Assembly (NCBI RefSeq): GCF_016735515.1 | Contig: NZ_JAERQZ010000001.1 | Span: 248,001-312,000 of the forward strand | Source: Piscinibacter sp. HJYY11 | Lineage (GTDB): Bacteria > Pseudomonadota > Gammaproteobacteria > Burkholderiales > Burkholderiaceae_C | Direction: 5' to 3' | Length of the DNA: 64,000 nucleotides | In this document: positions 1 through 64,000 of the stretch, piece after piece | How positions within the stretch are numbered: position 1 is the first letter of the stretch | Layout: each line of letters opens with the position of its first letter | Translations under genes and position numbers: made by a program | The notes under the pieces: generated by a model | Seen by the model: the letters and a program-made list of their open reading frames with translations, nothing else | Databases searched by the model: none | Told to the model about the DNA's origin: nothing

Positions 1-75
1 ACGATTGACGTGATACCGACCGGAGAGGTTGTCGAAGTTGAGCCACCACCATCATCACCACCACCACGAAGCTGA
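1..75 (+). CDS. Possible 3' end of an upstream gene (partial)
   Basis: Frame 1 is open from the window edge and ends at a TGA at 73-75. It would give a 24-residue tail ending in a Pro/Ser-rich stretch (PPPSSPPPRS). The tail looks like plausible coding sequence (hydrophobic-acidic, then Pro-rich), and it would overlap the start of the LD-carboxypeptidase gene. The same CAC/CAT-rich DNA reads as eight histidines in the overlapping frame. No family can be recognised from so few residues, and the open stretch could be chance. Confidence 0.35.
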   Translation, partial: TIDVIPTGEVVEVEPPPSSPPPRS

Positions 76-976
76 GCACGGCGCGCAGCACCTGAGCCTG
101 TTCTCTCCGGCAGGCGTGGTGGTCAAGGCCGCGCCTTTGCGCAAGGCAGCGAAACGCCTCCAGGCGCTGGGCTTCGAGGTCGACATCGATGACGCGGCGC
201 TGGCCAAGCACCAGCGCTTCGGCGGCGACGACGACACGCGGCTCGACGCGCTGCACCGCATCGCCCGTGCCGCACCCGACATCGCGCTCGCCACGCGCGG
301 CGGCTACGGGCTCACGCGCCTGCTCGACCGCATCGACTGGAAGCTGGTCGCAAAGAGCGTGTCGCGCGGCACACGCTGGGTCGGCCACAGCGACATGACG
401 GCGCTGCATCTTGGCCTGCTCGCCCACACCGGCGCCACCAGCTGGGCCGGCCCGCTGGCGGTGGGTGACTTCGGCGGCGACGAGGTCGACGACATCACGC
501 AAGACTGCTTCGTCGAAGCGATGACCGGCGCGCTCGAAGCGGTGGGCTTCCGCACCGAAACGGGCTTCGACGGCCTGCAAGCCAAGGGCGTGCTGTGGGG
601 CGGCAACCTCTGCGTGCTCAATGCGCTGCTCGGCACGCCGCACTTCCCGAAGGTCAAGGGCGGCATCCTCTTCCTCGAAGACGTGAACGAGCACCCCTAC
701 CGCATCGAGCGCAGCCTGCTGCAATTGCACCAGGCCGGTGTGCTCGGTGCGCAAAAGGCAGTGGTGCTGGGCAGCTTCACCGAGTTCAGGAAGTCGCCGC
801 TCGACCGCGGCTTCTCGCTGAAGGGCGTGGTCGAGTACCTGCGCAGCCAGACCCACACGCCCATCCTCACCGGGCTCCCGTTCGGCCATGTGCCGACCAA
901 GGTGACGATGCCGGTCGGCGAGAAGGTGACGCTCCTGGTACAGGCACGCGACGTGCTCTTGGGCTGGGGCCACTGA
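38..976 (+). CDS. ldcA: LD-carboxypeptidase (peptidase family S66)
   Basis: Cytoplasmic serine peptidase that removes the terminal D-Ala from murein tetrapeptides (L,D bond) during peptidoglycan recycling. Numbering from the earlier TTG at 29, the nucleophile is Ser121 in GHSDMTA, with Glu217 (FLEDVNEHP) and His287 (LPFGHVPT) completing the S66 triad. The body aligns by eye along its length with E. coli LdcA. An in-frame stop at 11-13 forces the start after it. GGAGAGG at 22-28 is correctly spaced for TTG at 38 and touches TTG at 29, so 38 is preferred. Either start places eight consecutive histidines about 20 residues before the first conserved strand (SLFSPAG). Only CTG codons could start after the His tract without cutting into the fold. 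The gene ends 14 bases before a peptide ABC transporter gene, suggesting a joint role in murein-peptide salvage. Confidence 0.9.
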   Translation: MSHHHHHHHHEAEHGAQHLSLFSPAGVVVKAAPLRKAAKRLQALGFEVDIDDAALAKHQRFGGDDDTRLDALHRIARAAPDIALATRGGYGLTRLLDRIDWKLVAKSVSRGTRWVGHSDMTALHLGLLAHTGATSWAGPLAVGDFGGDEVDDITQDCFVEAMTGALEAVGFRTETGFDGLQAKGVLWGGNLCVLNALLGTPHFPKVKGGILFLEDVNEHPYRIERSLLQLHQAGVLGAQKAVVLGSFTEFRKSPLDRGFSLKGVVEYLRSQTHTPILTGLPFGHVPTKVTMPVGEKVTLLVQARDVLLGWGH

Positions 977-990
977 CGTCATCGCCCTCC

Positions 991-3246
991 ATGCAACCCC
1001 TCTGCCTCGCACGCCGGATCTCGCTCGCGCTGTGTGTCGGGTTGGGTGGTGTGGCGGCCCTGCTCGCCGGCTGCAACAACAGCCCGTATCCCGCCGGCGC
1101 CGAGAAGGAGAACACGCTCTTCAACTCGTTCGACGAGCGCTCGCCGCGCTACCTCGACCCGACCGCGTCGTACAGCAACCCGGAGACCCCCTACACCTAC
1201 TCGATCTACGAGCCGCTGTACGGCTACCACTACCTCAAGCGGCCCTATGAGCTGATCCCGAAGGCCGCCGAGGCGGTGGTGCAGCCGGTCTACCTGGGTG
1301 CCGGCGGCAAGCGTCTGCCGGACGACGCCCCAGGCGCGCAGGTGGTGGAGAGCGTCTACGACATCAAGATCAAGCCCGGCATCCTCTACGCGCCGCACCC
1401 GGCGTTTGCGAAGGACGAGCAGGGCCGCTACCTCTACCACGAGCTGACGCGCGAGCAACTGGGTGACAAGCGCTCGCCCTTCGATTTCGACAAGACCGGC
1501 ACCCGCGAGCTCGTGGCCGACGACTACGTCTACGCCTTCAAGCGCCACGCCACGCCGCGTGTCGAAGCGCCGGTCTTCGCCACCTTCTCGGCCTACATCC
1601 TCGGCCTCAAGGAATACGGTGCGCTGGTGCGTGCCGAAGATGCCAAGCTGCGTGCCGGGCTGCCCGCCTCGTCGCAGGACAAGCCCTTTCTCGATTTCCG
1701 CCAATGGCCGCTGGAGGGCGTGACCGCGCTCGACAAGTACACCCTGCGCATCCGACTCAAGGGCAAGTACCCGCAGTGGAAATACTGGCTCGCGATGACC
1801 TTCACCGCGCCGGTGCCCTGGGAGGCCGATGCCTTCTATGCCCGCCCCGGCATGGCCGGCAACAGCCTCTCGTGGAACCAGTGGCCGGTGGGCACCGGCC
1901 CGTACATGATGGCCGAGTACGTGCAGGACCGCCGCCACGTGCTCAAGCGCAACCCCAACTTCCGCGGCGAACCCTATCCCTGCGAGGGCATGCCGGGCGA
2001 CAAGGAGCTGGGCCTGCTCGACGACTGCGGCAAGACCATGCCGTTTACCGACACCATCGTCTCCACCATCGAGAAGGAGAAGGTGCCGCGCAAGCAGAAG
2101 TTCAAGCAGGGCTACCTCGACGTGCCGGAGATCGAGCGCCCCGAGTGGGGCATCGACTTCCGTGTCGACATGGAGGACTCCGACGCGGTGCGCCAGGAAT
2201 ACGAGGAGCGCGGTTTCCAGTTCCCCGTGGCCACCGACATCAACAACTGGTACCTGGGCTTCAACTGGCTCGACCCGGTGGTGGGCAAGGGCAACACGCC
2301 GGAGCAGCAGGTGAAGAACCGCAAGCTGCGCCAGGCCATCTCGATCGCGATCGACTGGGAAGAGGGCTACGGCCGCATCTTCCGCAACAAGGGTGGCGAG
2401 GCCGCGCATGGGCCGGTGCCGCCGGGCGTGTTCGGCGCGCGGCACGGCACGGTCGAAGGCATGAACCCGGTGACGCACAAGCTCGTCGACGGCAAGGTGG
2501 TGCGTCGCCCGATCGAGGACGCGAAGAAGCTCATGGTCGAGGCCGGCTACCCCAACGGGCGCGACGCCAAGACCGGCCGCCCGCTGGTGCTCAACTACGA
2601 CTTCCAGCGCACGCCCACCCCGGAGATCAAGGCCGAGCTCGACTGGATGGTGCGCCAGTTCGCGAAGATCGACATCCAGCTCGAGATCCGCGCGACCGAC
2701 TACAACCAGTTCCAGGACAAGGTGCACAAGGGCACGCACCAGATCTTCTGGTGGGGCTGGCTCGCCGACTACCCCGACGCGGAGAACTTCCTCTTCCTGC
2801 TCTACGGCCCCAACGGCAAGGTCAAGCACGAGGGCGAGAACGCCGCCAACTACGAGAACGCGGAGTACGACCGCCTCTACGCGCAGCTGCAGACCCTCGA
2901 CGACGGCCCCGAGAAGCAGAAGGTGATCGACCGCATGGTGGCCGTCGCCCAGGAAGACGCGCCCTGGGCCTGGGGCTACTTCCCCTACGTGGGGCTCGCC
3001 TTCCAGTCGTGGGTGCACAACGGCAAGCCCAGCATCGTGGTGCGCGACCTCGCCAAGTACTACCGTGTCGATGCCGCGGCGCGTGCCAAGGCGCAGGCCG
3101 AGTGGAACCGGCCCGTCTGGTGGCCGGTGCTGGTGGCCGTCCCGCTGCTGCTGTGGCTGGGCTGGGTGGCCTGGCGCAGCTTCCGCGCGCGTGAGCAGCG
3201 CACGGCCAGGCCGGTGGGTGATGTGGCGGGGGAGCCGGCGGCATGA
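991..3246 (+). CDS. Peptide ABC transporter substrate-binding protein, family 5
   Basis: Extracytoplasmic receptor of the Opp/Dpp/Yej class that delivers oligopeptides to the adjacent permeases. The 751 residues begin with a hydrophobic signal and a lipobox (LLAGC, Cys28), so a lipid anchor is likely. The middle carries SBP_bac_5 features, such as the hinge segment NNWYLGFNWLDP and KLRQAISIAIDWEEG. Unusually, a second hydrophobic segment lies at about residues 711-729, followed by a basic cytoplasm-like tail, so the protein may be held at both ends. It is longer than typical family members (about 540-620). ATG at 991 is chosen because it begins the signal peptide; the open frame extends further upstream but overlaps ldcA. 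Its stop overlaps the next gene's start (ATGA). The peptide substrate cannot be read from sequence. Confidence 0.9.
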   Translation: MQPLCLARRISLALCVGLGGVAALLAGCNNSPYPAGAEKENTLFNSFDERSPRYLDPTASYSNPETPYTYSIYEPLYGYHYLKRPYELIPKAAEAVVQPVYLGAGGKRLPDDAPGAQVVESVYDIKIKPGILYAPHPAFAKDEQGRYLYHELTREQLGDKRSPFDFDKTGTRELVADDYVYAFKRHATPRVEAPVFATFSAYILGLKEYGALVRAEDAKLRAGLPASSQDKPFLDFRQWPLEGVTALDKYTLRIRLKGKYPQWKYWLAMTFTAPVPWEADAFYARPGMAGNSLSWNQWPVGTGPYMMAEYVQDRRHVLKRNPNFRGEPYPCEGMPGDKELGLLDDCGKTMPFTDTIVSTIEKEKVPRKQKFKQGYLDVPEIERPEWGIDFRVDMEDSDAVRQEYEERGFQFPVATDINNWYLGFNWLDPVVGKGNTPEQQVKNRKLRQAISIAIDWEEGYGRIFRNKGGEAAHGPVPPGVFGARHGTVEGMNPVTHKLVDGKVVRRPIEDAKKLMVEAGYPNGRDAKTGRPLVLNYDFQRTPTPEIKAELDWMVRQFAKIDIQLEIRATDYNQFQDKVHKGTHQIFWWGWLADYPDAENFLFLLYGPNGKVKHEGENAANYENAEYDRLYAQLQTLDDGPEKQKVIDRMVAVAQEDAPWAWGYFPYVGLAFQSWVHNGKPSIVVRDLAKYYRVDAAARAKAQAEWNRPVWWPVLVAVPLLLWLGWVAWRSFRAREQRTARPVGDVAGEPAA

Positions 3247-4229
3247 CGAGCTACCTCCTGCGCCGCCTTGGCTATGCGCTGCTGATCCTGGTCGGCGTCA
3301 ACCTCGTCACCTTCTTCCTCTTCTTCACCGTCAACACGCCCGACGACATGGCGCGCCTCAACATCGGCGGCAAGCGTGTGACGCAGGAGCAGATCGACAA
3401 GTGGAAGGCCGAGCGCGGCTACGACAAGCCGCTCTACTGGAACGACAAAGCCCAGGGCACCGACAAGCTCACGCAGACCATCGTGTGGGAGCGCTCCGTC
3501 TCGCTGATGGCGCTCGAGTTCGGCCGCTCGGATGCGCGCAACGCCGTCGACATCGGCCATGAGATCAAGGTGCGCATGGGGGTGAGCCTCACGCTGGCGG
3601 TGCCGGTGTTCATCCTGCAGCTGATCGTGAGCACGGTGTTTGCGTTGCTGCTGGTCTTCTTCCGCCACACGCGCATCGACTTCTGGGGCGTGGTGCTGTG
3701 CGTGCTGATGCTCTCGATCTCGGCGCTCTTCTACATCATCGTCGGGCAATACCTCTTCGCACGGGTGCTGCGGCTGGTGCCGATCTCGGGCTATGCGCCG
3801 GGGCTCGATGCGGTGAAGTTTCTCGTGCTGCCGGTGCTGCTGTCGCTGCTGTCGCGCCTGGGCAGCGAGGCGCGGCTCTACCGCGTGATGCTTCTCGAGG
3901 AGGTGGGCAAGGACTATGTGCGCACCGCGCGCGCCAAGGGCATCGCCGAGCACTGGGTGCTCATGCGGCACGTGCTGCGCAACGCGCTCATTCCGATCAT
4001 CACCAGCGCCGGCGCCTACCTGCCGTACGTGTTCCTCGGCAGCCTGGTGTTCGAGAGTTTCTTCGGCATCCCCGGGCTGGGCACCTTCGTCATCGAGGCG
4101 ATCTCGGGCCAGGACTTCGCCATCGTGCGCTCGATGGTCTTCCTCGGGGCCGTGCTCTACATCGCCAGCTACGTGCTGATCGACCTGGCCTACACCTGGG
4201 TCGACCCGCGCGTGCGGCTGGAGTCTTGA
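3243..4229 (+). CDS. Peptide ABC transporter permease, OppB/YejB type
   Basis: Inner-membrane channel subunit of the peptide importer, 328 residues. It begins with the N-terminal membrane segment characteristic of the OppB class (LLRRLGYALLILVGVNLVTF). The C-terminal binding-protein-dependent transport domain carries the EAA coupling loop around residues 219-250 (DYVRTARAKGI...HVLRNALIP). About six transmembrane segments are visible. The ATG at 3243 overlaps the receptor gene stop, and the gene ends two bases before the next permease start, so the four transporter genes are almost certainly one transcript. Confidence 0.92.
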   Translation: MTSYLLRRLGYALLILVGVNLVTFFLFFTVNTPDDMARLNIGGKRVTQEQIDKWKAERGYDKPLYWNDKAQGTDKLTQTIVWERSVSLMALEFGRSDARNAVDIGHEIKVRMGVSLTLAVPVFILQLIVSTVFALLLVFFRHTRIDFWGVVLCVLMLSISALFYIIVGQYLFARVLRLVPISGYAPGLDAVKFLVLPVLLSLLSRLGSEARLYRVMLLEEVGKDYVRTARAKGIAEHWVLMRHVLRNALIPIITSAGAYLPYVFLGSLVFESFFGIPGLGTFVIEAISGQDFAIVRSMVFLGAVLYIASYVLIDLAYTWVDPRVRLES

Positions 4230-4231
4230 GC

Positions 4232-5677
4232 ATGGGCTTCAAGCTGGTCTTCCTCTGGACTGATATCGCGCTCTACGTGCTGGCGCTGGCCCTGGCCGGC
4301 TACGTGTGGCACGTGCGCCGCCAGCCCACCCTGCAGGCGAACTGGAAGAAGGTGATGCACGACCCGGCCGCGCTCAGCGCCGGGGTGGTGCTGTTGCTCT
4401 TCGCCGGGGTGGCGGCGCTCGACAGCGTGCATTTCCGGCGTGCGCTCGCACCGGCCGCGCCGGGTGGTCAGGTCTACTACGACACCCGCACGATCTCGCT
4501 GCTCGACCTGGCGCTCGCGCGCCAGGTCGAGATGCGCGAGCCCACCTACTCGGCGCCACTGGCCACCCATGGCTTCAGCAAGGAAAGCGTGAACGTGGGC
4601 GGCCAGACGGTGCGCGAATTCCCGCGCCTCGCGTTCGGCGGCGCGCACCTGCGCGACCCGCAGAGGGAATGGGCGGGAGACGTGGCCAGGCGAGCCGCCC
4701 TTGGGGCGCTGGGCGGCGCCGCCGTCTTCGCCCTGGTGCTGCTGGTCACGGCGATGGTGCTGCGCCGTTCGCACGGGAGCACCCGGCAGGCCCTGCGCGA
4801 CATCGCTGCCGACCGCACCACCTACCCCTTGCGCGCGATGGCGGCCACGCTGGGCGTGGTGTGCCTGCTCGGCGGCGCGGTCGTTTCGCTGATGGGCCAC
4901 TATCACGTGTTCGGCACCGACCGCACCGGCAACGACGTGCTCCTGCTCGCGCTGAAGAGCGTGCGCACCGCGTTCGTGATCGGCGGGCTTTCCACGCTCG
5001 CCACGCTGCCGCTGGCGGTGGTGCTGGGCATCCTCGCCGGCTACTTCAAGGGCTGGGTCGACGAGGTGATCCAGTACTTCTACACCCTGCTCAGCTCGGT
5101 GCCCAACGTGCTGCTCATCGCCGCCTGCGTGCTCATGGTGCAGGTCTTCCTCGACAAGAACCCCGAGATGTTCGAGACCGGCGCCGAGCGGTCCGACCTC
5201 AAGATCCTGCTGCTGTGCATCGTGCTGGGCGTGACGGGCTGGGCCACCCTGTGCCGCCTGGTGCGCGGCGAGACGCTCAAGCTGCGCGAACTCGAGTACG
5301 TGCAGGCGGCCACCGCCTTCGGCGTGGGCCACGCCCGCATCATGGCGCGCCACATCCTGCCCAACGTGATGCACCTGGTGCTCATCACGACCGTGCTGAG
5401 TTTCTCGGAGCTCATCCTCTACGAAGCGGTGCTCACCTACGTGGGCGTGGGCGTCGACCCCGGCACCAGCAGCTTCGGCAGCATGATCAACCTTGCGCGC
5501 AGCGAGATGAGCCGCGAGCCTGCCGTGTGGTGGCAGTTCGCCGCGGCGTTTGTCTTCATGGTGGCGCTGGTGCTGTCGGCCAACCTGTTTGCCGATGGGG
5601 TGCGCGATGCCTTCGACCCGCGCTCGCGCAGCTTCCGCCCTCGTCTCGGGAGGGGCCGGCCGCATGCTGCAGGTTGA
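4232..5677 (+). CDS. Peptide ABC transporter permease, OppC/YejE type
   Basis: Second channel subunit, 481 residues, clearly longer than the usual 280-340. The first 200 residues contain two extra membrane segments (about 6-28 and 45-65), a soluble loop and a third hydrophobic segment. The standard domain follows, starting near GHYHVFGTDRTGNDVL. The EAA loop reads EYVQAATAFGVGHARIMARH. ATG at 4232 is chosen because it lies directly after the oppB stop; the open frame extends upstream only through the previous gene. It overlaps the ATPase gene by 14 bases. The long N-terminus resembles YejE-like permeases, but assignment to that branch is by eye. Confidence 0.9.
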   Translation: MGFKLVFLWTDIALYVLALALAGYVWHVRRQPTLQANWKKVMHDPAALSAGVVLLLFAGVAALDSVHFRRALAPAAPGGQVYYDTRTISLLDLALARQVEMREPTYSAPLATHGFSKESVNVGGQTVREFPRLAFGGAHLRDPQREWAGDVARRAALGALGGAAVFALVLLVTAMVLRRSHGSTRQALRDIAADRTTYPLRAMAATLGVVCLLGGAVVSLMGHYHVFGTDRTGNDVLLLALKSVRTAFVIGGLSTLATLPLAVVLGILAGYFKGWVDEVIQYFYTLLSSVPNVLLIAACVLMVQVFLDKNPEMFETGAERSDLKILLLCIVLGVTGWATLCRLVRGETLKLRELEYVQAATAFGVGHARIMARHILPNVMHLVLITTVLSFSELILYEAVLTYVGVGVDPGTSSFGSMINLARSEMSREPAVWWQFAAAFVFMVALVLSANLFADGVRDAFDPRSRSFRPRLGRGRPHAAG

Positions 5678-7325
5678 CGACCTCCGGGTGTCGCTCGACA
5701 CCGACGAGGGCCTCGTGCAGGCGCTCGTCGGCCTGCAGCTCACGCTCGAGCGCGGCGAGACCTTCGCGCTCGTCGGCGAGTCGGGCAGCGGCAAGAGCAT
5801 GACGGCGCTGGCGCTGATGCGCCTGCTGCCGGACAACGGCCGCGTCACCCACGGCCGCTACAGCCTTGAAGGGGAGGACGTGCTGGCCCTGCCGGAAGCC
5901 GGCATGCGCGCCGTGCGCGGCGGGCGCATCGGCATGATCTTCCAGGAACCGGCGACCAGTCTCAACCCGGTGATGAAGGTGGGCGACCAGATCGTCGAGG
6001 CGATCGAGGCGCACACGGCGCTGCGCGGTGGCGCGTCGCGCGCCAAGGCGATCGACTGGCTGCGGCGCGTGGGCATCCCCGAGCCCGAGCGCCGCATCGA
6101 CGAGTACCCGTTCCGGCTCTCGGGCGGGCAGAAGCAGCGCGTGATGATCGCCATCGCGCTGGCGGCCGAGCCGGAGTTCCTGGTGGCGGACGAGCCGACG
6201 ACGGCGCTCGACGTCACCATCCAGAAGCAGATCCTCGACCTGCTGCGCGGCCTGCAGCGCGAGAAGGGCATGGGCCTGCTCTTGATCACGCACGATCTTG
6301 CGGTCGTGGCCGGCATGGCCGACCGGGTGGCGTTGATGTATGGCGGGCGCATCATCGAGACCGCCGAGGCGGAGGAGTTTTTCCGCGCGCCCAAGCACCC
6401 CTATGCGCGCCAGCTGCTCGGCGCCTTGCCCGATGCGTCGAAGCGCGGGCAGCCCTTGGTCGCGGCCGGCGAGCCGGCGCCGCGGGCCAACCCGGTGGCC
6501 AGCCCGCGGCGTGAGGCGCCGGCGCCGCCGCTGCTGGATGTGCAGCATCTGAGCGTGCACTTCCCGCTCAAGCGCGGGCTGCTGGCACGTGCGCGCCATG
6601 AGTTCACGGCGGTGAGTGACGTTTCGTTCCAGGTGCATGCGGGCGAGACGGTTGCGCTCGTCGGCGAATCAGGCTGCGGCAAGACCACCACCGGCAAGGC
6701 GATCGTGCAGCTGCTGCGCTCGCAGGCGCGCGTGGAGGGCCGTGCGCTGCTGGACGGCGCCGATCTCTTCACGCTGCAGGGCGAGCCGCTGCGGGATGCA
6801 CGCCGTGCGGTGCAGATGGTGTTCCAGGACCCGTTCGGCTCGCTCAACCCGCGCATGCGCGTGGCCGAGCTGCTGGAAGAGGGCCTGCTCGCGCTGCGAC
6901 CCGACATCGCCCCGCCGCAGCGCCGCGCCGAGATCGAGACGCTGATCGAACGCGTGGGCATGAAGCGCGAGGTGCTCAAGCGCTATCCGCACGAGTTCTC
7001 GGGCGGTCAGCGCCAGCGCATCGCCATCGCGCGGGCGCTGGCGCTCAAGCCGCGCCTCATCGTCTGCGACGAGCCCACCTCGGCGCTCGACGTGTCGGTG
7101 CAGGCGCAGATCCTCAACCTGCTGCGCGAGCTGCAGGCGGAGCTGGGCGTGTCGTACCTCTTCATCACGCACAACATCGCCGTGGTGGAGTATTTGGCCG
7201 ACCGGGTGGTGGTGATGCAGAAGGGCCGCATCGAGGAAGCCGGCCCGGCCGATGAGGTGCTGCAGCGGCCCGCCAGCGCCTACACGCGCACGCTGCTCGC
7301 GGCCGTACCACGGCTCAAGGCATGA
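5664..7325 (+). CDS. Peptide ABC transporter ATP-binding protein, fused double ATPase (YejF/GsiA type)
   Basis: Single 553-residue polypeptide carrying both nucleotide-binding domains of the importer, replacing separate OppD and OppF. Domain 1 has Walker A GESGSGKS (38-45), signature LSGGQKQ (152-158) and Walker B ending VADEPTTALD. Domain 2 has Walker A GESGCGKT (334-341), an SGGQRQR signature and VCDEPTSALD. Each domain keeps the oligopeptide-transporter C-terminal extension (HPYARQLLGALP; ASAYTRTLLAAVP). A Pro/Ala linker at about 262-288 joins them. ATG at 5664 lies inside the end of the permease gene, indicating translational coupling. It is the last gene of the operon. Confidence 0.94.
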   Translation: MLQVDDLRVSLDTDEGLVQALVGLQLTLERGETFALVGESGSGKSMTALALMRLLPDNGRVTHGRYSLEGEDVLALPEAGMRAVRGGRIGMIFQEPATSLNPVMKVGDQIVEAIEAHTALRGGASRAKAIDWLRRVGIPEPERRIDEYPFRLSGGQKQRVMIAIALAAEPEFLVADEPTTALDVTIQKQILDLLRGLQREKGMGLLLITHDLAVVAGMADRVALMYGGRIIETAEAEEFFRAPKHPYARQLLGALPDASKRGQPLVAAGEPAPRANPVASPRREAPAPPLLDVQHLSVHFPLKRGLLARARHEFTAVSDVSFQVHAGETVALVGESGCGKTTTGKAIVQLLRSQARVEGRALLDGADLFTLQGEPLRDARRAVQMVFQDPFGSLNPRMRVAELLEEGLLALRPDIAPPQRRAEIETLIERVGMKREVLKRYPHEFSGGQRQRIAIARALALKPRLIVCDEPTSALDVSVQAQILNLLRELQAELGVSYLFITHNIAVVEYLADRVVVMQKGRIEEAGPADEVLQRPASAYTRTLLAAVPRLKA

Positions 7326-7377
7326 CGACGGACCCGGGCGTTCATCCGGTGTCACGTTCCTTGGGGATACTCTAGGG

Positions 7378-7402
7378 AGACGTCGCGGACGTCTTTGAAG
7401 AC
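7378..7402. promoter_or_regulatory. Overlapping inverted repeats upstream of the TonB-dependent receptor
   Basis: A perfect 7-3-7 palindrome (AGACGTC GCG GACGTCT, 7378-7394) shares bases with a second inverted repeat (GTCTT TG AAGAC, 7391-7402). Three AGAC/GTCT half-sites therefore lie in 25 bases. No T-tract follows, so it is a poor terminator for the ABC operon. Its position 113 bases before the receptor start fits an operator. No regulator gene is nearby and no known consensus was matched. Confidence 0.4.
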
Positions 7403-7514
7403 AATTCGCGATTGATCTCTCGCACACACAAAGCAAAAGACGCCAGCAAGCGACACGTCGTCTGGGATCGGCACGGGCCTTGCACGATCCACGATCGACC
7501 TTCCAGGAGCCCCC

Positions 7515-10076
7515 ATGTTCACAAGAATCAACATCTGCTCGGCGGCCTTGATGGCGGCTGGTGGCGTGCTGGCCTCCGGGCCGGTGTTCGGCCAAACCCA
7601 GGGGCAGCCTCAGCTGGAGCGGGTGGAGATCACCGGGTCGGCGATCAAGCGCGCCAACCAGGAGGGGGTGGCGCCGGTGGACATCGTCACGCGCAAGGAC
7701 ATCGCCCGGACCGGCGCGAGGACCGTCAACGAGCTCATCCGTTCGATCGCCTCGATCGACATCTACGATCAAGGCGAGCTCACCGGTGATGCGCCGGCGG
7801 CGGCGGGGGCGGCCAATTTTGCGTTGCGCGGCCTTGCGGTCGACAACACCCTGGTCCTGCTGAACGGGCGCCGCGTGGCGATCAACGCGTTCTACGACTC
7901 GTCGGGTGCGGGCGCGGCGTTCGACATCAACATGGTGCCGCTGTCGATGATCGAGCGCATCGAGATCCTGAAGGACGGCGGCTCGGCGATCTACGGTGCC
8001 GATGCGGTGGCGGGCGTGATCAACATCATCACGCGGCGCGACTACAAGGGGATCAACGCCACCGCGACCTACGGCCAGAGCAGCCGCGGCGACGCCACGG
8101 AAAAGGCCGCGGGGTTCAGCGGCGGTTTCGGTGACCTCGCCACCGACCGGTTCAACGTGTCGTTCGGCCTCGACATCTTCAAGCGCGACCCGATCTATCG
8201 CCGGGACCGCGAGATGACAAGTTCGGCGGACTTCCGACGCTACGGTGGCCCTGACGGCCGCAGCTCGTTCGCCCCGACCGGCAACATCGTCGACCCGAAC
8301 GACGGCTCGTTCGTGGACCAGACCTATGCGCCATGCCCGGCGGGCAGCTTCAACGTGCGCTGCCGCTACGACTTCAACCAGTCGGTGATCACCGCCTACA
8401 ACGGTGCCGACCGAGTGGGCGGCCTGGCCACCGCCTCGGTGCTGTTCACGCCGTCGCTCAAGGGCTTCGTGGAGGTGCTGGCCTCGCGCAACAAGGACAA
8501 GTTCGAAGGCCATCCGGTGCCCGACTTCTTCAACGTGCCGATCACCGACCCTTCCCAGACCCCCTACGAAGACCCGACGAACCCGGGCACGATCTACATC
8601 GCCGGCCGATTCATGCAGGGCGGCCCGCGCACCACCCACCGCGTGAGCGACTACCTGAACACCGTGGCCGGTGTCGAAGGGACGACCGAACTTCTCGACT
8701 GGCGAGTTGCAGCGGGCCAGGGCGTGAGCAAGATCAAGAATTCGCAGTTCAACTACTACGACCGCACGCTGTGGACGGCCGCCACGACCACCGGTGCCAT
8801 CAACCCCACGGTCACCACCAATGACCCGGTGTTCGTCGAGAGCTTGAAGGTGACGCCGGTGCGCGAAGGCAAGGCCGTGACGCGCTTCATCAATGCCGAC
8901 GTGAGTGGCGACGTGACGAAAATGCCGGCCGGCATGCTGCGCTATGCCGTGGGCGCGGCGGTCTACCGTGAGCGGCTCGTCGATCGGCCCGACACCCTGA
9001 TGCAGGCCGGCAACGTGGTCGGCGACATCCGGCAGGCGGGAGCCGACGCGTCGCGCACGGTCAAGGGCGTGTTTGGCGAGTTGTCGGTGCCGCTCCTGAA
9101 GAACCTCGAGAGCCAGGTCGCCTTGCGGCACGACATCTATCCGAGCGAGAGCAAGACGAGCCCGAAGCTCGGCCTCGCATGGCAGGCCAACCCGTTCGTC
9201 AAGGTGCGCAGCTCGTACACCGAAAGCTTCAAGGCCCCGGTGCTCAAGCAGCTCTACGGCGGCCAGGAAGAAGGCGCGATCACCATCGACACCGACGAGC
9301 AGTGCGCAGGCCTTGGCCTGCCGCCGAACTGTGGAGCCAACGCCTTCCAGGTCAACGGCGCCAACCCCAATCTCAAGTCCGAGAAGGCCAAGACCTACAA
9401 CCTCGGCCTTGTGCTCGATCCGATGCCCAACGTCAGTGCCAGCATCGACTTCTGGAAGATCAAGAAGCGCGACGACATTTCTTCGCCCACCGTCTCTGAA
9501 GCCATCGACCGCGGCCTCTTCGAATTCCGCGGTGGGCGCTACTACATCTACACGAACCTTCTCAACATCTCCCAGCGCGTGCACAAGGGTGTCGACTTCG
9601 ATGGCCGCGTGCGCTTTCCCGGCACGTCGCTGGGCACGGTGACCTTTCAGAACACCACCACCTACTACATCAGCCTGAAGCGGCAGGAAAGCGACGGAGA
9701 ACCGCTGCGCGAAACCGTCAACACCTATGCCTTGCCACGCTGGCGAAACACGTTCCGTGCGAGCACCGCTTCGGGGCCATGGACGGTGTCTGGCGCGCTG
9801 CGCTCGGTGGCTGGCTTCTGGGACAGTGCCGACTACCTGAGCGAAGCCCGCAACTCACGCAAGGTCGGCGCCTATGACGAGACCGACGTGCAGGTCGATT
9901 ACGCCGGCATCAAGGGCCTGACCGTGACGGCGGGCGTCAAGAACGTGTTCGATCGCATGCCGCCGTTCAGCGTGCAGAACGCCAGCGACGGCACCTACAG
10001 CCAGATGGGCTTCGCCGAGCTCTACAACGCCCGCGGCCGCTTCATGTACCTGACGCTGTCTTACGCGTTCCAATAG
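7515..10076 (+). CDS. TonB-dependent outer-membrane receptor
   Basis: An 853-residue outer-membrane active transporter. It has a signal peptide (residues 1-26, ending VFG), then a short segment ERVEITGS typical of the region around the TonB box. The plug domain covers about residues 40-170, with the conserved run IERIEILKDGGSAIYGADAVAGVINI. A 22-strand beta-barrel follows, ending in the aromatic-rich strand YLTLSYAFQ. A proper AGGAG site precedes ATG 7515. It lies directly before its own tonB/exbB/exbD genes, so the energy module is probably dedicated to it. The plug motifs resemble the large CirA/BtuB-like group seen in Xanthomonas and Caulobacter. No siderophore-type partner gene is nearby, so the ligand is unknown; the upstream peptide importer makes peptides or murein fragments a reasonable guess. 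Confidence 0.95.
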   Translation: MFTRINICSAALMAAGGVLASGPVFGQTQGQPQLERVEITGSAIKRANQEGVAPVDIVTRKDIARTGARTVNELIRSIASIDIYDQGELTGDAPAAAGAANFALRGLAVDNTLVLLNGRRVAINAFYDSSGAGAAFDINMVPLSMIERIEILKDGGSAIYGADAVAGVINIITRRDYKGINATATYGQSSRGDATEKAAGFSGGFGDLATDRFNVSFGLDIFKRDPIYRRDREMTSSADFRRYGGPDGRSSFAPTGNIVDPNDGSFVDQTYAPCPAGSFNVRCRYDFNQSVITAYNGADRVGGLATASVLFTPSLKGFVEVLASRNKDKFEGHPVPDFFNVPITDPSQTPYEDPTNPGTIYIAGRFMQGGPRTTHRVSDYLNTVAGVEGTTELLDWRVAAGQGVSKIKNSQFNYYDRTLWTAATTTGAINPTVTTNDPVFVESLKVTPVREGKAVTRFINADVSGDVTKMPAGMLRYAVGAAVYRERLVDRPDTLMQAGNVVGDIRQAGADASRTVKGVFGELSVPLLKNLESQVALRHDIYPSESKTSPKLGLAWQANPFVKVRSSYTESFKAPVLKQLYGGQEEGAITIDTDEQCAGLGLPPNCGANAFQVNGANPNLKSEKAKTYNLGLVLDPMPNVSASIDFWKIKKRDDISSPTVSEAIDRGLFEFRGGRYYIYTNLLNISQRVHKGVDFDGRVRFPGTSLGTVTFQNTTTYYISLKRQESDGEPLRETVNTYALPRWRNTFRASTASGPWTVSGALRSVAGFWDSADYLSEARNSRKVGAYDETDVQVDYAGIKGLTVTAGVKNVFDRMPPFSVQNASDGTYSQMGFAELYNARGRFMYLTLSYAFQ

Positions 10077-10102
10077 GCGGCGGACCGACGAGCAGTACCC
10101 GC

Positions 10103-10765
10103 ATGGATTTTTCGAAGACACAGGCAGACCCACGCCGGCGCTTCATCGGCATCGCCTTCGTGGTGGTGCTGCACGCGGTCCTCCTGTTCGGCCTCATGTC
10201 CGGCCTGGCACGCAAGGAAGTCGACGTCGCGCGGGCGCCCATCGAGACCAAGGTCATCGAGGAGGTCACCAAGCCGCCTCCGCCACCCGAGCTGCCACCA
10301 CCACCGCCGCCCAAGCTGGAAGCACCCCCGCCGCCGCCCTTCATCCCGCCGCCCGAAGTGCAGGTGGCCGTGCCGCCGCCGCCCGCGCCGGCCATCACCG
10401 CCACGCCGACACCGCCGCCGCCCGCGCCGGTGCCCATCGCGCCGACGGTGCCGGTGCCGGCCCCTGCGCCGCCCGCGGCGCCACCGGCGCCGCCTTCGGT
10501 GGCGGTGAGCTGCCCCGGCTACAAGGAGCTGATGATGGACGCCGGCTTTCCGCGCGAAGCCACCCGGGCGCAGCTGAACGCGGGCGAGGTGACCGTGTCC
10601 TTCACCATCGGCACGCGGGGCGAGGTGAAGAACGTCGCCATCGTGAAGAGCACGCACCGCGCGTTCAACCGGCACAGCCTGGAGATGGTGGCGCAGTTCA
10701 AATGCATCGGGCAGGCGCAGGAGAGCACCCCGACCGTGGTGCTGAGCTACAAGGCTCCCGAGTGA
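10103..10765 (+). CDS. tonB: TonB energy transducer
   Basis: Inner-membrane anchored, periplasm-spanning protein of 220 residues that couples ExbB/ExbD to outer-membrane receptors. It has a single N-terminal membrane segment (about 13-33, FVVVLHAVLLFGLM) in which the His matches the functional His of the TonB SHxxxL region. A long Pro/Ala/Val-rich spacer covers about 55-132, encoded by CCG/CCC-rich runs. The C-terminal TonB domain (about 137-220) contains GEVTVSFTIGTRGEVKNVAIVKST and a paired-cysteine arrangement (Cys at SCPGY and FKCIG). It follows the receptor by 26 bases. It is somewhat shorter than E. coli TonB. Confidence 0.93.
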   Translation: MDFSKTQADPRRRFIGIAFVVVLHAVLLFGLMSGLARKEVDVARAPIETKVIEEVTKPPPPPELPPPPPPKLEAPPPPPFIPPPEVQVAVPPPPAPAITATPTPPPPAPVPIAPTVPVPAPAPPAAPPAPPSVAVSCPGYKELMMDAGFPREATRAQLNAGEVTVSFTIGTRGEVKNVAIVKSTHRAFNRHSLEMVAQFKCIGQAQESTPTVVLSYKAPE

Positions 10766-10806
10766 GGCAAGCCGGTTCCCTTTTCAAGCAAGCAGATCGG
10801 AATGGA

Positions 10807-11628
10807 ATGTTCATGTCCCTGATTCGAAAACTCCACTCGCTCGCGGCAGGCCTGTTGCTGGCGGGCGCATTCGCGGCACCCGCGCACGCACAGGCACCGG
10901 CCTCGGCCCCTGCGGCGGCGCCGGTGGCGGCGGCCGCTGCGCCAGCCGCCGCCAAGGAGAGCGTCGAGAACCCCTACGACCTCAAGCACATGCTGATGCA
11001 GGGCGACAAGGTCACGCTGCTGACCTTTGGCCTGCTGGTGCTGATGAGCGCCGCAAGCTGGTACATCCTCGTCACCAAGCTGATGGAAAGCTTCAAGCTC
11101 AGCGCCGAGGCCAGGCAGGCCCGCGCGAGCTTCTTCAAGTCGGCCACCCTGGCCGACGGCATCAAGACGCTGAAGCCGGGTGGCGTGTTCCACTTCATCG
11201 CCGAGAGCGGCGTCGAGGCGGGCCGCGACCACTCGGGTGAACTCACCGCCAACATCGACCGCAACACCTGGATCGGCATGAGCGTGCAGCGCGCCGTCGA
11301 CACGGTGCACAGCCGCATGCAGGACGGGCTGGCGGTGCTGGCCACCGTGGGCTCGACCGCACCGTTCATCGGCCTCTTCGGCACGGTGTGGGGCATCCTG
11401 AACGCGCTCACCGCCATCGGCGTGGCGGGGCAGGCGTCGATCGACAAGGTGGCCGGCCCGGTGGGCGAAGCGCTCATCATGACGGCCATCGGCCTGGCGG
11501 TCGCGGTGCCTGCCGTGCTGGGCTACAACTGGCTCGTGCGCCGCAACAAGGTGGCCATGGAGTCGGTGCGTGGCTTTGGCGCCGACCTGCACGGCGTGCT
11601 GCTCGGCAGCCGCTCCGCCGCACGTTGA
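10807..11628 (+). CDS. exbB: ExbB proton channel subunit (with signal peptide and Ala/Pro-rich N-terminus)
   Basis: MotA/TolQ/ExbB-family inner-membrane subunit that powers TonB. The first about 28 residues form a cleavable-looking signal peptide (ending AHAQ). An Ala/Pro-rich stretch follows to about residue 47, then the three-helix ExbB core: VTLLTFGLLVLMSAASWYI, the cytoplasmic domain, and the channel helices VLATVGSTAPFIGLFGTVWGI and ALIMTAIGLAVAVPAVLGYN. An N-terminal signal-plus-spacer is known in the longer ExbB class. ATG 10807 is taken as start; ATG 10813 is equally possible and changes only two residues. Confidence 0.93.
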   Translation: MFMSLIRKLHSLAAGLLLAGAFAAPAHAQAPASAPAAAPVAAAAAPAAAKESVENPYDLKHMLMQGDKVTLLTFGLLVLMSAASWYILVTKLMESFKLSAEARQARASFFKSATLADGIKTLKPGGVFHFIAESGVEAGRDHSGELTANIDRNTWIGMSVQRAVDTVHSRMQDGLAVLATVGSTAPFIGLFGTVWGILNALTAIGVAGQASIDKVAGPVGEALIMTAIGLAVAVPAVLGYNWLVRRNKVAMESVRGFGADLHGVLLGSRSAAR

Positions 11629-11641
11629 TGGCCCGCTGATC

Positions 11642-12070
11642 ATGGCGATGAATGTCGGCTCCCCCGACGGCGACGAGGACGAGGTGCTGTCCACCATCAA
11701 CACCACGCCGCTGGTCGACGTGATGCTGGTGCTGCTCATCATCTTCCTCATCACCGTGCCGGTGGTGACACAGAACGCGCCTGTCGCCCTGCCGAAGGAA
11801 ACCAATCTTGCGCGGCAGACCAAGCCCGAGAATATCGAGATCTCGGTGACGCGCGAGGGCGAGGTCTACTGGAACAACGTGGCGGTCGCGGACAACAACG
11901 CGCTCGTCGAGCGGCTCAAGAAGGTGTCGCTGATGGTGCCGCAGCCCGAGGTGCACATCCGCGGCGACGAGAAGGCGCGCTACGAGTCGGTCGGCCGGGT
12001 GGTGTATGCCTGCCAGCGGGCGGGCATCCAGAAGGTCAGCTTCGTCACCGAGCCTCCTCCTCGTGGTTGA
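11642..12070 (+). CDS. exbD: ExbD, first copy
   Basis: TolR/ExbD-family protein (142 residues) that sits inside the ExbB pentamer and anchors in the periplasm. The single membrane helix begins with the functional Asp in NTTPLVDVMLVLLII. The periplasmic domain ends PPPRG. The start at 11642 is 13 bases after exbB. It is one of two consecutive exbD genes. Confidence 0.93.
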   Translation: MAMNVGSPDGDEDEVLSTINTTPLVDVMLVLLIIFLITVPVVTQNAPVALPKETNLARQTKPENIEISVTREGEVYWNNVAVADNNALVERLKKVSLMVPQPEVHIRGDEKARYESVGRVVYACQRAGIQKVSFVTEPPPRG

Positions 12071-12096
12071 CTCGCGCAGCTGAAGGATCACACACG

Positions 12097-12528
12097 ATGG
12101 CAATGAACATGGGCCCGGGCAGCGGTGGCGACGACCCCGACGTGATGGTCGAGATGAACACCACGCCGCTGATCGACGTGATGCTGGTGCTGCTGATCAT
12201 GCTCATCATCACGATTCCGATCCAGCTTCACTCGGTCAACATCAACATGCCGACCGGCACGCCGCCGCCGCCGACGGTGCCGCCACAGGTGGTGACCATC
12301 GACGTCGACTTCGACGGCACGGTGTTCTGGAACGGCGAGAGCCTGCCCAACCGGGCGGAGCTCGAAGCGAGGTTGGCGGCCACGGCGGCCCTGCCCGAGC
12401 AGCCCGAGGTGCACCTGAAGCCCAACAAGCTCGTCGAGTACAAGGACGTGGCAATGGTGCTAGCGAGCGCGCAGCGCCTCGGCGTGACCAAGCTCGGCAT
12501 CGTGGGCCATGAGCAGTTCGTAAAGTGA
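12097..12528 (+). CDS. exbD: ExbD, second copy
   Basis: A second ExbD of 143 residues, with the same membrane motif (NTTPLIDVMLVLLIM) and a Gly/Asp-rich N-terminus. A Pro-rich insertion (GTPPPPTVPPQ) directly after the membrane helix is absent from the first copy. It is therefore a diverged paralogue rather than a recent duplicate. Paired exbD1/exbD2 genes behind tonB and exbB are known in Xanthomonas, where the second copy is needed for only some functions. The ATG at 12097 lies 26 bases after the first copy. Confidence 0.92.
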   Translation: MAMNMGPGSGGDDPDVMVEMNTTPLIDVMLVLLIMLIITIPIQLHSVNINMPTGTPPPPTVPPQVVTIDVDFDGTVFWNGESLPNRAELEARLAATAALPEQPEVHLKPNKLVEYKDVAMVLASAQRLGVTKLGIVGHEQFVK

Positions 12529-13748
12529 TGGCCATGTCGATTTGCCGTGGCCTTGTCGCGGTCTGCCTGGCGTGCAGCTTGGCGGTGGCTGTCGCGCAGG
12601 AAGCGCTGCGGCCCGAGGTGGGTAAGCCGCTGCAGGCGGCGCAGGAGCTCATCAAGGCGCAGAAGTACAAGGAAGCTCTCGCCAAGGTGCGTGACGCCGA
12701 GGCGGTGCCCAACAAGAGCGCCCACGAGAGCTACCTGGTCGAGCGCATGCGCATCGCCGCGGCGTCGGGCGCCGGCGATGCCGAGACAGCCGCCAGGTCG
12801 TTCGAGGTGCTGAAGGCGAGCGGCAAGCTGCCCGCGGCGGACCAGCTGCGCATGCTGGAGTCTCTGGCCGGCGCCTTCTACCGCGCGAAGGACTACGGCA
12901 AGGCCGTCACGTGGGGCCGGCGCTACCTGGCCGAAGGTGGTGGCAACACGCAGATCCGCACGCTCGTGATCCAGTCGCAGTACCTGTCGGGTGACTATGC
13001 CGGTGCCGCCAAGGAGCTGGTGCTCGAGGTGCAGGGCGACGACAAGGCCGGCCGCGTGACGCCGGAAGACCGCCTCACGCTCCTGCTCAACGCCGCGCAG
13101 CGTGCCAACGACCCTGCGAGCCATGTGTTCGCGATCGAGCACCTGATCGCCCACTACCCGAAGAAGGAGTACTGGAGCGACCTGCTGGCCCGCCTGCAGC
13201 GCAAGCCCGGCTTCAGCGACCGCCTGGCGCTCGACACCTACCGCCTCATGCTCGCGACCGGCAGCATGCGCAGCGCCAACGACTACATGGAGATGGCGCA
13301 GCTCGCGGTGCAGGCCGGCCTGTCAGGCGAAGGCCGGCAGGTGGTCGACAAGGGTTTCGCCGCGGGTGTGCTGGGCACCGGCACGCCTGCCGAAGCCGAC
13401 CGGCACCGCCGCCTGAAGGACCTGGTGGCGAAGCGGGCCGACGAAGAGAAACAGGGCTTCGCCACACGCGAGGTGCAAGCCGGCGCGGCGCGCAATGGCG
13501 ACGAGCTGGTGAACCTCGGCTTCTCGCTGACCTTTCTCGGTGACACGAAGAAGGGCCTTGCGCTCATGGAGAAGGGCATCGCCAAGGGCAACCTGAAGCG
13601 GCCCGACGATGCGAAGCTGCACCTCGGCATCGCCTACCTCCTGGCGGGTGAGGCCACCCGCGCGCAGGCTGTCCTGAAAACGGTGGCCGGCCAGGACGGC
13701 ACGGCCGATCTCGCGCGGCTGTGGTCGCTCGCCGCGCGCCGCAAATAG
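12528..13748 (+). CDS. Periplasmic tetratricopeptide-like repeat protein of the TonB cluster
   Basis: A 406-residue protein with a signal peptide (MAMSICRGLVAVCLACSLAVAVAQ). Helical repeats of TPR type run through most of its length (PLQAAQELIKAQKYKEALAKV; LAGAFYRAKDYGKAVTWGRRYLAEG; NLGFSLTFLGDTKKGLALMEKGI). No catalytic motif is visible. ATG 12528 overlaps the exbD2 stop (TGATG); GTG 12525 and ATG 12534 are alternatives. Co-location with tonB/exbB/exbD suggests it helps the TonB system in the periplasm, for instance as a scaffold or peptidoglycan-side partner, but its role is not established. It ends three bases from the convergent SDR gene, leaving no room for a terminator. Confidence 0.85.
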   Translation: MAMSICRGLVAVCLACSLAVAVAQEALRPEVGKPLQAAQELIKAQKYKEALAKVRDAEAVPNKSAHESYLVERMRIAAASGAGDAETAARSFEVLKASGKLPAADQLRMLESLAGAFYRAKDYGKAVTWGRRYLAEGGGNTQIRTLVIQSQYLSGDYAGAAKELVLEVQGDDKAGRVTPEDRLTLLLNAAQRANDPASHVFAIEHLIAHYPKKEYWSDLLARLQRKPGFSDRLALDTYRLMLATGSMRSANDYMEMAQLAVQAGLSGEGRQVVDKGFAAGVLGTGTPAEADRHRRLKDLVAKRADEEKQGFATREVQAGAARNGDELVNLGFSLTFLGDTKKGLALMEKGIAKGNLKRPDDAKLHLGIAYLLAGEATRAQAVLKTVAGQDGTADLARLWSLAARRK

Positions 13749-13751
13749 GCT

Positions 13752-14510
13752 CTAACGCGGTGCCAAGCGGATCGCACCGTCGAGGCGGATCACCTCGCCG
13801 TTGAGCATGTCATTCGTGATGATCTGGTGCACGAGCTTCGCGTAGTCGGCCGGAGTGCCCAGGCGGCTCGGGAAGGGCACACCGGCGGCCAGCGAGTCCT
13901 GCACCTCCTGTGGCATCGAGAAGAGCATCGGCGTGCCGAAGATGCCGGGCGCGATCGTCATGTTGCGGATGCCGTTGCGCGCCAGGTCGCGTGCGATCGG
14001 GAGCGTCATGCCCACCACGCCGCCCTTGGAGGCGGAGTAGGCCGCCTGGCCGATCTGGCCGTCGTAGGCGGCGACACTGGCGGTGGAGATCAACACGCCA
14101 CGCTCGCCCGTCGATTCGGGCTCGTTGCGGCTCATCGCTTCGGCCGCGAGGCGGATCATGTTGAAGCTGCCGATCAGGTTGACCGTGACCACCTTGCTGA
14201 AAATCGCAAGGGGGTGGGCGCCTTCCTTGCCGACGGTCTTCACGGCGGGCGCGATGCCGGCGCAGTTGACGAGGCCCATCAGCTTGCCCATCGACACCGC
14301 TGCGGCCACCGCGGCCTGGCCGTCGGCTTCCTGGCTCACATCGCAGCGCACGAAGCGGCCCCCGAGCTCCTGGGCGATGGCTTCGCCGCGGTCGACCTGC
14401 AGGTCGGCAATCAGCACCTTGCCGCCGTTGCTGGCCAGCATGCGCACCGTGCCTTCGCCCAGGCCGGATGCGCCGCCGGTGACGATGAAGACCTTGCCTG
14501 CGATGTCCAT
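13752..14510 (-). CDS. SDR-family dehydrogenase, 3-hydroxyacyl-CoA dehydrogenase-like
   Basis: A 252-residue classical short-chain dehydrogenase. The NAD-binding motif is TGGASGLG near the N-terminus, with an acidic residue after strand 2 (IADLQVD) that favours NAD. The catalytic Ser is in [12 protein letters not shown] and the YSASK active site follows. The overall pattern (short, HSD17B10-like, ending ...[10 protein letters not shown]) fits a 3-hydroxyacyl-CoA or 2-methyl-3-hydroxybutyryl-CoA dehydrogenase; the exact substrate is uncertain. It lies downstream of adk on the same strand, but the adk terminator separates them. Confidence 0.85.
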
Positions 14511-14537
14511 GGGATGCTCCTGGTGAGTGCTGGATGA

Positions 14538-14564
14538 AAAAAGCCGCTCGGGGAGCGGCTTTCG
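14538..14564 (-). terminator. Rho-independent terminator of adk
   Basis: A 10-bp perfect stem (14540-14549 with 14553-14562, AAAGCCGCTC/GAGCGGCTTT) with a 3-base loop. Read on the minus strand it is followed by six Ts. It lies between the adk stop and the SDR start. Confidence 0.9.
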
Positions 14565-14579
14565 GTTTGTCGTGAGTGA

Positions 14580-15266
<687 letters not shown>

Positions 15267-15319
15267 TCAGTGCCTGCAGAGCGGGCAGGCCTCAGGTGCA
15301 AACGAGAATAGCACGGGGG

Positions 15320-16072
15320 TCATACAAGAAGCTGACGCACACGTGCCAGGTCTTCGGGCGTGTCGATGCCAGGGCCAGGGCGCGTGTTGCTCACGTGCAC
15401 CGCGATGCGCTCGCCGTGCCAGAGCACCCGAAGTTGCTCCAGCGACTCGATTGCTTCCAGCGGCGACGGCGGCAGCTGAGGGAATCGGCGCAGGAAGCTC
15501 GCGCGGTAGCCGTAGATGCCGATGTGGCGCAGCGGCGCCGGTTGCGGCAGCTGCGTCACGCCCTGCGCGTGGCCGTCTCGCCACCAGGGGATCGGCGCGC
15601 GGGAGAAATAGAGTGCCCGCGCCGAGCCATCGAGCACGACCTTCACGACGTTGGGGTTGAGCAGCTCGTCGACGTGGTCGATCTCGTGGGCGGCGGTGCT
15701 CATCACGCACTCGGGGCGCGACGCGAGCAAGCCGGCGCAGGCGTCGATCAGCGCGGGGTCGATCAGCGGCTCGTCGCCCTGAACGTTGACGACGGCATCG
15801 TCGCCTTGCAGGCCGAGCAGCGCGCAGGCCTGGGCCAGACGGTCGCTGCCGGTGGGGTGCTCGGGGTCGGTCAGCACACAGTCGACAGCGTGGGCGCGAC
15901 AGGCCTGCACGATCTCGTCGTCATCGGCCGCCACCACCACGCGCGCCGCACTGGACGCCGCGGCACGGCGCGCGACGCGCACGACCATCGGCACGCCACC
16001 GAGATCGGCCAGCACCTTGCGTGGCAAACGCGTCGACTTGAGCCGCGCGGGCACCAGCACGGTGAACTTCAC
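15320..16072 (-). CDS. kdsB: 3-deoxy-manno-octulosonate cytidylyltransferase
   Basis: Activates KDO as CMP-KDO for the lipopolysaccharide inner core. It has 250 residues with the nucleotidyltransferase N-terminus [20 protein letters not shown], then NVQGDEPLI and HIGIYGYR, all hallmarks of KdsB. The GTG at 16072 is preferred because it overlaps the stop of the upstream Trm112-like gene (GTGA) and begins exactly at the conserved FTVLVPAR strand; the longer open frame runs into that gene. Confidence 0.95.
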
Positions 16073-16275
16073 GCGGCGGCCTCCGGCGCAGAGGAGGGAG
16101 CGTCGGTGGATCGGGCTTCGGATTCGAGCATCACCGGGATGCCGTCGCGCACCGGGAATGCCAGCCGGTCGGCGCGGCACACGAGCTCATGCTGCGCATG
16201 CGTCGGCGGACGCTGGTGTTCGAGGGGGCCCTTGCAGAGCGGGCAGACGAGGAGCTCGAGCAGTCGAGTGTCCAT
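16069..16275 (-). CDS. Trm112-family small protein
   Basis: A 68-residue protein with the Trm112/YcaR signature: [14 protein letters not shown] near the N-terminus, then [21 protein letters not shown]. One CxxC pair plus a later single Cys suggests a degenerate metal site. YcaR-type proteins sit between lpxK and kdsB in many proteobacteria, as here, but their role is unsettled. ATG 16275 starts at MDTRLLELL, the usual family start. It is 11 bases from lpxK. Confidence 0.9.
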
Positions 16276-16286
16276 GGACAGGTCCT

Positions 16287-17300
16287 TCAGGTGGTGGGCG
16301 TGAGCCACGGCAGCAGTTGCGAGGCGATCGCCGGGTCGATCTCAAAGTCTAGCGTTGCGACCCACACCCGCGTGCTGCCCATGTGGCCGGGGCGCAGCTT
16401 CACCGCGTCTTTCTCGGTGGCGATGACGTCGGTGGCCGTGGCGGGCCACGGCAGGGTGGTGAAGGGGTGGTGGTCGGGCAGGGGCAGCTCGTCGATCTGC
16501 AGGCCTTGGGCGCGCAGCATCTCGAAGTAGCGCTGAGGGCGCGCCATGCCGGCGGCGGCGATCACCTTGCGGCCTTGCAACGACACGAAGGCCTCGGGCG
16601 AGGCAGCCCGGCCGGCCCACCAGTCGGCGAGCGGGGTGAGTCCGCGCAGGCGGCGCTGCGCCTGGTGGCCCGGCAGCGGCGTGCTGGCACGGCTGGCGTT
16701 GTAGACCACGAGGCTGCGCGCAGGCACCTCGGCGGGCACCGGTTCCCGCAGGGGTCCGGCCGGCAGCAGCCAACCGTTGCCGCCGCCGCGCTCGTCGAAC
16801 ACGATCACCTGCGCATCGCGGGCGAGCCGGTGGTGCTGGAGGCCATCGTCGCTCACGAGCACGGTCAGGTCGGGGTGATTCTTGAGCAACAGCAGGCCGG
16901 CCGCGACGCGGTCGGCGCCCACCGCCACCGGCACCGTGGTGCGCAGGTGCATCAGCAAAGGCTCGTCGCCGGCCTCGCCGGCCGGCGTGTCGCGGGTGAC
17001 GAGCTGCGGCTCGTCGACCGATCGGCCGTAGCCGCGCGACACGATGCCGGGGCGGTGCCCGTGGGTTCGCAACAGCTGGATGAGCGCCATCGTGGTCGGC
17101 GTCTTGCCGGCACCACCGACGATCAGGTTGCCCACGACCAGCACGGGCACTGGCAGGCGGTGCGTGCGCAGCAAGCCCATGCGATAGCCCGCGGCGCGCA
17201 GGGCGATGATGACGCCGTACAGCCATGACAACGGCCACAACAGCCACGCGATGGCGCCACGCCTGAGCCAGGCCTCTTGCAGGGTTGATGCAGCCGGCAC
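16287..17300 (-). CDS. lpxK: Tetraacyldisaccharide 4'-kinase
   Basis: Inner-membrane-associated kinase that phosphorylates the lipid A disaccharide. The N-terminal hydrophobic anchor is [21 protein letters not shown], and the Walker A is [15 protein letters not shown]. Then come SRGYGR, DEPLLMH and VSDDGLQH, all conserved in LpxK. Length is 337 residues from GTG 17300, typical of the family; a TTG at 17357 would add 19 residues of low-complexity Ala/Arg. It sits directly behind exbD, and transcription is probably continuous with exbB-exbD. Confidence 0.92.
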
Positions 17301-17362
17301 GTTGGTGTCGTGAAGAAAGAGGACGGGCCGGGCAGCGGCCGCAGGGCGCGCCGCCAAGCCGC

Positions 17363-17788
17363 TCAGCGGCCCTGGTTGGCCTGGGTGGCGAAGGTCAGCT
17401 TGGGCAGCCCGGCACGCCGTGCTGCATCCATCACCGTGATGACCGACTGGTGCGCCGCCGTGGCGTCGGCCGAGATGATGATCACCGCGTCTTTCGAGCC
17501 TTCGGAGGCGGCACCCAGTTCGGCGGCCAGCATCTCCACGCTGCGGCCTTCGAGCAGCTTGCGGTTGATCGCATACCGCCCGTCGCCGGAGACCGAGACG
17601 ATGATCTCCCGCGGGTTGTCGCGCGGGCGGTCAGCGTCGGCCGTGGGCAGCGTGACGTTGAGCTCGGTGAACTTGGAGTAGGTGGTCGAGAGCATCAGGA
17701 AGATGATCACCACCAGCAGCACGTCGATGAACGGGATCAGGTTGATCTCGGGGTCTTCTCGGAGGTGCTTGCGGAAGTTCATGGACAT
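17363..17788 (-). CDS. exbD: ExbD/TolR-family protein, lpxK-linked
   Basis: A 141-residue ExbD-family protein. The membrane helix carries the functional Asp in INLIPFIDVLLVVIIFLML, followed by a periplasmic domain. It is distinct in sequence from the two ExbD copies in the tonB cluster. The ATG at 17788 is 4 bases after exbB, and 62 bases separate its stop from the preferred lpxK start. Confidence 0.93.
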   Translation of the reverse strand: MSMNFRKHLREDPEINLIPFIDVLLVVIIFLMLSTTYSKFTELNVTLPTADADRPRDNPREIIVSVSGDGRYAINRKLLEGRSVEMLAAELGAASEGSKDAVIIISADATAAHQSVITVMDAARRAGLPKLTFATQANQGR

Positions 17789-17792
17789 GGCC

Positions 17793-18437
17793 TCAGGGCG
17801 CCGCCTTCTTCACGGGGGGCACGGAGAAGCGCATCAGGTGTGGCACCAGCCGCTCGGCGGCCTGTTCCATCTCGAGGGTGTACTCCTCGATGCGGCCACG
17901 GAAATAGCGGTAGGCGATGAGGGCCGGGATGGCGATCATCAGGCCGAAGGCGGTGTTGTAGAGGGCGATCGAGATGCCGTGCGCCAGCATGGCCGGGTTG
18001 GTGCCGCCCGTGGGTGCCTGCGAGCCGAAGATCTCGATCATGCCGATCACCGTACCCATGAGCCCCAGCAACGGTGCGGCCGAGGCGATGGTGCCGATGG
18101 TGTTCATGTAGCGCTCCATGCGGTGCACGGCGACTCGGCCGGCCGACTCGAACGAGGCGCGCAGCACCGGCTCGGTGAGGCGCGGGTCGGCGATCACGGT
18201 ACGCAGGCCGCTGGCCAGCACCATGCCGAGGATGGAGTTGTCGGCCAGCTTGTTGACGACGTCGGCCCCGGGCAGGTGCGCACGCGTGACGGAGATGACT
18301 TCATCGAGCAGCTTGGGGGGCGCGACACGCGCGGTGCGCAGGCTCGAGACCCTTTCGATGATCAGCGCCAGCGCCACGACGGAACACAGAAGCAAGGGCC
18401 AAATGGGCCAACCAGCGGCTTGTATGATCGAAAACAA
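17793..18437 (-). CDS. exbB: ExbB/TolQ-family proton channel, lpxK-linked
   Basis: A 214-residue MotA/TolQ/ExbB protein beginning with a membrane helix (FSIIQAAGWPIWPLLLCSVVALALIIERV). The second and third helices are IGTIASAAPLLGLMGTVIGMI and GISIALYNTAFGLMIAIPALIAYRYF. TTG at 18437 is chosen because GAGG lies six bases before it and the conserved family start follows; the open frame extends 20 residues upstream without a good site. It heads the exbB-exbD-lpxK-trm112-kdsB group. Confidence 0.92.
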   Translation of the reverse strand: MFSIIQAAGWPIWPLLLCSVVALALIIERVSSLRTARVAPPKLLDEVISVTRAHLPGADVVNKLADNSILGMVLASGLRTVIADPRLTEPVLRASFESAGRVAVHRMERYMNTIGTIASAAPLLGLMGTVIGMIEIFGSQAPTGGTNPAMLAHGISIALYNTAFGLMIAIPALIAYRYFRGRIEEYTLEMEQAAERLVPHLMRFSVPPVKKAAP

Positions 18438-18789
18438 TCCTGTCCTCTTCGAGTCTGCCCCCAGGCGGGAGGCGCGATTATGGCCTTCTGGCCGCACTTG
18501 TCACCCCGTCCGATCGTTGCGTGTTGTGACCACGCTGCTCGCTTGAAAACACTTCCCGCGCTCGTCCACTGCAAGTGTGGATAACTTTGTGGGCAACCCA
18601 GGGGCACTCGCGCGCAGGCCGCGAAAAATCAAGCGCTGCGACAGTTTGCTCAAAACTTAGGCAAAGAAAATCTCTTGAAAATCAATAGCTTGCACGATTG
18701 TGAAAGCCTCGTGACAGCCAAAACGGCGCGCCATGCCTTGATTGGCGCGCTTGTGGAGTTCTCGACCCGCATCAGGCTTGGGTTTGCCC
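18438..18789. promoter_or_regulatory. Divergent intergenic region between exbB and xseA
   Basis: A 352-base stretch without a convincing gene, noticeably richer in A/T at 18640-18720 than the surroundings. It must hold promoters for the minus-strand exbB group and for xseA. A perfect DnaA-box sequence (TGTGGATAA at 18576-18584, TTATCCACA on the minus strand) is present. Two short minus-strand open frames within it have no ribosome site or family features and were not accepted. Confidence 0.5.
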
Positions 18790-20091
18790 GTGGTTGAGCC
18801 ACTGTTCGCGCGCCCTGAACGCGTGGTGTGGAGCGTTGCGGGCCTGGTGCACGCGGTGTCGGACGCACTTGCGGCGCGCTTCGCGGCGGTCACGATCCGC
18901 GGCGAGGTATCGGGCTTCTCGCGCGCCGCGAGCGGCCATTGCTACCTGAGCCTGAAAGACGCCGATGGCGAAGCGGCGCTGCTGCGCTGCGCAATGTTTC
19001 GCCGTGCGGCAAGCCTGCTCAACTTCGCGCCGACCGATGGCCAGTTGGTCGAAGTGCGCGGGCGGCTGGCGGTCTACGAGCCGCGAGGCGAGTTGCAGTT
19101 CGTCATCGAATCGATGCAGCGCGCGGGCGCCGGGGCCTTGTTCGAGCAATTCCAGAAGTTGCGTGCGCGGCTGGAAGGCGAAGGGCTCTTCGATGCCGAC
19201 CGCAAGCGCGACCTGCCTCGTTTTCCGCGCCGCGTCGGCGTGGTCACGTCGCTGGGCGCGGCGGCCTTGCATGACGTGCTGACCTGCTTTGCGCGCCGTG
19301 CGCCGCATGTGGAGGTCATCGTCTATCCCAGCCTGGTGCAGGGGGCCGAAGCACCCAGGGCGCTGGTCGACGCCTTGCAGACCGCTGATCGCCGGCGGGA
19401 GGTCGACCTGCTCATCCTCTGCCGGGGCGGTGGCTCGCTCGAGGACCTGTGGGCATTCAACGATGAGCGCGTCGTGCGTGCGATCGTGGCGTGCGAACTG
19501 CCGGTGTTGTGCGGCGTGGGGCACGAGACCGACGTGACGCTGGCAGATCTGGCCGCCGACGTGCGGGCACCGACGCCCACGGCCGCGGCCGAGCTGGCAT
19601 CGCCCACGCAGGAGGAAGGCCTGGCCCTGCTGGCCGCGGTGGCCCGCGTGATGGAGCGGCGTATCCACCTCGTGATCGACACCCAGGCGCAGCGCCTCGA
19701 CCGTGCGACCTTGCGACTGATGCGCCCCGCCGAACTCGTGCGGCGGCAGGCCGAGCGCCTCGCGGTGCTGCGTCACCGTTTGCGTGCGCGCGCCGAACGG
19801 CATGTGCCGCAGCAGCGGCTCGCGTGCCGCGAGTGGCAAGGGCGCCTCGCGCGCTCGGCGAGCGTCGCGGTGGGCACCCAGCGGCAGCGGCTTGCGTCGC
19901 TCGAGGCGCGGCTTGCGGCGCTCGATCCCCGGCAGGTGCTGGCGCGTGGCTATGCGTGGCTGAGCGACGAGCAGGGCCATGCGCTCACGAGCGTCGACGC
20001 GCTGCACTCGGGCCAGACTGTCGCCGCCGATCTCGCCGATGGACAGGTGCGGGCGACCGTCCTGAGCGTTCAACGACGCACCGCCGAATGA
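18790..20091 (+). CDS. xseA: Exodeoxyribonuclease VII large subunit
   Basis: Large subunit of the ExoVII single-strand exonuclease, 433 residues. It has an N-terminal OB-fold (VTIRGEVSGFSRAASGHCYLSLKD), the catalytic core with RVGVVTS, ILCRGGGSLEDLWAFNDE and GVGHETDVTLADLAADVRAPTPTAAAE, then a long helical coiled-coil region. All core motifs are intact. GTG 18790 (MVEPLFARPERVVWSV) is preferred; a TTG 16 codons upstream lacks support. The small subunit xseB is not in the window. Confidence 0.95.
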   Translation: MVEPLFARPERVVWSVAGLVHAVSDALAARFAAVTIRGEVSGFSRAASGHCYLSLKDADGEAALLRCAMFRRAASLLNFAPTDGQLVEVRGRLAVYEPRGELQFVIESMQRAGAGALFEQFQKLRARLEGEGLFDADRKRDLPRFPRRVGVVTSLGAAALHDVLTCFARRAPHVEVIVYPSLVQGAEAPRALVDALQTADRRREVDLLILCRGGGSLEDLWAFNDERVVRAIVACELPVLCGVGHETDVTLADLAADVRAPTPTAAAELASPTQEEGLALLAAVARVMERRIHLVIDTQAQRLDRATLRLMRPAELVRRQAERLAVLRHRLRARAERHVPQQRLACREWQGRLARSASVAVGTQRQRLASLEARLAALDPRQVLARGYAWLSDEQGHALTSVDALHSGQTVAADLADGQVRATVLSVQRRTAE

Positions 20092-20133
20092 CCCGCCAGC
20101 GGCATGGCCCGCACGCTATTGCGTGAGCGTGCC

Positions 20134-20139
20134 TACAAT
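20134..20139 (+). promoter_or_regulatory. Probable -10 element of sodB
   Basis: TACAAT, 41 bases before the sodB start, matches a sigma-70 -10 hexamer in five of six positions. No good -35 hexamer lies 16-18 bases upstream, so the promoter may be of weak or extended type. Confidence 0.4.
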
Positions 20140-20180
20140 GCCCGCGAATTTCTCTGGACTGCCCCCGAAAGGATTCGCTC

Positions 20181-20762
20181 ATGGAACACACCCTGCCGCC
20201 GCTGCCGTATGCCCACGACGCGCTCGCACCGCACCTCAGCAAGGAAACGCTGGAGTACCACCACGACAAGCACCACAACGCCTATGTCGTGAATCTCAAC
20301 AACCTGCAGAAGGGCACCGAGTTCGAGTCGAAGAGTCTGGAAGAGATCATCAAGACTTCGTCGGGCGGCATCTATAACAACGCGGCCCAGATCTGGAACC
20401 ACACCTTCTTCTGGAACTGCATGAAGCCGCAAGGCGGTGGCGAGCCGACCGGTGCGCTGGCCGAGGCCATCAACAAGAAGTTCGGCAGCTACGCAGCCTT
20501 CAAGGAAGCCTTCACCAAGAGCGCCGTGGGCAACTTCGGCTCGGCGTGGACCTGGCTCGTGAAGAAGCCCGACGGCAGCGTCGACATCGTCAACATGGGC
20601 GCCGCTGGCACCCCGCTGACGACCGCCGACAAACCGCTGCTGACGATCGACGTGTGGGAGCACGCGTACTACATCGACTACCGCAACCTGCGCCCGAAGT
20701 TCGTCGAGGTGTTCTTGAACTCCCTCGTGAACTGGGACTTCGCGGCGAAGAACTTCGCCTGA
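20181..20762 (+). CDS. sodB: Superoxide dismutase, Fe type
   Basis: Cytoplasmic enzyme that converts superoxide to hydrogen peroxide and oxygen, 193 residues. Metal ligands are visible: His in [12 protein letters not shown], His in [10 protein letters not shown], and the Asp/His of the signature [11 protein letters not shown]. Gly and Gln positions ([18 protein letters not shown]) resemble the iron form. AAAGGA precedes the ATG. A hairpin terminator shared with the convergent gene follows. Confidence 0.96.
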
Positions 20763-20783
20763 GTGCAGCCCGTTTGCGCCATG

Positions 20784-20812
20784 AAAGAGGCCGGTCAGTG
20801 ACCGGCCTCTTT
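20784..20812. terminator. Bidirectional terminator between sodB and the DUF192 gene
   Basis: A 12-bp perfect stem (20784-20795 with 20801-20812, AAAGAGGCCGGT/ACCGGCCTCTTT) with a 5-base loop. It has short A- and T-tracts on either side and lies between two convergent genes. Confidence 0.85.
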
Positions 20813-20822
20813 GTTGTCGTGA

Positions 20823-21269
20823 TCAGGAACCGAAGGGGCCGCCCGTGAGCTTGGCGCCTGGCTTGATGCCGCGCTTGGCGAACCATCCCTGGTTCATCTC
20901 GAGCACATAGCGAACCGGTTGGGCCGAACAGTGCGAGTTCAGCGTCTGCGGCTTCATGTCTTCGATGTTGACGATGGTGCCGTTGTCGGCAATGAACGCG
21001 GTCGACAGCGGAAGGAACGTGTTTTTCATCCAGAAGCACTGCTGCGCCGGTTGCTCGAAGACAAAGAGCATGCCTTCGTTGGTCGGCATCGACTGGCGGT
21101 ACATCAGGCCCGTGGCCCGCTGGTCCGGGGTCTGCGCAACCTGCGCGTGAATGTTGTGGATGCCTGCGCCAAGCTTGATGGTCGGCAGGCTCTGCGGGGT
21201 GCCTTGTGCGCCGACGTTCATGCCTGCGGCCGAGAGGCAGAGAGCGAGCAGGAGGCGGCGGTTCAGCAT
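20823..21269 (-). CDS. Exported DUF192-family protein
   Basis: A 148-residue secreted protein with a signal peptide (MLNRRLLLALCLSAAGMNVGAQ) followed by the DUF192 domain. Family motifs seen are ATGLMYRQSMPTNEGMLFVFE, FWMKNTFLPLSTAFI and VLEMNQGWF. The function of the family is unknown; its compact beta-fold is widespread. ATG 21269 is chosen because it starts the signal peptide. Confidence 0.9.
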   Translation of the reverse strand: MLNRRLLLALCLSAAGMNVGAQGTPQSLPTIKLGAGIHNIHAQVAQTPDQRATGLMYRQSMPTNEGMLFVFEQPAQQCFWMKNTFLPLSTAFIADNGTIVNIEDMKPQTLNSHCSAQPVRYVLEMNQGWFAKRGIKPGAKLTGGPFGS

Positions 21270-21318
21270 GGTGAGTGGGCCCGGAAATGAGTTGGCGGGA
21301 TTATCTCGAAGCCGCCAA

Positions 21319-21350
21319 GAAAAACGCCCGGTGAAGCACCGGGCGTTTTC
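21319..21350 (-). terminator. Terminator of the Lys/Ala/Glu-rich small gene
   Basis: A 13-bp perfect stem (21321-21333 with 21337-21349, AAAACGCCCGGTG/CACCGGGCGTTTT) with a 3-base loop. On the minus strand it ends in a five-T tract. It lies downstream of the small gene and upstream of the DUF192 gene. Confidence 0.9.
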
Positions 21351-21405
21351 GCAAGGTGACTGCCATGTGATGGCAATCGACCAAGAGTGTTCAGCGAGAC
21401 GCTGA

Positions 21406-21585
21406 TTACTTCTTGGCTTCTTCCTTCTTGGCTTCCTTCTTCTCTTCCTTCTTGGCTTCAGCCTTCTTCTCAGCCTTGGCTTCGGCCTTGGCGGCGGAAG
21501 CGGCGGGCTTGGCCGACTTGGCGTCGGTTGCGTAGGCGCCAACGGCGAACAGGGAAGCGATCAGAGCGGCCAGAAGCTTGTTCAT
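21406..21585 (-). CDS. Small exported Lys/Ala/Glu-rich protein
   Basis: A 59-residue protein: a signal peptide (MNKLLAALIASLFAVGAYA) followed by about 39 residues made almost only of Lys, Ala and Glu, with a few Ser and Pro. The tail alternates KA, AE, KK and EE, so it should be a highly charged single helix or disordered. A good ribosome site (GAAAGG) precedes ATG 21585, and a strong terminator follows, so the gene looks real despite low complexity. Similar short KA-rich exported proteins occur in Burkholderiales but have no known role to my knowledge. Confidence 0.8.
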   Translation of the reverse strand: MNKLLAALIASLFAVGAYATDAKSAKPAASAAKAEAKAEKKAEAKKEEKKEAKKEEAKK

Positions 21586-21725
21586 TTGATTTACCTTTCG
21601 AAAGTTTTGGATCTGCCGCGCGCTCATCGCGCGGCAGGCAGACAACGTGGGTCCACGACAGTCGGTTGACAGAGTCCGTGGCATAGAATCTTTCGTTACC
21701 TACCCCGCAGTCCGGAGCCGACGAC

Positions 21726-22979
<1,254 letters not shown>

Positions 22980-22996
22980 TCCCGGCCTGACCCAGC

Positions 22997-23024
22997 AAAA
23001 AGCCCACCTGTGGTGGGCTTTTTT
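22997..23024 (+). terminator. Rho-independent terminator of icd
   Basis: An 8-bp stem (23001-23008 with 23012-23019, AGCCCACC/GGTGGGCT), a 3-base loop and a six-T tract to 23024. Confidence 0.92.
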
Positions 23025-23063
23025 GTGTCTGGCGACGGCGGCTGGTGCAGTTGCAGCCGCTGG

Positions 23064-23330
23064 CTACAAACTGGCGCTGACGCCCACGCCGGTCGGCATC
23101 GCCGCGGGAACCGGTGCGTCGAGCGATTCGTGCGGGCAGATGTTTTGTGCCAGCTGTCCCTTCGGGCCCTGGACCGCGTCGTAACTGACGCGTCCGCCCT
23201 GTTTCAAAGTGCGGAAGCCATCCATCTTGATGGCCGAAAAGTGGGCAAAGACGTCCTCGCCGCCCCCCTCAGGTTCAATGAAGCCAAAACCCTTCGCATC
23301 GTTGAACCACTTGACAGTTCCAAAAGCCAT
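23064..23330 (-). CDS. Cold-shock-domain protein with C-terminal tail
   Basis: An 88-residue CspA-family nucleic-acid-binding protein. The RNP1 motif is KGFGFI and RNP2 is VFAHFS, within a standard 67-residue cold-shock domain ([20 protein letters not shown] to QLAQNI). About 20 extra residues ([20 protein letters not shown]...) extend beyond the usual end. A strong AGGGAGGAG site precedes the start. The promoter sits close upstream, so the transcript lacks the long leader of cold-induced cspA genes; constitutive or growth-phase expression is more likely. Confidence 0.93.
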
Positions 23331-23354
23331 GGGCTCCTCCCTAGAACCGCGGCA

Positions 23355-23382
23355 TTCTTAGTCTGGGTTCCGGGGCTGTCAA
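23355..23382 (-). promoter_or_regulatory. Sigma-70 promoter of the cold-shock gene
   Basis: On the minus strand, a perfect -35 TTGACA (23382-23377) and a -10 TAAGAA (23360-23355) are separated by 16 bases. The predicted leader is only about 18-20 bases. Confidence 0.65.
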
Positions 23383-23546
23383 GGTGCCTAACCCCGACCT
23401 GGCATCCATCTTGAATGGACCGTGGCGGGGCTGCGAACGGACCAAAAGAGGAGCCGCCGTGATGCATTTGTGCCCTTGTGGTTGACCGCTTCGGCGCAAT
23501 ATCCGAGACACTGAAGCGCAAAGCACCAACTCATTAGAATGAATCC

Positions 23547-23903
23547 ATGCCTGACGACACCCCTCCGCCGCCCAAGCCTCCGAAGGCTGTGCCGCCGCCC
23601 GAGCGCGGCCAGGGTGCGGTTGTCGCCGAGCGCAAGACGGCCAAGACAGAGCCGCCCCGGATGTTCCAGGTGGTGCTCCTCAACGACGACTACACCCCCA
23701 TGGAGTTTGTCGTGATGGTGCTTCAGGAATATTTCAAACGCGACCTCGAGACCGCGACGCAGATCATGCTCAAGGTGCACAAGGAAGGCCGTGGTGTCTG
23801 CGGTGTCTACACCAAGGACGTGGCGGCCACGAAAGTTGAACTGGTGCTGACTGCTGCCCGGCGTGGCGGTCACCCGCTGCAATGCATTATGGAGGCCGCA
23901 TGA
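23547..23903 (+). CDS. clpS: ATP-dependent Clp protease adaptor ClpS
   Basis: N-recognin adaptor that hands N-degron substrates to ClpA, 118 residues. The core reads [24 protein letters not shown], then [21 protein letters not shown]. The N-terminal extension is unusually Pro/Lys-rich ([14 protein letters not shown]). No Shine-Dalgarno sequence is visible and a TAGAAT hexamer ends six bases before ATG 23547, so the message may be leaderless. clpA starts within its stop codon. Confidence 0.95.
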
Positions 23904-26200
23904 TTGCGCAAGAGCTTGAGGTCAGCCTGCACATGGCGTTCGTCGAGGCGCGCCAGCAGCGCCACGAATTCATCACCGTCGAGCACCTGCTGATGGCGCT
24001 GCTCGACAACCCGTCGGCCGCAGAAGTCCTGCGGGCCTGCTCGGCCAACATCGACGAGCTGCGCAAGAGCCTGGCGCAGTTCATCAAGGAAAACACGCCC
24101 ACGGTGGGTGGCACGGAAGAGGTCGACACCCAGCCGACGCTCGGGTTCCAGCGCGTGATCCAGCGCGCGATCATGCACGTGCAGTCCACCGGCAGCGGCA
24201 AGAAGGAAGTGACCGGCGCCAACGTGCTGGTGGCAATCTTCGGCGAGAAGGATTCGCACGCTGTCTATTACCTGCACCAGCAGGGTGTGACGCGCCTGGA
24301 CGTGGTGAACTTCATCGCCCACGGCATCAAGAAGACCGACCCGCCCGAGCAGCCGAAGTCGAACGAAGGCTCCAGCGGTGAGGGCGAGAAGGAAGAGGGC
24401 GAATCCAAGGGCTCGCCGCTCGACCAGTTCACCCAGAACCTCAACCAGATGGCCCGCGACGGCAAGATCGACCCGCTGATCGGCCGCGAGCACGAGGTCG
24501 AGCGTGTCATCCAGATCCTGTGCCGTCGCCGCAAGAACAACCCGCTCCTGGTGGGTGAGGCTGGCGTGGGCAAGACGGCCATTGCCGAGGGCCTGGCCTG
24601 GCGCATCACGCAGAGCGAAGTGCCCGAGATCCTGGCCGATGCGCAGGTCTATGCGCTCGACATGGGCGCCTTGCTGGCCGGAACCAAGTACCGTGGCGAT
24701 TTCGAGCAGCGTCTGAAGAGCGTGCTCAAGCACCTGAAGGACCAGCCGAACGCGGTGCTGTTCATTGACGAGATCCACACCCTGATCGGTGCCGGCGCGG
24801 CATCGGGCGGCACGCTGGACGCGAGCAACCTGCTCAAGCCGGCGCTGAGCTCGGGCCAGATGAAGTGCATCGGTGCGACCACCTTCACCGAGTACCGCGG
24901 CATCTTCGAGAAGGATGCGGCACTGTCGCGTCGTTTCCAGAAGGTCGACGTGGTCGAGCCTTCGGTCGAGCAGACGGTCGAGATCCTGAAGGGCCTCAAG
25001 TCGCGCTTTGAAGAGCACCACAGCGTGAAGTACGCGCTGGGCGCGCTGCAGGCGGCGGCTGAGCTGTCGGCGAAGTTCATCAACGACCGCCACCTGCCCG
25101 ACAAGGCGATCGACGTGATCGACGAGGCCGGGGCCGCGCAGCGCATCCTGCCCAAGAGCAAGCAGAAGAAGACCATCACCCGCAATGAGGTCGAAGAGAT
25201 CGTCGCCAAGATCGCGCGCATCCCGCCGACCAGCGTGTCGAACGACGACCGCTCCAAGCTCAAGACCATCGAGCGCGACCTGAACAGCGTGGTGTTCGGC
25301 CAGGAGCCGGCCATCGAGGCTCTCTCGGCCGCCATCAAGATGGCGCGTTCGGGCCTCGGCAAGCCCGACAAGCCGATCGGCTCGTTCCTCTTCAGCGGCC
25401 CCACCGGCGTCGGCAAGACCGAAGTCGCGAAGCAGCTGGCATTCATCCTCGGCATCGAGCTGATCCGCTTCGACATGAGCGAGTACATGGAGCGCCATGC
25501 GGTGAGCCGCCTGATCGGCGCGCCTCCGGGCTATGTCGGCTTCGACCAGGGCGGTCTGCTGACTGAAGCCATCACGAAGAAGCCGCACGCGGTGCTGCTG
25601 CTCGACGAAATCGAGAAGGCTCACCCGGACGTCTTCAACGTGCTGCTGCAGGTGATGGACCACGGTTCGCTGACCGACAACAACGGACGTAAGGCCGACT
25701 TCCGCAACGTCATCATCATCATGACGACCAACGCGGGCGCCGAGACCATGAACAAGGCGACCATCGGCTTCACCAACTCGCGTGAGCAGGGCGACGAGAT
25801 GGCCGACATCAAGCGCCTGTTCACGCCGGAGTTCCGCAACCGCCTGGATGCGATCGTGAGCTTCCGCGCGCTCGATGAAGAGATCATCATGCGCGTGGTC
25901 GACAAGTTCCTGCTGCAGCTGGAGGCTCAGTTGGCCGAGAAGAAGGTGGAAGTGACCTTCAGCGACGCCCTTCGCAAGCACCTGGCGCACAAGGGATTCG
26001 ACCCGCTGATGGGCGCACGCCCGATGCAGCGCCTGATCCAGGACACGATCCGTCGTGCGCTGGCCGATGAGCTGCTCTTCGGCCGCCTGGTCGACGGGGG
26101 CCGCCTGTCGGTCGACCTCGATGCCGAAGGCAAGGTCGTGCTTGACATCCAGCCGCCGAAGAAGAGCGACAGGCCCAAGGCCGAGCCGGCGACGGCCTGA
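23900..26200 (+). CDS. clpA: ATP-dependent Clp protease ATPase subunit ClpA
   Basis: AAA+ unfoldase of the ClpAP protease, 766 residues. It has an N-terminal double Clp repeat ([34 protein letters not shown]). The first AAA module has Walker A GEAGVGKT and Walker [11 protein letters not shown]. The second has GPTGVGKT and [16 protein letters not shown], and a ClpP-binding type loop lies in its C-terminal half. ATG 23900 overlaps the clpS stop (ATGA), with GGAGG just before it. A terminator hairpin follows. Confidence 0.97.
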
Positions 26201-26217
26201 GCCTTCACCGGCGATCA

Positions 26218-26241
26218 ACGGGGCCTTCGGGCCCCGTTTTT
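26218..26241 (+). terminator. Rho-independent terminator of clpA
   Basis: An 8-bp stem (26218-26225 with 26230-26237, ACGGGGCC/GGCCCCGT) with a TTCG tetraloop and five Ts to 26241. It touches the end of the convergent mtfA gene. Confidence 0.9.
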
Positions 26242-27023
26242 CATGGCGCGTGGCGCTCGGCCGGGTCCTGCTGGAAGAAGTTCTTCAGCAGCTCGTAGAG
26301 GTAAGGGTCGTCCTCGCGGAGCGCGGCGCCCGCCACGAAAAAGCCTTCGCAGGCAACCGCGAAGAATTCGCTGACCGACTCGGCGCCGTACGGGTCGAGC
26401 ACGGTCTCGAACCCAGCCTCGAGCCGACGCTGGAGCCGCAGGTGGCTGGCCTCGATGACACGGCGCCAGTGCTCCCTCGACACTGCATCCGGCAGCGGCG
26501 GAATGCCGACGGCTTCGCCCCGGCGCAGCTCCATCACGTGTGCGAACTCGTGGATGACGACGTTGTAGACCGGGCCGTCCCCGGCATGGGCCGCGTCGGT
26601 CACGCCGCGCCAGCTGAGCATCATCGGGCCGTCTCCCATGGCTTCGCCGACAAGCGCTTCCTCGTACTCGTGCACCACGCCCGACTCGTCGGTCACCTCG
26701 CGCGAGGCGACCACTTCGTCAGGGTGCAGCACGATGGTCACGAAGCTGTCGTACCAGTGCAGGCCGAGCTCGAGCACCGGCAGGCACGCTTGTGCGGCGA
26801 TGGTGACGGCCATGTCGTCGGTGACTTCCAGCCCGCCCGCGCCGGTAAACTCTTTCTGCGCAAGGAAAAGGGTGGCCATCTCGCGCAGGCGCTGGGCGTC
26901 GTGAGGCGGCAGTGCGGCGAGGAAGGGATAACGTGCGAGGGTCGACTGCCACATCGCGTCGGGGATGGGCCGCGTGGCCAGGGTGCGTCGTTCGCGCCAG
27001 CGGCGCCAGGCGGCGAGCACCAT
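26241..27023 (-). CDS. mtfA: MtfA-type zinc peptidase
   Basis: M90-family zinc aminopeptidase, 260 residues; in E. coli MtfA binds the glucose regulator Mlc. The zinc motif is VIHEFAHVMEL, with the downstream Glu in AESVSEFFAVACEGFF. Start ATG 27023 (MVLAAWRRWRERR) lies five bases after the lpxH stop; the open frame beyond runs through lpxH. It is the last gene of the 31190-26241 operon. Mlc or a PTS system is not visible here, so the target is unknown. Confidence 0.92.
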   Translation of the reverse strand: MVLAAWRRWRERRTLATRPIPDAMWQSTLARYPFLAALPPHDAQRLREMATLFLAQKEFTGAGGLEVTDDMAVTIAAQACLPVLELGLHWYDSFVTIVLHPDEVVASREVTDESGVVHEYEEALVGEAMGDGPMMLSWRGVTDAAHAGDGPVYNVVIHEFAHVMELRRGEAVGIPPLPDAVSREHWRRVIEASHLRLQRRLEAGFETVLDPYGAESVSEFFAVACEGFFVAGAALREDDPYLYELLKNFFQQDPAERHAP

Positions 27024-27028
27024 TGTGT

Positions 27029-27820
27029 TCAGCGTGCCAGGGCTTGTGCGAGGGGCAGGCGCTGAAAGCCTTGCCCCGTGAGACGCAGGACTTCGGCGCG
27101 ATGGGGCGCATGGTCCAGCTCCCAATCGGACAGGACGTGCCGGTCGCAGCCGTCACCCAGCGGCAGCGAGGCAGGGCGGTGGGTATGACCATGCACCATG
27201 GTGGTCGAGGATGCGGCATGCAGCCAGCGCAGCGCCTCGGGCCCATCCACGTCGGCCCACTCGTCGGGTGAGGTCTGCAAACGCTTCTTGGCCTCGCTTT
27301 GCTGGCGCACCTGGCGCGCGTAGTCGCGGCGCGCTGCCAGCGGCTGCGCCAGGAACTGCTGCTGCCACGCCGGGCTGCGCACCATCGCGCGGAACTTCTG
27401 GTACTCGGTGTCGGCGAGGCAGAGCGCGTCACCATGGGTGAGCAGCACGCGTTGGCTGAACGCCGTGAGCAGCGTGGGGTCTGCGAGCGGCGTCATGCCG
27501 CAGTCTTGCAGCAATTTCGCACCGACGAGGAAGTCGCGGTTGCCGACGAGAAACGCGAGGCTTCGCGTGGCCGAAGCGTCGCGCAGCACCCGCGCGCATT
27601 CGGCCTCGAAGCCTTCGAAGCGCGAGTCGTCGCCGACCCACACTTCGAACAGGTCGCCCAGGATGAACACCGCATCGGCCGGCGTGTCTTGCATGTACGA
27701 GGCCCAGGCCTCGTAGGTGCGCGGTGTGTCCGCGCTCAGGTGCAGGTCGGAGATGAAGTCGATGCGCTGCCAGCGCGCATCGGCATGGAGCTCGGGCGGC
27801 GCGGCAAGCGTCTCACTCAT
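27029..27820 (-). CDS. lpxH: UDP-2,3-diacylglucosamine diphosphatase
   Basis: Mn-dependent peripheral membrane hydrolase that makes lipid X in lipid A synthesis, 263 residues. Metallophosphoesterase motifs are complete: ISDLHLS, FILGDLFEVWVGDD, GNRDF, LTHGDALC and VHGHTHRP. The N-terminus is about 15 residues longer than E. coli LpxH. It is 14 bases downstream of ppiB. Confidence 0.95.
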   Translation of the reverse strand: MSETLAAPPELHADARWQRIDFISDLHLSADTPRTYEAWASYMQDTPADAVFILGDLFEVWVGDDSRFEGFEAECARVLRDASATRSLAFLVGNRDFLVGAKLLQDCGMTPLADPTLLTAFSQRVLLTHGDALCLADTEYQKFRAMVRSPAWQQQFLAQPLAARRDYARQVRQQSEAKKRLQTSPDEWADVDGPEALRWLHAASSTTMVHGHTHRPASLPLGDGCDRHVLSDWELDHAPHRAEVLRLTGQGFQRLPLAQALAR

Positions 27821-27834
27821 CGCGCCTCTGGACC

Positions 27835-28335
27835 TCAGACGACGAGCGCCTTGGTGATGACCACGTCTTCCAGCGGCACGTCGCCATGGCCACCGCGGTT
27901 GCCGGTCTTCACACCTTCGATGGCGTCGACCACTTCCTGGCCCGAGACGACCTTGCCGAAAACGGCATAGCCCCAGCCGTTGGGCGACTCCGACTTGAAG
28001 TTGAGGAAGTCGTTGTCGGTGCTGTTGATGAAGAACTGCGCCGAGGCCGAGTGCGGGGCGCTGGTGCGCGCCATCGCGATCGTGTAGTGGTTGTTCTTGA
28101 GGCCGTTGTTGGCTTCGTTCTGGATGGGCGCGTCGGTGGGCTTCTGCTTCATGCCCGGCTCGAAACCACCGCCCTGGATCATGAAACCCTTGATGACGCG
28201 GTGGAACACCGTGCCGTCGTAGTGACCCTTCTCGACGTACGAGACGAAGTTGGCGACGGTGACCGGCGCCTTGGCTTCGTCGAGCTCGAGGCGGATGTTG
28301 CCCTTGCTGGTTTGCAGTTCGATGGTCTTGCTCAT
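27835..28335 (-). CDS. ppiB: Cytoplasmic peptidyl-prolyl cis-trans isomerase, cyclophilin type
   Basis: A 166-residue cyclophilin without signal peptide. Active-site residues are in [33 protein letters not shown] and [16 protein letters not shown]. The substitution NGWGYAVFG is the bacterial form, usually insensitive to cyclosporin. It starts two bases after the ppiA stop, preceded by GGAG. Confidence 0.95.
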
Positions 28336-28336
28336 G

Positions 28337-28891
28337 TCATTTCTCCAAAGTGGCTTTCTTGATGACCACGGGGGTGTTGGGAACGTCGCCGCGGCCAGTG
28401 GGCACGGCGCGGATCTTGTCGACGACCTCCATGCCCGAGATCACCTTGCCGAACACGGCATAACCGTGACCGTCGGGGGAGGGCGCATTGAGTGCGTCGT
28501 TGTTCTTCACGTTGATGAAGAACTGCGATGTGGCGGAATCAGGGATGGCGGTGCGGGCCATGGCGATGGTGCCGCGGTCATTCTTCAGGCCGTTGCGAGC
28601 TTCCAGCGGGATGGGTGCGCGCGTCTTCTTCTCCTTCAGGTCGGCCGTCATGCCGCCCCCCTGGATCATGAAGCCGTCGATCACGCGATGGAACACCGTG
28701 CCGTCGTAGTGGCCGGCCTTCACGTACTGCACGAAGTTGTCGACCGTCTTGGGCGCCTTGGCAGCGTCGAGCTCGACCACGATGTCGCCCATCGACGTGG
28801 CGAGCTTGACCTTCTGGGCGTGGGCTGCAAGGCTCGCCCCGAAGCCGATCACGGCAGCGGCGAGCACGGGCAACCAGCGGGTTTTCATCAT
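28337..28891 (-). CDS. ppiA: Periplasmic peptidyl-prolyl cis-trans isomerase, cyclophilin type
   Basis: A 184-residue cyclophilin with a signal peptide ([25 protein letters not shown]). It has the same catalytic motifs as the neighbouring cytoplasmic copy ([32 protein letters not shown]). The ATG at 28891 overlaps the stop of the L,D-transpeptidase gene (ATGA), so the two are translationally coupled. It probably assists folding of envelope proteins, possibly including the upstream gene products. Confidence 0.95.
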
Positions 28892-30144
28892 CCGATCACT
28901 CCTTCGAAAAAGATCTTCCATTGTCCACCCTCCTTGCCCCAGTACTGGCGCTTCATCGGCCCGCTGCGCTGGCCCCTGAGCACTTCGCCAAAGGTGATGA
29001 TCAGCACCTCGCTGCTGTCGCGCCAGGACAGGATGGAGAGCTCCTTCAGCTCCGACTCGCGGCCGCCCGCGGCGTTCACCTCGCGGCTCATGGTCTTCGA
29101 CCATTGGGCGAGGTCGGCATTTCCGCTCGTGAACTGCGGCGAGTAGAAGCCCATCAGCTTGGCCATGTCGCCGCGCGAGCGTGCCTGGCGCCACTGCTCG
29201 ACCAAGGCGCGCACGGCGGTGCGCTCGCGCTCGTTCTGGCTGTGTGCCACCCATTCGATCTTGGGCGCAATGACGACGGGCGTGCGGCGCGGCGAGACTT
29301 CGCGCAGCAGGCGCATCAGGTCGTCGTTGGCGAGCACGACGCAGCCGTCGGTGCTTTGTGGTGAGCGGGCGTAGTTCTCGGGCGGCACGCCGTGCAACCA
29401 GATGCCGCTTCCTGTCTTGCCGCGGCGACGGTCGTATTCGTTGGGGTAGTTGAGCGTGAGCGCGCCGGGGCCGTAGAAGTCTTTCAGCTGGCGGCCTTCG
29501 AGGCGGCTGGTGATGAAGTACACGCCGAGCGGCGTGCGCTGGTCGCCTTGCTCCTTCTTGTCCACGCCCAGCCGGCCGAGCGAAACATAGTGGTCGGCGA
29601 CGAGCCGCAGGCCTTGTGCGTCGTTCTCGAAGAGATAAAGCCGCGAGCGGCTTGCGTCGACGGCGATGGCGTGGCGGGTGCTGGTCGGCAGGTCGATGAA
29701 CTGGCGGGGCACGGCCTGGGCCGGTGGGCGCTCGGTGAGGGCAGCCAGTCGGACGGCGGCCTCATGCCGCAGCTGAACCCAGTTGGCGGCTGCGGAGGCT
29801 GGCAGTTCGGACGGGGCGACCTCCAGCGGCCCCAGCTTGCCGCGCCGGGTCAGCAGCAGGTCGCCGTAGACCAGCTGGGCGAGCTGGAAGTTGGGCACGT
29901 CACGCGCGAGCGATTCGGCCTTGGCCAGCGCCTGGCGGGTGTCGCCGGCGCGAATGAGGCGGTAGACCTCGATGAGCCTGGCTTCGGGCGACGCCTGCCG
30001 GGGCGCAGTGGCACTGCTCTTGGCGGGTGGCGGCGCCGCGGCCGCCGAGACGGCTGCGGCGAGAGCGCAGCTTGCCAGGACGGTTGCGGCGAGCGTTGCC
30101 TTGCGCGCAATCCGAGTGAGTCGAGCCAGTTCCACTGGGCTCAC
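28888..30144 (-). CDS. L,D-transpeptidase (YkuD) with C-terminal NTF2-like domain
   Basis: An exported peptidoglycan cross-linking enzyme or a relative, 418 residues. After a hydrophobic N-terminus (about 18-36) comes a helical region (52-140), then the YkuD domain (about 157-290). His251 is in IWLHGVPPE and the nucleophile Cys268 is in [11 protein letters not shown]. Residues 305-418 form an NTF2-like (SnoaL-type) domain ([22 protein letters not shown]...). GTG 30144 overlaps the stop of the upstream TPR gene. The C-terminal domain resembles that at the end of the upstream protein. Whether it makes 3-3 cross-links or attaches proteins is unknown. Confidence 0.9.
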
Positions 30145-31190
30145 GAGCCGGTGCTTTCCTTCTGGATCAGCCAGCGGCCCGACACCTTCACGAGCTCGAG
30201 CGTCTTGCGGCTGGAGACCTTCAGCGCGTCGGCGCTGTACTGCTGGCGGAACTGCACGATGGCCTTGTCGCCTTGCGTGCGGGTTTCGATGTCGCTGAGC
30301 GTGACCGAGATGCTGCGCTTGCCTTCGATGCGCGCGCGGCGTTCGTCTTCCCATGCCTTGCGGCTCTTTCCACCGGTGAATGCGGGCGTGTAGGCAGCGA
30401 TGTACGCCTCGACGTCCTTGCGGCTCCAGGCGCTGGCCCAGGCCTGGACGGCGGCCTGGGCTTCCTGCGCCGCGTCGGCGGACACGGGGGCAGCTGGGGG
30501 CGGCGGCGCAACAGGTGCGGCAGGCGTGGCGCGCGGTGCCGGCGGCGTGGGGGCGGCCTTTGCCGTCACGACCGCGGGGGCAGGCGCCGGCGCAGCGGCC
30601 GGCGCTGGAGACGGGGCGGCGGGAGGCTTCGCCGTGGTGACCGGCTTGGCGCTCGCGACCGCCAGCGGCGAGGCCTTCGGTGTGAAGAGGTCGCGGATCA
30701 TCGCGAGCTTGGGGCCGACCTTCGCGGTGTTGCTGCCTTCCATCTGCAGCGCCTTGGAATAAGCCTGGCTGGCGAGCTTGGCGTACACGTCGCCCAAGTT
30801 CTCGTAGGCGGTGGCGTAGCTCGGGTTGGTGCGGATCGCCGACTCGAGCGCGCGCCGCGCCTGGTCGTACTGGCCTTGCTTGCTGTAGAGCACCGCGAGG
30901 TTGTTGTAGGGCTCGGGAAGTTCGGGGAAGTCTTCGGTGAGCTTCACGAAGATGGCGATGGCTTCGGCGTTCTTGCCCTGCTCGGCGACGGCGAGCCCCT
31001 TCAGGAAACGCATGCGCGCATCACGGGGATGGGCGGCAAGGAACTGGTCGGCCTTGTGCACGGCTTCGGCCCACTGACCTGCGCTGAAGAGGCGGTCGAC
31101 ATCAGAATATTCGTCGGCATGCGCACCACCGGCAAAGGTCATCGCGGCCGCGATGGCGAGGCTCAGAAGCGGAGAAGGTAGACGGACCAT
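30141..31190 (-). CDS. Exported TPR protein with C-terminal NTF2-like domain
   Basis: A 349-residue protein with a signal peptide ([25 protein letters not shown]) and three or four TPR units ([62 protein letters not shown]). A roughly 75-residue Pro/Ala linker follows. A C-terminal NTF2-like domain ([24 protein letters not shown]...) matches the pattern at the end of the adjacent L,D-transpeptidase. ATG 31190 begins the signal peptide. It heads the operon ending in mtfA, and is probably a partner or scaffold for the L,D-transpeptidase. Confidence 0.88.
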
Positions 31191-31312
31191 CGACGTCGTG
31201 GGGGTGGGTTGCGGGCACCGGACTGCGGCGCCTTGGAAGCTCGGACGGGCCTTCAGTGGGCTCTTGTGCAAGAGGGGAGAATGGCGAGAGCCGCCACCAA
31301 AAGCCCGGCCGC

Positions 31313-31318
31313 TATACT
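31313..31318 (+). promoter_or_regulatory. Probable -10 element of cysS
   Basis: TATACT, five of six matches to the sigma-70 -10 hexamer, lies 125 bases before cysS in the divergent gap. No clear -35 was found 16-18 bases upstream. Confidence 0.4.
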
Positions 31319-31443
31319 CCGAAAATTGTATCGCAGGCCCACTGTCCGACGGCCTTTCAACAGCCCCGGCGCCAGTGCTTCACCGTGAAGCTGGCCGGTT
31401 GAATTTCACGGCATCGGGCACCTTCCAGCTCCCAGTTCATCCG

Positions 31444-32832
31444 ATGACCTTGCGCATCTTCAACACCTTGACCCGCCAGACCGAGGTGTTCGCTCCCATC
31501 GAGCCCAACCATGTGCGCATGTACGTCTGCGGCATGACCATCTACGACCTGTGCCATGTGGGGCATGCGCGTTTCATGATGGCGTTCGACGTGGTCGCGC
31601 GGTGGCTGCGAGCCTCCGGGTATCGCGTCACCTACGTGCGCAACATCACCGACATCGACGACAAGATCATCAAGCGTGCGCTCGAGCGCAACATTCCGAT
31701 CCGCCAGCTCACCGCCGAGATGACCCGGGCGATGCACGAAGACGTGGCAGCGCTTGGCATCGAGTCCCCCACGCATGAGCCGCGGGCCACTGAATACGTG
31801 CCGCAGATGCTCGAAATGATCGGCAAGCTCGAGCGCAATGGTTTGGCCTATCGCGCGCCCAACGGCGATGTGAACTACTCGGTGCGCAAGTTCGAAGGCT
31901 ACGGCAAGCTCTCGGGCAAGTCGCTCGACCAGCTGCGCGCCGGCGAGCGTGTGGCGGTGCTCGATGGCAAGGATGACCCGCTCGACTTCGTGCTGTGGAA
32001 GTCGGCCAAGCCCACCGAGCCCGAAGATGCCAAGTGGGCCAGCGACTACGGCCCCGGTCGGCCGGGTTGGCACATCGAATGCTCGGCGATGAGCTGCGCG
32101 CTGCTCGGCGAGCAGTTCGACATCCACGGCGGCGGCATGGACCTGCAGTTCCCGCACCACGAGAACGAGATCGCCCAGAGCGAAGGTGCCAACGGCAAGC
32201 GCTTCGTCAACCTGTGGATGCACAACGGGTTCCTCAACGTCGTGAACGACGAGGGCGAAGGCGTGAAGATGTCGAAGTCGCTCGGCAACTTCTTCACCAT
32301 CCGCGACGTGCTCAAGCACTACGACGGGGAGACGCTGCGCTTCTTCATGCTGCGCACGCATTACCGAAGCCCGCTGAACTTCGGGGACGCCAACCTCCAA
32401 GACGCTCGGAACGGCCTGCGTCGCCTGTACACGGCACTGCTCGATCTCGATGTGCCGGCAACACCCGTGGACTGGACGCTGCCGCAAGCGGCTCGTTTCC
32501 GCGAAGCGATGAACGAGGACTTCAGCACCCCCGAAGCCGTGGCCGTCCTCTTCGAGCTGGCGTCCGACGTGAACCGGACGCGCTCTCTTGAGCAGGCCGC
32601 GTTGCTCAAAGGTCTTGGTGGCGCACTTGGCTTGCTGCAGCAGAACCCGCGCGCCTACCTGCAAGAGGGAGCAAGCCTCGACGACGCCGCGATCCAGGCC
32701 CAGATCGAAGCGCGCGCGGCTGCCAAGAAGGCACGTGACTTCGCGCTCGCCGACCAGATCCGCAAAGACCTCCTCGCGCGAGGCATCGTGCTGCAGGACT
32801 CGCCGCAGGGCACCACCTGGACCAAAGCGTGA
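31444..32832 (+). CDS. cysS: Cysteinyl-tRNA synthetase
   Basis: Class I synthetase charging tRNA-Cys, 462 residues. The zinc-ligand Cys is in YVCGMTIYD, the HIGH motif appears as [14 protein letters not shown] holds a further zinc ligand, [15 protein letters not shown] is diagnostic, and KMSKS is intact ([11 protein letters not shown]). ATG 31444 ([12 protein letters not shown]) is the family start; the open frame upstream is spurious. Confidence 0.97.
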
Positions 32833-33476
32833 GCCCGGTGCGAACCGTCACCCCCGAGTACTGGGACGAGGCGTGCAAGCACCTCGCCAAGCGCGACCGC
32901 GTGATGCGCAAGCTGATTCCCCAGTGCGGGGAAGGGCAGTTGCAAAGCCGCGGTGACGCGTTCACCACGCTGGCCCGCTCGATCGTCGGTCAGCAGATCT
33001 CGGTCAAGGCCGCACAGGCGGTGTGGGATCGCTTCGTCGCGCTCATGGACGGGGCTCCCTCGCGGGTGCTGCCGGCCGCGGTCGCGCAGATCGAAGCGGC
33101 GGTGATGCGCAGCGCCGGCCTGTCGGCACGCAAGGTCGAGTACCTGCTCGACCTGGCCCAGCATTTCGAGTCGGGCAAGGTCCACGTGCGCCAGTGGCAG
33201 CAGATGGACGATGAAGCCATCATCGAGGAGCTGGTGGCCATCCGCGGCATTGGCCGCTGGACGGCCGAGATGTTCCTGATCTTCCACCTGATGCGGCCGA
33301 ATGTCCTGCCGCTCGACGACGTGGGCTTGATCAAGGGCATCAGCATCAACTACTTCAGCGGCGAGCCCGTATCAAGGGCAGAAGCGCGTGAAGTCGGCGA
33401 TGCCTGGGCCCCTTTTCGCTCGGTGGCCACGTGGTACATTTGGCGCAGCCTCGACCCTCTGCCTGTGGCTTACTGA
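32829..33476 (+). CDS. alkA: DNA-3-methyladenine glycosylase II (AlkA-like)
   Basis: A 215-residue helix-hairpin-helix base-excision glycosylase that removes alkylated purines. The HhH motif is [18 protein letters not shown] and the catalytic Asp is in [10 protein letters not shown]. It lacks the N-terminal TBP-like domain of E. coli AlkA, so it is the short form common in many bacteria. GTG 32829 overlaps the cysS stop (GTGA); GTG 32838 is an alternative. Confidence 0.93.
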
Positions 33477-33539
33477 GACCTCTGTCTCGCCTCACGCAAA
33501 ACGCGCGCCCTGCGCGTCAACACACCGGGATCCTGACGG

Positions 33540-34511
33540 ATGAGCAAACGACACTTCCTCGAGTTCGAGCAACCCATTGCCGAGCTTGAAACCAAGATCG
33601 AAGAGCTGCGCTATGTACAAAGCGAATCGGCCGTCGACATCTCCGAAGAGATCGACCGGCTCGGCAAGAAGAGCCAGCAGCTCATCAAGGACATCTATTC
33701 CAACCTGACCCCGTGGCAGGTCACGCAGATCTCGCGGCATACGCAGCGGCCGTATGCGATGGACTACATCAACGAGGTCTTCACCGACTTCCAGGAGCTG
33801 CGTGGCGACCGCCACTTCGCTGACGACCAGTCCATCGTCGGCGGCCTGGCCCGCTTCAATGGCCAGGCCTGCATGGTCATCGGTCACCAGAAGGGCCGTG
33901 ACACGAAAGAGCGCGCAATGCGCAACTTCGGCATGTCGCGCCCCGAGGGTTACCGCAAGGCCCTGCGCCTGATGAAGCTGGCCGAAAAATTCGGCCTGCC
34001 GGTCTTCACGCTGGTCGACACCCCGGGCGCCTACCCCGGCATCGGCGCCGAAGAGCGTGGCCAGTCGGAAGCCATCGGCCGCAACATCTACGAGATGGCC
34101 CAGCTCGAAGTGCCCATCATCGTCACCATCATCGGCGAAGGTGGCTCGGGCGGCGCGCTGGCCATCAGCGTGGGCGACCAGGTGTTGATGCTGCAGTACT
34201 CGACCTACTCGGTGATCACGCCGGAAGGTTGCGCCTCCATCCTGTGGCGCACGGCAGAGCGCGCACCCGACGCAGCCGAGCAACTCGGCATCACCGCCCA
34301 CCGGTTGAAGGCCCTGGGGCTCATCGACAAGATCGTCAACGAGCCCGTGGGCGGTGCCCATCGCGACCCGAAGCAGATGTGCGCGTTCCTCAAGCGTGCC
34401 TTGAACGATGCCTTGCGCCAGGTCGTCGACCTCAAGCCCAAGGAACTGCTGCAGCGGCGCTACGAGCGACTGCAGTCCTATGGCCGCTTCACGGACACCA
34501 GCGACCGCTGA
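33540..34511 (+). CDS. accA: Acetyl-CoA carboxylase carboxyltransferase subunit alpha
   Basis: Alpha half of the carboxyltransferase forming malonyl-CoA for fatty-acid synthesis, 323 residues. It has an N-terminal helical region ([19 protein letters not shown]), the crotonase-type core ([18 protein letters not shown]) and oxyanion/CoA segments ([36 protein letters not shown]). No zinc motif is expected in this subunit. tilS begins inside its 3' end. Confidence 0.97.
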
Positions 34512-35796
34512 TCCACCTCGACGCATCGCGGTCGCCTACAGCGCCGGCCGCGATTCCACCGCCCTGCTGCATGCCACCGCCACCGCCGCGGTGGGGCAGG
34601 GCGTTGAAGTTCTTGCCCTCCATGTCCACCACGGGCTGAGCCCGCATGCCGATGACTGGCTGCTGCACGCACAGCGGCAGTGCGCCCGCTGGGTGAAGCA
34701 AGGCTTGCCTGTTCGCCTTTGTGCGCATCGGCTCGCGCGTCGTCCGGCGGTGGGCGAGAGTGTCGAAGCGTGGGCCCGCCGCGAGCGCTACCGGGCGCTG
34801 CGCGAGATGGCGCTTCAGGAAGGCGCGTCCGTGGTGCTGCTCGCCCACCACCAGCGCGACCAGGCCGAGACCTTCATGCTGCAGGCCCTGCGCGGTGCCG
34901 GTGTGGCCGGCCTTGCCGGCATGCCGCCGGTGGCCGAGCGCGATGGCGTGCGATGGGAACGCCCGTGGCTGCAACGGCCCCGGTCGGCAATCGAAGCTTA
35001 CGTGCGGCAGCACCGTCTGCGGTTCGTCGACGACGACAGCAACGATCAAGCGCGCTTCGCCCGCAATCGGCTGCGCCTCGAGGTGTGGCCGTCGCTCGCG
35101 GCGGCCTTTCCGCAGGCCGATGCGAGCCTGGCCGACGCGGCGACCTGGGCGGCACAGGCGACCGAAGCCTTGGCCGAACTGGCCGCCATCGACCTCGCCG
35201 AGGTAGCCGATGCCGAGGGCCTCAAGCTGTCGGCCTGGCGGGCCCTCAGCCCACCGCGGCAGGTCAATGCCCTGCGTGCCTGGCTCTTGCGCGAGGGCGG
35301 GGCCTTGCCTGGCTCGACGCTGCTCCAGCGGCTGCAGGCTGAGCTGCCCGGCACGGGAGATGCACGCTGGGAGTGGCCGCAAGGCGTGCTTCACCGCCAT
35401 CGTGGCCGCCTGACGCACCAGCGTGCGGCGCACACCGCCGACGCGGAGCCCGAGACCAGCCTGCGCATCCTCAAGGCCGGCCGCTACCCGTTGCCCCGCT
35501 GGGGCGGCGTGCTCGTGGCGGTCAGGGTCCGCGAGGGCGGTGTGCACAGCGCGTGGCTGGCGCAGCTCGAACTGCGGCCCCGCACTGGCGGCGAGCAGTT
35601 CATGGCGGGCATCGGGCGGCCGGCCCGCAGCTTGAAGAAGCAGTACCAGGCGGCCGACGTGCCCGCGTGGGAGCGCGACGGGCCGCTCGTCTACAGCGGC
35701 GGCCAGCTCGTCTTCGTGCCTGGGCTGGGCATTGATGCACGCGTGCAGGCGCTGCCTGGCCAACCGCAGCTGGGCTTGCGCTGGGAGCGCGGCTAA
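34480..35796 (+). CDS. tilS: tRNA(Ile)-lysidine synthetase
   Basis: Modifies C34 of tRNA-Ile2 to lysidine so it reads AUA, 438 residues. N-type ATP pyrophosphatase domain at the start, central [11 protein letters not shown] and [28 protein letters not shown] (both diagnostic), [11 protein letters not shown], then the C-terminal TilS domain. The PP-loop reads YSAGRDST rather than SGGxDS: the second Gly is Ala. ATG 34480 overlaps accA by 32 bases and is the only sensible start before the PP-loop. The usual SGG motif is strongly conserved, so the Ala needs a sequence check. Confidence 0.93.
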
Positions 35797-35799
35797 AAT
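35794..35799 (+). promoter_or_regulatory. Probable -10 element of lysC
   Basis: TAAAAT overlaps the tilS stop codon, 33 bases before lysC. It matches the -10 consensus at five of six bases. The region at -35 spacing holds no convincing hexamer. Confidence 0.4.
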
Positions 35800-35831
35800 G
35801 CGCGGTTTCCCTCCTACGACCGGCTCTTTTC

Positions 35832-37100
35832 ATGGCACTCATCGTTCACAAATACGGCGGCACTTCCATGGGCTCCACGGAGCGCATTCGCAATGTCGCC
35901 AAACGCGTGGCCAAGTGGGCGCGTGCCGGGCACCAGATGGTCGTCGTGCCCTCGGCGATGAGCGGCGAGACCAACCGCCTGCTGGGCCTGGCCAAGGAGC
36001 TGTCGCCCGAGATTGCCAGCGACGGCGTGCTGCGCGAGCTCGACATGATCGCGTCCACGGGCGAGCAGGTGTCGGTGGGCCTGCTGTCCATCGCACTGCA
36101 GGCTGAAGGCCTGGAGGCCGTGAGCTATGCCGGCTGGCAGGTGCCCATCGCCACCGACTCGTCGTACACCAAGGCCCGCATCCAGAGCATCGACGACAAG
36201 CGCGTGCGAGCCGATCTGGCCGCCGGCAAGGTGGTCGTCATCACCGGCTTCCAGGGCGTGGACGACAAGGGCAACATCACCACGCTCGGCCGTGGCGGCT
36301 CCGACACCTCGGCCGTGGCCGTGGCGGCCGCGATGAAGGCCGACGAGTGCCTGATCTACACCGACGTCGATGGTGTCTACACCACCGACCCGCGCATCGT
36401 GCCCGAGGCACGCCGCCTGCACACCGTGAGCTTCGAAGAGATGCTCGAGATGGCCAGCCTCGGTTCCAAGGTGCTGCAGATCCGCTCGGTCGAATTCGCC
36501 GGCAAGTACCGCGTGCCCACGCGCGTGCTCTCCAGCTTCACCCCCTGGGACATCGACCTCGTCGAAGAGGCCAAGTCCGGCACCCTGATCACTTTTGAGG
36601 AAGACGAAAAAATGGAACAAGCCGTTGTTGCAGGCATCGCGTTCAACCGTGACGAAGCCAAGATCACCGTCGCCGGCGTGCCCGACAAGCCCGGCATCGC
36701 CTTCCAGATCCTCGGCCCCGTCGCCGACGCCAACATCGACGTCGACGTGATCATCCAGAACGTGTCGCACGACGGGAAGACCGACTTCTCGTTCACCGTG
36801 CACCGCAACGACTACGCCCGCACCATCGATCTGCTGAAGAACAAGGTCCAGCAGCAGATGGGCGCCAAGGAGGTGACCGGCGACAACAAGATCTGCAAGG
36901 TGAGCATCGTCGGCATCGGCATGCGCTCGCACGTGGGCGTGGCCGCCAAGATGTTCCGCTGCCTCTCGGAAGAGGGCATCAACATCCAGATGATCACCAC
37001 CAGCGAAATCAAGACCAGCGTCGTGATCGACGAGAAGTACATGGAACTGGCGGTGCGGGCCCTCCACAAGGCGTTCGACCTCGAGCAACAAGCTGCCTGA
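35832..37100 (+). CDS. lysC: Aspartate kinase
   Basis: First enzyme of the aspartate pathway (Lys, Thr, Met and diaminopimelate for murein), 422 residues. The kinase domain starts [16 protein letters not shown], with [15 protein letters not shown] and [12 protein letters not shown]. Two ACT regulatory domains occupy about residues 265-420 ([27 protein letters not shown]). An in-frame ATG at 36612 (Met261) is preceded by GAGGAAG with 9-base spacing. It would yield a 162-residue regulatory beta chain, as known for Corynebacterium and Bacillus aspartokinases. Feedback inhibition through the ACT domains is expected. Confidence 0.96.
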
Positions 37101-37130
37101 TCGTTGCGCTTTGAAGGCGATGTTCTGAAC

Positions 37131-37136
37131 TAGAAT
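37131..37136 (+). promoter_or_regulatory. Probable -10 element of tRNA-Ser
   Basis: TAGAAT lies 13 bases before the mature tRNA end, matching the -10 consensus at five of six bases. The -35 position holds only a weak CTTTGA at 16-base spacing. Confidence 0.45.
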
Positions 37137-37149
37137 GCCGCCCTGTGCT

Positions 37150-37242
37150 GGAGACGTGACCGAGTGGCCGAAGGTGCTCCCCTGCTAAGGGAGTATGTGG
37201 GCAAAACCTGCATCGAGGGTTCGAATCCCTCCGTCTCCGCCA
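37150..37242 (+). tRNA. tRNA-Ser (anticodon GCU)
   Basis: A 93-base class II tRNA with encoded CCA. The acceptor GGAGACG (37150-37156) pairs with CGTCTCC (37232-37238). The anticodon stem CTCCC/GGGAG encloses loop CTGCTAA, anticodon GCT at 37184-37186. A long variable arm and the T-arm loop GTTCGAATC are present; the discriminator is G. Confidence 0.98.
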
Positions 37243-37257
37243 GCACAGCCTGACAAG

Positions 37258-37279
37258 AAGCCCCGCAAGGGGCTTTTTT
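37258..37279 (+). terminator. Terminator of the tRNA-Ser gene
   Basis: A 7-bp stem (37258-37264 with 37269-37275, AAGCCCC/GGGGCTT) with a GCAA tetraloop and six Ts to 37279. Confidence 0.92.
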
Positions 37280-37358
37280 GCGTCTGGACGCGGCGCTCCA
37301 TTGAACTCGCGCACAGTCGGGCCCACCTGCAGGCTTCCCATCGACTGCGACTGCCGCC

Positions 37359-38477
37359 ATGTCATTCACACCGATCACGCTCATCGTCGCCTTGCTGCAC
37401 CTGTACATCGGCTGGCGACTGGTGCCGCAGCTGGGGGGTGCGGCGGGTTGGGGCTTCGCGCTGGTGCTCCTCGCCTCGACCGTGCTGATGCCGCTCAGCA
37501 TGACGGCCCGGCGCATGCAGAACCGCCGCGCGGCCGAAGGTCTCGCCTGGGCGGGGTTCGTCTTCATGGGGCTCTTTTCGTCGCTCTTCGTGCTGACCTT
37601 GCTGCGCGAGCTGGTGCTGCTGGCCGGGTCGATCGCCGGAGCGCCGGCTGAACTCGCGCGCTGGACCGGCCAGGCGGTGCCGGCTGTCGGCGCGCTGGTC
37701 ACCCTCTGGGGCTTCGTGAACGCGCGCCGCCGCGCACGTGTCGTCTCGGTCGAGGTGCCCATCGCCGGCCTGCCGCCGTCGCTGAAGGGCTTCACCATCG
37801 CGCAGATCAGCGACATCCACGTCGGCCCCACGATCAAGGCGCCCTACCTGCAGGCCATCGTCGACAAGGTCAACCAGCTCGACGCCGACATGGTGGCGGT
37901 CACCGGCGACCTGGTCGACGGCAGCGTGCGCGAGCTCGGCCCCCATGTGGCACCGTTGGCCGAGCTGCGCTCGCGCCATGGCACCTTCTTCGTGACCGGC
38001 AACCACGAGTACTACTCCGGCGCCCACGCGTGGATCGCCGAGCTCAGGCGCCTGGGCATCCGTGTGCTGCTCAACGAACACACCGTCTTGCAGCACGGCG
38101 CCGCACCCATCGTGGTGGCCGGCGTGGCCGACTACACCGCGCATCTCTTCGACCCCTCGCACCGCAGCGACCCGCAAGCCGCGCTGGCCGGTGCGCCCGC
38201 AGATGCCACGCGTGTGCTGCTCGCGCACCAGCCGCGCAGCGCCGAAGCCGCCGAGCGTGCCGGCTTCGATCTGCAGATCTCCGGCCACACGCACGGCGGC
38301 CAGTTCTTCCCGTGGAATTTCTTCGTGCCCTTGCAACAGCCGTTCACGGCCGGCCTCCACAAGCTGCGCCGGCTCTGGGTCTACACGAGCCGTGGCACCG
38401 GCTACTGGGGCCCGCCCAAGCGTTTCGGTGCGCCCTCGGAGATCACGCGCCTGCGACTCGTCCCTGCTGCCGACTGA
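37359..38477 (+). CDS. Membrane-anchored metallophosphoesterase
   Basis: A 372-residue protein with four N-terminal membrane helices (within about residues 5-125), then a calcineurin-like phosphoesterase domain. Complete metal motifs are ISDIHVG, VTGDLVDG, TGNHEYY, LLAHQP and ISGHTHGGQ. The pattern matches the YkuE/YaeI group of membrane phosphoesterases; E. coli YaeI can act on UDP-diacylglucosamine-type lipids. The catalytic domain topology and the substrate cannot be fixed from sequence. Confidence 0.9.
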   Translation: MSFTPITLIVALLHLYIGWRLVPQLGGAAGWGFALVLLASTVLMPLSMTARRMQNRRAAEGLAWAGFVFMGLFSSLFVLTLLRELVLLAGSIAGAPAELARWTGQAVPAVGALVTLWGFVNARRRARVVSVEVPIAGLPPSLKGFTIAQISDIHVGPTIKAPYLQAIVDKVNQLDADMVAVTGDLVDGSVRELGPHVAPLAELRSRHGTFFVTGNHEYYSGAHAWIAELRRLGIRVLLNEHTVLQHGAAPIVVAGVADYTAHLFDPSHRSDPQAALAGAPADATRVLLAHQPRSAEAAERAGFDLQISGHTHGGQFFPWNFFVPLQQPFTAGLHKLRRLWVYTSRGTGYWGPPKRFGAPSEITRLRLVPAAD

Positions 38478-38528
38478 GACAATTTGTCCAGTACACCGGC
38501 GACGGCACTGCCCGCTAAGCTCGGGACC

Positions 38529-39224
38529 ATGAAGTCTCTTTGCGCGGCGCTCGTGTGCGTGTTGTGGTCGGCGTCGGCAGTGGCGGTCGAAGACAGCATG
38601 GCCCAGCGCATGCAAGCCTGCACCGGCTGCCACGGCCCCGAGGGCCGCGCCGCGCGGGACGGCTACTACCCGCGCATCGCCGGCAAGCCTGCGGGCTACC
38701 TCTACAACCAGCTCGTCAACTTCCGCGATGGCCGGCGCCACTACCTGCCCATGACGCGGCTGATCGATCCGCTGTCAGACGCCTACCTTCGCGAGATCGC
38801 CGCGCATTTCGCGTCGCTCGACCTGCCGTACGCACCACCGCGGCCCGCGCAGGTGCCGGCCGACGTGCTCGCACGCGGCGAAGCGCTCGCGCTGCGCGGC
38901 GACCCGTCGCGCAAGATCCCCGCATGTGCGCAGTGCCACGGCACGACCTTCACCGGCGTCACGCCGCACCTGCCGGGCCTCCTCGGCATCCCGCGCGACT
39001 ACATCGCCGGGCAACTCGGTGCATGGAAGTCGGGCGCCCGCCGCGCGATGGCGCCTGACTGCATGGCGCAGATCGCGAAAGTGCTCACGCCCGACGACGT
39101 CAGTGCCGTGTCGCACTGGCTGGCCGCGCAGCCGTTGCCAGCCTCGGCCAAGCCAGCCGCCGCCTTGCCTGGGCCCATGCCGATGGGCTGCGGGGGGACT
39201 GGCGAGGGGAGTACCGTGCGATGA
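38529..39224 (+). CDS. Diheme c-type cytochrome (cytochrome c4/c553-like)
   Basis: A 231-residue exported electron carrier. A signal peptide (MKSLCAALVCVLWSASAVAV) precedes two class I cytochrome domains with CTGCH and CAQCH heme-binding sites. Candidate distal Met ligands lie in HYLPMTRL and RRAMAPDCM. ATG 38529 begins the signal sequence; the frame is open a further 15 codons upstream. Its stop overlaps the next gene's start (ATGA), so the two cytochromes are made together. Confidence 0.92.
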   Translation: MKSLCAALVCVLWSASAVAVEDSMAQRMQACTGCHGPEGRAARDGYYPRIAGKPAGYLYNQLVNFRDGRRHYLPMTRLIDPLSDAYLREIAAHFASLDLPYAPPRPAQVPADVLARGEALALRGDPSRKIPACAQCHGTTFTGVTPHLPGLLGIPRDYIAGQLGAWKSGARRAMAPDCMAQIAKVLTPDDVSAVSHWLAAQPLPASAKPAAALPGPMPMGCGGTGEGSTVR

Positions 39225-40474
39225 AGCGCGCATGGCTCGTCGTGCTGGTGCTCGTGCTGCTCGCGGGTGCGGTGGTCGTCGGCCTCAACCTGCGTGGCGA
39301 AGACCCGCTCGACGAGGCGCCTGTCGCCGCCACGCCCGAGCTGATCCAGCGCGGCGAATACCTCGCACGCGCCGGCAACTGCGCCGGCTGCCACACCGAG
39401 CGCGGCGGCGTGCCGTATGCCGGCGGCCGCGGCATCGACACACCCTTCGGCACGATCTACAGCCCCAACCTCACGCCTGACGCAGCGACCGGCCTTGGCC
39501 AGTGGAGCGCTTCGCACTTCTGGCGCGCCATGCACAACGGCCGCTCGCGCGACGGCCGCCTGCTGTCGCCCGCGTTTCCGTACACCAACTACACGCTGGT
39601 GACGCGCGCCGACTCCGACGCGATCTACGCCTACCTGCGCAGCCTGCCGCCGGTGGCCAAGCCGAACCGCGAGCACTCGATGCGCTTCCCCTATGGCACG
39701 CAGGCCGCGCTCGCCGTGTGGCGCGCGCTCTACTTCAAGCCCGAGACGCACACTGCCGATGCGTCCCAGTCGGCTGCATGGAACCGCGGCGCCTACCTCG
39801 TGCGCGGCCTGGGCCATTGCAACGCCTGCCACGGCCACCGCAACGCGCTCGGCGCCACGGGTGGCACGCTCGACCTGAGCGGCGGCCTGATCCCGGTGCA
39901 GAACTGGTACGCGCCGTCGTTGAGCGACCCCCACGAGGCCGGCGTTGGCAACTGGCCGCCGCAGGAGGTCGCCACCTTGCTCAAGACCGGCATGAGCCCG
40001 CGCGCCTCGGTGCTCGGCCCGATGGCCGAGGTGGTGCTCGGCAGCACGCAGCACCTGCGCGACGACGACCTGCTCGCGATGGGCGAGTACCTGCGCAGCC
40101 TGCCGCCCAGCGCCTCTCGGGCGACGAGCCTCCCGGGCCCGAGCCCTGACCAGGCGCAGGGCAAGAAGCTCTACGACCAGCACTGTGCGGGTTGCCATGG
40201 CGATGCGGGCGAGGGCGCCAAGGGCATCTACCCCGCGCTGGCGGGCAACCGTGCGGTGACGATGGCCACGCCGGCCAACCTTGTGCGCGTGTTGATGGAA
40301 GGCGGCTTCGCCCCGTCGACCGCCGGCAATCCGCGGCCCTTTGGCATGCCGCCATTCGCTGGGACACTGAACGACGACGACATGGCGGCCGTGCTCTCGC
40401 ATGTGCGCAGCGCCTGGGGCAACCAGGCGCCGCCGGTGTCGGCCTTCGAGGTGTCCCGCTACCGGGAGCGTTGA
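39221..40474 (+). CDS. Triheme c-type cytochrome, membrane anchored
   Basis: A 417-residue protein with an uncleaved-looking N-terminal membrane helix (WLVVLVLVLLAGAVVVGL) and three cytochrome c domains with CAGCH, CNACH and CAGCH sites. The layout (GEYLARAGNCAGCHT...GAYLVRGLGHCNACH...KLYDQHCAGCH) matches cytochrome subunits of membrane-bound alcohol or gluconate dehydrogenases. No dehydrogenase subunit is next to it, so the electron donor must be encoded elsewhere or be the diheme partner. Confidence 0.93.
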   Translation: MKRAWLVVLVLVLLAGAVVVGLNLRGEDPLDEAPVAATPELIQRGEYLARAGNCAGCHTERGGVPYAGGRGIDTPFGTIYSPNLTPDAATGLGQWSASHFWRAMHNGRSRDGRLLSPAFPYTNYTLVTRADSDAIYAYLRSLPPVAKPNREHSMRFPYGTQAALAVWRALYFKPETHTADASQSAAWNRGAYLVRGLGHCNACHGHRNALGATGGTLDLSGGLIPVQNWYAPSLSDPHEAGVGNWPPQEVATLLKTGMSPRASVLGPMAEVVLGSTQHLRDDDLLAMGEYLRSLPPSASRATSLPGPSPDQAQGKKLYDQHCAGCHGDAGEGAKGIYPALAGNRAVTMATPANLVRVLMEGGFAPSTAGNPRPFGMPPFAGTLNDDDMAAVLSHVRSAWGNQAPPVSAFEVSRYRER

Positions 40475-40501
40475 GGGGAGCGCGAGGCGGCCGTGGCGCG
40501 C

Positions 40502-41476
40502 TCAGTTGAGCGTGGCCCCCGAGACCTTCACCACCTCGGCCCACTTCTTCATCTCGTCGGCGATGAAGGCCTTGAACTTCTGCTCGTCGTAGCCGACGAG
40601 CGGCTGGCTGCCGATCTCTTCGAAAGGCGCGACGACGGCCTTGTCGGTGAGCGCGGTGTGCATCGCAGCCGAGAGTTTCCTGACGATGGGCGCCGGCGTC
40701 TCGGCCGGCACGACGATGCCCGACCAGCTGCTCGACTCCAGCCCCGGGAATCCCGCTTCGGCGATGGTCGGCACATCGGGCAGGGCGGGCAGCCGCTTCG
40801 TGCCCATCACCACGAGCGGGCGCAGCTTGCCCGACTTGATGTGTGGCAGCAGCGTCACGGTGTAGTCGTACATCAAGTCCAGGCGGCCGCCGAGCAGGTC
40901 CTGCAGCGCGGGCGTACTGCCCTTGTAGGGCACGTGGGTCATCTTCGTGCCCGTCTTGGCCTGCACCATCTCGCTCGTGAGGTGCGTGCCGGTGCCGGGG
41001 CCTGCCGAGCCGTAGTTGAGCGTGCCGGGGTTGGCCTTCGCGTAGTCGATGAGCTCCTTCATCGTCTTGTACGGCCGCGAGGCTTCGACCACCAGCACGG
41101 TGGGCGACATGAACATCCCGTGGACGGGAATGAAGTCGCGCAGCGGCTGGTACTTGAGCGTCTTGTAGAGCGCGAGGTTCGCGGCCATCGTGCCCGAGGT
41201 CGCGTAGAGCACGGTGTAGCCGTCGGGCGCGGCGCTCATCACCTGCTCGGTGGCCAGCGATCCGCCGACGCCCGGCCGGTTCTCGACGACGAACGATTGA
41301 CCCAGCACCTCGCCCATCTTCTTGGAGATGGCGCGCGAGGTGGTGTCGGTCACGCCACCGGGAGTGAACGGCACGACCCAGGTGATCGGTTTCACCGGAT
41401 AGGTTTGTGCACGCGCGGGCACATCCGTCAGCATCAGCGCCGCCACCGCCATCAACAGGACACGCAACTTCGTCAT
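40502..41476 (-). CDS. Bug-family (tripartite tricarboxylate transporter) solute receptor
   Basis: A 324-residue periplasmic binding protein. After the signal peptide (MTKLRVLLMAVAALMLTDVPARA) come the Bug family hallmarks: YPVKPITWVVPFTPGGVTDTTSR, VVENRPGVGGSLA, NYGSAGPGTGTHL, VPYKGSTPALQDLLGGRLDLMYD and LPDVPTIAEAGFPG. Such receptors bind organic acids; hundreds may occur per genome in Burkholderiales, usually without adjacent TctA/TctB permeases, as here. ATG 41476 starts the signal peptide. Confidence 0.93.
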   Translation of the reverse strand: MTKLRVLLMAVAALMLTDVPARAQTYPVKPITWVVPFTPGGVTDTTSRAISKKMGEVLGQSFVVENRPGVGGSLATEQVMSAAPDGYTVLYATSGTMAANLALYKTLKYQPLRDFIPVHGMFMSPTVLVVEASRPYKTMKELIDYAKANPGTLNYGSAGPGTGTHLTSEMVQAKTGTKMTHVPYKGSTPALQDLLGGRLDLMYDYTVTLLPHIKSGKLRPLVVMGTKRLPALPDVPTIAEAGFPGLESSSWSGIVVPAETPAPIVRKLSAAMHTALTDKAVVAPFEEIGSQPLVGYDEQKFKAFIADEMKKWAEVVKVSGATLN

Positions 41477-41653
41477 CGCATTTCCTTTCGTTGCCTCGGG
41501 TCGTTCCACGCAGCGCTACGAGCGACCGGGTGAACAAGATACTTGCAGACTAACAAGCAAAGTCGCTACCGTGCATGCACGTTTGCCCCACGTGCCGTTC
41601 TGCTCGTCGAACGACACCATGGGCGCACAACACCTTCACAAGCAGTACGGACG

Positions 41654-42802
41654 ATGAGCATTGACCTGAACGCAGAACAAGTCACACTGCGCGACAGCAT
41701 CCGGCGTTTCATGAAGGCCGAAGTCGTGCCCTTGATCACGAAGCACGAGGCCGAGCGCAGCTTTCCGTTCGAGCTGTTGCCGCGATTGGCCGAGTTCGGC
41801 TACCTCGGCGGCACGCTCTCCGAAGACGACGGCGGCATGGGGATCGACTACCCCACCTGGGCCATGATGATGGAAGAGGCCGGCTACCACTGGCTCTCGT
41901 TGCGCACCATGTGCAACATCACCAACGGCTCGATCAACCGCATCGCCACGCATGGCACGCCCGAGCAGAAGGAGCGCTTCCTCAAGCCGGCGCTGCGCGG
42001 CGAGCTGAAGGTCTGCACCGGCCTCACCGAGCCCGACACCGGCTCCAACATCGCGGGCATCCAGACGCGTGCCGAACTGAAGGGCGATCACTGGGTGATC
42101 AACGGTCGCAAGATGTGGATCACCAACGGCGCCTTTGCCGACGTGGCGATGATCGTCGCGCGCACCTACAGCCCCACGTGCGACGGCGCCCTGTCGGCCT
42201 TCATCGTCGAGCGTGCGAAGAGCCCGTACGACGTGCGTCGGCTCGACACCATGGTGCTGCGCTGCACCGGCACCGCCGAGCTCGGCTTCAACGACGTGAA
42301 GATCCCGAAGGAAAACCTCGTCGGCCAGGAAGGCCAGGCGCTGAAGGGCACGCTGAAAGGGCTGGATGCGGCCCGCCTCAACATCGCGATGGGCGCGGTC
42401 GGCGCGGCGCAGGCGGCGCTCGATCTCTCGATCGACTACGTCAAGCAGCGCAAGCAGTTCGGCCGCCTCATCGGCAGCTACCAGCTGGTGCAGAAGCACA
42501 TCGTCGACATGACGGTGCGCGTGGAAGCGGCCCGCGCGCTCGGCTACCGCGCGGCCCACGCGCTGCAGCTCGGGCAGGACGTGCGCCAGGCCTGCTCCAT
42601 CGCCAAGCTCTACGCCACCGAGTCGGCGCACGAGGTGGCGAGCATGGCCCTGCAGGTGCACGGTGGCAGCGGCTACTCGACCGACCTGCCCATCGAGCGC
42701 ATCTTCCGCGACACCCGCGGCGGCATGATCCCCGAGGGCACCACCGAGATCCAGACGCTCATCATCGGCCGCGAGATCCTGGGCATCAACGCCATCTCCT
42801 GA
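41654..42802 (+). CDS. Acyl-CoA dehydrogenase
   Basis: A 382-residue flavoenzyme that forms trans-2-enoyl-CoA. FAD/acyl-CoA segments are CTGLTEPDTGSNIAGIQTRAE and VINGRKMWITNGAFADV, with the arginine-rich KQRKQFGRLIGSYQLVQKHI. The catalytic Glu region reads RDTRGGMIPEGTTEIQTLIIGREILG. It is close to glutaryl-CoA/butyryl-CoA type enzymes, but the substrate is not defined. ATG 41654 is the family start. The acyl-CoA synthetase gene follows by 19 bases, implying a common pathway. Confidence 0.93.
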   Translation: MSIDLNAEQVTLRDSIRRFMKAEVVPLITKHEAERSFPFELLPRLAEFGYLGGTLSEDDGGMGIDYPTWAMMMEEAGYHWLSLRTMCNITNGSINRIATHGTPEQKERFLKPALRGELKVCTGLTEPDTGSNIAGIQTRAELKGDHWVINGRKMWITNGAFADVAMIVARTYSPTCDGALSAFIVERAKSPYDVRRLDTMVLRCTGTAELGFNDVKIPKENLVGQEGQALKGTLKGLDAARLNIAMGAVGAAQAALDLSIDYVKQRKQFGRLIGSYQLVQKHIVDMTVRVEAARALGYRAAHALQLGQDVRQACSIAKLYATESAHEVASMALQVHGGSGYSTDLPIERIFRDTRGGMIPEGTTEIQTLIIGREILGINAIS

Positions 42803-42821
42803 TCAGTCTTCCGCAGTTCCC

Positions 42822-44975
42822 ATGCACGACTCGCTTCCTGATCTCTCTCTCCTGTGTTCGCCGCGTTCCGTCGCACTCGTGGGCGCCTCCGACGACCCCG
42901 GCAGCATCGGCGGCCGCGCCCTCATCAACCTGCTGAAGCATTCCGACTTCAAGGGTGAGGTGATGCTCGTCAACCCGAAGCGCGAGAGCGTCTCCGGCAT
43001 GCGCTGCTGGCCCGACGTCGCCTCGCTGCCGAGCACGCCCGACCTCGTGCTCATCTCGGTGCCTGCGGTGCATGTCAACCCTGCATTGCGCCAGGCGGCT
43101 GCGCGCGGTGTGCCCTTCGCCATCGTCTACACCTCCGGCTTCGGCGAAGCGGGCCCAGCCGGCAAGGCGCTCGAGGACGAGATGCGCGGCATCGTCACGA
43201 CATCGACGCTGCGCGTCTATGGCCCCAACTGCCCGGGCCTGTGCAACATCAACGAGCGCCTGGGCTTCACTTTCTCACCTTCGTTCCAGCACGACCTGCG
43301 TCGCGGCCCCATCGGCCTGGCCACGCAAGGAGGTGGCCTCGGCCGCAACGTGCTGCAGGCGATGGACCGCGGCCTGGGCATCGGCCTGTGGTGCTCGTCG
43401 GGCAACGAGGTCGACCTGCAGGTGAGCGACTTCATCGCGCACATGGCCGACGCCGAGGGCATCGAGGTCATCGTCACGCTGATCGAGGGCATCAAGGACG
43501 GCCGCAAGTTCGTGCGTGCCGTGCAGCGCGCCGTGGCCAACGGCAAGCCGGTCATCGCCCTCAAGGTCGGCCGCTCGGCCTACGGGCAGAAGGCCGCGAT
43601 GTCGCACACCGGCTCGCTCACCGGCTCGGCCGAGGTCAACAGCGCGCTTTTCCGGCAGCTCGGCGTGATCGAGGTCGACGACATCGACGAGCTCGCCGAC
43701 ATGGCCGCGCTCGTCGCGCGTTCGCACCCGCCCAAGGGCAAGCGTGACGTGGCGATCTACTGCTCGTCGGGCGGCGCCTCGGCGCTCACCGCCGACATGG
43801 TGGGCCAGGCCGGTCTCACGCTGGCCCAGTTCGCGCCCGAGACCACGAAGGTGCTGGCCGAGTGCCTGCCCTCGTATGCCGCCATCGGCAACCCGGTGGA
43901 CACGACCACTGCCGTCATCACCGACCCGCGCCTCATCGACAAGACCTTGCTCGCCGTCTGCGAAGACCCGAGTGTCTCGCTCGTGCTCTTCCCGGTGACC
44001 ATCGACTACGGCGACGTGACCATCAAGGTGGCCGAAAGCGCCGTGCGGGTGCAGCAGCAGACACGGGTGCCGATCGTCCCGGTGTGGATGAGCAGCCGCC
44101 GCGGCGAAGCGGTCGATGTGTACGCCGAAGCGGGCCTGGTGCCCGTCGGCTCGGTCGGCAAGGCGGTCAAGTGCGTGAAGCGCTGGATCGACTGGGCCCG
44201 CTGGCGTGACGCGCAGGTGACGGGCGCCGCGCCATTCGAGCCCTTGCTGCTGCGCATGCCGCCTGGGGAGCTGGCGGGCGCGCCGAGCACCTTGAACGAA
44301 GCAGATGGCAAGGCGCTCATGCAGAAGGCCGGCATCGCGGTGCCGGCGTCGGGCGTGGCGTGCAGCGCCGACGAGGCGGTGCAGGTCGCGCAGCGCATCG
44401 GCTACCCGGTCGTGGCCAAGGTGCTGAGCGCAGACATCACGCACAAGACCGAAGCCGGCGGCGTGATGCTCGGCATCGCCGACGATGCGGCGCTGCGCGA
44501 AGCCTGGTCGCGCATCCACGGCAACGTGTACCAGCACCGCCCCGGCGCGGCCATCGATGGCCTGCTGGTCGAAGCGATGGCGCCCGCAGGTGGCGTGGAG
44601 GTGCTCGTGGGCGTGAGCCGAGACCCGGTGCTCGGCCCGGTGCTGACCTTCGGCCTGGGCGGCATCCACGTGGAGCTGTTCCGCGACGTGGCACGCCGGG
44701 TGCTGCCCTTGTCGCGCCCCGAAGCCGAGGCGATGGTGCGCGAGATCCGCGCCTTCCCGCTGCTCGATGGCCTGCGCGGCCGCGCGAAGGCCGACGTGCC
44801 GGCGCTGGTGGACCTGCTGATGAAGGTGTCCGGCTTCGTTGCCGCCCATGCCGCGCAGCTCGACGAGATGGACCTGAACCCGGTGTGGGTGGGCCCGGCG
44901 GGGCAGGGTGCGCTCGCGCTCGATGCGGTGATCGTTGCCCGCTTCGACGTCGGCACGGACGAGCCGCCGGGATAA
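42822..44975 (+). CDS. NDP-forming acyl-CoA synthetase (acetate-CoA ligase family)
   Basis: A 717-residue single-chain fusion. A CoA-binding Rossmann domain covers about 8-130 (PRSVALVGASDDPGSIGGRALINLL). A succinyl-CoA-ligase-like region is followed by the segment MSHTGSLTGSAEVNSALFRQLG at the phospho-His-type site. An ATP-grasp domain occupies about 485-710 (GYPVVAKVLSADITHKTEAGGVMLGI; GPVLTFGLGGIHVELFRDVA). The order is that of archaeal ACD-like and Pat-like proteins, but no GNAT domain is present. It probably activates the acid feeding the acyl-CoA dehydrogenase. Confidence 0.92.
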   Translation: MHDSLPDLSLLCSPRSVALVGASDDPGSIGGRALINLLKHSDFKGEVMLVNPKRESVSGMRCWPDVASLPSTPDLVLISVPAVHVNPALRQAAARGVPFAIVYTSGFGEAGPAGKALEDEMRGIVTTSTLRVYGPNCPGLCNINERLGFTFSPSFQHDLRRGPIGLATQGGGLGRNVLQAMDRGLGIGLWCSSGNEVDLQVSDFIAHMADAEGIEVIVTLIEGIKDGRKFVRAVQRAVANGKPVIALKVGRSAYGQKAAMSHTGSLTGSAEVNSALFRQLGVIEVDDIDELADMAALVARSHPPKGKRDVAIYCSSGGASALTADMVGQAGLTLAQFAPETTKVLAECLPSYAAIGNPVDTTTAVITDPRLIDKTLLAVCEDPSVSLVLFPVTIDYGDVTIKVAESAVRVQQQTRVPIVPVWMSSRRGEAVDVYAEAGLVPVGSVGKAVKCVKRWIDWARWRDAQVTGAAPFEPLLLRMPPGELAGAPSTLNEADGKALMQKAGIAVPASGVACSADEAVQVAQRIGYPVVAKVLSADITHKTEAGGVMLGIADDAALREAWSRIHGNVYQHRPGAAIDGLLVEAMAPAGGVEVLVGVSRDPVLGPVLTFGLGGIHVELFRDVARRVLPLSRPEAEAMVREIRAFPLLDGLRGRAKADVPALVDLLMKVSGFVAAHAAQLDEMDLNPVWVGPAGQGALALDAVIVARFDVGTDEPPG

Positions 44976-44983
44976 TCCCGGCC

Positions 44984-46045
44984 ATGTCCACCCCAACGTC
45001 ACCCCCGCCAGACTCCGCTGCCTTCGAGCAGGCCAAGACCGCCTTCTTCGACGGCCTGGCCCACCTGCAGGCCGGCCGCGTGGCCGAGGCCGAGCGTGCC
45101 TTCGAGACCTCGCTGCAGCACGTGCCCGGCCGGGTGTCGACGCTGATCAACCTTGCGGCCACGCGCGTCGCGCTCGGCCGCCCCGCCGAGGCCATCGCCT
45201 GTGCCGACCAGGTGCTGGCGGTGGAGCCCGGCAATGCCGACGCGCTGCTGCACCGGCGCAACGGCCTGGGCAAGCTGGTCCAGCAGGCCGACCTGCTGCG
45301 CGACAGCGGCTCGCTCGAGGAGGCGCGTACGCTCTACCGCCAGGCGCTCGACCTCGGCGCCGACCCCGAGCTGATGGCCTATTGCCTGGCCGGCCTGGGC
45401 GAGGCGGCGGCACCGCCCCGCTCGCCGGCGTCGTACGTGCAGGCGCTCTTCGACGACTATGCCGAAGACTTCGACCACCATCTCGTCGGCGTGCTCCACT
45501 ACCGCGTGCCCGAGGGCCTGGCCGCACCGCTCGCGCAGCTTCACCCGCAAGCGTTCCGCTCCGCGCTCGACCTCGGCTGTGGCACCGGCCTCTGCGGCCC
45601 GCTTGTGCGGCCGCTGGTGCAACGCCTGGTGGGCCTCGACCTCGCGCCGCGCATTCTCGAGCAGGCCCGCGCACGCGGCGTCTACGATGAGCTGCACCAC
45701 GGCGAGATCGTGCAGCACCTCGCCACCACTGCCGAGCCGCACGACCTGGTGCTCGCCGCCGACGTGTTCATCTACCTCGGTGACCTGGCGCCGGTGTTTG
45801 CAGCGCTCTCCAGGCTGATGCCCGCCGGCGGCGTGTTTGCCTTCTCCGCCGAGACCGAGGGCGCGAACGAGTTGACCGGCTTCACCCTGCAGCCGAGCCT
45901 CCGCTATGCCCATCATGAGGGTTACCTGCGCCGCCTCGCCGCCAGCCACGGTTTCGAGGTCGCGCGCATGGCCCGCGAGACCGTGCGTGAAGAGCAGCGC
46001 CAGCCGATCGAAGGCCTGATCGTGCACCTGCGCCGCAGCGGCTGA
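44984..46045 (+). CDS. TPR-containing SAM-dependent methyltransferase
   Basis: A 353-residue protein. Residues 15-140 carry TPR-like repeats (GLAHLQAGRVAEAERAFETSL; ALGRPAEAIACADQVLAVEPGN), followed by a Rossmann methyltransferase domain with the SAM motif LDLGCGTGLCGPLV and DLVLAADVFIYLGDL. It resembles the TPR-methyltransferase group of unknown substrate, often annotated methyltransferase type 12. ATG 44984 lies eight bases after the synthetase stop. Confidence 0.88.
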   Translation: MSTPTSPPPDSAAFEQAKTAFFDGLAHLQAGRVAEAERAFETSLQHVPGRVSTLINLAATRVALGRPAEAIACADQVLAVEPGNADALLHRRNGLGKLVQQADLLRDSGSLEEARTLYRQALDLGADPELMAYCLAGLGEAAAPPRSPASYVQALFDDYAEDFDHHLVGVLHYRVPEGLAAPLAQLHPQAFRSALDLGCGTGLCGPLVRPLVQRLVGLDLAPRILEQARARGVYDELHHGEIVQHLATTAEPHDLVLAADVFIYLGDLAPVFAALSRLMPAGGVFAFSAETEGANELTGFTLQPSLRYAHHEGYLRRLAASHGFEVARMARETVREEQRQPIEGLIVHLRRSG

Positions 46046-46160
46046 GCGCGATGCGCGGCCACTGACGGCCGGTCTCGGCGTCGTCCTACAGCATGCGTGC
46101 GAAGCGCGCGCGACCATCGCCAATCGCCACGCCATCGTGGCGGCAGAACGAAGGTCCGCC

Positions 46161-46757
46161 ATGCTGTACATCCCCTTCCATACGTCTCGTCTCTTCGCAG
46201 CGGCCTCGGTGGCCGTGATCGGTTTGTGGGGCTGCGCGTCCAGCACGCCTGCACCGCCCACCGCCATCACGATGCTCACCCCGACCAGCGGCCAGCAGGC
46301 CAATGGCATGGTGCGCATGGCGCAGGAAGGCGACCGCGTGGTGGTGCGCGCCCGCGTGGCCGGCCTCGCACCCAACCGGGAGCACGGCTTCCATGTGCAC
46401 GAGAAGGGCGACTGCTCGGCACCCGACGCCAGCAGCGCCGGCGAGCACCTCAACCCCGAGGGCAAGCCCCACGGGCCGCAGCACGGCGAGCACCACGCCG
46501 GCGACCTGCCGTCGCTGAAGGCCGATGCGGCCGGCGTCGCGGTGGCCAACTTCGAGGTCAAGGGCACCCTGCTCGGTACCGGCGCGGCCGACCTCATCGG
46601 CAAGGCCCTGGTGGTGCACGCCGACCCCGACGACTACAACTCGCAGCCCTCGGGCAATGCCGGGCGGCGCATCGCCTGCGGGGTGATCGCCACGCCCGTC
46701 AAGCCGGGCGGGCTGGGAGGCAATTCAGAGGGCAAGACCATTCCCAAGCAGATGTGA
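46161..46757 (+). CDS. sodC: Cu/Zn superoxide dismutase, probable lipoprotein
   Basis: A 198-residue periplasmic dismutase. Metal-site motifs are present: GFHVHEKGDC, a His-rich loop (KPHGPQHGEHHAGDLPSL), and GNAGRRIACGVI with the second disulfide Cys. The N-terminus has a hydrophobic stretch ending GLWGC (Cys25), a lipobox with Trp at an unusual position, so lipidation is uncertain. ATG 46161 starts the signal. Confidence 0.92.
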   Translation: MLYIPFHTSRLFAAASVAVIGLWGCASSTPAPPTAITMLTPTSGQQANGMVRMAQEGDRVVVRARVAGLAPNREHGFHVHEKGDCSAPDASSAGEHLNPEGKPHGPQHGEHHAGDLPSLKADAAGVAVANFEVKGTLLGTGAADLIGKALVVHADPDDYNSQPSGNAGRRIACGVIATPVKPGGLGGNSEGKTIPKQM

Positions 46758-46786
46758 GCTCTCGTCATCATCAACAGGAGAACGCC

Positions 46787-47113
46787 ATGCCCGAGAACCG
46801 TTGGAGCGACAAGCGCGAGCGCCAGTACTCGCACATCAAGGACAGCCTCAAGTCCGGCGGCAAGAGCGAGAAGCTCGCCGAGGAGATCGCCGCACGCACC
46901 GTCAACAAGGAGCGCGCGCGCCACGGCGAAGCGCGCGAGGCGAGCCGCAGCTCGGTCGACGACGTGTCGTCGGGCCACCGCGGCGGGAAGCGCTCGCACA
47001 GCGGCGCGCAGGGCCGCACCTACGACCAGCTCTACAACGAGGCCCGGCAGCGCGGCATCAAGGGCCGCTCCAGCATGACCAAGGCCCAGCTCGAGAAGGC
47101 CGTGGGCCGCTGA
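46787..47113 (+). CDS. Small basic protein with Rho_N/SAP-like C-terminus
   Basis: A 108-residue Arg/Lys/Ser-rich protein. The N-terminal half (WSDKRERQYSHIKDSLKSGGKSEKLAEEIAARTVNKERARHGE) matches a family often labelled plasmid stabilization protein or DUF7218. The C-terminus (TYDQLYNEARQRGIKGRSSMTKAQLEKAVGR) looks like a SAP/Rho_N nucleic-acid-binding helix pair. AACAGGAG precedes the ATG. Such genes tend to sit in stress-related neighbourhoods; function unknown. Confidence 0.85.
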   Translation: MPENRWSDKRERQYSHIKDSLKSGGKSEKLAEEIAARTVNKERARHGEAREASRSSVDDVSSGHRGGKRSHSGAQGRTYDQLYNEARQRGIKGRSSMTKAQLEKAVGR

Positions 47114-47142
47114 CTGCGCGCGATGGTGGTGGAACGCTTCTG

Positions 47143-47964
47143 ATGCGGATACCCGACTGGCTGGCCTCCTGGCGCGACTACGACTTCGAACTCTTCACGC
47201 TCGGCGCGGCGACATTCACCGTCTCGTCCTTGCTCAAGGTCACCGTTTTTCTGGTGGCCCTGTTCTGGATCGCCGGCGCCATGCGCTCCTGGCTGATCCG
47301 CCGCGCGCTCACGCACACCCATCTCGACGAAGGCACGCGGCAGGCCTTCGGCTCGATGCTGCGCTACCTGGTGCTGATCGTCGGCTTCGTGCTGATCCTG
47401 CAGAACGCCGGGGTGAACCTCACCGCGCTGAGCGTGGTGGCGGGCGCCTTGGGTGTCGGCGTGGGCTTCGGCCTGCAGAACGTCTTCAGCAACTTCGTGA
47501 GCGGCGTGATCATCATGGTCGAGCGGCCCATCAAGGTGGGCGACCGGGTCGAGATGGGCACGATCGAGGGCACCGTGCGCGACATCGGCGCGCGCCGCAC
47601 GATGATCGTCACGCACGACAACATCGCCATCCTCGTGCCCAACCAGAAGTTCATCACCGACCAGGTGACCAACCTCGTCTACGCCGCGGCGCCGATCCGC
47701 CTGCGCATCCCGGTGCACGTGACGCTCGCGAGCGACCCCCATGTGGTGGAGCAGGCGCTGCTCGATGCGGCACTCGCCCACCCGCAGGTGCTGAAGGAGC
47801 CGGGCCCCGAGGTGCTGCGGCCCACGCTCGCGGCGGCCTCGATGTCGTTCGAGCTGTGCGTGTGGCACGACGCGCACGGGCCGGTGCGCCGCCACCTCAC
47901 CAGCGAGCTGAACCGCCTGATCGACGAGCGGGTGAGGGCCGCGGGCGTTCAGTACGCGGCCTGA
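47143..47964 (+). CDS. MscS-family mechanosensitive channel
   Basis: A 273-residue inner-membrane channel with three membrane helices. The pore helix and hinge read VVAGALGVGVGFGLQNVFSNFVSGVIIMVERPIKVGDRVEMG, the family signature, and a cytoplasmic beta/alpha domain follows to the C-terminus. Size is close to E. coli MscS (286). It protects against hypo-osmotic shock. It lies 29 bases after the small basic gene. Confidence 0.93.
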   Translation: MRIPDWLASWRDYDFELFTLGAATFTVSSLLKVTVFLVALFWIAGAMRSWLIRRALTHTHLDEGTRQAFGSMLRYLVLIVGFVLILQNAGVNLTALSVVAGALGVGVGFGLQNVFSNFVSGVIIMVERPIKVGDRVEMGTIEGTVRDIGARRTMIVTHDNIAILVPNQKFITDQVTNLVYAAAPIRLRIPVHVTLASDPHVVEQALLDAALAHPQVLKEPGPEVLRPTLAAASMSFELCVWHDAHGPVRRHLTSELNRLIDERVRAAGVQYAA

Positions 47965-47994
47965 GGCCGGCCGCCCGTCCTCGGCACACGCAAG

Positions 47995-49101
47995 TCAGCG
48001 CAGCGCCACCCACGACGCCGCGTTGGCCGCCGCGTGCAGCGGCAGCGGCGGCGCCCACACCGGCGGTGGCGCTTCGATGAGGTCGAGCGCCGCCTCGATC
48101 ACTTCATCGGGGTGGACCTGCTCGAGCACGTGTGCCCTGGCGCGCCATGGCGCGTGCTGCGCCGAGCCGCTCGCGGCCAGCACCACCACCGGCGTCTCGA
48201 GCGCCGCGGCCATGTGCGCGAGGCCGCTGCTGGTGCACACCGCGACCTGCGCCCCCGCGATCAGCGCGGCCAGCTCGCCGAGCGTCATCTGGCCGGCGAG
48301 CGAGACCGACGGCGTGCGCATGCCGGCCTGTGCACGGGCCACCAGTGCCGCCTCATCGTGGCCGCCGGTGTAGACCACCTGGCAGCCACTGTCGAGGCCG
48401 ATGCCTTCGGCGGCCGCACCCAGCCGCTCGGCCGGGTAGCGCAGGGCCTCGGCCGAGGCGCCGGGGTGCACCACGATGTAGGGCCGGTTCATGTCGCCGC
48501 CGGCGGCGACGAACTTGCGCCGCATGCTCAGCACGTCGGTCGCCGCGTAGCGGAAGACCAGGCGTTCGTTGGCGGTGTGGAAGCCGACGGATCGCACGAG
48601 GTCGAGCTGGCGTGCCACGTCGTGGCGCATGCCCTCCGGGCAGTCGTCGTCGGTGTCGTGCACCCAGTCGGTGAGCAGGCCGTGCGGGTTGTCCGCGCAG
48701 TGCGCCAGGCGCAGCGGGATGCCGGCCAGCCGGCACATCAGCGCGGCGGGCAGGGCGCTCTGGCGGCAGCCGGTGAAGACGATCGCTGCGTCGAAGAGCC
48801 CGCGGCGCAGCGCGGTGAGCAGCCGGCGGTCGGTCAGGTCACCGTGCGACGGGCTCTTGAGCCACGGCGCGTCGTAGGCGATGACGTCGTCGATCGCGGG
48901 TACGTGCCGCGCGAGCACCGCGCCTGCGCGCGAGCCGAGCAGCGTGATGCGCGCCTGTGGCGAGCTCTGACGGATGGCCTGGATGGCCGGGGTGCTGGTC
49001 AGCACGTCGCCCAGGTTGTCGAGCCGCACGACGAGGATGTTGCGTGCCGCGTGCCAGGCGGACCATCGGGTGTTCGGGCGGGCGGCGGAAGCGGGCGGCA
49101 T
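47995..49101 (-). CDS. Glycosyltransferase family 9 (heptosyltransferase-like)
   Basis: A 368-residue GT-B enzyme. The N-terminus ILVVRLDNLGDVLTSTPAIQAIRQSSPQARITLLG and the C-terminal nucleotide-sugar segment AALIAGAQVAVCTSSGLAHMAAALETPVVVL are typical of LPS heptosyltransferases. Isolated GT9 genes like this, outside a waa cluster, are common in stress or exopolysaccharide islands; the sugar donor is not known. ATG 49101 has GGAG upstream. Confidence 0.9.
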   Translation of the reverse strand: MPPASAARPNTRWSAWHAARNILVVRLDNLGDVLTSTPAIQAIRQSSPQARITLLGSRAGAVLARHVPAIDDVIAYDAPWLKSPSHGDLTDRRLLTALRRGLFDAAIVFTGCRQSALPAALMCRLAGIPLRLAHCADNPHGLLTDWVHDTDDDCPEGMRHDVARQLDLVRSVGFHTANERLVFRYAATDVLSMRRKFVAAGGDMNRPYIVVHPGASAEALRYPAERLGAAAEGIGLDSGCQVVYTGGHDEAALVARAQAGMRTPSVSLAGQMTLGELAALIAGAQVAVCTSSGLAHMAAALETPVVVLAASGSAQHAPWRARAHVLEQVHPDEVIEAALDLIEAPPPVWAPPLPLHAAANAASWVALR

Positions 49102-49168
49102 GGGGTCTCCTCGGTGGACACGAAGGGGAAGGGCTTCGGTCCAGGAGCAAGCGCTGTTCCGAGCGCGC

Positions 49169-49182
49169 GGTATGCGGGTTGC
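49169..49182 (+). promoter_or_regulatory. Possible sigma-54 -24/-12 promoter of the CBS gene
   Basis: A GG at 49169-49170 and a GC at 49181-49182 are separated by exactly 10 bases, and TT precedes the GC as in the -12 element (TTGC). The -24 half matches the consensus at only about four of eight positions. Predicted transcription would begin about 22 bases before the start codon. Tentative. Confidence 0.25.
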
Positions 49183-49215
49183 CGGTGATGTGTTTCCCAA
49201 TGAAGGAGAGCTGCC

Positions 49216-49644
49216 ATGCAAACGGTATCCGAGGTGATGACCCGCAACGTCGAGGTCATCGCGCCCGAAGAGTCGCTGCAGCGCGCTGCCCAGCTGATGG
49301 ACGAACTGAACGTCGGCGCACTGCCGGTGTGCAACGGAAAGAAGCTGCTGGGCATGATCACCGACCGCGACATCACGGTGCGCGCCGTCGCCGCAGGCCA
49401 GGGGCCGGCGGAGACCTGCGTGTCCGACGTGATGAGCGAGCGCGTGCGCTGGGTCAGCGAAGACGACAGCACCGAGACTGCCGCGCACCAGATGAGCGAC
49501 ATGCAGATCCGCCGGCTGCCGGTGCTCAATGCACGCCACGAGCTCGTGGGCATCGTGTCGCTGGGCGACCTGGCCACGCACGACACGCAGCATGCCGACG
49601 AGGCCCTGCGCGAGATCTCCACACCTTCGCAGCCGGACCGCTGA
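49216..49644 (+). CDS. Tandem CBS-domain protein
   Basis: A 142-residue protein made of two CBS domains (VSEVMTRNVEVIAPEESLQRAAQLMDELNVGALPV...ITDRDI; VSDVMSERVRWVSEDDSTETAAHQMSDMQIRRLPV...VSLGDLA). CBS pairs bind adenosine nucleotides. Free-standing versions are common in stress and signalling loci, but the partner is unknown. GGAG lies upstream of the ATG. Confidence 0.92.
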   Translation: MQTVSEVMTRNVEVIAPEESLQRAAQLMDELNVGALPVCNGKKLLGMITDRDITVRAVAAGQGPAETCVSDVMSERVRWVSEDDSTETAAHQMSDMQIRRLPVLNARHELVGIVSLGDLATHDTQHADEALREISTPSQPDR

Positions 49645-49878
49645 CACCCCGTGCGCTTTGCCACGCCTGCGCAAACTTTGCAGCAGCTTCGTGGCCGCGC
49701 CGCGCGCTCCTTCAAACACGGGGGGCTCCCTCGAGTGCGGGTGGATGCCGCATGGCCACTCGGCAAAACTGCGTAGGCGAATTCGCACATCCGAATGGTC
49801 TTCACTGCCGATGGGCGAGACGTCCTGCGTCACCCATGATGCACCGCAGTAGAGATCTTCTCGGAAAGGATGGAGCAG

Positions 49879-50607
49879 ATGAACAAGTCGATGGCAGCCC
49901 CTCACCCCCAGGTCGTGGCCCCTTCACTGGCGCTGCTGGGCGTGGAGCCGTTCAGAGCGGTCATCGAATACGCGACCATGCACCTGATGGACCGCGAGGC
50001 CTTGCCCGAGGGCGACGGCCACCCGGTCATCATCTTTCCCGGCCTCGCAGCCGACAAACGATCGCTCGTGCCGCTGCGCAACTGCTGCGAAGCCCTCGGC
50101 TACGCGGTCTACGACTGGGAGCAGGGCTTCAACACCGGCCCGAAAGGCGACATCGACGAGTGGCTGCACAACCTGGCCACCCATGTGCGCGGCGTGGCCT
50201 CGCTGCACAACCGGCGTGTGAGCCTGGTCGGCTGGAGCCTCGGCGGCATCTACGCCCGCGAGATCGCCAAGCTGCAGGCGCCGATGGTGCGCCAGGTCAT
50301 CACGCTCGGCACGCCCTTCCTGTCGCGCGGCGAAGAGACCAACGTCGCCTGGCTCTACCGGCTGGTCAACGGCCAGCCGCCCTTCGTCGACGACAAGCTC
50401 GCCGCTCGGCTGCGTGAGACGCCGCCGGTGCCCACCACCTCGATCTACTCGCGCACCGATGGTGTGGTGGCCTGGGAGACCTGTGTGCTCGAAGGCGACT
50501 GCGACGGCGAGAACGTCGAGGTGGAAGGCAGCCACATGGGCCTGCCCTGGAACCCGCAGGTGCTGGCCATCGTGGCCGAGCGCCTGGCCCGGCCCGAGAC
50601 GGCCTGA
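49879..50607 (+). CDS. Alpha/beta hydrolase
   Basis: A 242-residue cytoplasmic hydrolase with the nucleophile elbow GWSLGG and an oxyanion region (HPVIIFPGLAADKRSL). The Asp is in YSRTDGVVAWE and the His in EGSHMGL. It resembles PGAP1/lipase-like hydrolases of unknown substrate. ATG 49879 is preferred over 49870 because GGAAAGGA is correctly spaced from it. It is convergent with the receiver-kinase gene. Confidence 0.85.
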   Translation: MNKSMAAPHPQVVAPSLALLGVEPFRAVIEYATMHLMDREALPEGDGHPVIIFPGLAADKRSLVPLRNCCEALGYAVYDWEQGFNTGPKGDIDEWLHNLATHVRGVASLHNRRVSLVGWSLGGIYAREIAKLQAPMVRQVITLGTPFLSRGEETNVAWLYRLVNGQPPFVDDKLAARLRETPPVPTTSIYSRTDGVVAWETCVLEGDCDGENVEVEGSHMGLPWNPQVLAIVAERLARPETA

Positions 50608-50611
50608 GCGT

Positions 50612-51727
50612 TCATTCGCGCGGCAGGCTCACGTCGAAGCGCGTGGGCTGCCCCGGCTCCGACGAGACCTGGATCGTGCCGCCGTGCGCCTGCACGACCT
50701 GCTGCACGATGTAGAGCCCAAGCCCCAGGCCTTCGGTGCGGTTGCTCTGCCGCTGCCCGCGCCGGAATGGGTCGAAGATCGACGGCAGCAGCTCGGCGGG
50801 GATGTTGCCCTCGTTGAGCACCGACATCACCACCCGGTCGCTGCGGCGGCCGTCGAGCTTCACGGTCACGGCGTTGCCGGTGCCGTGGCGCAGCGCGTTG
50901 CCGATCAGGTTGGAGGCGACCTGCACCAGTCGGTCAGCGTCCCACGCGCCCTGCAGCTTGCCCTCGGTCTGCAGCTCGACCTGCCGGTCGGGGTTGAGCA
51001 CCTGGCGCTCCTGGATCACGCCCTGCACGAGCGAAGCCAGGTCGACCGGCGCGCGCGTGATCGGGATGCCGTGGCCCAGGCGCACCCGGGTCACGTCAAG
51101 CAGGTCCTCGATCATGCGGCCCATCCACTTGGCGCTGCGCGCGATGCGCCCGCCGATGACCTGCGCGTCTTCGTCGGCGCGCTTCTCGAGGATCTTGGCC
51201 GAGAGCTGGATGGCCGAGAGGGGGCCCCGCAGGTCGTGGCTCAGCACCGCGGTGAACATCTCCTGGATGCGCAGGGAGTTGGTGCGCTCCTGCAGCTCCC
51301 ACGCGAGCTGCTGCTTCTGCCGCCACAACTGGAAGAAGACCTCGGCCTTGCTCTTGAGGATGTGCGGCTCGATGGGTTTGAAGAGGAAGTCGACCGCGCC
51401 GCTCTCGTAGCCCTGGAACTGGCGATGCCGGTCGCTGCTGCCGGCGGTGACGAAGATGATGGGCACGTCGCGCGTGCGCTGCACGCCGCGCATCATCTCG
51501 GCGAGCTGGAAGCCGTCCATCTCGGGCATCTGCACGTCGATCAGCGCGAGCGCCACTTCGTGCACCAGCAGGATCTCCAGCGCTTCGGTGCCCGAGCGGG
51601 CCTGCAGCAGCTCCACCTCGTCGTCGGCGAGCAGGGCCGACAGGGCGTGCAGGTTCTCTGCCAGGTCGTCGACCAGCAGGCACTTGACCTTCGGGCGTGG
51701 TGCGGGGTGGCGGTTGTCGAGGTTCAT
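50612..51727 (-). CDS. Receiver-histidine kinase (REC-HisKA-HATPase)
   Basis: A 371-residue soluble protein. The N-terminal receiver domain has phospho-acceptor Asp64 (ALIDVQMPEMDG). A short coiled coil leads to the HisKA domain with His164 (FTAVLSHDLRGPLSAIQ). The HATPase has NLIGNALRH and EGLGLGLYIVQQV. The reversed order (receiver before kinase) suggests phosphate enters through the receiver. The ATG overlaps the cheB stop (ATGA). It is the last gene of the rpoN operon. Confidence 0.93.
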   Translation of the reverse strand: MNLDNRHPAPRPKVKCLLVDDLAENLHALSALLADDEVELLQARSGTEALEILLVHEVALALIDVQMPEMDGFQLAEMMRGVQRTRDVPIIFVTAGSSDRHRQFQGYESGAVDFLFKPIEPHILKSKAEVFFQLWRQKQQLAWELQERTNSLRIQEMFTAVLSHDLRGPLSAIQLSAKILEKRADEDAQVIGGRIARSAKWMGRMIEDLLDVTRVRLGHGIPITRAPVDLASLVQGVIQERQVLNPDRQVELQTEGKLQGAWDADRLVQVASNLIGNALRHGTGNAVTVKLDGRRSDRVVMSVLNEGNIPAELLPSIFDPFRRGQRQSNRTEGLGLGLYIVQQVVQAHGGTIQVSSEPGQPTRFDVSLPRE

Positions 51728-52308
51728 GCTGCGGTGGCGGCCAGTTTGGCGATGAGTTCGGCGATGCCGGTCAGCGGCAGCACCTGGGCGGCGGGGCTCG
51801 CACGCAGTGCCGATTCGGGCATGTAGGGGGAGGGTGCCTCCGAGGGCTGCTGCACGGCCGTGAGGCCGCCGGCACGGTGCACGGCAGCCAGACCCGCGGC
51901 GCCGTCCTGGCTGGCGCCGGTGAGCACCACGGCGAGCAGGTGTTCGCCGTAGACGTCGGCAGCGGATTCGAACAGCACGTCGATCGAAGGCCGCGAGAAG
52001 TGCACCGGCTCGTCGACCGAGAGCGCGAAGCTCGGCCCCTCGTCGACCAGCAGGTGGTAGTCGGCCGGCGCGAAGTAGAGCGTGCCGGGCTCGATGGGTG
52101 CCTTGTCGCAGGCCTCGCTCACCGGCAGTGCGCATTGGCGCGCGAAGATCTCGACCAGCAGGCTCGGCTTCTCGCGCGGCAGGTGCAGCACCACGATCAC
52201 CGGCACCTGCAGATCGGCGGGCAGCGCGGGCAGCAGGACCGCGAGCGCGTCGACCCCACCGGCCGAGCCGCCGATCACCACGGCCTGGATTCGGGGCATG
52301 GCACTCAT
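51724..52308 (-). CDS. cheB: CheB-type protein methylesterase without receiver domain
   Basis: A 194-residue catalytic domain of CheB. The triad is Ser15 (VIGGSAGGVDAL), His42 (VVLHLPREK) and Asp135 (LTGASQDGAAGL). The N-terminal receiver of chemotaxis CheB is absent, so its activity cannot be switched by CheA in the usual way. It overlaps cheR upstream and the kinase gene downstream, both by ATGA. No chemoreceptor or cheA/cheW is in the window. Confidence 0.93.
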   Translation of the reverse strand: MSAMPRIQAVVIGGSAGGVDALAVLLPALPADLQVPVIVVLHLPREKPSLLVEIFARQCALPVSEACDKAPIEPGTLYFAPADYHLLVDEGPSFALSVDEPVHFSRPSIDVLFESAADVYGEHLLAVVLTGASQDGAAGLAAVHRAGGLTAVQQPSEAPSPYMPESALRASPAAQVLPLTGIAELIAKLAATAA

Positions 52309-53135
52309 CCTTCGCTGCGCCTCTGGTAGATGCGCTCTTCGGCCACGAAGTCGTCGAAGGCGTCGCGGTGGACCGAAAAGCGCAGCGACTCCTTGCTGCC
52401 CAGCCCCAGGAAGCCCTTGCGGCACAACGCGCCGGCAAAGAGCCCCAGCGCGCGGTCCTGCAACTGCCGGTCGAAGTAGATGAGCACGTTGCGGCACGAG
52501 ACCAGGTGCACCTCGGCGAACACGCTGTCGGTCGCGAGGCTGTGGTCCGAGAAGACCATCTGCTGCCGCAGCGACTTGTCGAACACCGCGCGGCCATAGG
52601 CGGCGGTGTAGTGGTCGGAGAGCGACGAGTGGCCGCCGCTCTTCTGGTGGTTCTGCGTGTAGAGCGCGATCTGCTCCAGCGGGTAGACGCCCGCCTCGGC
52701 GCGCTTCAAGGCATCGGTGTTGATGTCGGTGGCGTAGATCAGCGTGCGCTCGAGCAGGCCCTCCTCGCGTAGCAGGATGGCCAGCGAGTAGGCCTCCTCG
52801 CCCGCACTGCAGCCCGCCACCCAGACCTTGAGCGACGGGTAGGTGCGCAGCAGCGGCACCACCTCGTGGCGCAGCGCCCGGTAGTAGCCCGGGTCGCGGA
52901 ACATCTCGCTCACCTGCACCGTGAGGTAGTCGAGCAGCGGCGGGAAGGCGCTGGGGTCGTGCAGCAGCTTGTCCTGCAGCTGCGAGAGCGTGCTGCAGCC
53001 GAAGCGCGTCATCGCAGTGCCCAGGCGCCGCTTGAGCGAAGCGGTGGCGTAGCCGCGGAAGTCGTAGTGGTACTTGTGGAAGATCGCGTCGATGAGCAAT
53101 CGAAGCTCGATGTCCTGGTCCCGAGAGATGGGCAT
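52305..53135 (-). CDS. cheR: CheR-type protein glutamate methyltransferase
   Basis: A 276-residue SAM-dependent methyltransferase of the chemoreceptor type. It has an N-terminal helical CheR_N domain and a catalytic domain with SAM motif VWVAGCSAGEEAYSLAI and VHLVSCRNVLIYFD. It is placed between the hybrid kinase and cheB. Without a chemoreceptor nearby, a kinase coiled coil is a possible substrate. Confidence 0.94.
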   Translation of the reverse strand: MPISRDQDIELRLLIDAIFHKYHYDFRGYATASLKRRLGTAMTRFGCSTLSQLQDKLLHDPSAFPPLLDYLTVQVSEMFRDPGYYRALRHEVVPLLRTYPSLKVWVAGCSAGEEAYSLAILLREEGLLERTLIYATDINTDALKRAEAGVYPLEQIALYTQNHQKSGGHSSLSDHYTAAYGRAVFDKSLRQQMVFSDHSLATDSVFAEVHLVSCRNVLIYFDRQLQDRALGLFAGALCRKGFLGLGSKESLRFSVHRDAFDDFVAEERIYQRRSEG

Positions 53136-53156
53136 GGGGTGGTGGCTCGGTGGGTG

Positions 53157-56651
<3,495 letters not shown>

Positions 56652-56745
56652 GGAATGCTTGTTTTCAGCTCGTGGAAGGGTCTCGGTCAGGAGCGGATGA
56701 TGAAGGCATCCGCCAACCTGCGGGCGCGGGCGGTATTTTTGGCCC

Positions 56746-57729
56746 TCACAGGAACAGCACCCTGAAGTGGATCGCGCCGCGCAGCCGCCAGTAGACCGCC
56801 ACGAAGGGGATCAGCGCCGAGGTGGCCAGCACCTCCAGCACGTGCGACGGGCTGCGGCTGGTGTCGCGCAGCCGCTCGACGGTCAGGGTCAGCACCAGCA
56901 CCAGCAACGTGAGGCCGCACGCGGAGGCGATCTCCGGCTGGCCCGCAAAGGGCAGCAGCACCATCGCCAGCGCCAGCGCGACGATGAGGTAGTAGTTCCA
57001 CGGCGGCGCATGCCGGATGCGCTGGCGGTACAGCCGCGGGTGCTTCTTGTAGAGCAGGGCGTCGTAGAAGGTGCTGCGCTGCAGGGCCAGGCTCAGGCCC
57101 CAGGGCGCGGCGCGCACCGGGTGCACCACCTCCGCCCGGGAGCTGCGGCCCACGTGGCCGGCCTGCGTCATCAGGCGGAACTGCAGGTCGGCGTCTTCAC
57201 GGCCGGGGTGGGCGAAACGTTCGTCGAAGCCGTTGACCCGCACCAGCGCCCAGTGCCGCACGAAGACATTGGCCGTCACGAACTCGGCGCGCGCGAGCTG
57301 CGCCGCGGTGTTGCGCGCGTGGTCGGTGGTCTCGCCGCGCAGCGGCACGCTCACCCGGCCGCACATCGCCACCCAGTCGTGGTGGATGCGCATGGCGCGT
57401 TCGCCTTCGGCCAGCCAGGTGGGCGCGGGCACGGCGTCGTCGTGGGTGAAGGCGATCAGCTCGCCGCGGGCGGCACGCCAGCCCACGTTGCGGGCGAGCG
57501 CGGGGCCGCGGCCGTTGGCCGGCCTCAGGTAGCGCAGCTCGGCGGCGAGAGGCGCGCCTTCGCGGATCGAGTCGACCAGGTGGCGCGTGGCGTCGTCATG
57601 GCCGTCGTCGACCACGATCACCTCGAAAGCATCGGGATCGAAGCGCTGGGAGAGCACGGCCGTGAGACAGCGCAGCAGGTGCTGCGGGCGCTTGTCGGTG
57701 AGGATGACAACCGAGATGCGCGGGGCCAT
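56746..57729 (-). CDS. Glycosyltransferase family 2, membrane-anchored
   Basis: A 327-residue enzyme. The GT-A domain has [22 protein letters not shown] and the acidic metal site [15 protein letters not shown], plus [10 protein letters not shown] and [10 protein letters not shown]. The C-terminal third has two or three membrane helices ([29 protein letters not shown]). It lies 17 bases after rpoN and 94 bases before the hybrid kinase gene. Product unknown; a surface polysaccharide is likely. Confidence 0.88.
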
Positions 57730-57746
57730 CTGTCTCTCTGGCCCCT

Positions 57747-59195
57747 TCAGGCCCCAGCCCGGCGGCGCTCCACGGCGTCGACGTTCAGCAGATGGCGGTA
57801 TTTCGTCACCGTGCGGCGGGCCACCACGAAGCCTTGCTGCGCCAGCTGGCGGGTGATCTCGGCATCCGACAGCGGGGCACCGGGTTTCTCGTTGTCGATC
57901 ATGTCCTTGATGAGCCCGCGGATGGCGGTGCCCGAGAAAGCGGTGCCGCTGGTGGCCGTCATCGCGCGCGAGAAGAAGTACTTGAGCTCGAACACGCCCG
58001 AGGGCGTGGCCATGTACTTGTTGTTCGTGACGCGCGAGACGGTCGACTCGTGCACGCCCACCTCTTCGGCGATCTCTTTCAGGCCCATGGGCTTCATCGC
58101 GAGCGGGCCGTAGTCGAAGAAGTGGTGCTGGCGCTTCACGATGGCCTGGGCCACGCCGAGGATGGTGGCGAAGCGCTGCTCCACGTTGCGCAGCGTCCAG
58201 CGGGCCTCGCGCAGCTGCGAAGCCAGCTCGGGGTGCTGGGCCTGCTGGTGGCGCTGGAACATCTCGGCATACACGCGGTGCAGCCGCACCTTGGGCACGA
58301 TCGCCGGGTTGAGCGAGACCGTCCACACGTTGCGCACCTTCTTCACGATCACGTCGGGCGTGATGTAGCGGATGTCGGCGGAGCCGAAGCGCCAGCCCGG
58401 CCGCGGGTCGAGCCGGCGGATGCGCGCGCAGGCCGCGGCCACCGCCTCGACCGGCCGGCCCACCTGCTTGGCGAGCGTCGCCACGTCCTTGTGGGCCAGG
58501 CTCTCCAGCTTCTCCGACACTAGCAGGCGCACCAGCTCGCGCTCCTGCGGGTCTTCGATGCCGTCGAGCTGCAGCAGCAGGCACTCGACCACGCTGCGGG
58601 CGCCCACGCCGGCCGGCTCGAGCGACTGCACGCGCTTGAGCGCGATCTGCAGCTCGGGCAGCGTGACGGCCGGGTCGAGCTCGATGACCGGGATCAGCTC
58701 GCCCAGGTCGGCCAGGCGCAGGTAGCCGTCGTCGTCGAGCGACTCGACGATGGCCTCGGCCAGCGTCATGTCGCGCGGCGAGAGCGGCAGCACGTGCAGC
58801 TGGCGCAGGAGGTATTCGCTGAGCGAGGTCTCGGCGGCCACGCGGTTCATCGGCGAGCTGTCGAGGTCGTCGCTGCGCGGGGTGTCGGAGGGGCCGGCGG
58901 TCTGCCAGCTGTCGCGGGCATCGTCGCCCTCGTCGTCGTGGGCGGCGGTGGAGAGGGGCGTGCTTTCCAGGGCGCTGGCGTGCGTCGCTTCGGGCACCAC
59001 CAGGTCGGGCGTGGCGACGGCCTCGCCGGTCGGCTCGTCGTCCACGGTGTCGAGAAAGGGGTTGCTGTCGGCTGCGGCCTGCACCTCATGGGCGAAGTCG
59101 AGCGAAGACAACTGGAGCAGGCGTACGGCTTGCTGCAAACGCGGGGAGAGCCCTTGCTGCTGGCGCTGCTCGGTGTGCAAGTACATCGAAGTCAT
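57747..59195 (-). CDS. rpoN: RNA polymerase sigma-54 factor (RpoN paralogue)
   Basis: Complete 482-residue sigma-54. Region I is Gln/Leu-rich (GLSPRLQQAVRLLQLSSLDF). An acidic variable region II runs about 48-115. The core-binding region precedes the DNA-binding HTH (LKEIAEEVGVHESTVSRVTNNKYM). The RpoN box is ARRTVTKYR at about 459-467; the usual sequence is ARRTVAKYR, so Ala is Thr here. The setting (GT2, hybrid kinase, CheR, CheB) is not the usual lptB-rpoN-hpf-ptsN cluster, which suggests a second rpoN copy. A strong inverted repeat covers its start codon. Confidence 0.95.
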   Translation of the reverse strand: MTSMYLHTEQRQQQGLSPRLQQAVRLLQLSSLDFAHEVQAAADSNPFLDTVDDEPTGEAVATPDLVVPEATHASALESTPLSTAAHDDEGDDARDSWQTAGPSDTPRSDDLDSSPMNRVAAETSLSEYLLRQLHVLPLSPRDMTLAEAIVESLDDDGYLRLADLGELIPVIELDPAVTLPELQIALKRVQSLEPAGVGARSVVECLLLQLDGIEDPQERELVRLLVSEKLESLAHKDVATLAKQVGRPVEAVAAACARIRRLDPRPGWRFGSADIRYITPDVIVKKVRNVWTVSLNPAIVPKVRLHRVYAEMFQRHQQAQHPELASQLREARWTLRNVEQRFATILGVAQAIVKRQHHFFDYGPLAMKPMGLKEIAEEVGVHESTVSRVTNNKYMATPSGVFELKYFFSRAMTATSGTAFSGTAIRGLIKDMIDNEKPGAPLSDAEITRQLAQQGFVVARRTVTKYRHLLNVDAVERRRAGA

Positions 59196-59233
59196 TGAAG
59201 GCCGTGTGATGTGAAGGGATGGCGGCCTTCAAT
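59193..59233 (-). promoter_or_regulatory. Inverted repeat enclosing the rpoN translation start
   Basis: Perfect 11-bp inverted repeat (59194-59204 ATTGAAGGCCG with 59223-59233 CGGCCTTCAAT) with an 18-base loop. On the rpoN mRNA the first two bases of the start codon lie in the downstream arm, and no Shine-Dalgarno is outside the stem. It could control translation initiation. Confidence 0.55.
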
Positions 59234-59416
59234 GCAACGACCGTGCCTCGGCGTTTCGCGCACCGCCGGCATCGGCCGCGAGCCCGCATGTTTGCTCGCG
59301 TTGCGCGGCTCGGGCTCACGCCGGCCACGCAGGGTCGAACGGCCCGGCGTGGAAGACTTTGCCGGTCGCTCGCAGCTTTTGCTGCAAACGGCGTGCCGCT
59401 GGAGCGGCGCAGCCGA

Positions 59417-60418
59417 TCACTCCGCGCCGACGCTGCCGGTGATCGGCAACACGATGCCGGTGATGTAGCTTGCACACACCGGCGACGCGAGGAACACGAA
59501 GGCCGGCGAGATCTCTTCAGGCTGCGCAGCGCGCTTCATCTGGGTCTTCTTGCCGAACTCCGCCACGTCCTGCGCGGACTTGTCGGCCGGGTTGAGCGGC
59601 GTCCACACCGGCCCCGGCGCCACCGCGTTGACGCGGATGCCCTTGTCGATCAGGTTGCTGGCGAGCGACTTGGTGAAGGCGTGGATCGCACCCTTGGTCG
59701 CCGAGTAGTCGAGCAGCTGCGCGCTGCCCTGCAGGCCGGTGACCGATCCGGTATTGATGATGCTCGCGCCTTCGCGCAGGTGGGGCAGGGCGGCGCGCGC
59801 CATGTGGAAATAGCCGTGCACGTTGGTCCGCAGCGTCTCGTCGAGGCGCTCGTCGGTGATGTCTTCGAGCGAGGCCGCGTGCTCCTGGAAGGCGGCGTTG
59901 TTGACGAGGATGTCGAGCTTGCCGAAGGCCTTCACCGTCTCGTCGACGGCCTTGCGGCAGAAGGCGGCGTCCTTCACGTCGCCGGGGATGAGCAGGCAGC
60001 GGCGGCCTTCCTGCTCGACGTGGCGCTGCGTCTCCTCGGCGTCCTCGTGCTCGTCGAGGTAGACGATGGCCACGTCTGCCCCTTCGCGGGCGAAGAGCAC
60101 CGCCACGGCTCGGCCGATGCCGGAGTCGCCGCCGGTGATGATCGCCACCCTGTCCTGCAGCTTGTGGCTGCCTTCGTAGTCGGGGGCGAGGAACTGCGGC
60201 TTGAGCTGCAGGTCGGCTTCAAGGCCGGGCTTTTCCAGGTGCTGGGCGGGCAGCTTGGCGGGCTGCTCGCGCGCGCCGGCCTGCACGGGGGCCGACTCCT
60301 TCTGCTTCGCTTCGGGCTTGGCGGCCTGGTCGCGCTGGTCCTGGCTGCGCTGGATCTTGCGCTGCTGCTGGACGGTCGCGTCGGTCGGGGCTCGGGGCTT
60401 GTCTTGTCGGTCAGGCAT
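59417..60418 (-). CDS. SDR-family oxidoreductase with Gln/Lys-rich N-terminus (YghA-like)
   Basis: A 333-residue dehydrogenase. An 80-residue hydrophilic N-terminal extension (MPDRQDKPRAPTDATVQQQRKIQRS...) precedes the SDR domain with TGGDSGIGRA, NNAAFQ, NTGSVTG and LDYSATKGA. The layout matches YghA-type and stress-associated SDR proteins (general-stress aldehyde reductases). AAGGAA precedes ATG 60418. It is divergent from the NtrC-type gene. Confidence 0.9.
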   Translation of the reverse strand: MPDRQDKPRAPTDATVQQQRKIQRSQDQRDQAAKPEAKQKESAPVQAGAREQPAKLPAQHLEKPGLEADLQLKPQFLAPDYEGSHKLQDRVAIITGGDSGIGRAVAVLFAREGADVAIVYLDEHEDAEETQRHVEQEGRRCLLIPGDVKDAAFCRKAVDETVKAFGKLDILVNNAAFQEHAASLEDITDERLDETLRTNVHGYFHMARAALPHLREGASIINTGSVTGLQGSAQLLDYSATKGAIHAFTKSLASNLIDKGIRVNAVAPGPVWTPLNPADKSAQDVAEFGKKTQMKRAAQPEEISPAFVFLASPVCASYITGIVLPITGSVGAE

Positions 60419-60459
60419 GCAGGGTTCCTTGAAATGTCGTGGATGCCGGCATGTGAAAT

Positions 60460-60502
60460 CGGCGGCAAAACTTTCCGTTTTTGAAAGTGAATGTGGCCGC
60501 CG
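60460..60502 (-). repeat. Nested inverted repeat upstream of the SDR gene
   Basis: An outer 7-bp arm pair (60460-60466 CGGCGGC with 60496-60502 GCCGCCG) encloses an inner 6-bp pair (60470-60475 ACTTTC with 60483-60488 GAAAGT). In RNA this would form a stem with internal loops, in the likely leader of the minus-strand SDR gene. Confidence 0.4.
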
Positions 60503-60554
60503 TGTAAGACGATTCCGACAAGCAAATCGGCACGCCCTGACGCGGCTTTTTGCA

Positions 60555-60570
60555 CATCTTGGGCAAGATG
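60555..60570. promoter_or_regulatory. Palindrome in the SDR / NtrC-type intergenic region
   Basis: A perfect 7-2-7 palindrome (CATCTTG GG CAAGATG) lies between the divergent SDR and response-regulator genes. It is a candidate operator. The 297-base gap (60419-60715) holds this and the nested repeat at 60460-60502; no gene was found in it. Confidence 0.4.
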
Positions 60571-60715
60571 AAGCCTTCGACAACGACGCAATTCGGTCAC
60601 CACAACAACACCGAAGCCCCGGTCACGAGCCGGGCGCATCGGGCGAAAGGAGACCTCGCGGCAATTCCTACAGGGTTGCCACTCCAACCGATTCAGTAGT
60701 ACTGGAGCAAACGGA

Positions 60716-62116
<1,401 letters not shown>

Positions 62117-62180
62117 AAGCCTGACGACCCGCTCTCGACGTGTCGTCCAGGCCTCCTGAAGCAGTACGAAAGGAAAGCCC

Positions 62181-62633
62181 ATGAGCCACGATGACATCGT
62201 CGATACCTTGAATGAGCTGGTCGAGACCTCGAAAGACGGCGAACTCGGCTTCACCGCGTGTGCCAAGCACGTGCAGTCGAGCGACCTGCGCGATCTCTTC
62301 CTGCGCCGCGCCGAGGAGTGCCGCAAAGCGGCGAGCGAGCTGCAGACCCTGGTGCTGGAGTACGGTGGCAAGCCGGACTCCGGCGGCTCGGCCACGGGTG
62401 CGTTGCACCGCGGCTGGGTGGCGGTGCGCGGCTCACTCGCGGGTTACAGCGATCACGCGATGCTGGAAGAGTGCGAACGCGGCGAAGACGCCGCGCTCGC
62501 ACGCTACCGCGCCGCGCTTCGCGAGGAGGCCCTGCCCGAGCCGGTACGGGCGGTCATTGCCCGCCAGCAGCTGGGCGTGCAGGCCAACCACGACCAGATC
62601 AAGCGCTTGCGCGACATCGACAAGGCAGCCTGA
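62181..62633 (+). CDS. DUF2383-type four-helix protein (PA2169-like)
   Basis: A 150-residue all-helical, ferritin-like fold protein. The N-terminus (DDIVDTLNELVETSKDGELGFTACAKHVQSSDLRDLFLRRAEECRKAASELQTLV) matches the PA2169/DUF2383 family. The family is linked to stress conditions but has no proven activity. It lies 64 bases after the NtrC-type gene and ends before a terminator. Confidence 0.88.
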   Translation: MSHDDIVDTLNELVETSKDGELGFTACAKHVQSSDLRDLFLRRAEECRKAASELQTLVLEYGGKPDSGGSATGALHRGWVAVRGSLAGYSDHAMLEECERGEDAALARYRAALREEALPEPVRAVIARQQLGVQANHDQIKRLRDIDKAA

Positions 62634-62650
62634 CGGGCGCTGCGCATGAC

Positions 62651-62680
62651 AAAGGCCGGCATTCAGCCGGCCTTTTTCTT
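62651..62680 (+). terminator. Terminator after the DUF2383 gene
   Basis: A 10-bp perfect stem (62651-62660 with 62666-62675, AAAGGCCGGC/GCCGGCCTTT) with a 5-base loop. It is followed by a five-T tract, a C and more T. It also lies just past the end of the convergent PBP gene. Confidence 0.9.
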
Positions 62681-62701
62681 TTTGGGCGCTGCGATCGTCT
62701 T

Positions 62702-64000
62702 CTACTGCAGCGGCGAGGTCGACATCGACGCGCCGGCCGGGCCGCCCGACGACCAGCTGTCGCGCCGGCCGAGGGTCTGGATGAGCTGGTCGAGCTCCTG
62801 CGACGTCTTCGGTGGCGCGTCGTCGCTCGGCGCCGCGTTCTCGGCCTGCGTGTCCTGCGGCGGCACTTCGAGCCGGGCGATGGATGCGCCGTCGCGCTCG
62901 CTGATCGGCGACCAGCTCGCCATCACCGCGCCGGGCGACTGCGGGTCGGCAAAGCGTGCCCGTGCGTCCACGAGCCCGCCACGCAATGCGTCGCGGAAGA
63001 AATCGCCCACCAGCAGGATGGCGTTGTGGCCGCCCTGGCCCCAGTAGTCGCTGCGCATCGTCACCCGAGAATCGTTGAAGCCGACCCAGGCGCCGGCCAC
63101 GAGGCGCGGGTGCATCAGGATGAACCAGCCGTCGGTGTTGTTCTGCGTGGTGCCGGTCTTGCCGGCCACGTCGGCCGCGATGCCGAAACGCGTGCGCACC
63201 ATCGTGCCGGTGCCTTGCGACACCACGCCACGCATCATGTCGACAAGCGTCACGGCCGACTCAGGCGACATCGCACGCCGCGGCGACGAGCCGAACTCGG
63301 CGACGATGCGGCCGTCGCGGTCACGGATGCGCTTCACGACGAGCGGCTCGCGCCGCACGCCTTCATGCGCGATGGTGGCGTAGGCGTTGACCATCTCCAG
63401 CAGCGTGACCGGGCTCGTGCCGAGCGCGAGCGAGGGCACGGGGTCGAGCCGGCTCCGGTCGACGCCGGCGGCCTGGGCGAGCGACACCACGCGGTGGATG
63501 CCCACGTCCTGCATCACCTGCGCGGTGATGATGTTGCGCGAGTGAACGAGGCCGTCGCGCAGGGTGATGGTGGTGCCGGTCGGGGCCGTCATGTCGGTGG
63601 GCTTCCACACGCTGCCGTCGGTGCTGCGGATCTCGACCGCCTGGTCGAGGTAGGCGCGCTGCGGGCGAATGCCGCCCTCCAGCGCCGCGCCATACACGAA
63701 GGGCTTGAAGGTCGAGCCGGGCTGGCGCGCGGCCTGTGCCACGTGGTCGTACTGGTCGAGCTTGAAATCGCGGCTGCCCACCCAGGCCTTCACTTCGCCG
63801 GTCGTCGGGTCCATCGCGGCGAAGCCGGCTTCCAGGCGTGTCTTGCGGGCCTTGAGCGCAGCGATCCACTCCTTGTCGGACGAGAGCTCGCGCAGGGCCT
63901 TCTCTTCGCTCGCGCCGCCTTCGACGGCGCGGCGGAACTCCGGCGTCTCGCGGATCGCCGCGTTGAGCAGCTCTGGGCGCTGGCGCCAGAAGTAGGCAAA
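62702..64000 (-). CDS. mrcA: Class A penicillin-binding protein 1A (5' end outside the window)
   Basis: C-terminal part of a bifunctional murein synthase; the reading frame stays open to base 64000, giving 432 residues. The transpeptidase domain is complete: nucleophile Ser in GSTFKPF, SRN in HSRNIITAQ (the SxN motif) and KTG in GKTGTTQ. A Pro/Ser/Asp-rich low-complexity tail follows. The glycosyltransferase domain and membrane anchor lie beyond the right edge. The best match in the class is PBP1A. Confidence 0.95.
   Translation of the reverse strand, partial: FAYFWRQRPELLNAAIRETPEFRRAVEGGASEEKALRELSSDKEWIAALKARKTRLEAGFAAMDPTTGEVKAWVGSRDFKLDQYDHVAQAARQPGSTFKPFVYGAALEGGIRPQRAYLDQAVEIRSTDGSVWKPTDMTAPTGTTITLRDGLVHSRNIITAQVMQDVGIHRVVSLAQAAGVDRSRLDPVPSLALGTSPVTLLEMVNAYATIAHEGVRREPLVVKRIRDRDGRIVAEFGSSPRRAMSPESAVTLVDMMRGVVSQGTGTMVRTRFGIAADVAGKTGTTQNNTDGWFILMHPRLVAGAWVGFNDSRVTMRSDYWGQGGHNAILLVGDFFRDALRGGLVDARARFADPQSPGAVMASWSPISERDGASIARLEVPPQDTQAENAAPSDDAPPKTSQELDQLIQTLGRRDSWSSGGPAGASMSTSPLQ

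Follow-up and report, generated by a model that had tools for sequence, protein, structure and literature searches.

The question raised by this locus is whether a paralogue of the sigma factor sigma-54 and the signalling genes that follow it form one regulatory system or are neighbours only. The window, a stretch of 64,000 nucleotides from Piscinibacter sp. HJYY11, carries six genes on its minus strand: rpoN2 (57747..59195), a family-2 glycosyltransferase gene (GT2; 56746..57729), a gene for a hybrid histidine kinase (53157..56651), cheR (52305..53135), cheB (51724..52308) and a gene for a receiver-containing histidine kinase (50612..51727). The original prediction placed all six in one operon, joining signal input, an adaptation pair and the sigma factor. 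Strand and order of the genes were given correctly, and the 21-base gap between the hybrid kinase gene and cheR as well as the two ATGA overlaps are exact. The comparative data, in turn, make it probable that two unrelated units adjoin here, namely a sigma-54 cascade with a stress regulon of RpoN2 and a separate signalling module of the type known from BmsA.

The rpoN2 gene encodes a complete sigma-54 of 482 aa in which the Pfam domains AID, CBD and DBD and the RpoN box were all found. A genome search revealed two rpoN genes, so that rpoN2 is not the only one. The other, rpoN1 (C1:2985737-2987230), lies behind lptA and lptB and alone occupies this canonical locus, which upholds the prediction that the window gene is a paralogue outside of it. 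Both proteins score above the cut-off of NCBIfam PRK12469; those of PRK05932.1-5 and PRK05932.1-2 are passed by rpoN1 only. In a tree comprising 28 RpoN2 rows, 12 RpoN1 rows and two gammaproteobacterial rows, RpoN2 is parted from RpoN1 by one branch (support 100/99); the window protein groups with RpoN2 of Ralstonia and Paraburkholderia, and RpoN2 of R. pickettii is found on the same side of this branch. By its sequence the window gene thus belongs to the RpoN2 lineage of the Burkholderiales. Since the tree is unrooted, a single origin of RpoN2 is compatible with it but unproven. Lineage-specific residues exist both in the DNA-binding half (V386, N391, S409, T464) and in the activator-contact region (R19, V24, F34). 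Among plasmid records no RpoN2 of the window's type was found at the search sensitivity used, the best match showing 45.3% identity.

The four genes downstream of GT2 have a character of their own. The hybrid kinase (1164 aa) shows the BmsA-like architecture CHASE3-GAF-HisKA-HATPase followed by three REC domains, and the last gene encodes a REC-HisKA-HATPase protein. CheB (194 aa) consists of the methylesterase domain only and differs from the canonical adaptation pair by the missing N-terminal receiver; a chemoreceptor gene is not among the six. In Pseudomonas, BmsA is described as a CHASE3/GAF hybrid kinase beside CheR, CheB and another hybrid kinase (PMC8175716, citing Lee et al. 2016), and the four genes of the window make up one run of comparable composition, a second kinase included. 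The claim that no such system had been described therefore fails for this part of the locus, the two clusters being likened by gene composition; in the accessible part of that paper rpoN is not mentioned together with BmsA. The complete four-gene order was present in 17 of the 19 kinase loci fetched, and the module was also detected on two rhizobial plasmids and in genomes devoid of rpoN2. Judged from this distribution, it is a self-contained BmsA-type signalling unit, in which CheR and CheB would probably methylate a conserved Glu-rich coil (391-487) of the hybrid kinase in place of a chemoreceptor.

A link between this module and rpoN2 was looked for in 80 rpoN2 loci with up to 10 kb on each side (70 of them at least 17 kb long), a set which includes several close relatives and shares some contigs with 20 further loci. 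Orthologues of the four genes (bit thresholds 400 for the kinase, 150 for cheR, 120 for cheB and 180 for the REC-kinase) were found in none of the 80 loci, and the 20 further ones contained only weak relatives, i.e. CheB/CheR proteins of 31-41% identity in L036 and L055 plus shared kinase domains. Among the genomes examined the module lies downstream of rpoN2 in this one only; in G119, which is of the same genus and matches Rhizobacter sp. Root1238, the kinase gene is on contig C9 and the rpoN2 copies are on C48 and C21. Conservation of an operon of all six genes was thereby rejected, and the notion of one system made of sigma factor and signalling genes found no support in these loci. What did appear of the expected co-occurrence is an excess at the genome level: the module kinase, counted in 23 genomes with a match of about 50% identity or more, occurs in 9 of 20 RpoN2 genomes versus 14 of 100 others (Fisher 0.003), yet unlinked, and genome size may explain this excess. 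That all six genes nevertheless work as one operon, with the chemosensory module controlling the sigma factor or its regulon, would agree with this excess, with the shared strand, with the short gaps (17 bp between rpoN2 and GT2, 94 bp between GT2 and the kinase gene) and with a simple scan that listed no minus-strand terminator-like site between rpoN2 and the module. It could also draw on CheB/CheR relatives of another family, which are located near rpoN2 in 3/80 loci at E 1e-20 (L127, the contig also listed as L036, L128 and L203) and, beyond these, in L055 and L104. Considering the missing orthologues, the separate contigs in G119 and the existence of the module without rpoN2, such an operon is very improbable. 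Co-transcription by read-through over the short gaps is possible, but the best reading of the gene neighbourhoods is that the chemosensory module is an accidental neighbour of rpoN2.

The partners of rpoN2 are instead an NtrC-type activator and a DUF2383 protein, less often SDR and CBS genes. The activator gene (60716..62116, plus strand) is located 1.5 kb from the rpoN2 start on the other strand, as had been noted before, and encodes a receiver, an AAA+ domain with a GSFTGA loop and a Fis-type HTH. It was found within the fetched stretch in 39/80 rpoN2 loci, the gene for the DUF2383/PA2169-family four-helix protein (62181..62633, plus) in 40/80 and the SDR oxidoreductase gene (59417..60418, minus) in 8/80, whereas GT2 accompanies rpoN2 in two of the 80 only. 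For further comparison the loci were divided by RpoN2 identity into a closer group (L127-L166, at least 49%) and a distant group (L167-L206, at most 48%), of which L203 and L204 fall with the closer group on the tree. The gene for a Pfam CBS-domain protein (49216..49644, plus) is present in 11/40 closer and 0/40 distant loci, and in 2 of 38 genomes lacking rpoN2. Among 120 genomes, RpoN2 (at least 49% identity) and the activator (E 1e-110) were each detected in 20 and are common to 18 (Fisher 3.2e-17), the genome lists having been compiled by hand from search output. RpoN2 without a close activator occurs in G053 and G011 (partial match in G011), the reverse in G016 and G104 (G104 76% complete).

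Homologues of the activator are well conserved: the loop reads GSFTGA in 28 of 31 rows and GAFTGA in one (no match in two), and the HTH is near-constant in most of them, with L122, L124, L126 and L039 as exceptions. A kinase gene within about 700 bp was detected by tblastn in 11/31 rows, but not adjacent to the activator of the window; tblastn had replaced a loose H-box search that missed known kinases. An activator paralogue at C1:1.274 Mb of this genome is accompanied by a kinase and represents a second kinase-activator pair.

A promoter-like −24/−12 site, AGGCACGGTCGTTGCA (59233..59248, minus), lies 53 bp upstream of rpoN2 on the same strand, and the palindrome TTGCAGCAA (59379..59387), conserved as TTRCNGYAA, is a candidate enhancer (UAS) for the activator. 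Among 39 closer orthologues (without L164, whose match begins at residue 107) the site was found in 34, the palindrome in 28 and both together in 25, compared with about 2% and 2.2% of random windows. The distant group shows the promoter in 21/40, the palindrome in 2/40 and both in 2/40 cases (random windows about 2% and 1%). Of the 22 upstream regions of the window, L036-L055 and L104, 13 contain the stricter form TTGC-N-GCAA, versus a mean of 0.22 and a maximum of 2 in 100 shuffles. At position −11 the rpoN2 site carries G or A in 36 of 38 cases. A general −24/−12 scan of the window was dropped as decisive evidence (19 matches versus 9-13 in eight shuffles), so the weight came from conservation only. 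Clustering of TTRCNGYAA around the window is thin (nine in 70 kb, p 0.0024, or 0.01-0.06 with other interval sizes, computed on 56 listed places of 98), and its genome-wide number, 98, is barely above the 72 of a reversed control. The conserved elements predict that rpoN2 is expressed from its own sigma-54-type promoter. A second −24/−12-like site, TGGCATTCCGTTTGCT (60706..60721, minus), faces the SDR gene at a distance of 291 bp from the start codon and is of uncertain role; in the 150 bp next to the starts of the window's DUF2383, CBS and SDR genes no −24/−12 site is present.

The islands around rpoN2 are rich in directional −24/−12-like sites whose −11 base is C (173 against 32 in shuffled sequence), and these often immediately precede stress and envelope genes. 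Within at most 75 bp, 76 of the 173 lead into a ribosome site, an ATG and an ORF, versus 20/173 read in the opposite sense and 239/6000 random positions. None is present in the window, and this genome has nine of them within 26 kb (C1:1.265-1.291 Mb) beside the second kinase-activator pair. The rate of 55/85 in target families is biased because these families were found through the site itself. Less biased are families chosen beforehand from the window, with rates of 10/16 for DUF2383, 7/11 for CBS, 2/7 for SDR and 0/15 for the activator in closer loci and of 3/24 for DUF2383, 0/21 for the activator and 0/1 for SDR in distant ones. Activator loci away from rpoN2 contain such sites in 9/14 stretches (absent in L113, L114, L116, L125 and L126), and kinase loci of RpoN2-bearing genomes a single one in 63 kb.

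These sites, with the consensus GGCAY-N5-YTGCC, could be operators of another regulator instead of sigma-54 promoters. They resemble a GGCA-N7-TGCC palindrome, and sites facing away from the gene are frequent as well (18/85 upstream regions). Moreover, genome-wide counts of GGCAYNNNNNYTGCC, dropped as a measure of regulon size, do not tell genomes with RpoN2 from those without it, and in most of the 120 genomes, irrespective of their rpoN content, the pattern is more frequent than its reversed control. However, the GG-N10-GC spacing is kept, in only 1 of 67 GGCA-N7-TGCC sites tallied do the bases at positions 5 and 11 complement each other, which marks the sites as directional, and the sites face genes far more often than both controls; we regard operators as rather unlikely. 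Autoregulation, in which RpoN2 and its activator would drive rpoN2 without any need for RpoN1, would fit the conserved site and palindrome immediately upstream, but in R. solanacearum loss of rpoN1 abolishes the expression of rpoN2, for which a sigma-54 promoter is predicted there as well (PMC4371752). In addition, the prevailing G or A at −11 of rpoN2 opposes the C of many island sites, as if different sigma factors read them, and autoregulation therefore seems unlikely.

According to the preferred scheme, a phosphorylated GSFTGA activator, encoded at 60716-62116 or by the paralogue at C1:1.274 Mb, would bind TTRCNGYAA upstream of rpoN2 and open the −24/−12 promoter, initially most likely with RpoN1 as suggested by the genetics of R. 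solanacearum; RpoN2 would then transcribe a stress and envelope regulon. In G053, which has no close activator, one rpoN2 copy retains both palindrome and promoter, so another activator could bind there. More tentatively, and with some doubt prevailing, we propose that in Rhizobacter, Pelomonas, Rubrivivax and Hydrogenophaga RpoN2 is a sigma-54 with a shifted promoter taste. The two-step cascade with the TTRCNGYAA activator would act on the rpoN2 promoter (mostly G/A at −11) and then on −11C promoters of a clustered regulon (DUF2383, CBS, hemerythrin, BON, PRC-barrel, outer-membrane and SDR proteins), and this shift would go along with the seven lineage residues named above.

As far as the available text of the cited papers goes, the closest counterpart is RpoN2 of R. 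solanacearum, likewise a second sigma-54, which in that species is not interchangeable with RpoN1 (PMC4371752, PMC4676750). Its gene also has a predicted −24/−12 promoter, listed with the number 63, probably the distance to the start (PMC4371752, PMC4676750), and the GSFTGA activators Rsp1667/Rsp1668 are possible regulators (PMC4676750). What sets the window lineage apart is the palindrome TTRCNGYAA, a T within the RpoN box (ARRTVTKYR) and the C at −11 of island sites, whereas a Ralstonia/Paraburkholderia set (without R. solanacearum itself) has mostly A in the RpoN box and A, G or T at −11. For RpoN2 of Burkholderia pseudomallei, compared by description only, the accessible part of PMC4745423 mentions neither activator nor palindrome. 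RpoN3 of the alphaproteobacterium Cereibacter sphaeroides with AprX is likewise a sigma-54 paralogue with one cognate activator; it controls xrpA, and the text at hand mentions neither a stress island nor a sigma-54 cascade (PMC11999139). Four rpoN paralogues including RpoN1 are reported for the related Aquincola tertiaricarbonis RN12 in a paper concerning PEP-CTERM and floc genes (PMC9850573).

Ralstonia RpoN2 is known from a knock-out, and it was stated that 'its role remains enigmatic' (PMC4371752). The conserved context now points to an activator and a candidate enhancer, together with a promoter variant and a set of genes, which makes the role of RpoN2 directly testable, and its conserved partners suggest that it has a job. 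If RpoN2 does read −11C promoters, for which the −11 effect of Rhodobacter RpoN1 and RpoN2 cited in PMC4676750 is a precedent, it would be a natural sigma-54 duplicate with its own promoter specificity and its own activator.

The six genes and spacings of the original prediction were matched exactly on re-examination of the window: on the minus strand, the sigma-54 gene rpoN2 (57747–59195), the glycosyltransferase gene GT2 (56746–57729) and a module of a CHASE3-GAF hybrid kinase, cheR, cheB and a REC-kinase (50612–56651). The view that an rpoN outside its canonical neighbourhood is a paralogue also held, because the genome (5.62 Mb, two contigs) carries two rpoN genes. The other copy, rpoN1 (C1:2985737–2987230), sits behind lptA and lptB and the two proteins are only 41% identical, so the window gene encodes a true paralogue, RpoN2. 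Its closest named relatives found are those of Rhizobacter (64–66%). Region I, the part of sigma-54 contacted by activators (PMC4676750, available in part), has residues common to RpoN2, namely R19 (80/80), V24 (80/80) and F34 (79/80); the RpoN1 counterparts are Q, I and L in 12/12. The RpoN box reads ARRTVTKYR in 40/40 RpoN2 proteins of a closer group and ARRTVAKYR in 35/40 of a distant group.

The proposal that rpoN2 and the module form one system was not supported. Two sets of rpoN2 neighbourhoods were examined, one of 20 stretches and another of 80 loci. Orthologues of the four module genes were found in 0/80 loci (400, 150, 120 and 180 bits) and in 0/20 stretches, where weak CheB/CheR relatives occurred in L036 and L055. 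At a looser cut-off (E 1e-20), the 80 loci gave weaker CheR/CheB relatives in L127, L128 and L203 and REC-kinase-like matches in 15; GT2 was present in two. Conversely, a search for kinase orthologues over 120 family genomes led to 20 fetched stretches (19 kinase loci and one rpoN2 locus). The order kinase, cheR, cheB, REC-kinase is complete in 17 of the 19, the others being L099, which ends at a contig edge, and L095, a kinase alone; no rpoN2 or GT2 relative was detected in any of them at E 1e-10. The same order, with genes overlapping or nearly touching, exists on two rhizobial plasmids. Thus the module is a thing apart from rpoN2, and rpoN2 does not belong to it. Module and RpoN2 occur in the same genomes above chance (9/20 vs 14/100), yet unlinked. 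Where found, the CBS gene (49216–49644, plus strand in the window) is on the strand opposite rpoN2. It lies past the rpoN2 start by 1.4–5.2 kb in six loci, by 6.2 and 8.2 kb in two others and by 9.6 kb in the window; in three loci it is upstream. The 6 kb of the module are placed between both genes as an insertion would be, although the spacing is too variable for proof.

L127 and L128 (Rhizobacter), L203 (Variovorax) and L055 carry CheB/CheR relatives from a different family close to rpoN2; a −24/−12-like site precedes the one in L128, and a palindrome plus such a site the one in L055.

Nor is the four-gene part without precedent, contrary to what had been supposed. The BmsA cluster of Pseudomonas, in which the CHASE3/GAF hybrid kinase BmsA is accompanied by CheR, CheB and another hybrid kinase, has by its description the same composition (PMC8175716, available in part). 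Between GAF and HisKA the kinase (53157–56651) contains a Glu/Gln-rich coil (residues 391–487) with EE pairs at heptad spacing. Mean column conservation over 21 kinase sequences is 0.73 for the coil, 0.48 for CHASE3, 0.53 for GAF and 0.87 for HisKA; the coil thus outranks the sensor domains across alpha- and betaproteobacteria and resembles a built-in methylation helix. Since the operon has CheR and CheB but lacks a receptor, this coil is most simply inferred to be their methylation target.

What accompanies rpoN2 is the NtrC-type activator (60716–62116, plus strand), whose suspected importance was borne out: RpoN2 and activator, each in 20 of 120 genomes, coincide in 18 (Fisher 3e-17). The 80 loci contain the activator in 39, DUF2383 (62181–62633, plus strand) in 40, SDR (59417–60418, minus strand) in 8 and CBS in 11; RpoN2-lacking genomes have relatives of CBS in 2/38 and of DUF2383 in 14/38. 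The activator loop is GSFTGA, not GAFTGA, in 28/31 rows, as in both activators listed beside rpoN2 of R. solanacearum (PMC4676750, partial text). In L125 and in L049 (10455–11817) the homologue is apparently split over two frames, which may be sequencing error or decay; L049 and L155 (Aquincola tertiaricarbonis) represent one and the same rpoN2.

A −24/−12 site lies 53 bp 5′ of the rpoN2 start on its strand. Among 39 closer orthologues such a site occurs within 150 bp in 34, a palindrome (TTRCNGYAA, a candidate enhancer) farther upstream in 28 and both in 25; the 40 distant ones gave 21, 2 and 2. In random windows site and palindrome each occur at about 2%, except that the palindrome background of the distant set is 1%. 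Over about 460 kb, made up of 21 rpoN2 loci, the window and an adjoining 38 kb, 16 of 22 listed palindrome-promoter pairs are at rpoN2. Like the palindrome, the activator HTH varies little among most homologues, and we infer that the adjoining activator would bind the palindrome, although in genome G053 the palindrome persists with no close activator. In R. solanacearum, rpoN2 has a predicted promoter, and mutation of rpoN1 abolishes its expression (PMC4371752, available in part). Together, this dependence and the conserved site and palindrome suggest that RpoN1 and the activator would drive rpoN2 expression. A topoisomerase IB cluster gene is divergent from rpoN2 in L046 and L053 and may share its enhancer region there. 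Palindromes cluster about the window, where 70 kb contain 9 (p 0.0024, among the matches listed), at window positions 27506, 33950, 59130 and 59379 and in C1:323503–343074.

A −24/−12-like pattern, GGCAY-N5-YTGCC (−11C site), occurs 173 times in the 40 closer rpoN2 loci (784 kb) vs 32 in shuffled sequence and 7 for the reversed pattern. Kinase loci have 3 in 208 kb (13 loci, RpoN2-lacking genomes) and 1 in 63 kb (4 loci, RpoN2-bearing genomes), and rpoN1 loci 0 in 49 kb. The sites are directional, with a likely gene start after 76/173. Products encoded past them, with domains read from one member per family, include DUF2383, CBS, hemerythrin, BON, PRC-barrel, OmpA-like barrel, receiver, AsmA, Crp-type and transglycosylase-associated proteins. 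DUF2383 has a site within 150 bp in 10/16 closer, 3/24 distant and 0/15 RpoN2-lacking-genome loci (closer vs lacking, Fisher 2.5e-4). The palindrome is upstream of 13/94 −11C-type promoters (TTGC-N-GCAA 12 vs 0.5 in shuffles). Enriched sites of the distant group end in A, G or T (193 vs 43 shuffled), and the Rhizobacter loci L127 and L128 have one and two −11C sites. Genome-wide counts do not track RpoN2, so the pattern alone defines no regulon.

The window has no −11C site, nor close sites before DUF2383, CBS or SDR; the genome as a whole contains 149, against 56 for the reversed control. Nine fall in 26 kb (C1:1264872–1291158; 0.7 expected at the genome average), within C1:1262500–1295000 (stretches L225:1–18001 and L226:1–15001). 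Products encoded past them include DUF4142, glycine-zipper and, by eye, small Gln-rich proteins, a family-9 glycosyltransferase, a sugar epimerase, a histidine kinase, and Omp85/TamA-like and polyketide-cyclase-like proteins; amid them a PAS-hybrid kinase gene overlaps an activator paralogue. The cluster fronts small stress-type and envelope proteins. Elsewhere (L107:3863–7441, C1:332.9–336.4 kb), a pyridine-nucleotide oxidoreductase gene next to a type VI secretion FHA gene is preceded by a −11C site with a TTGCNGCAA palindrome on either side.

Already known are extra RpoN proteins, the BmsA cluster, RpoN2 of Burkholderiales and the dependence of RpoN2 on RpoN1 in Ralstonia, as are a stress link of RpoN2 through katE in B. 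pseudomallei (PMC4745423, partial text) and pairs of sigma-54 with cognate activators (PMC11999139, partial text). Limited searches of openly licensed literature gave no account of the palindrome, −11C island promoters or an RpoN2 stress island. The transcription roles of the rpoN2 promoter, the palindrome and the −11C sites are predicted from sequence, and RpoN2 may serve the genes past the −11C sites.
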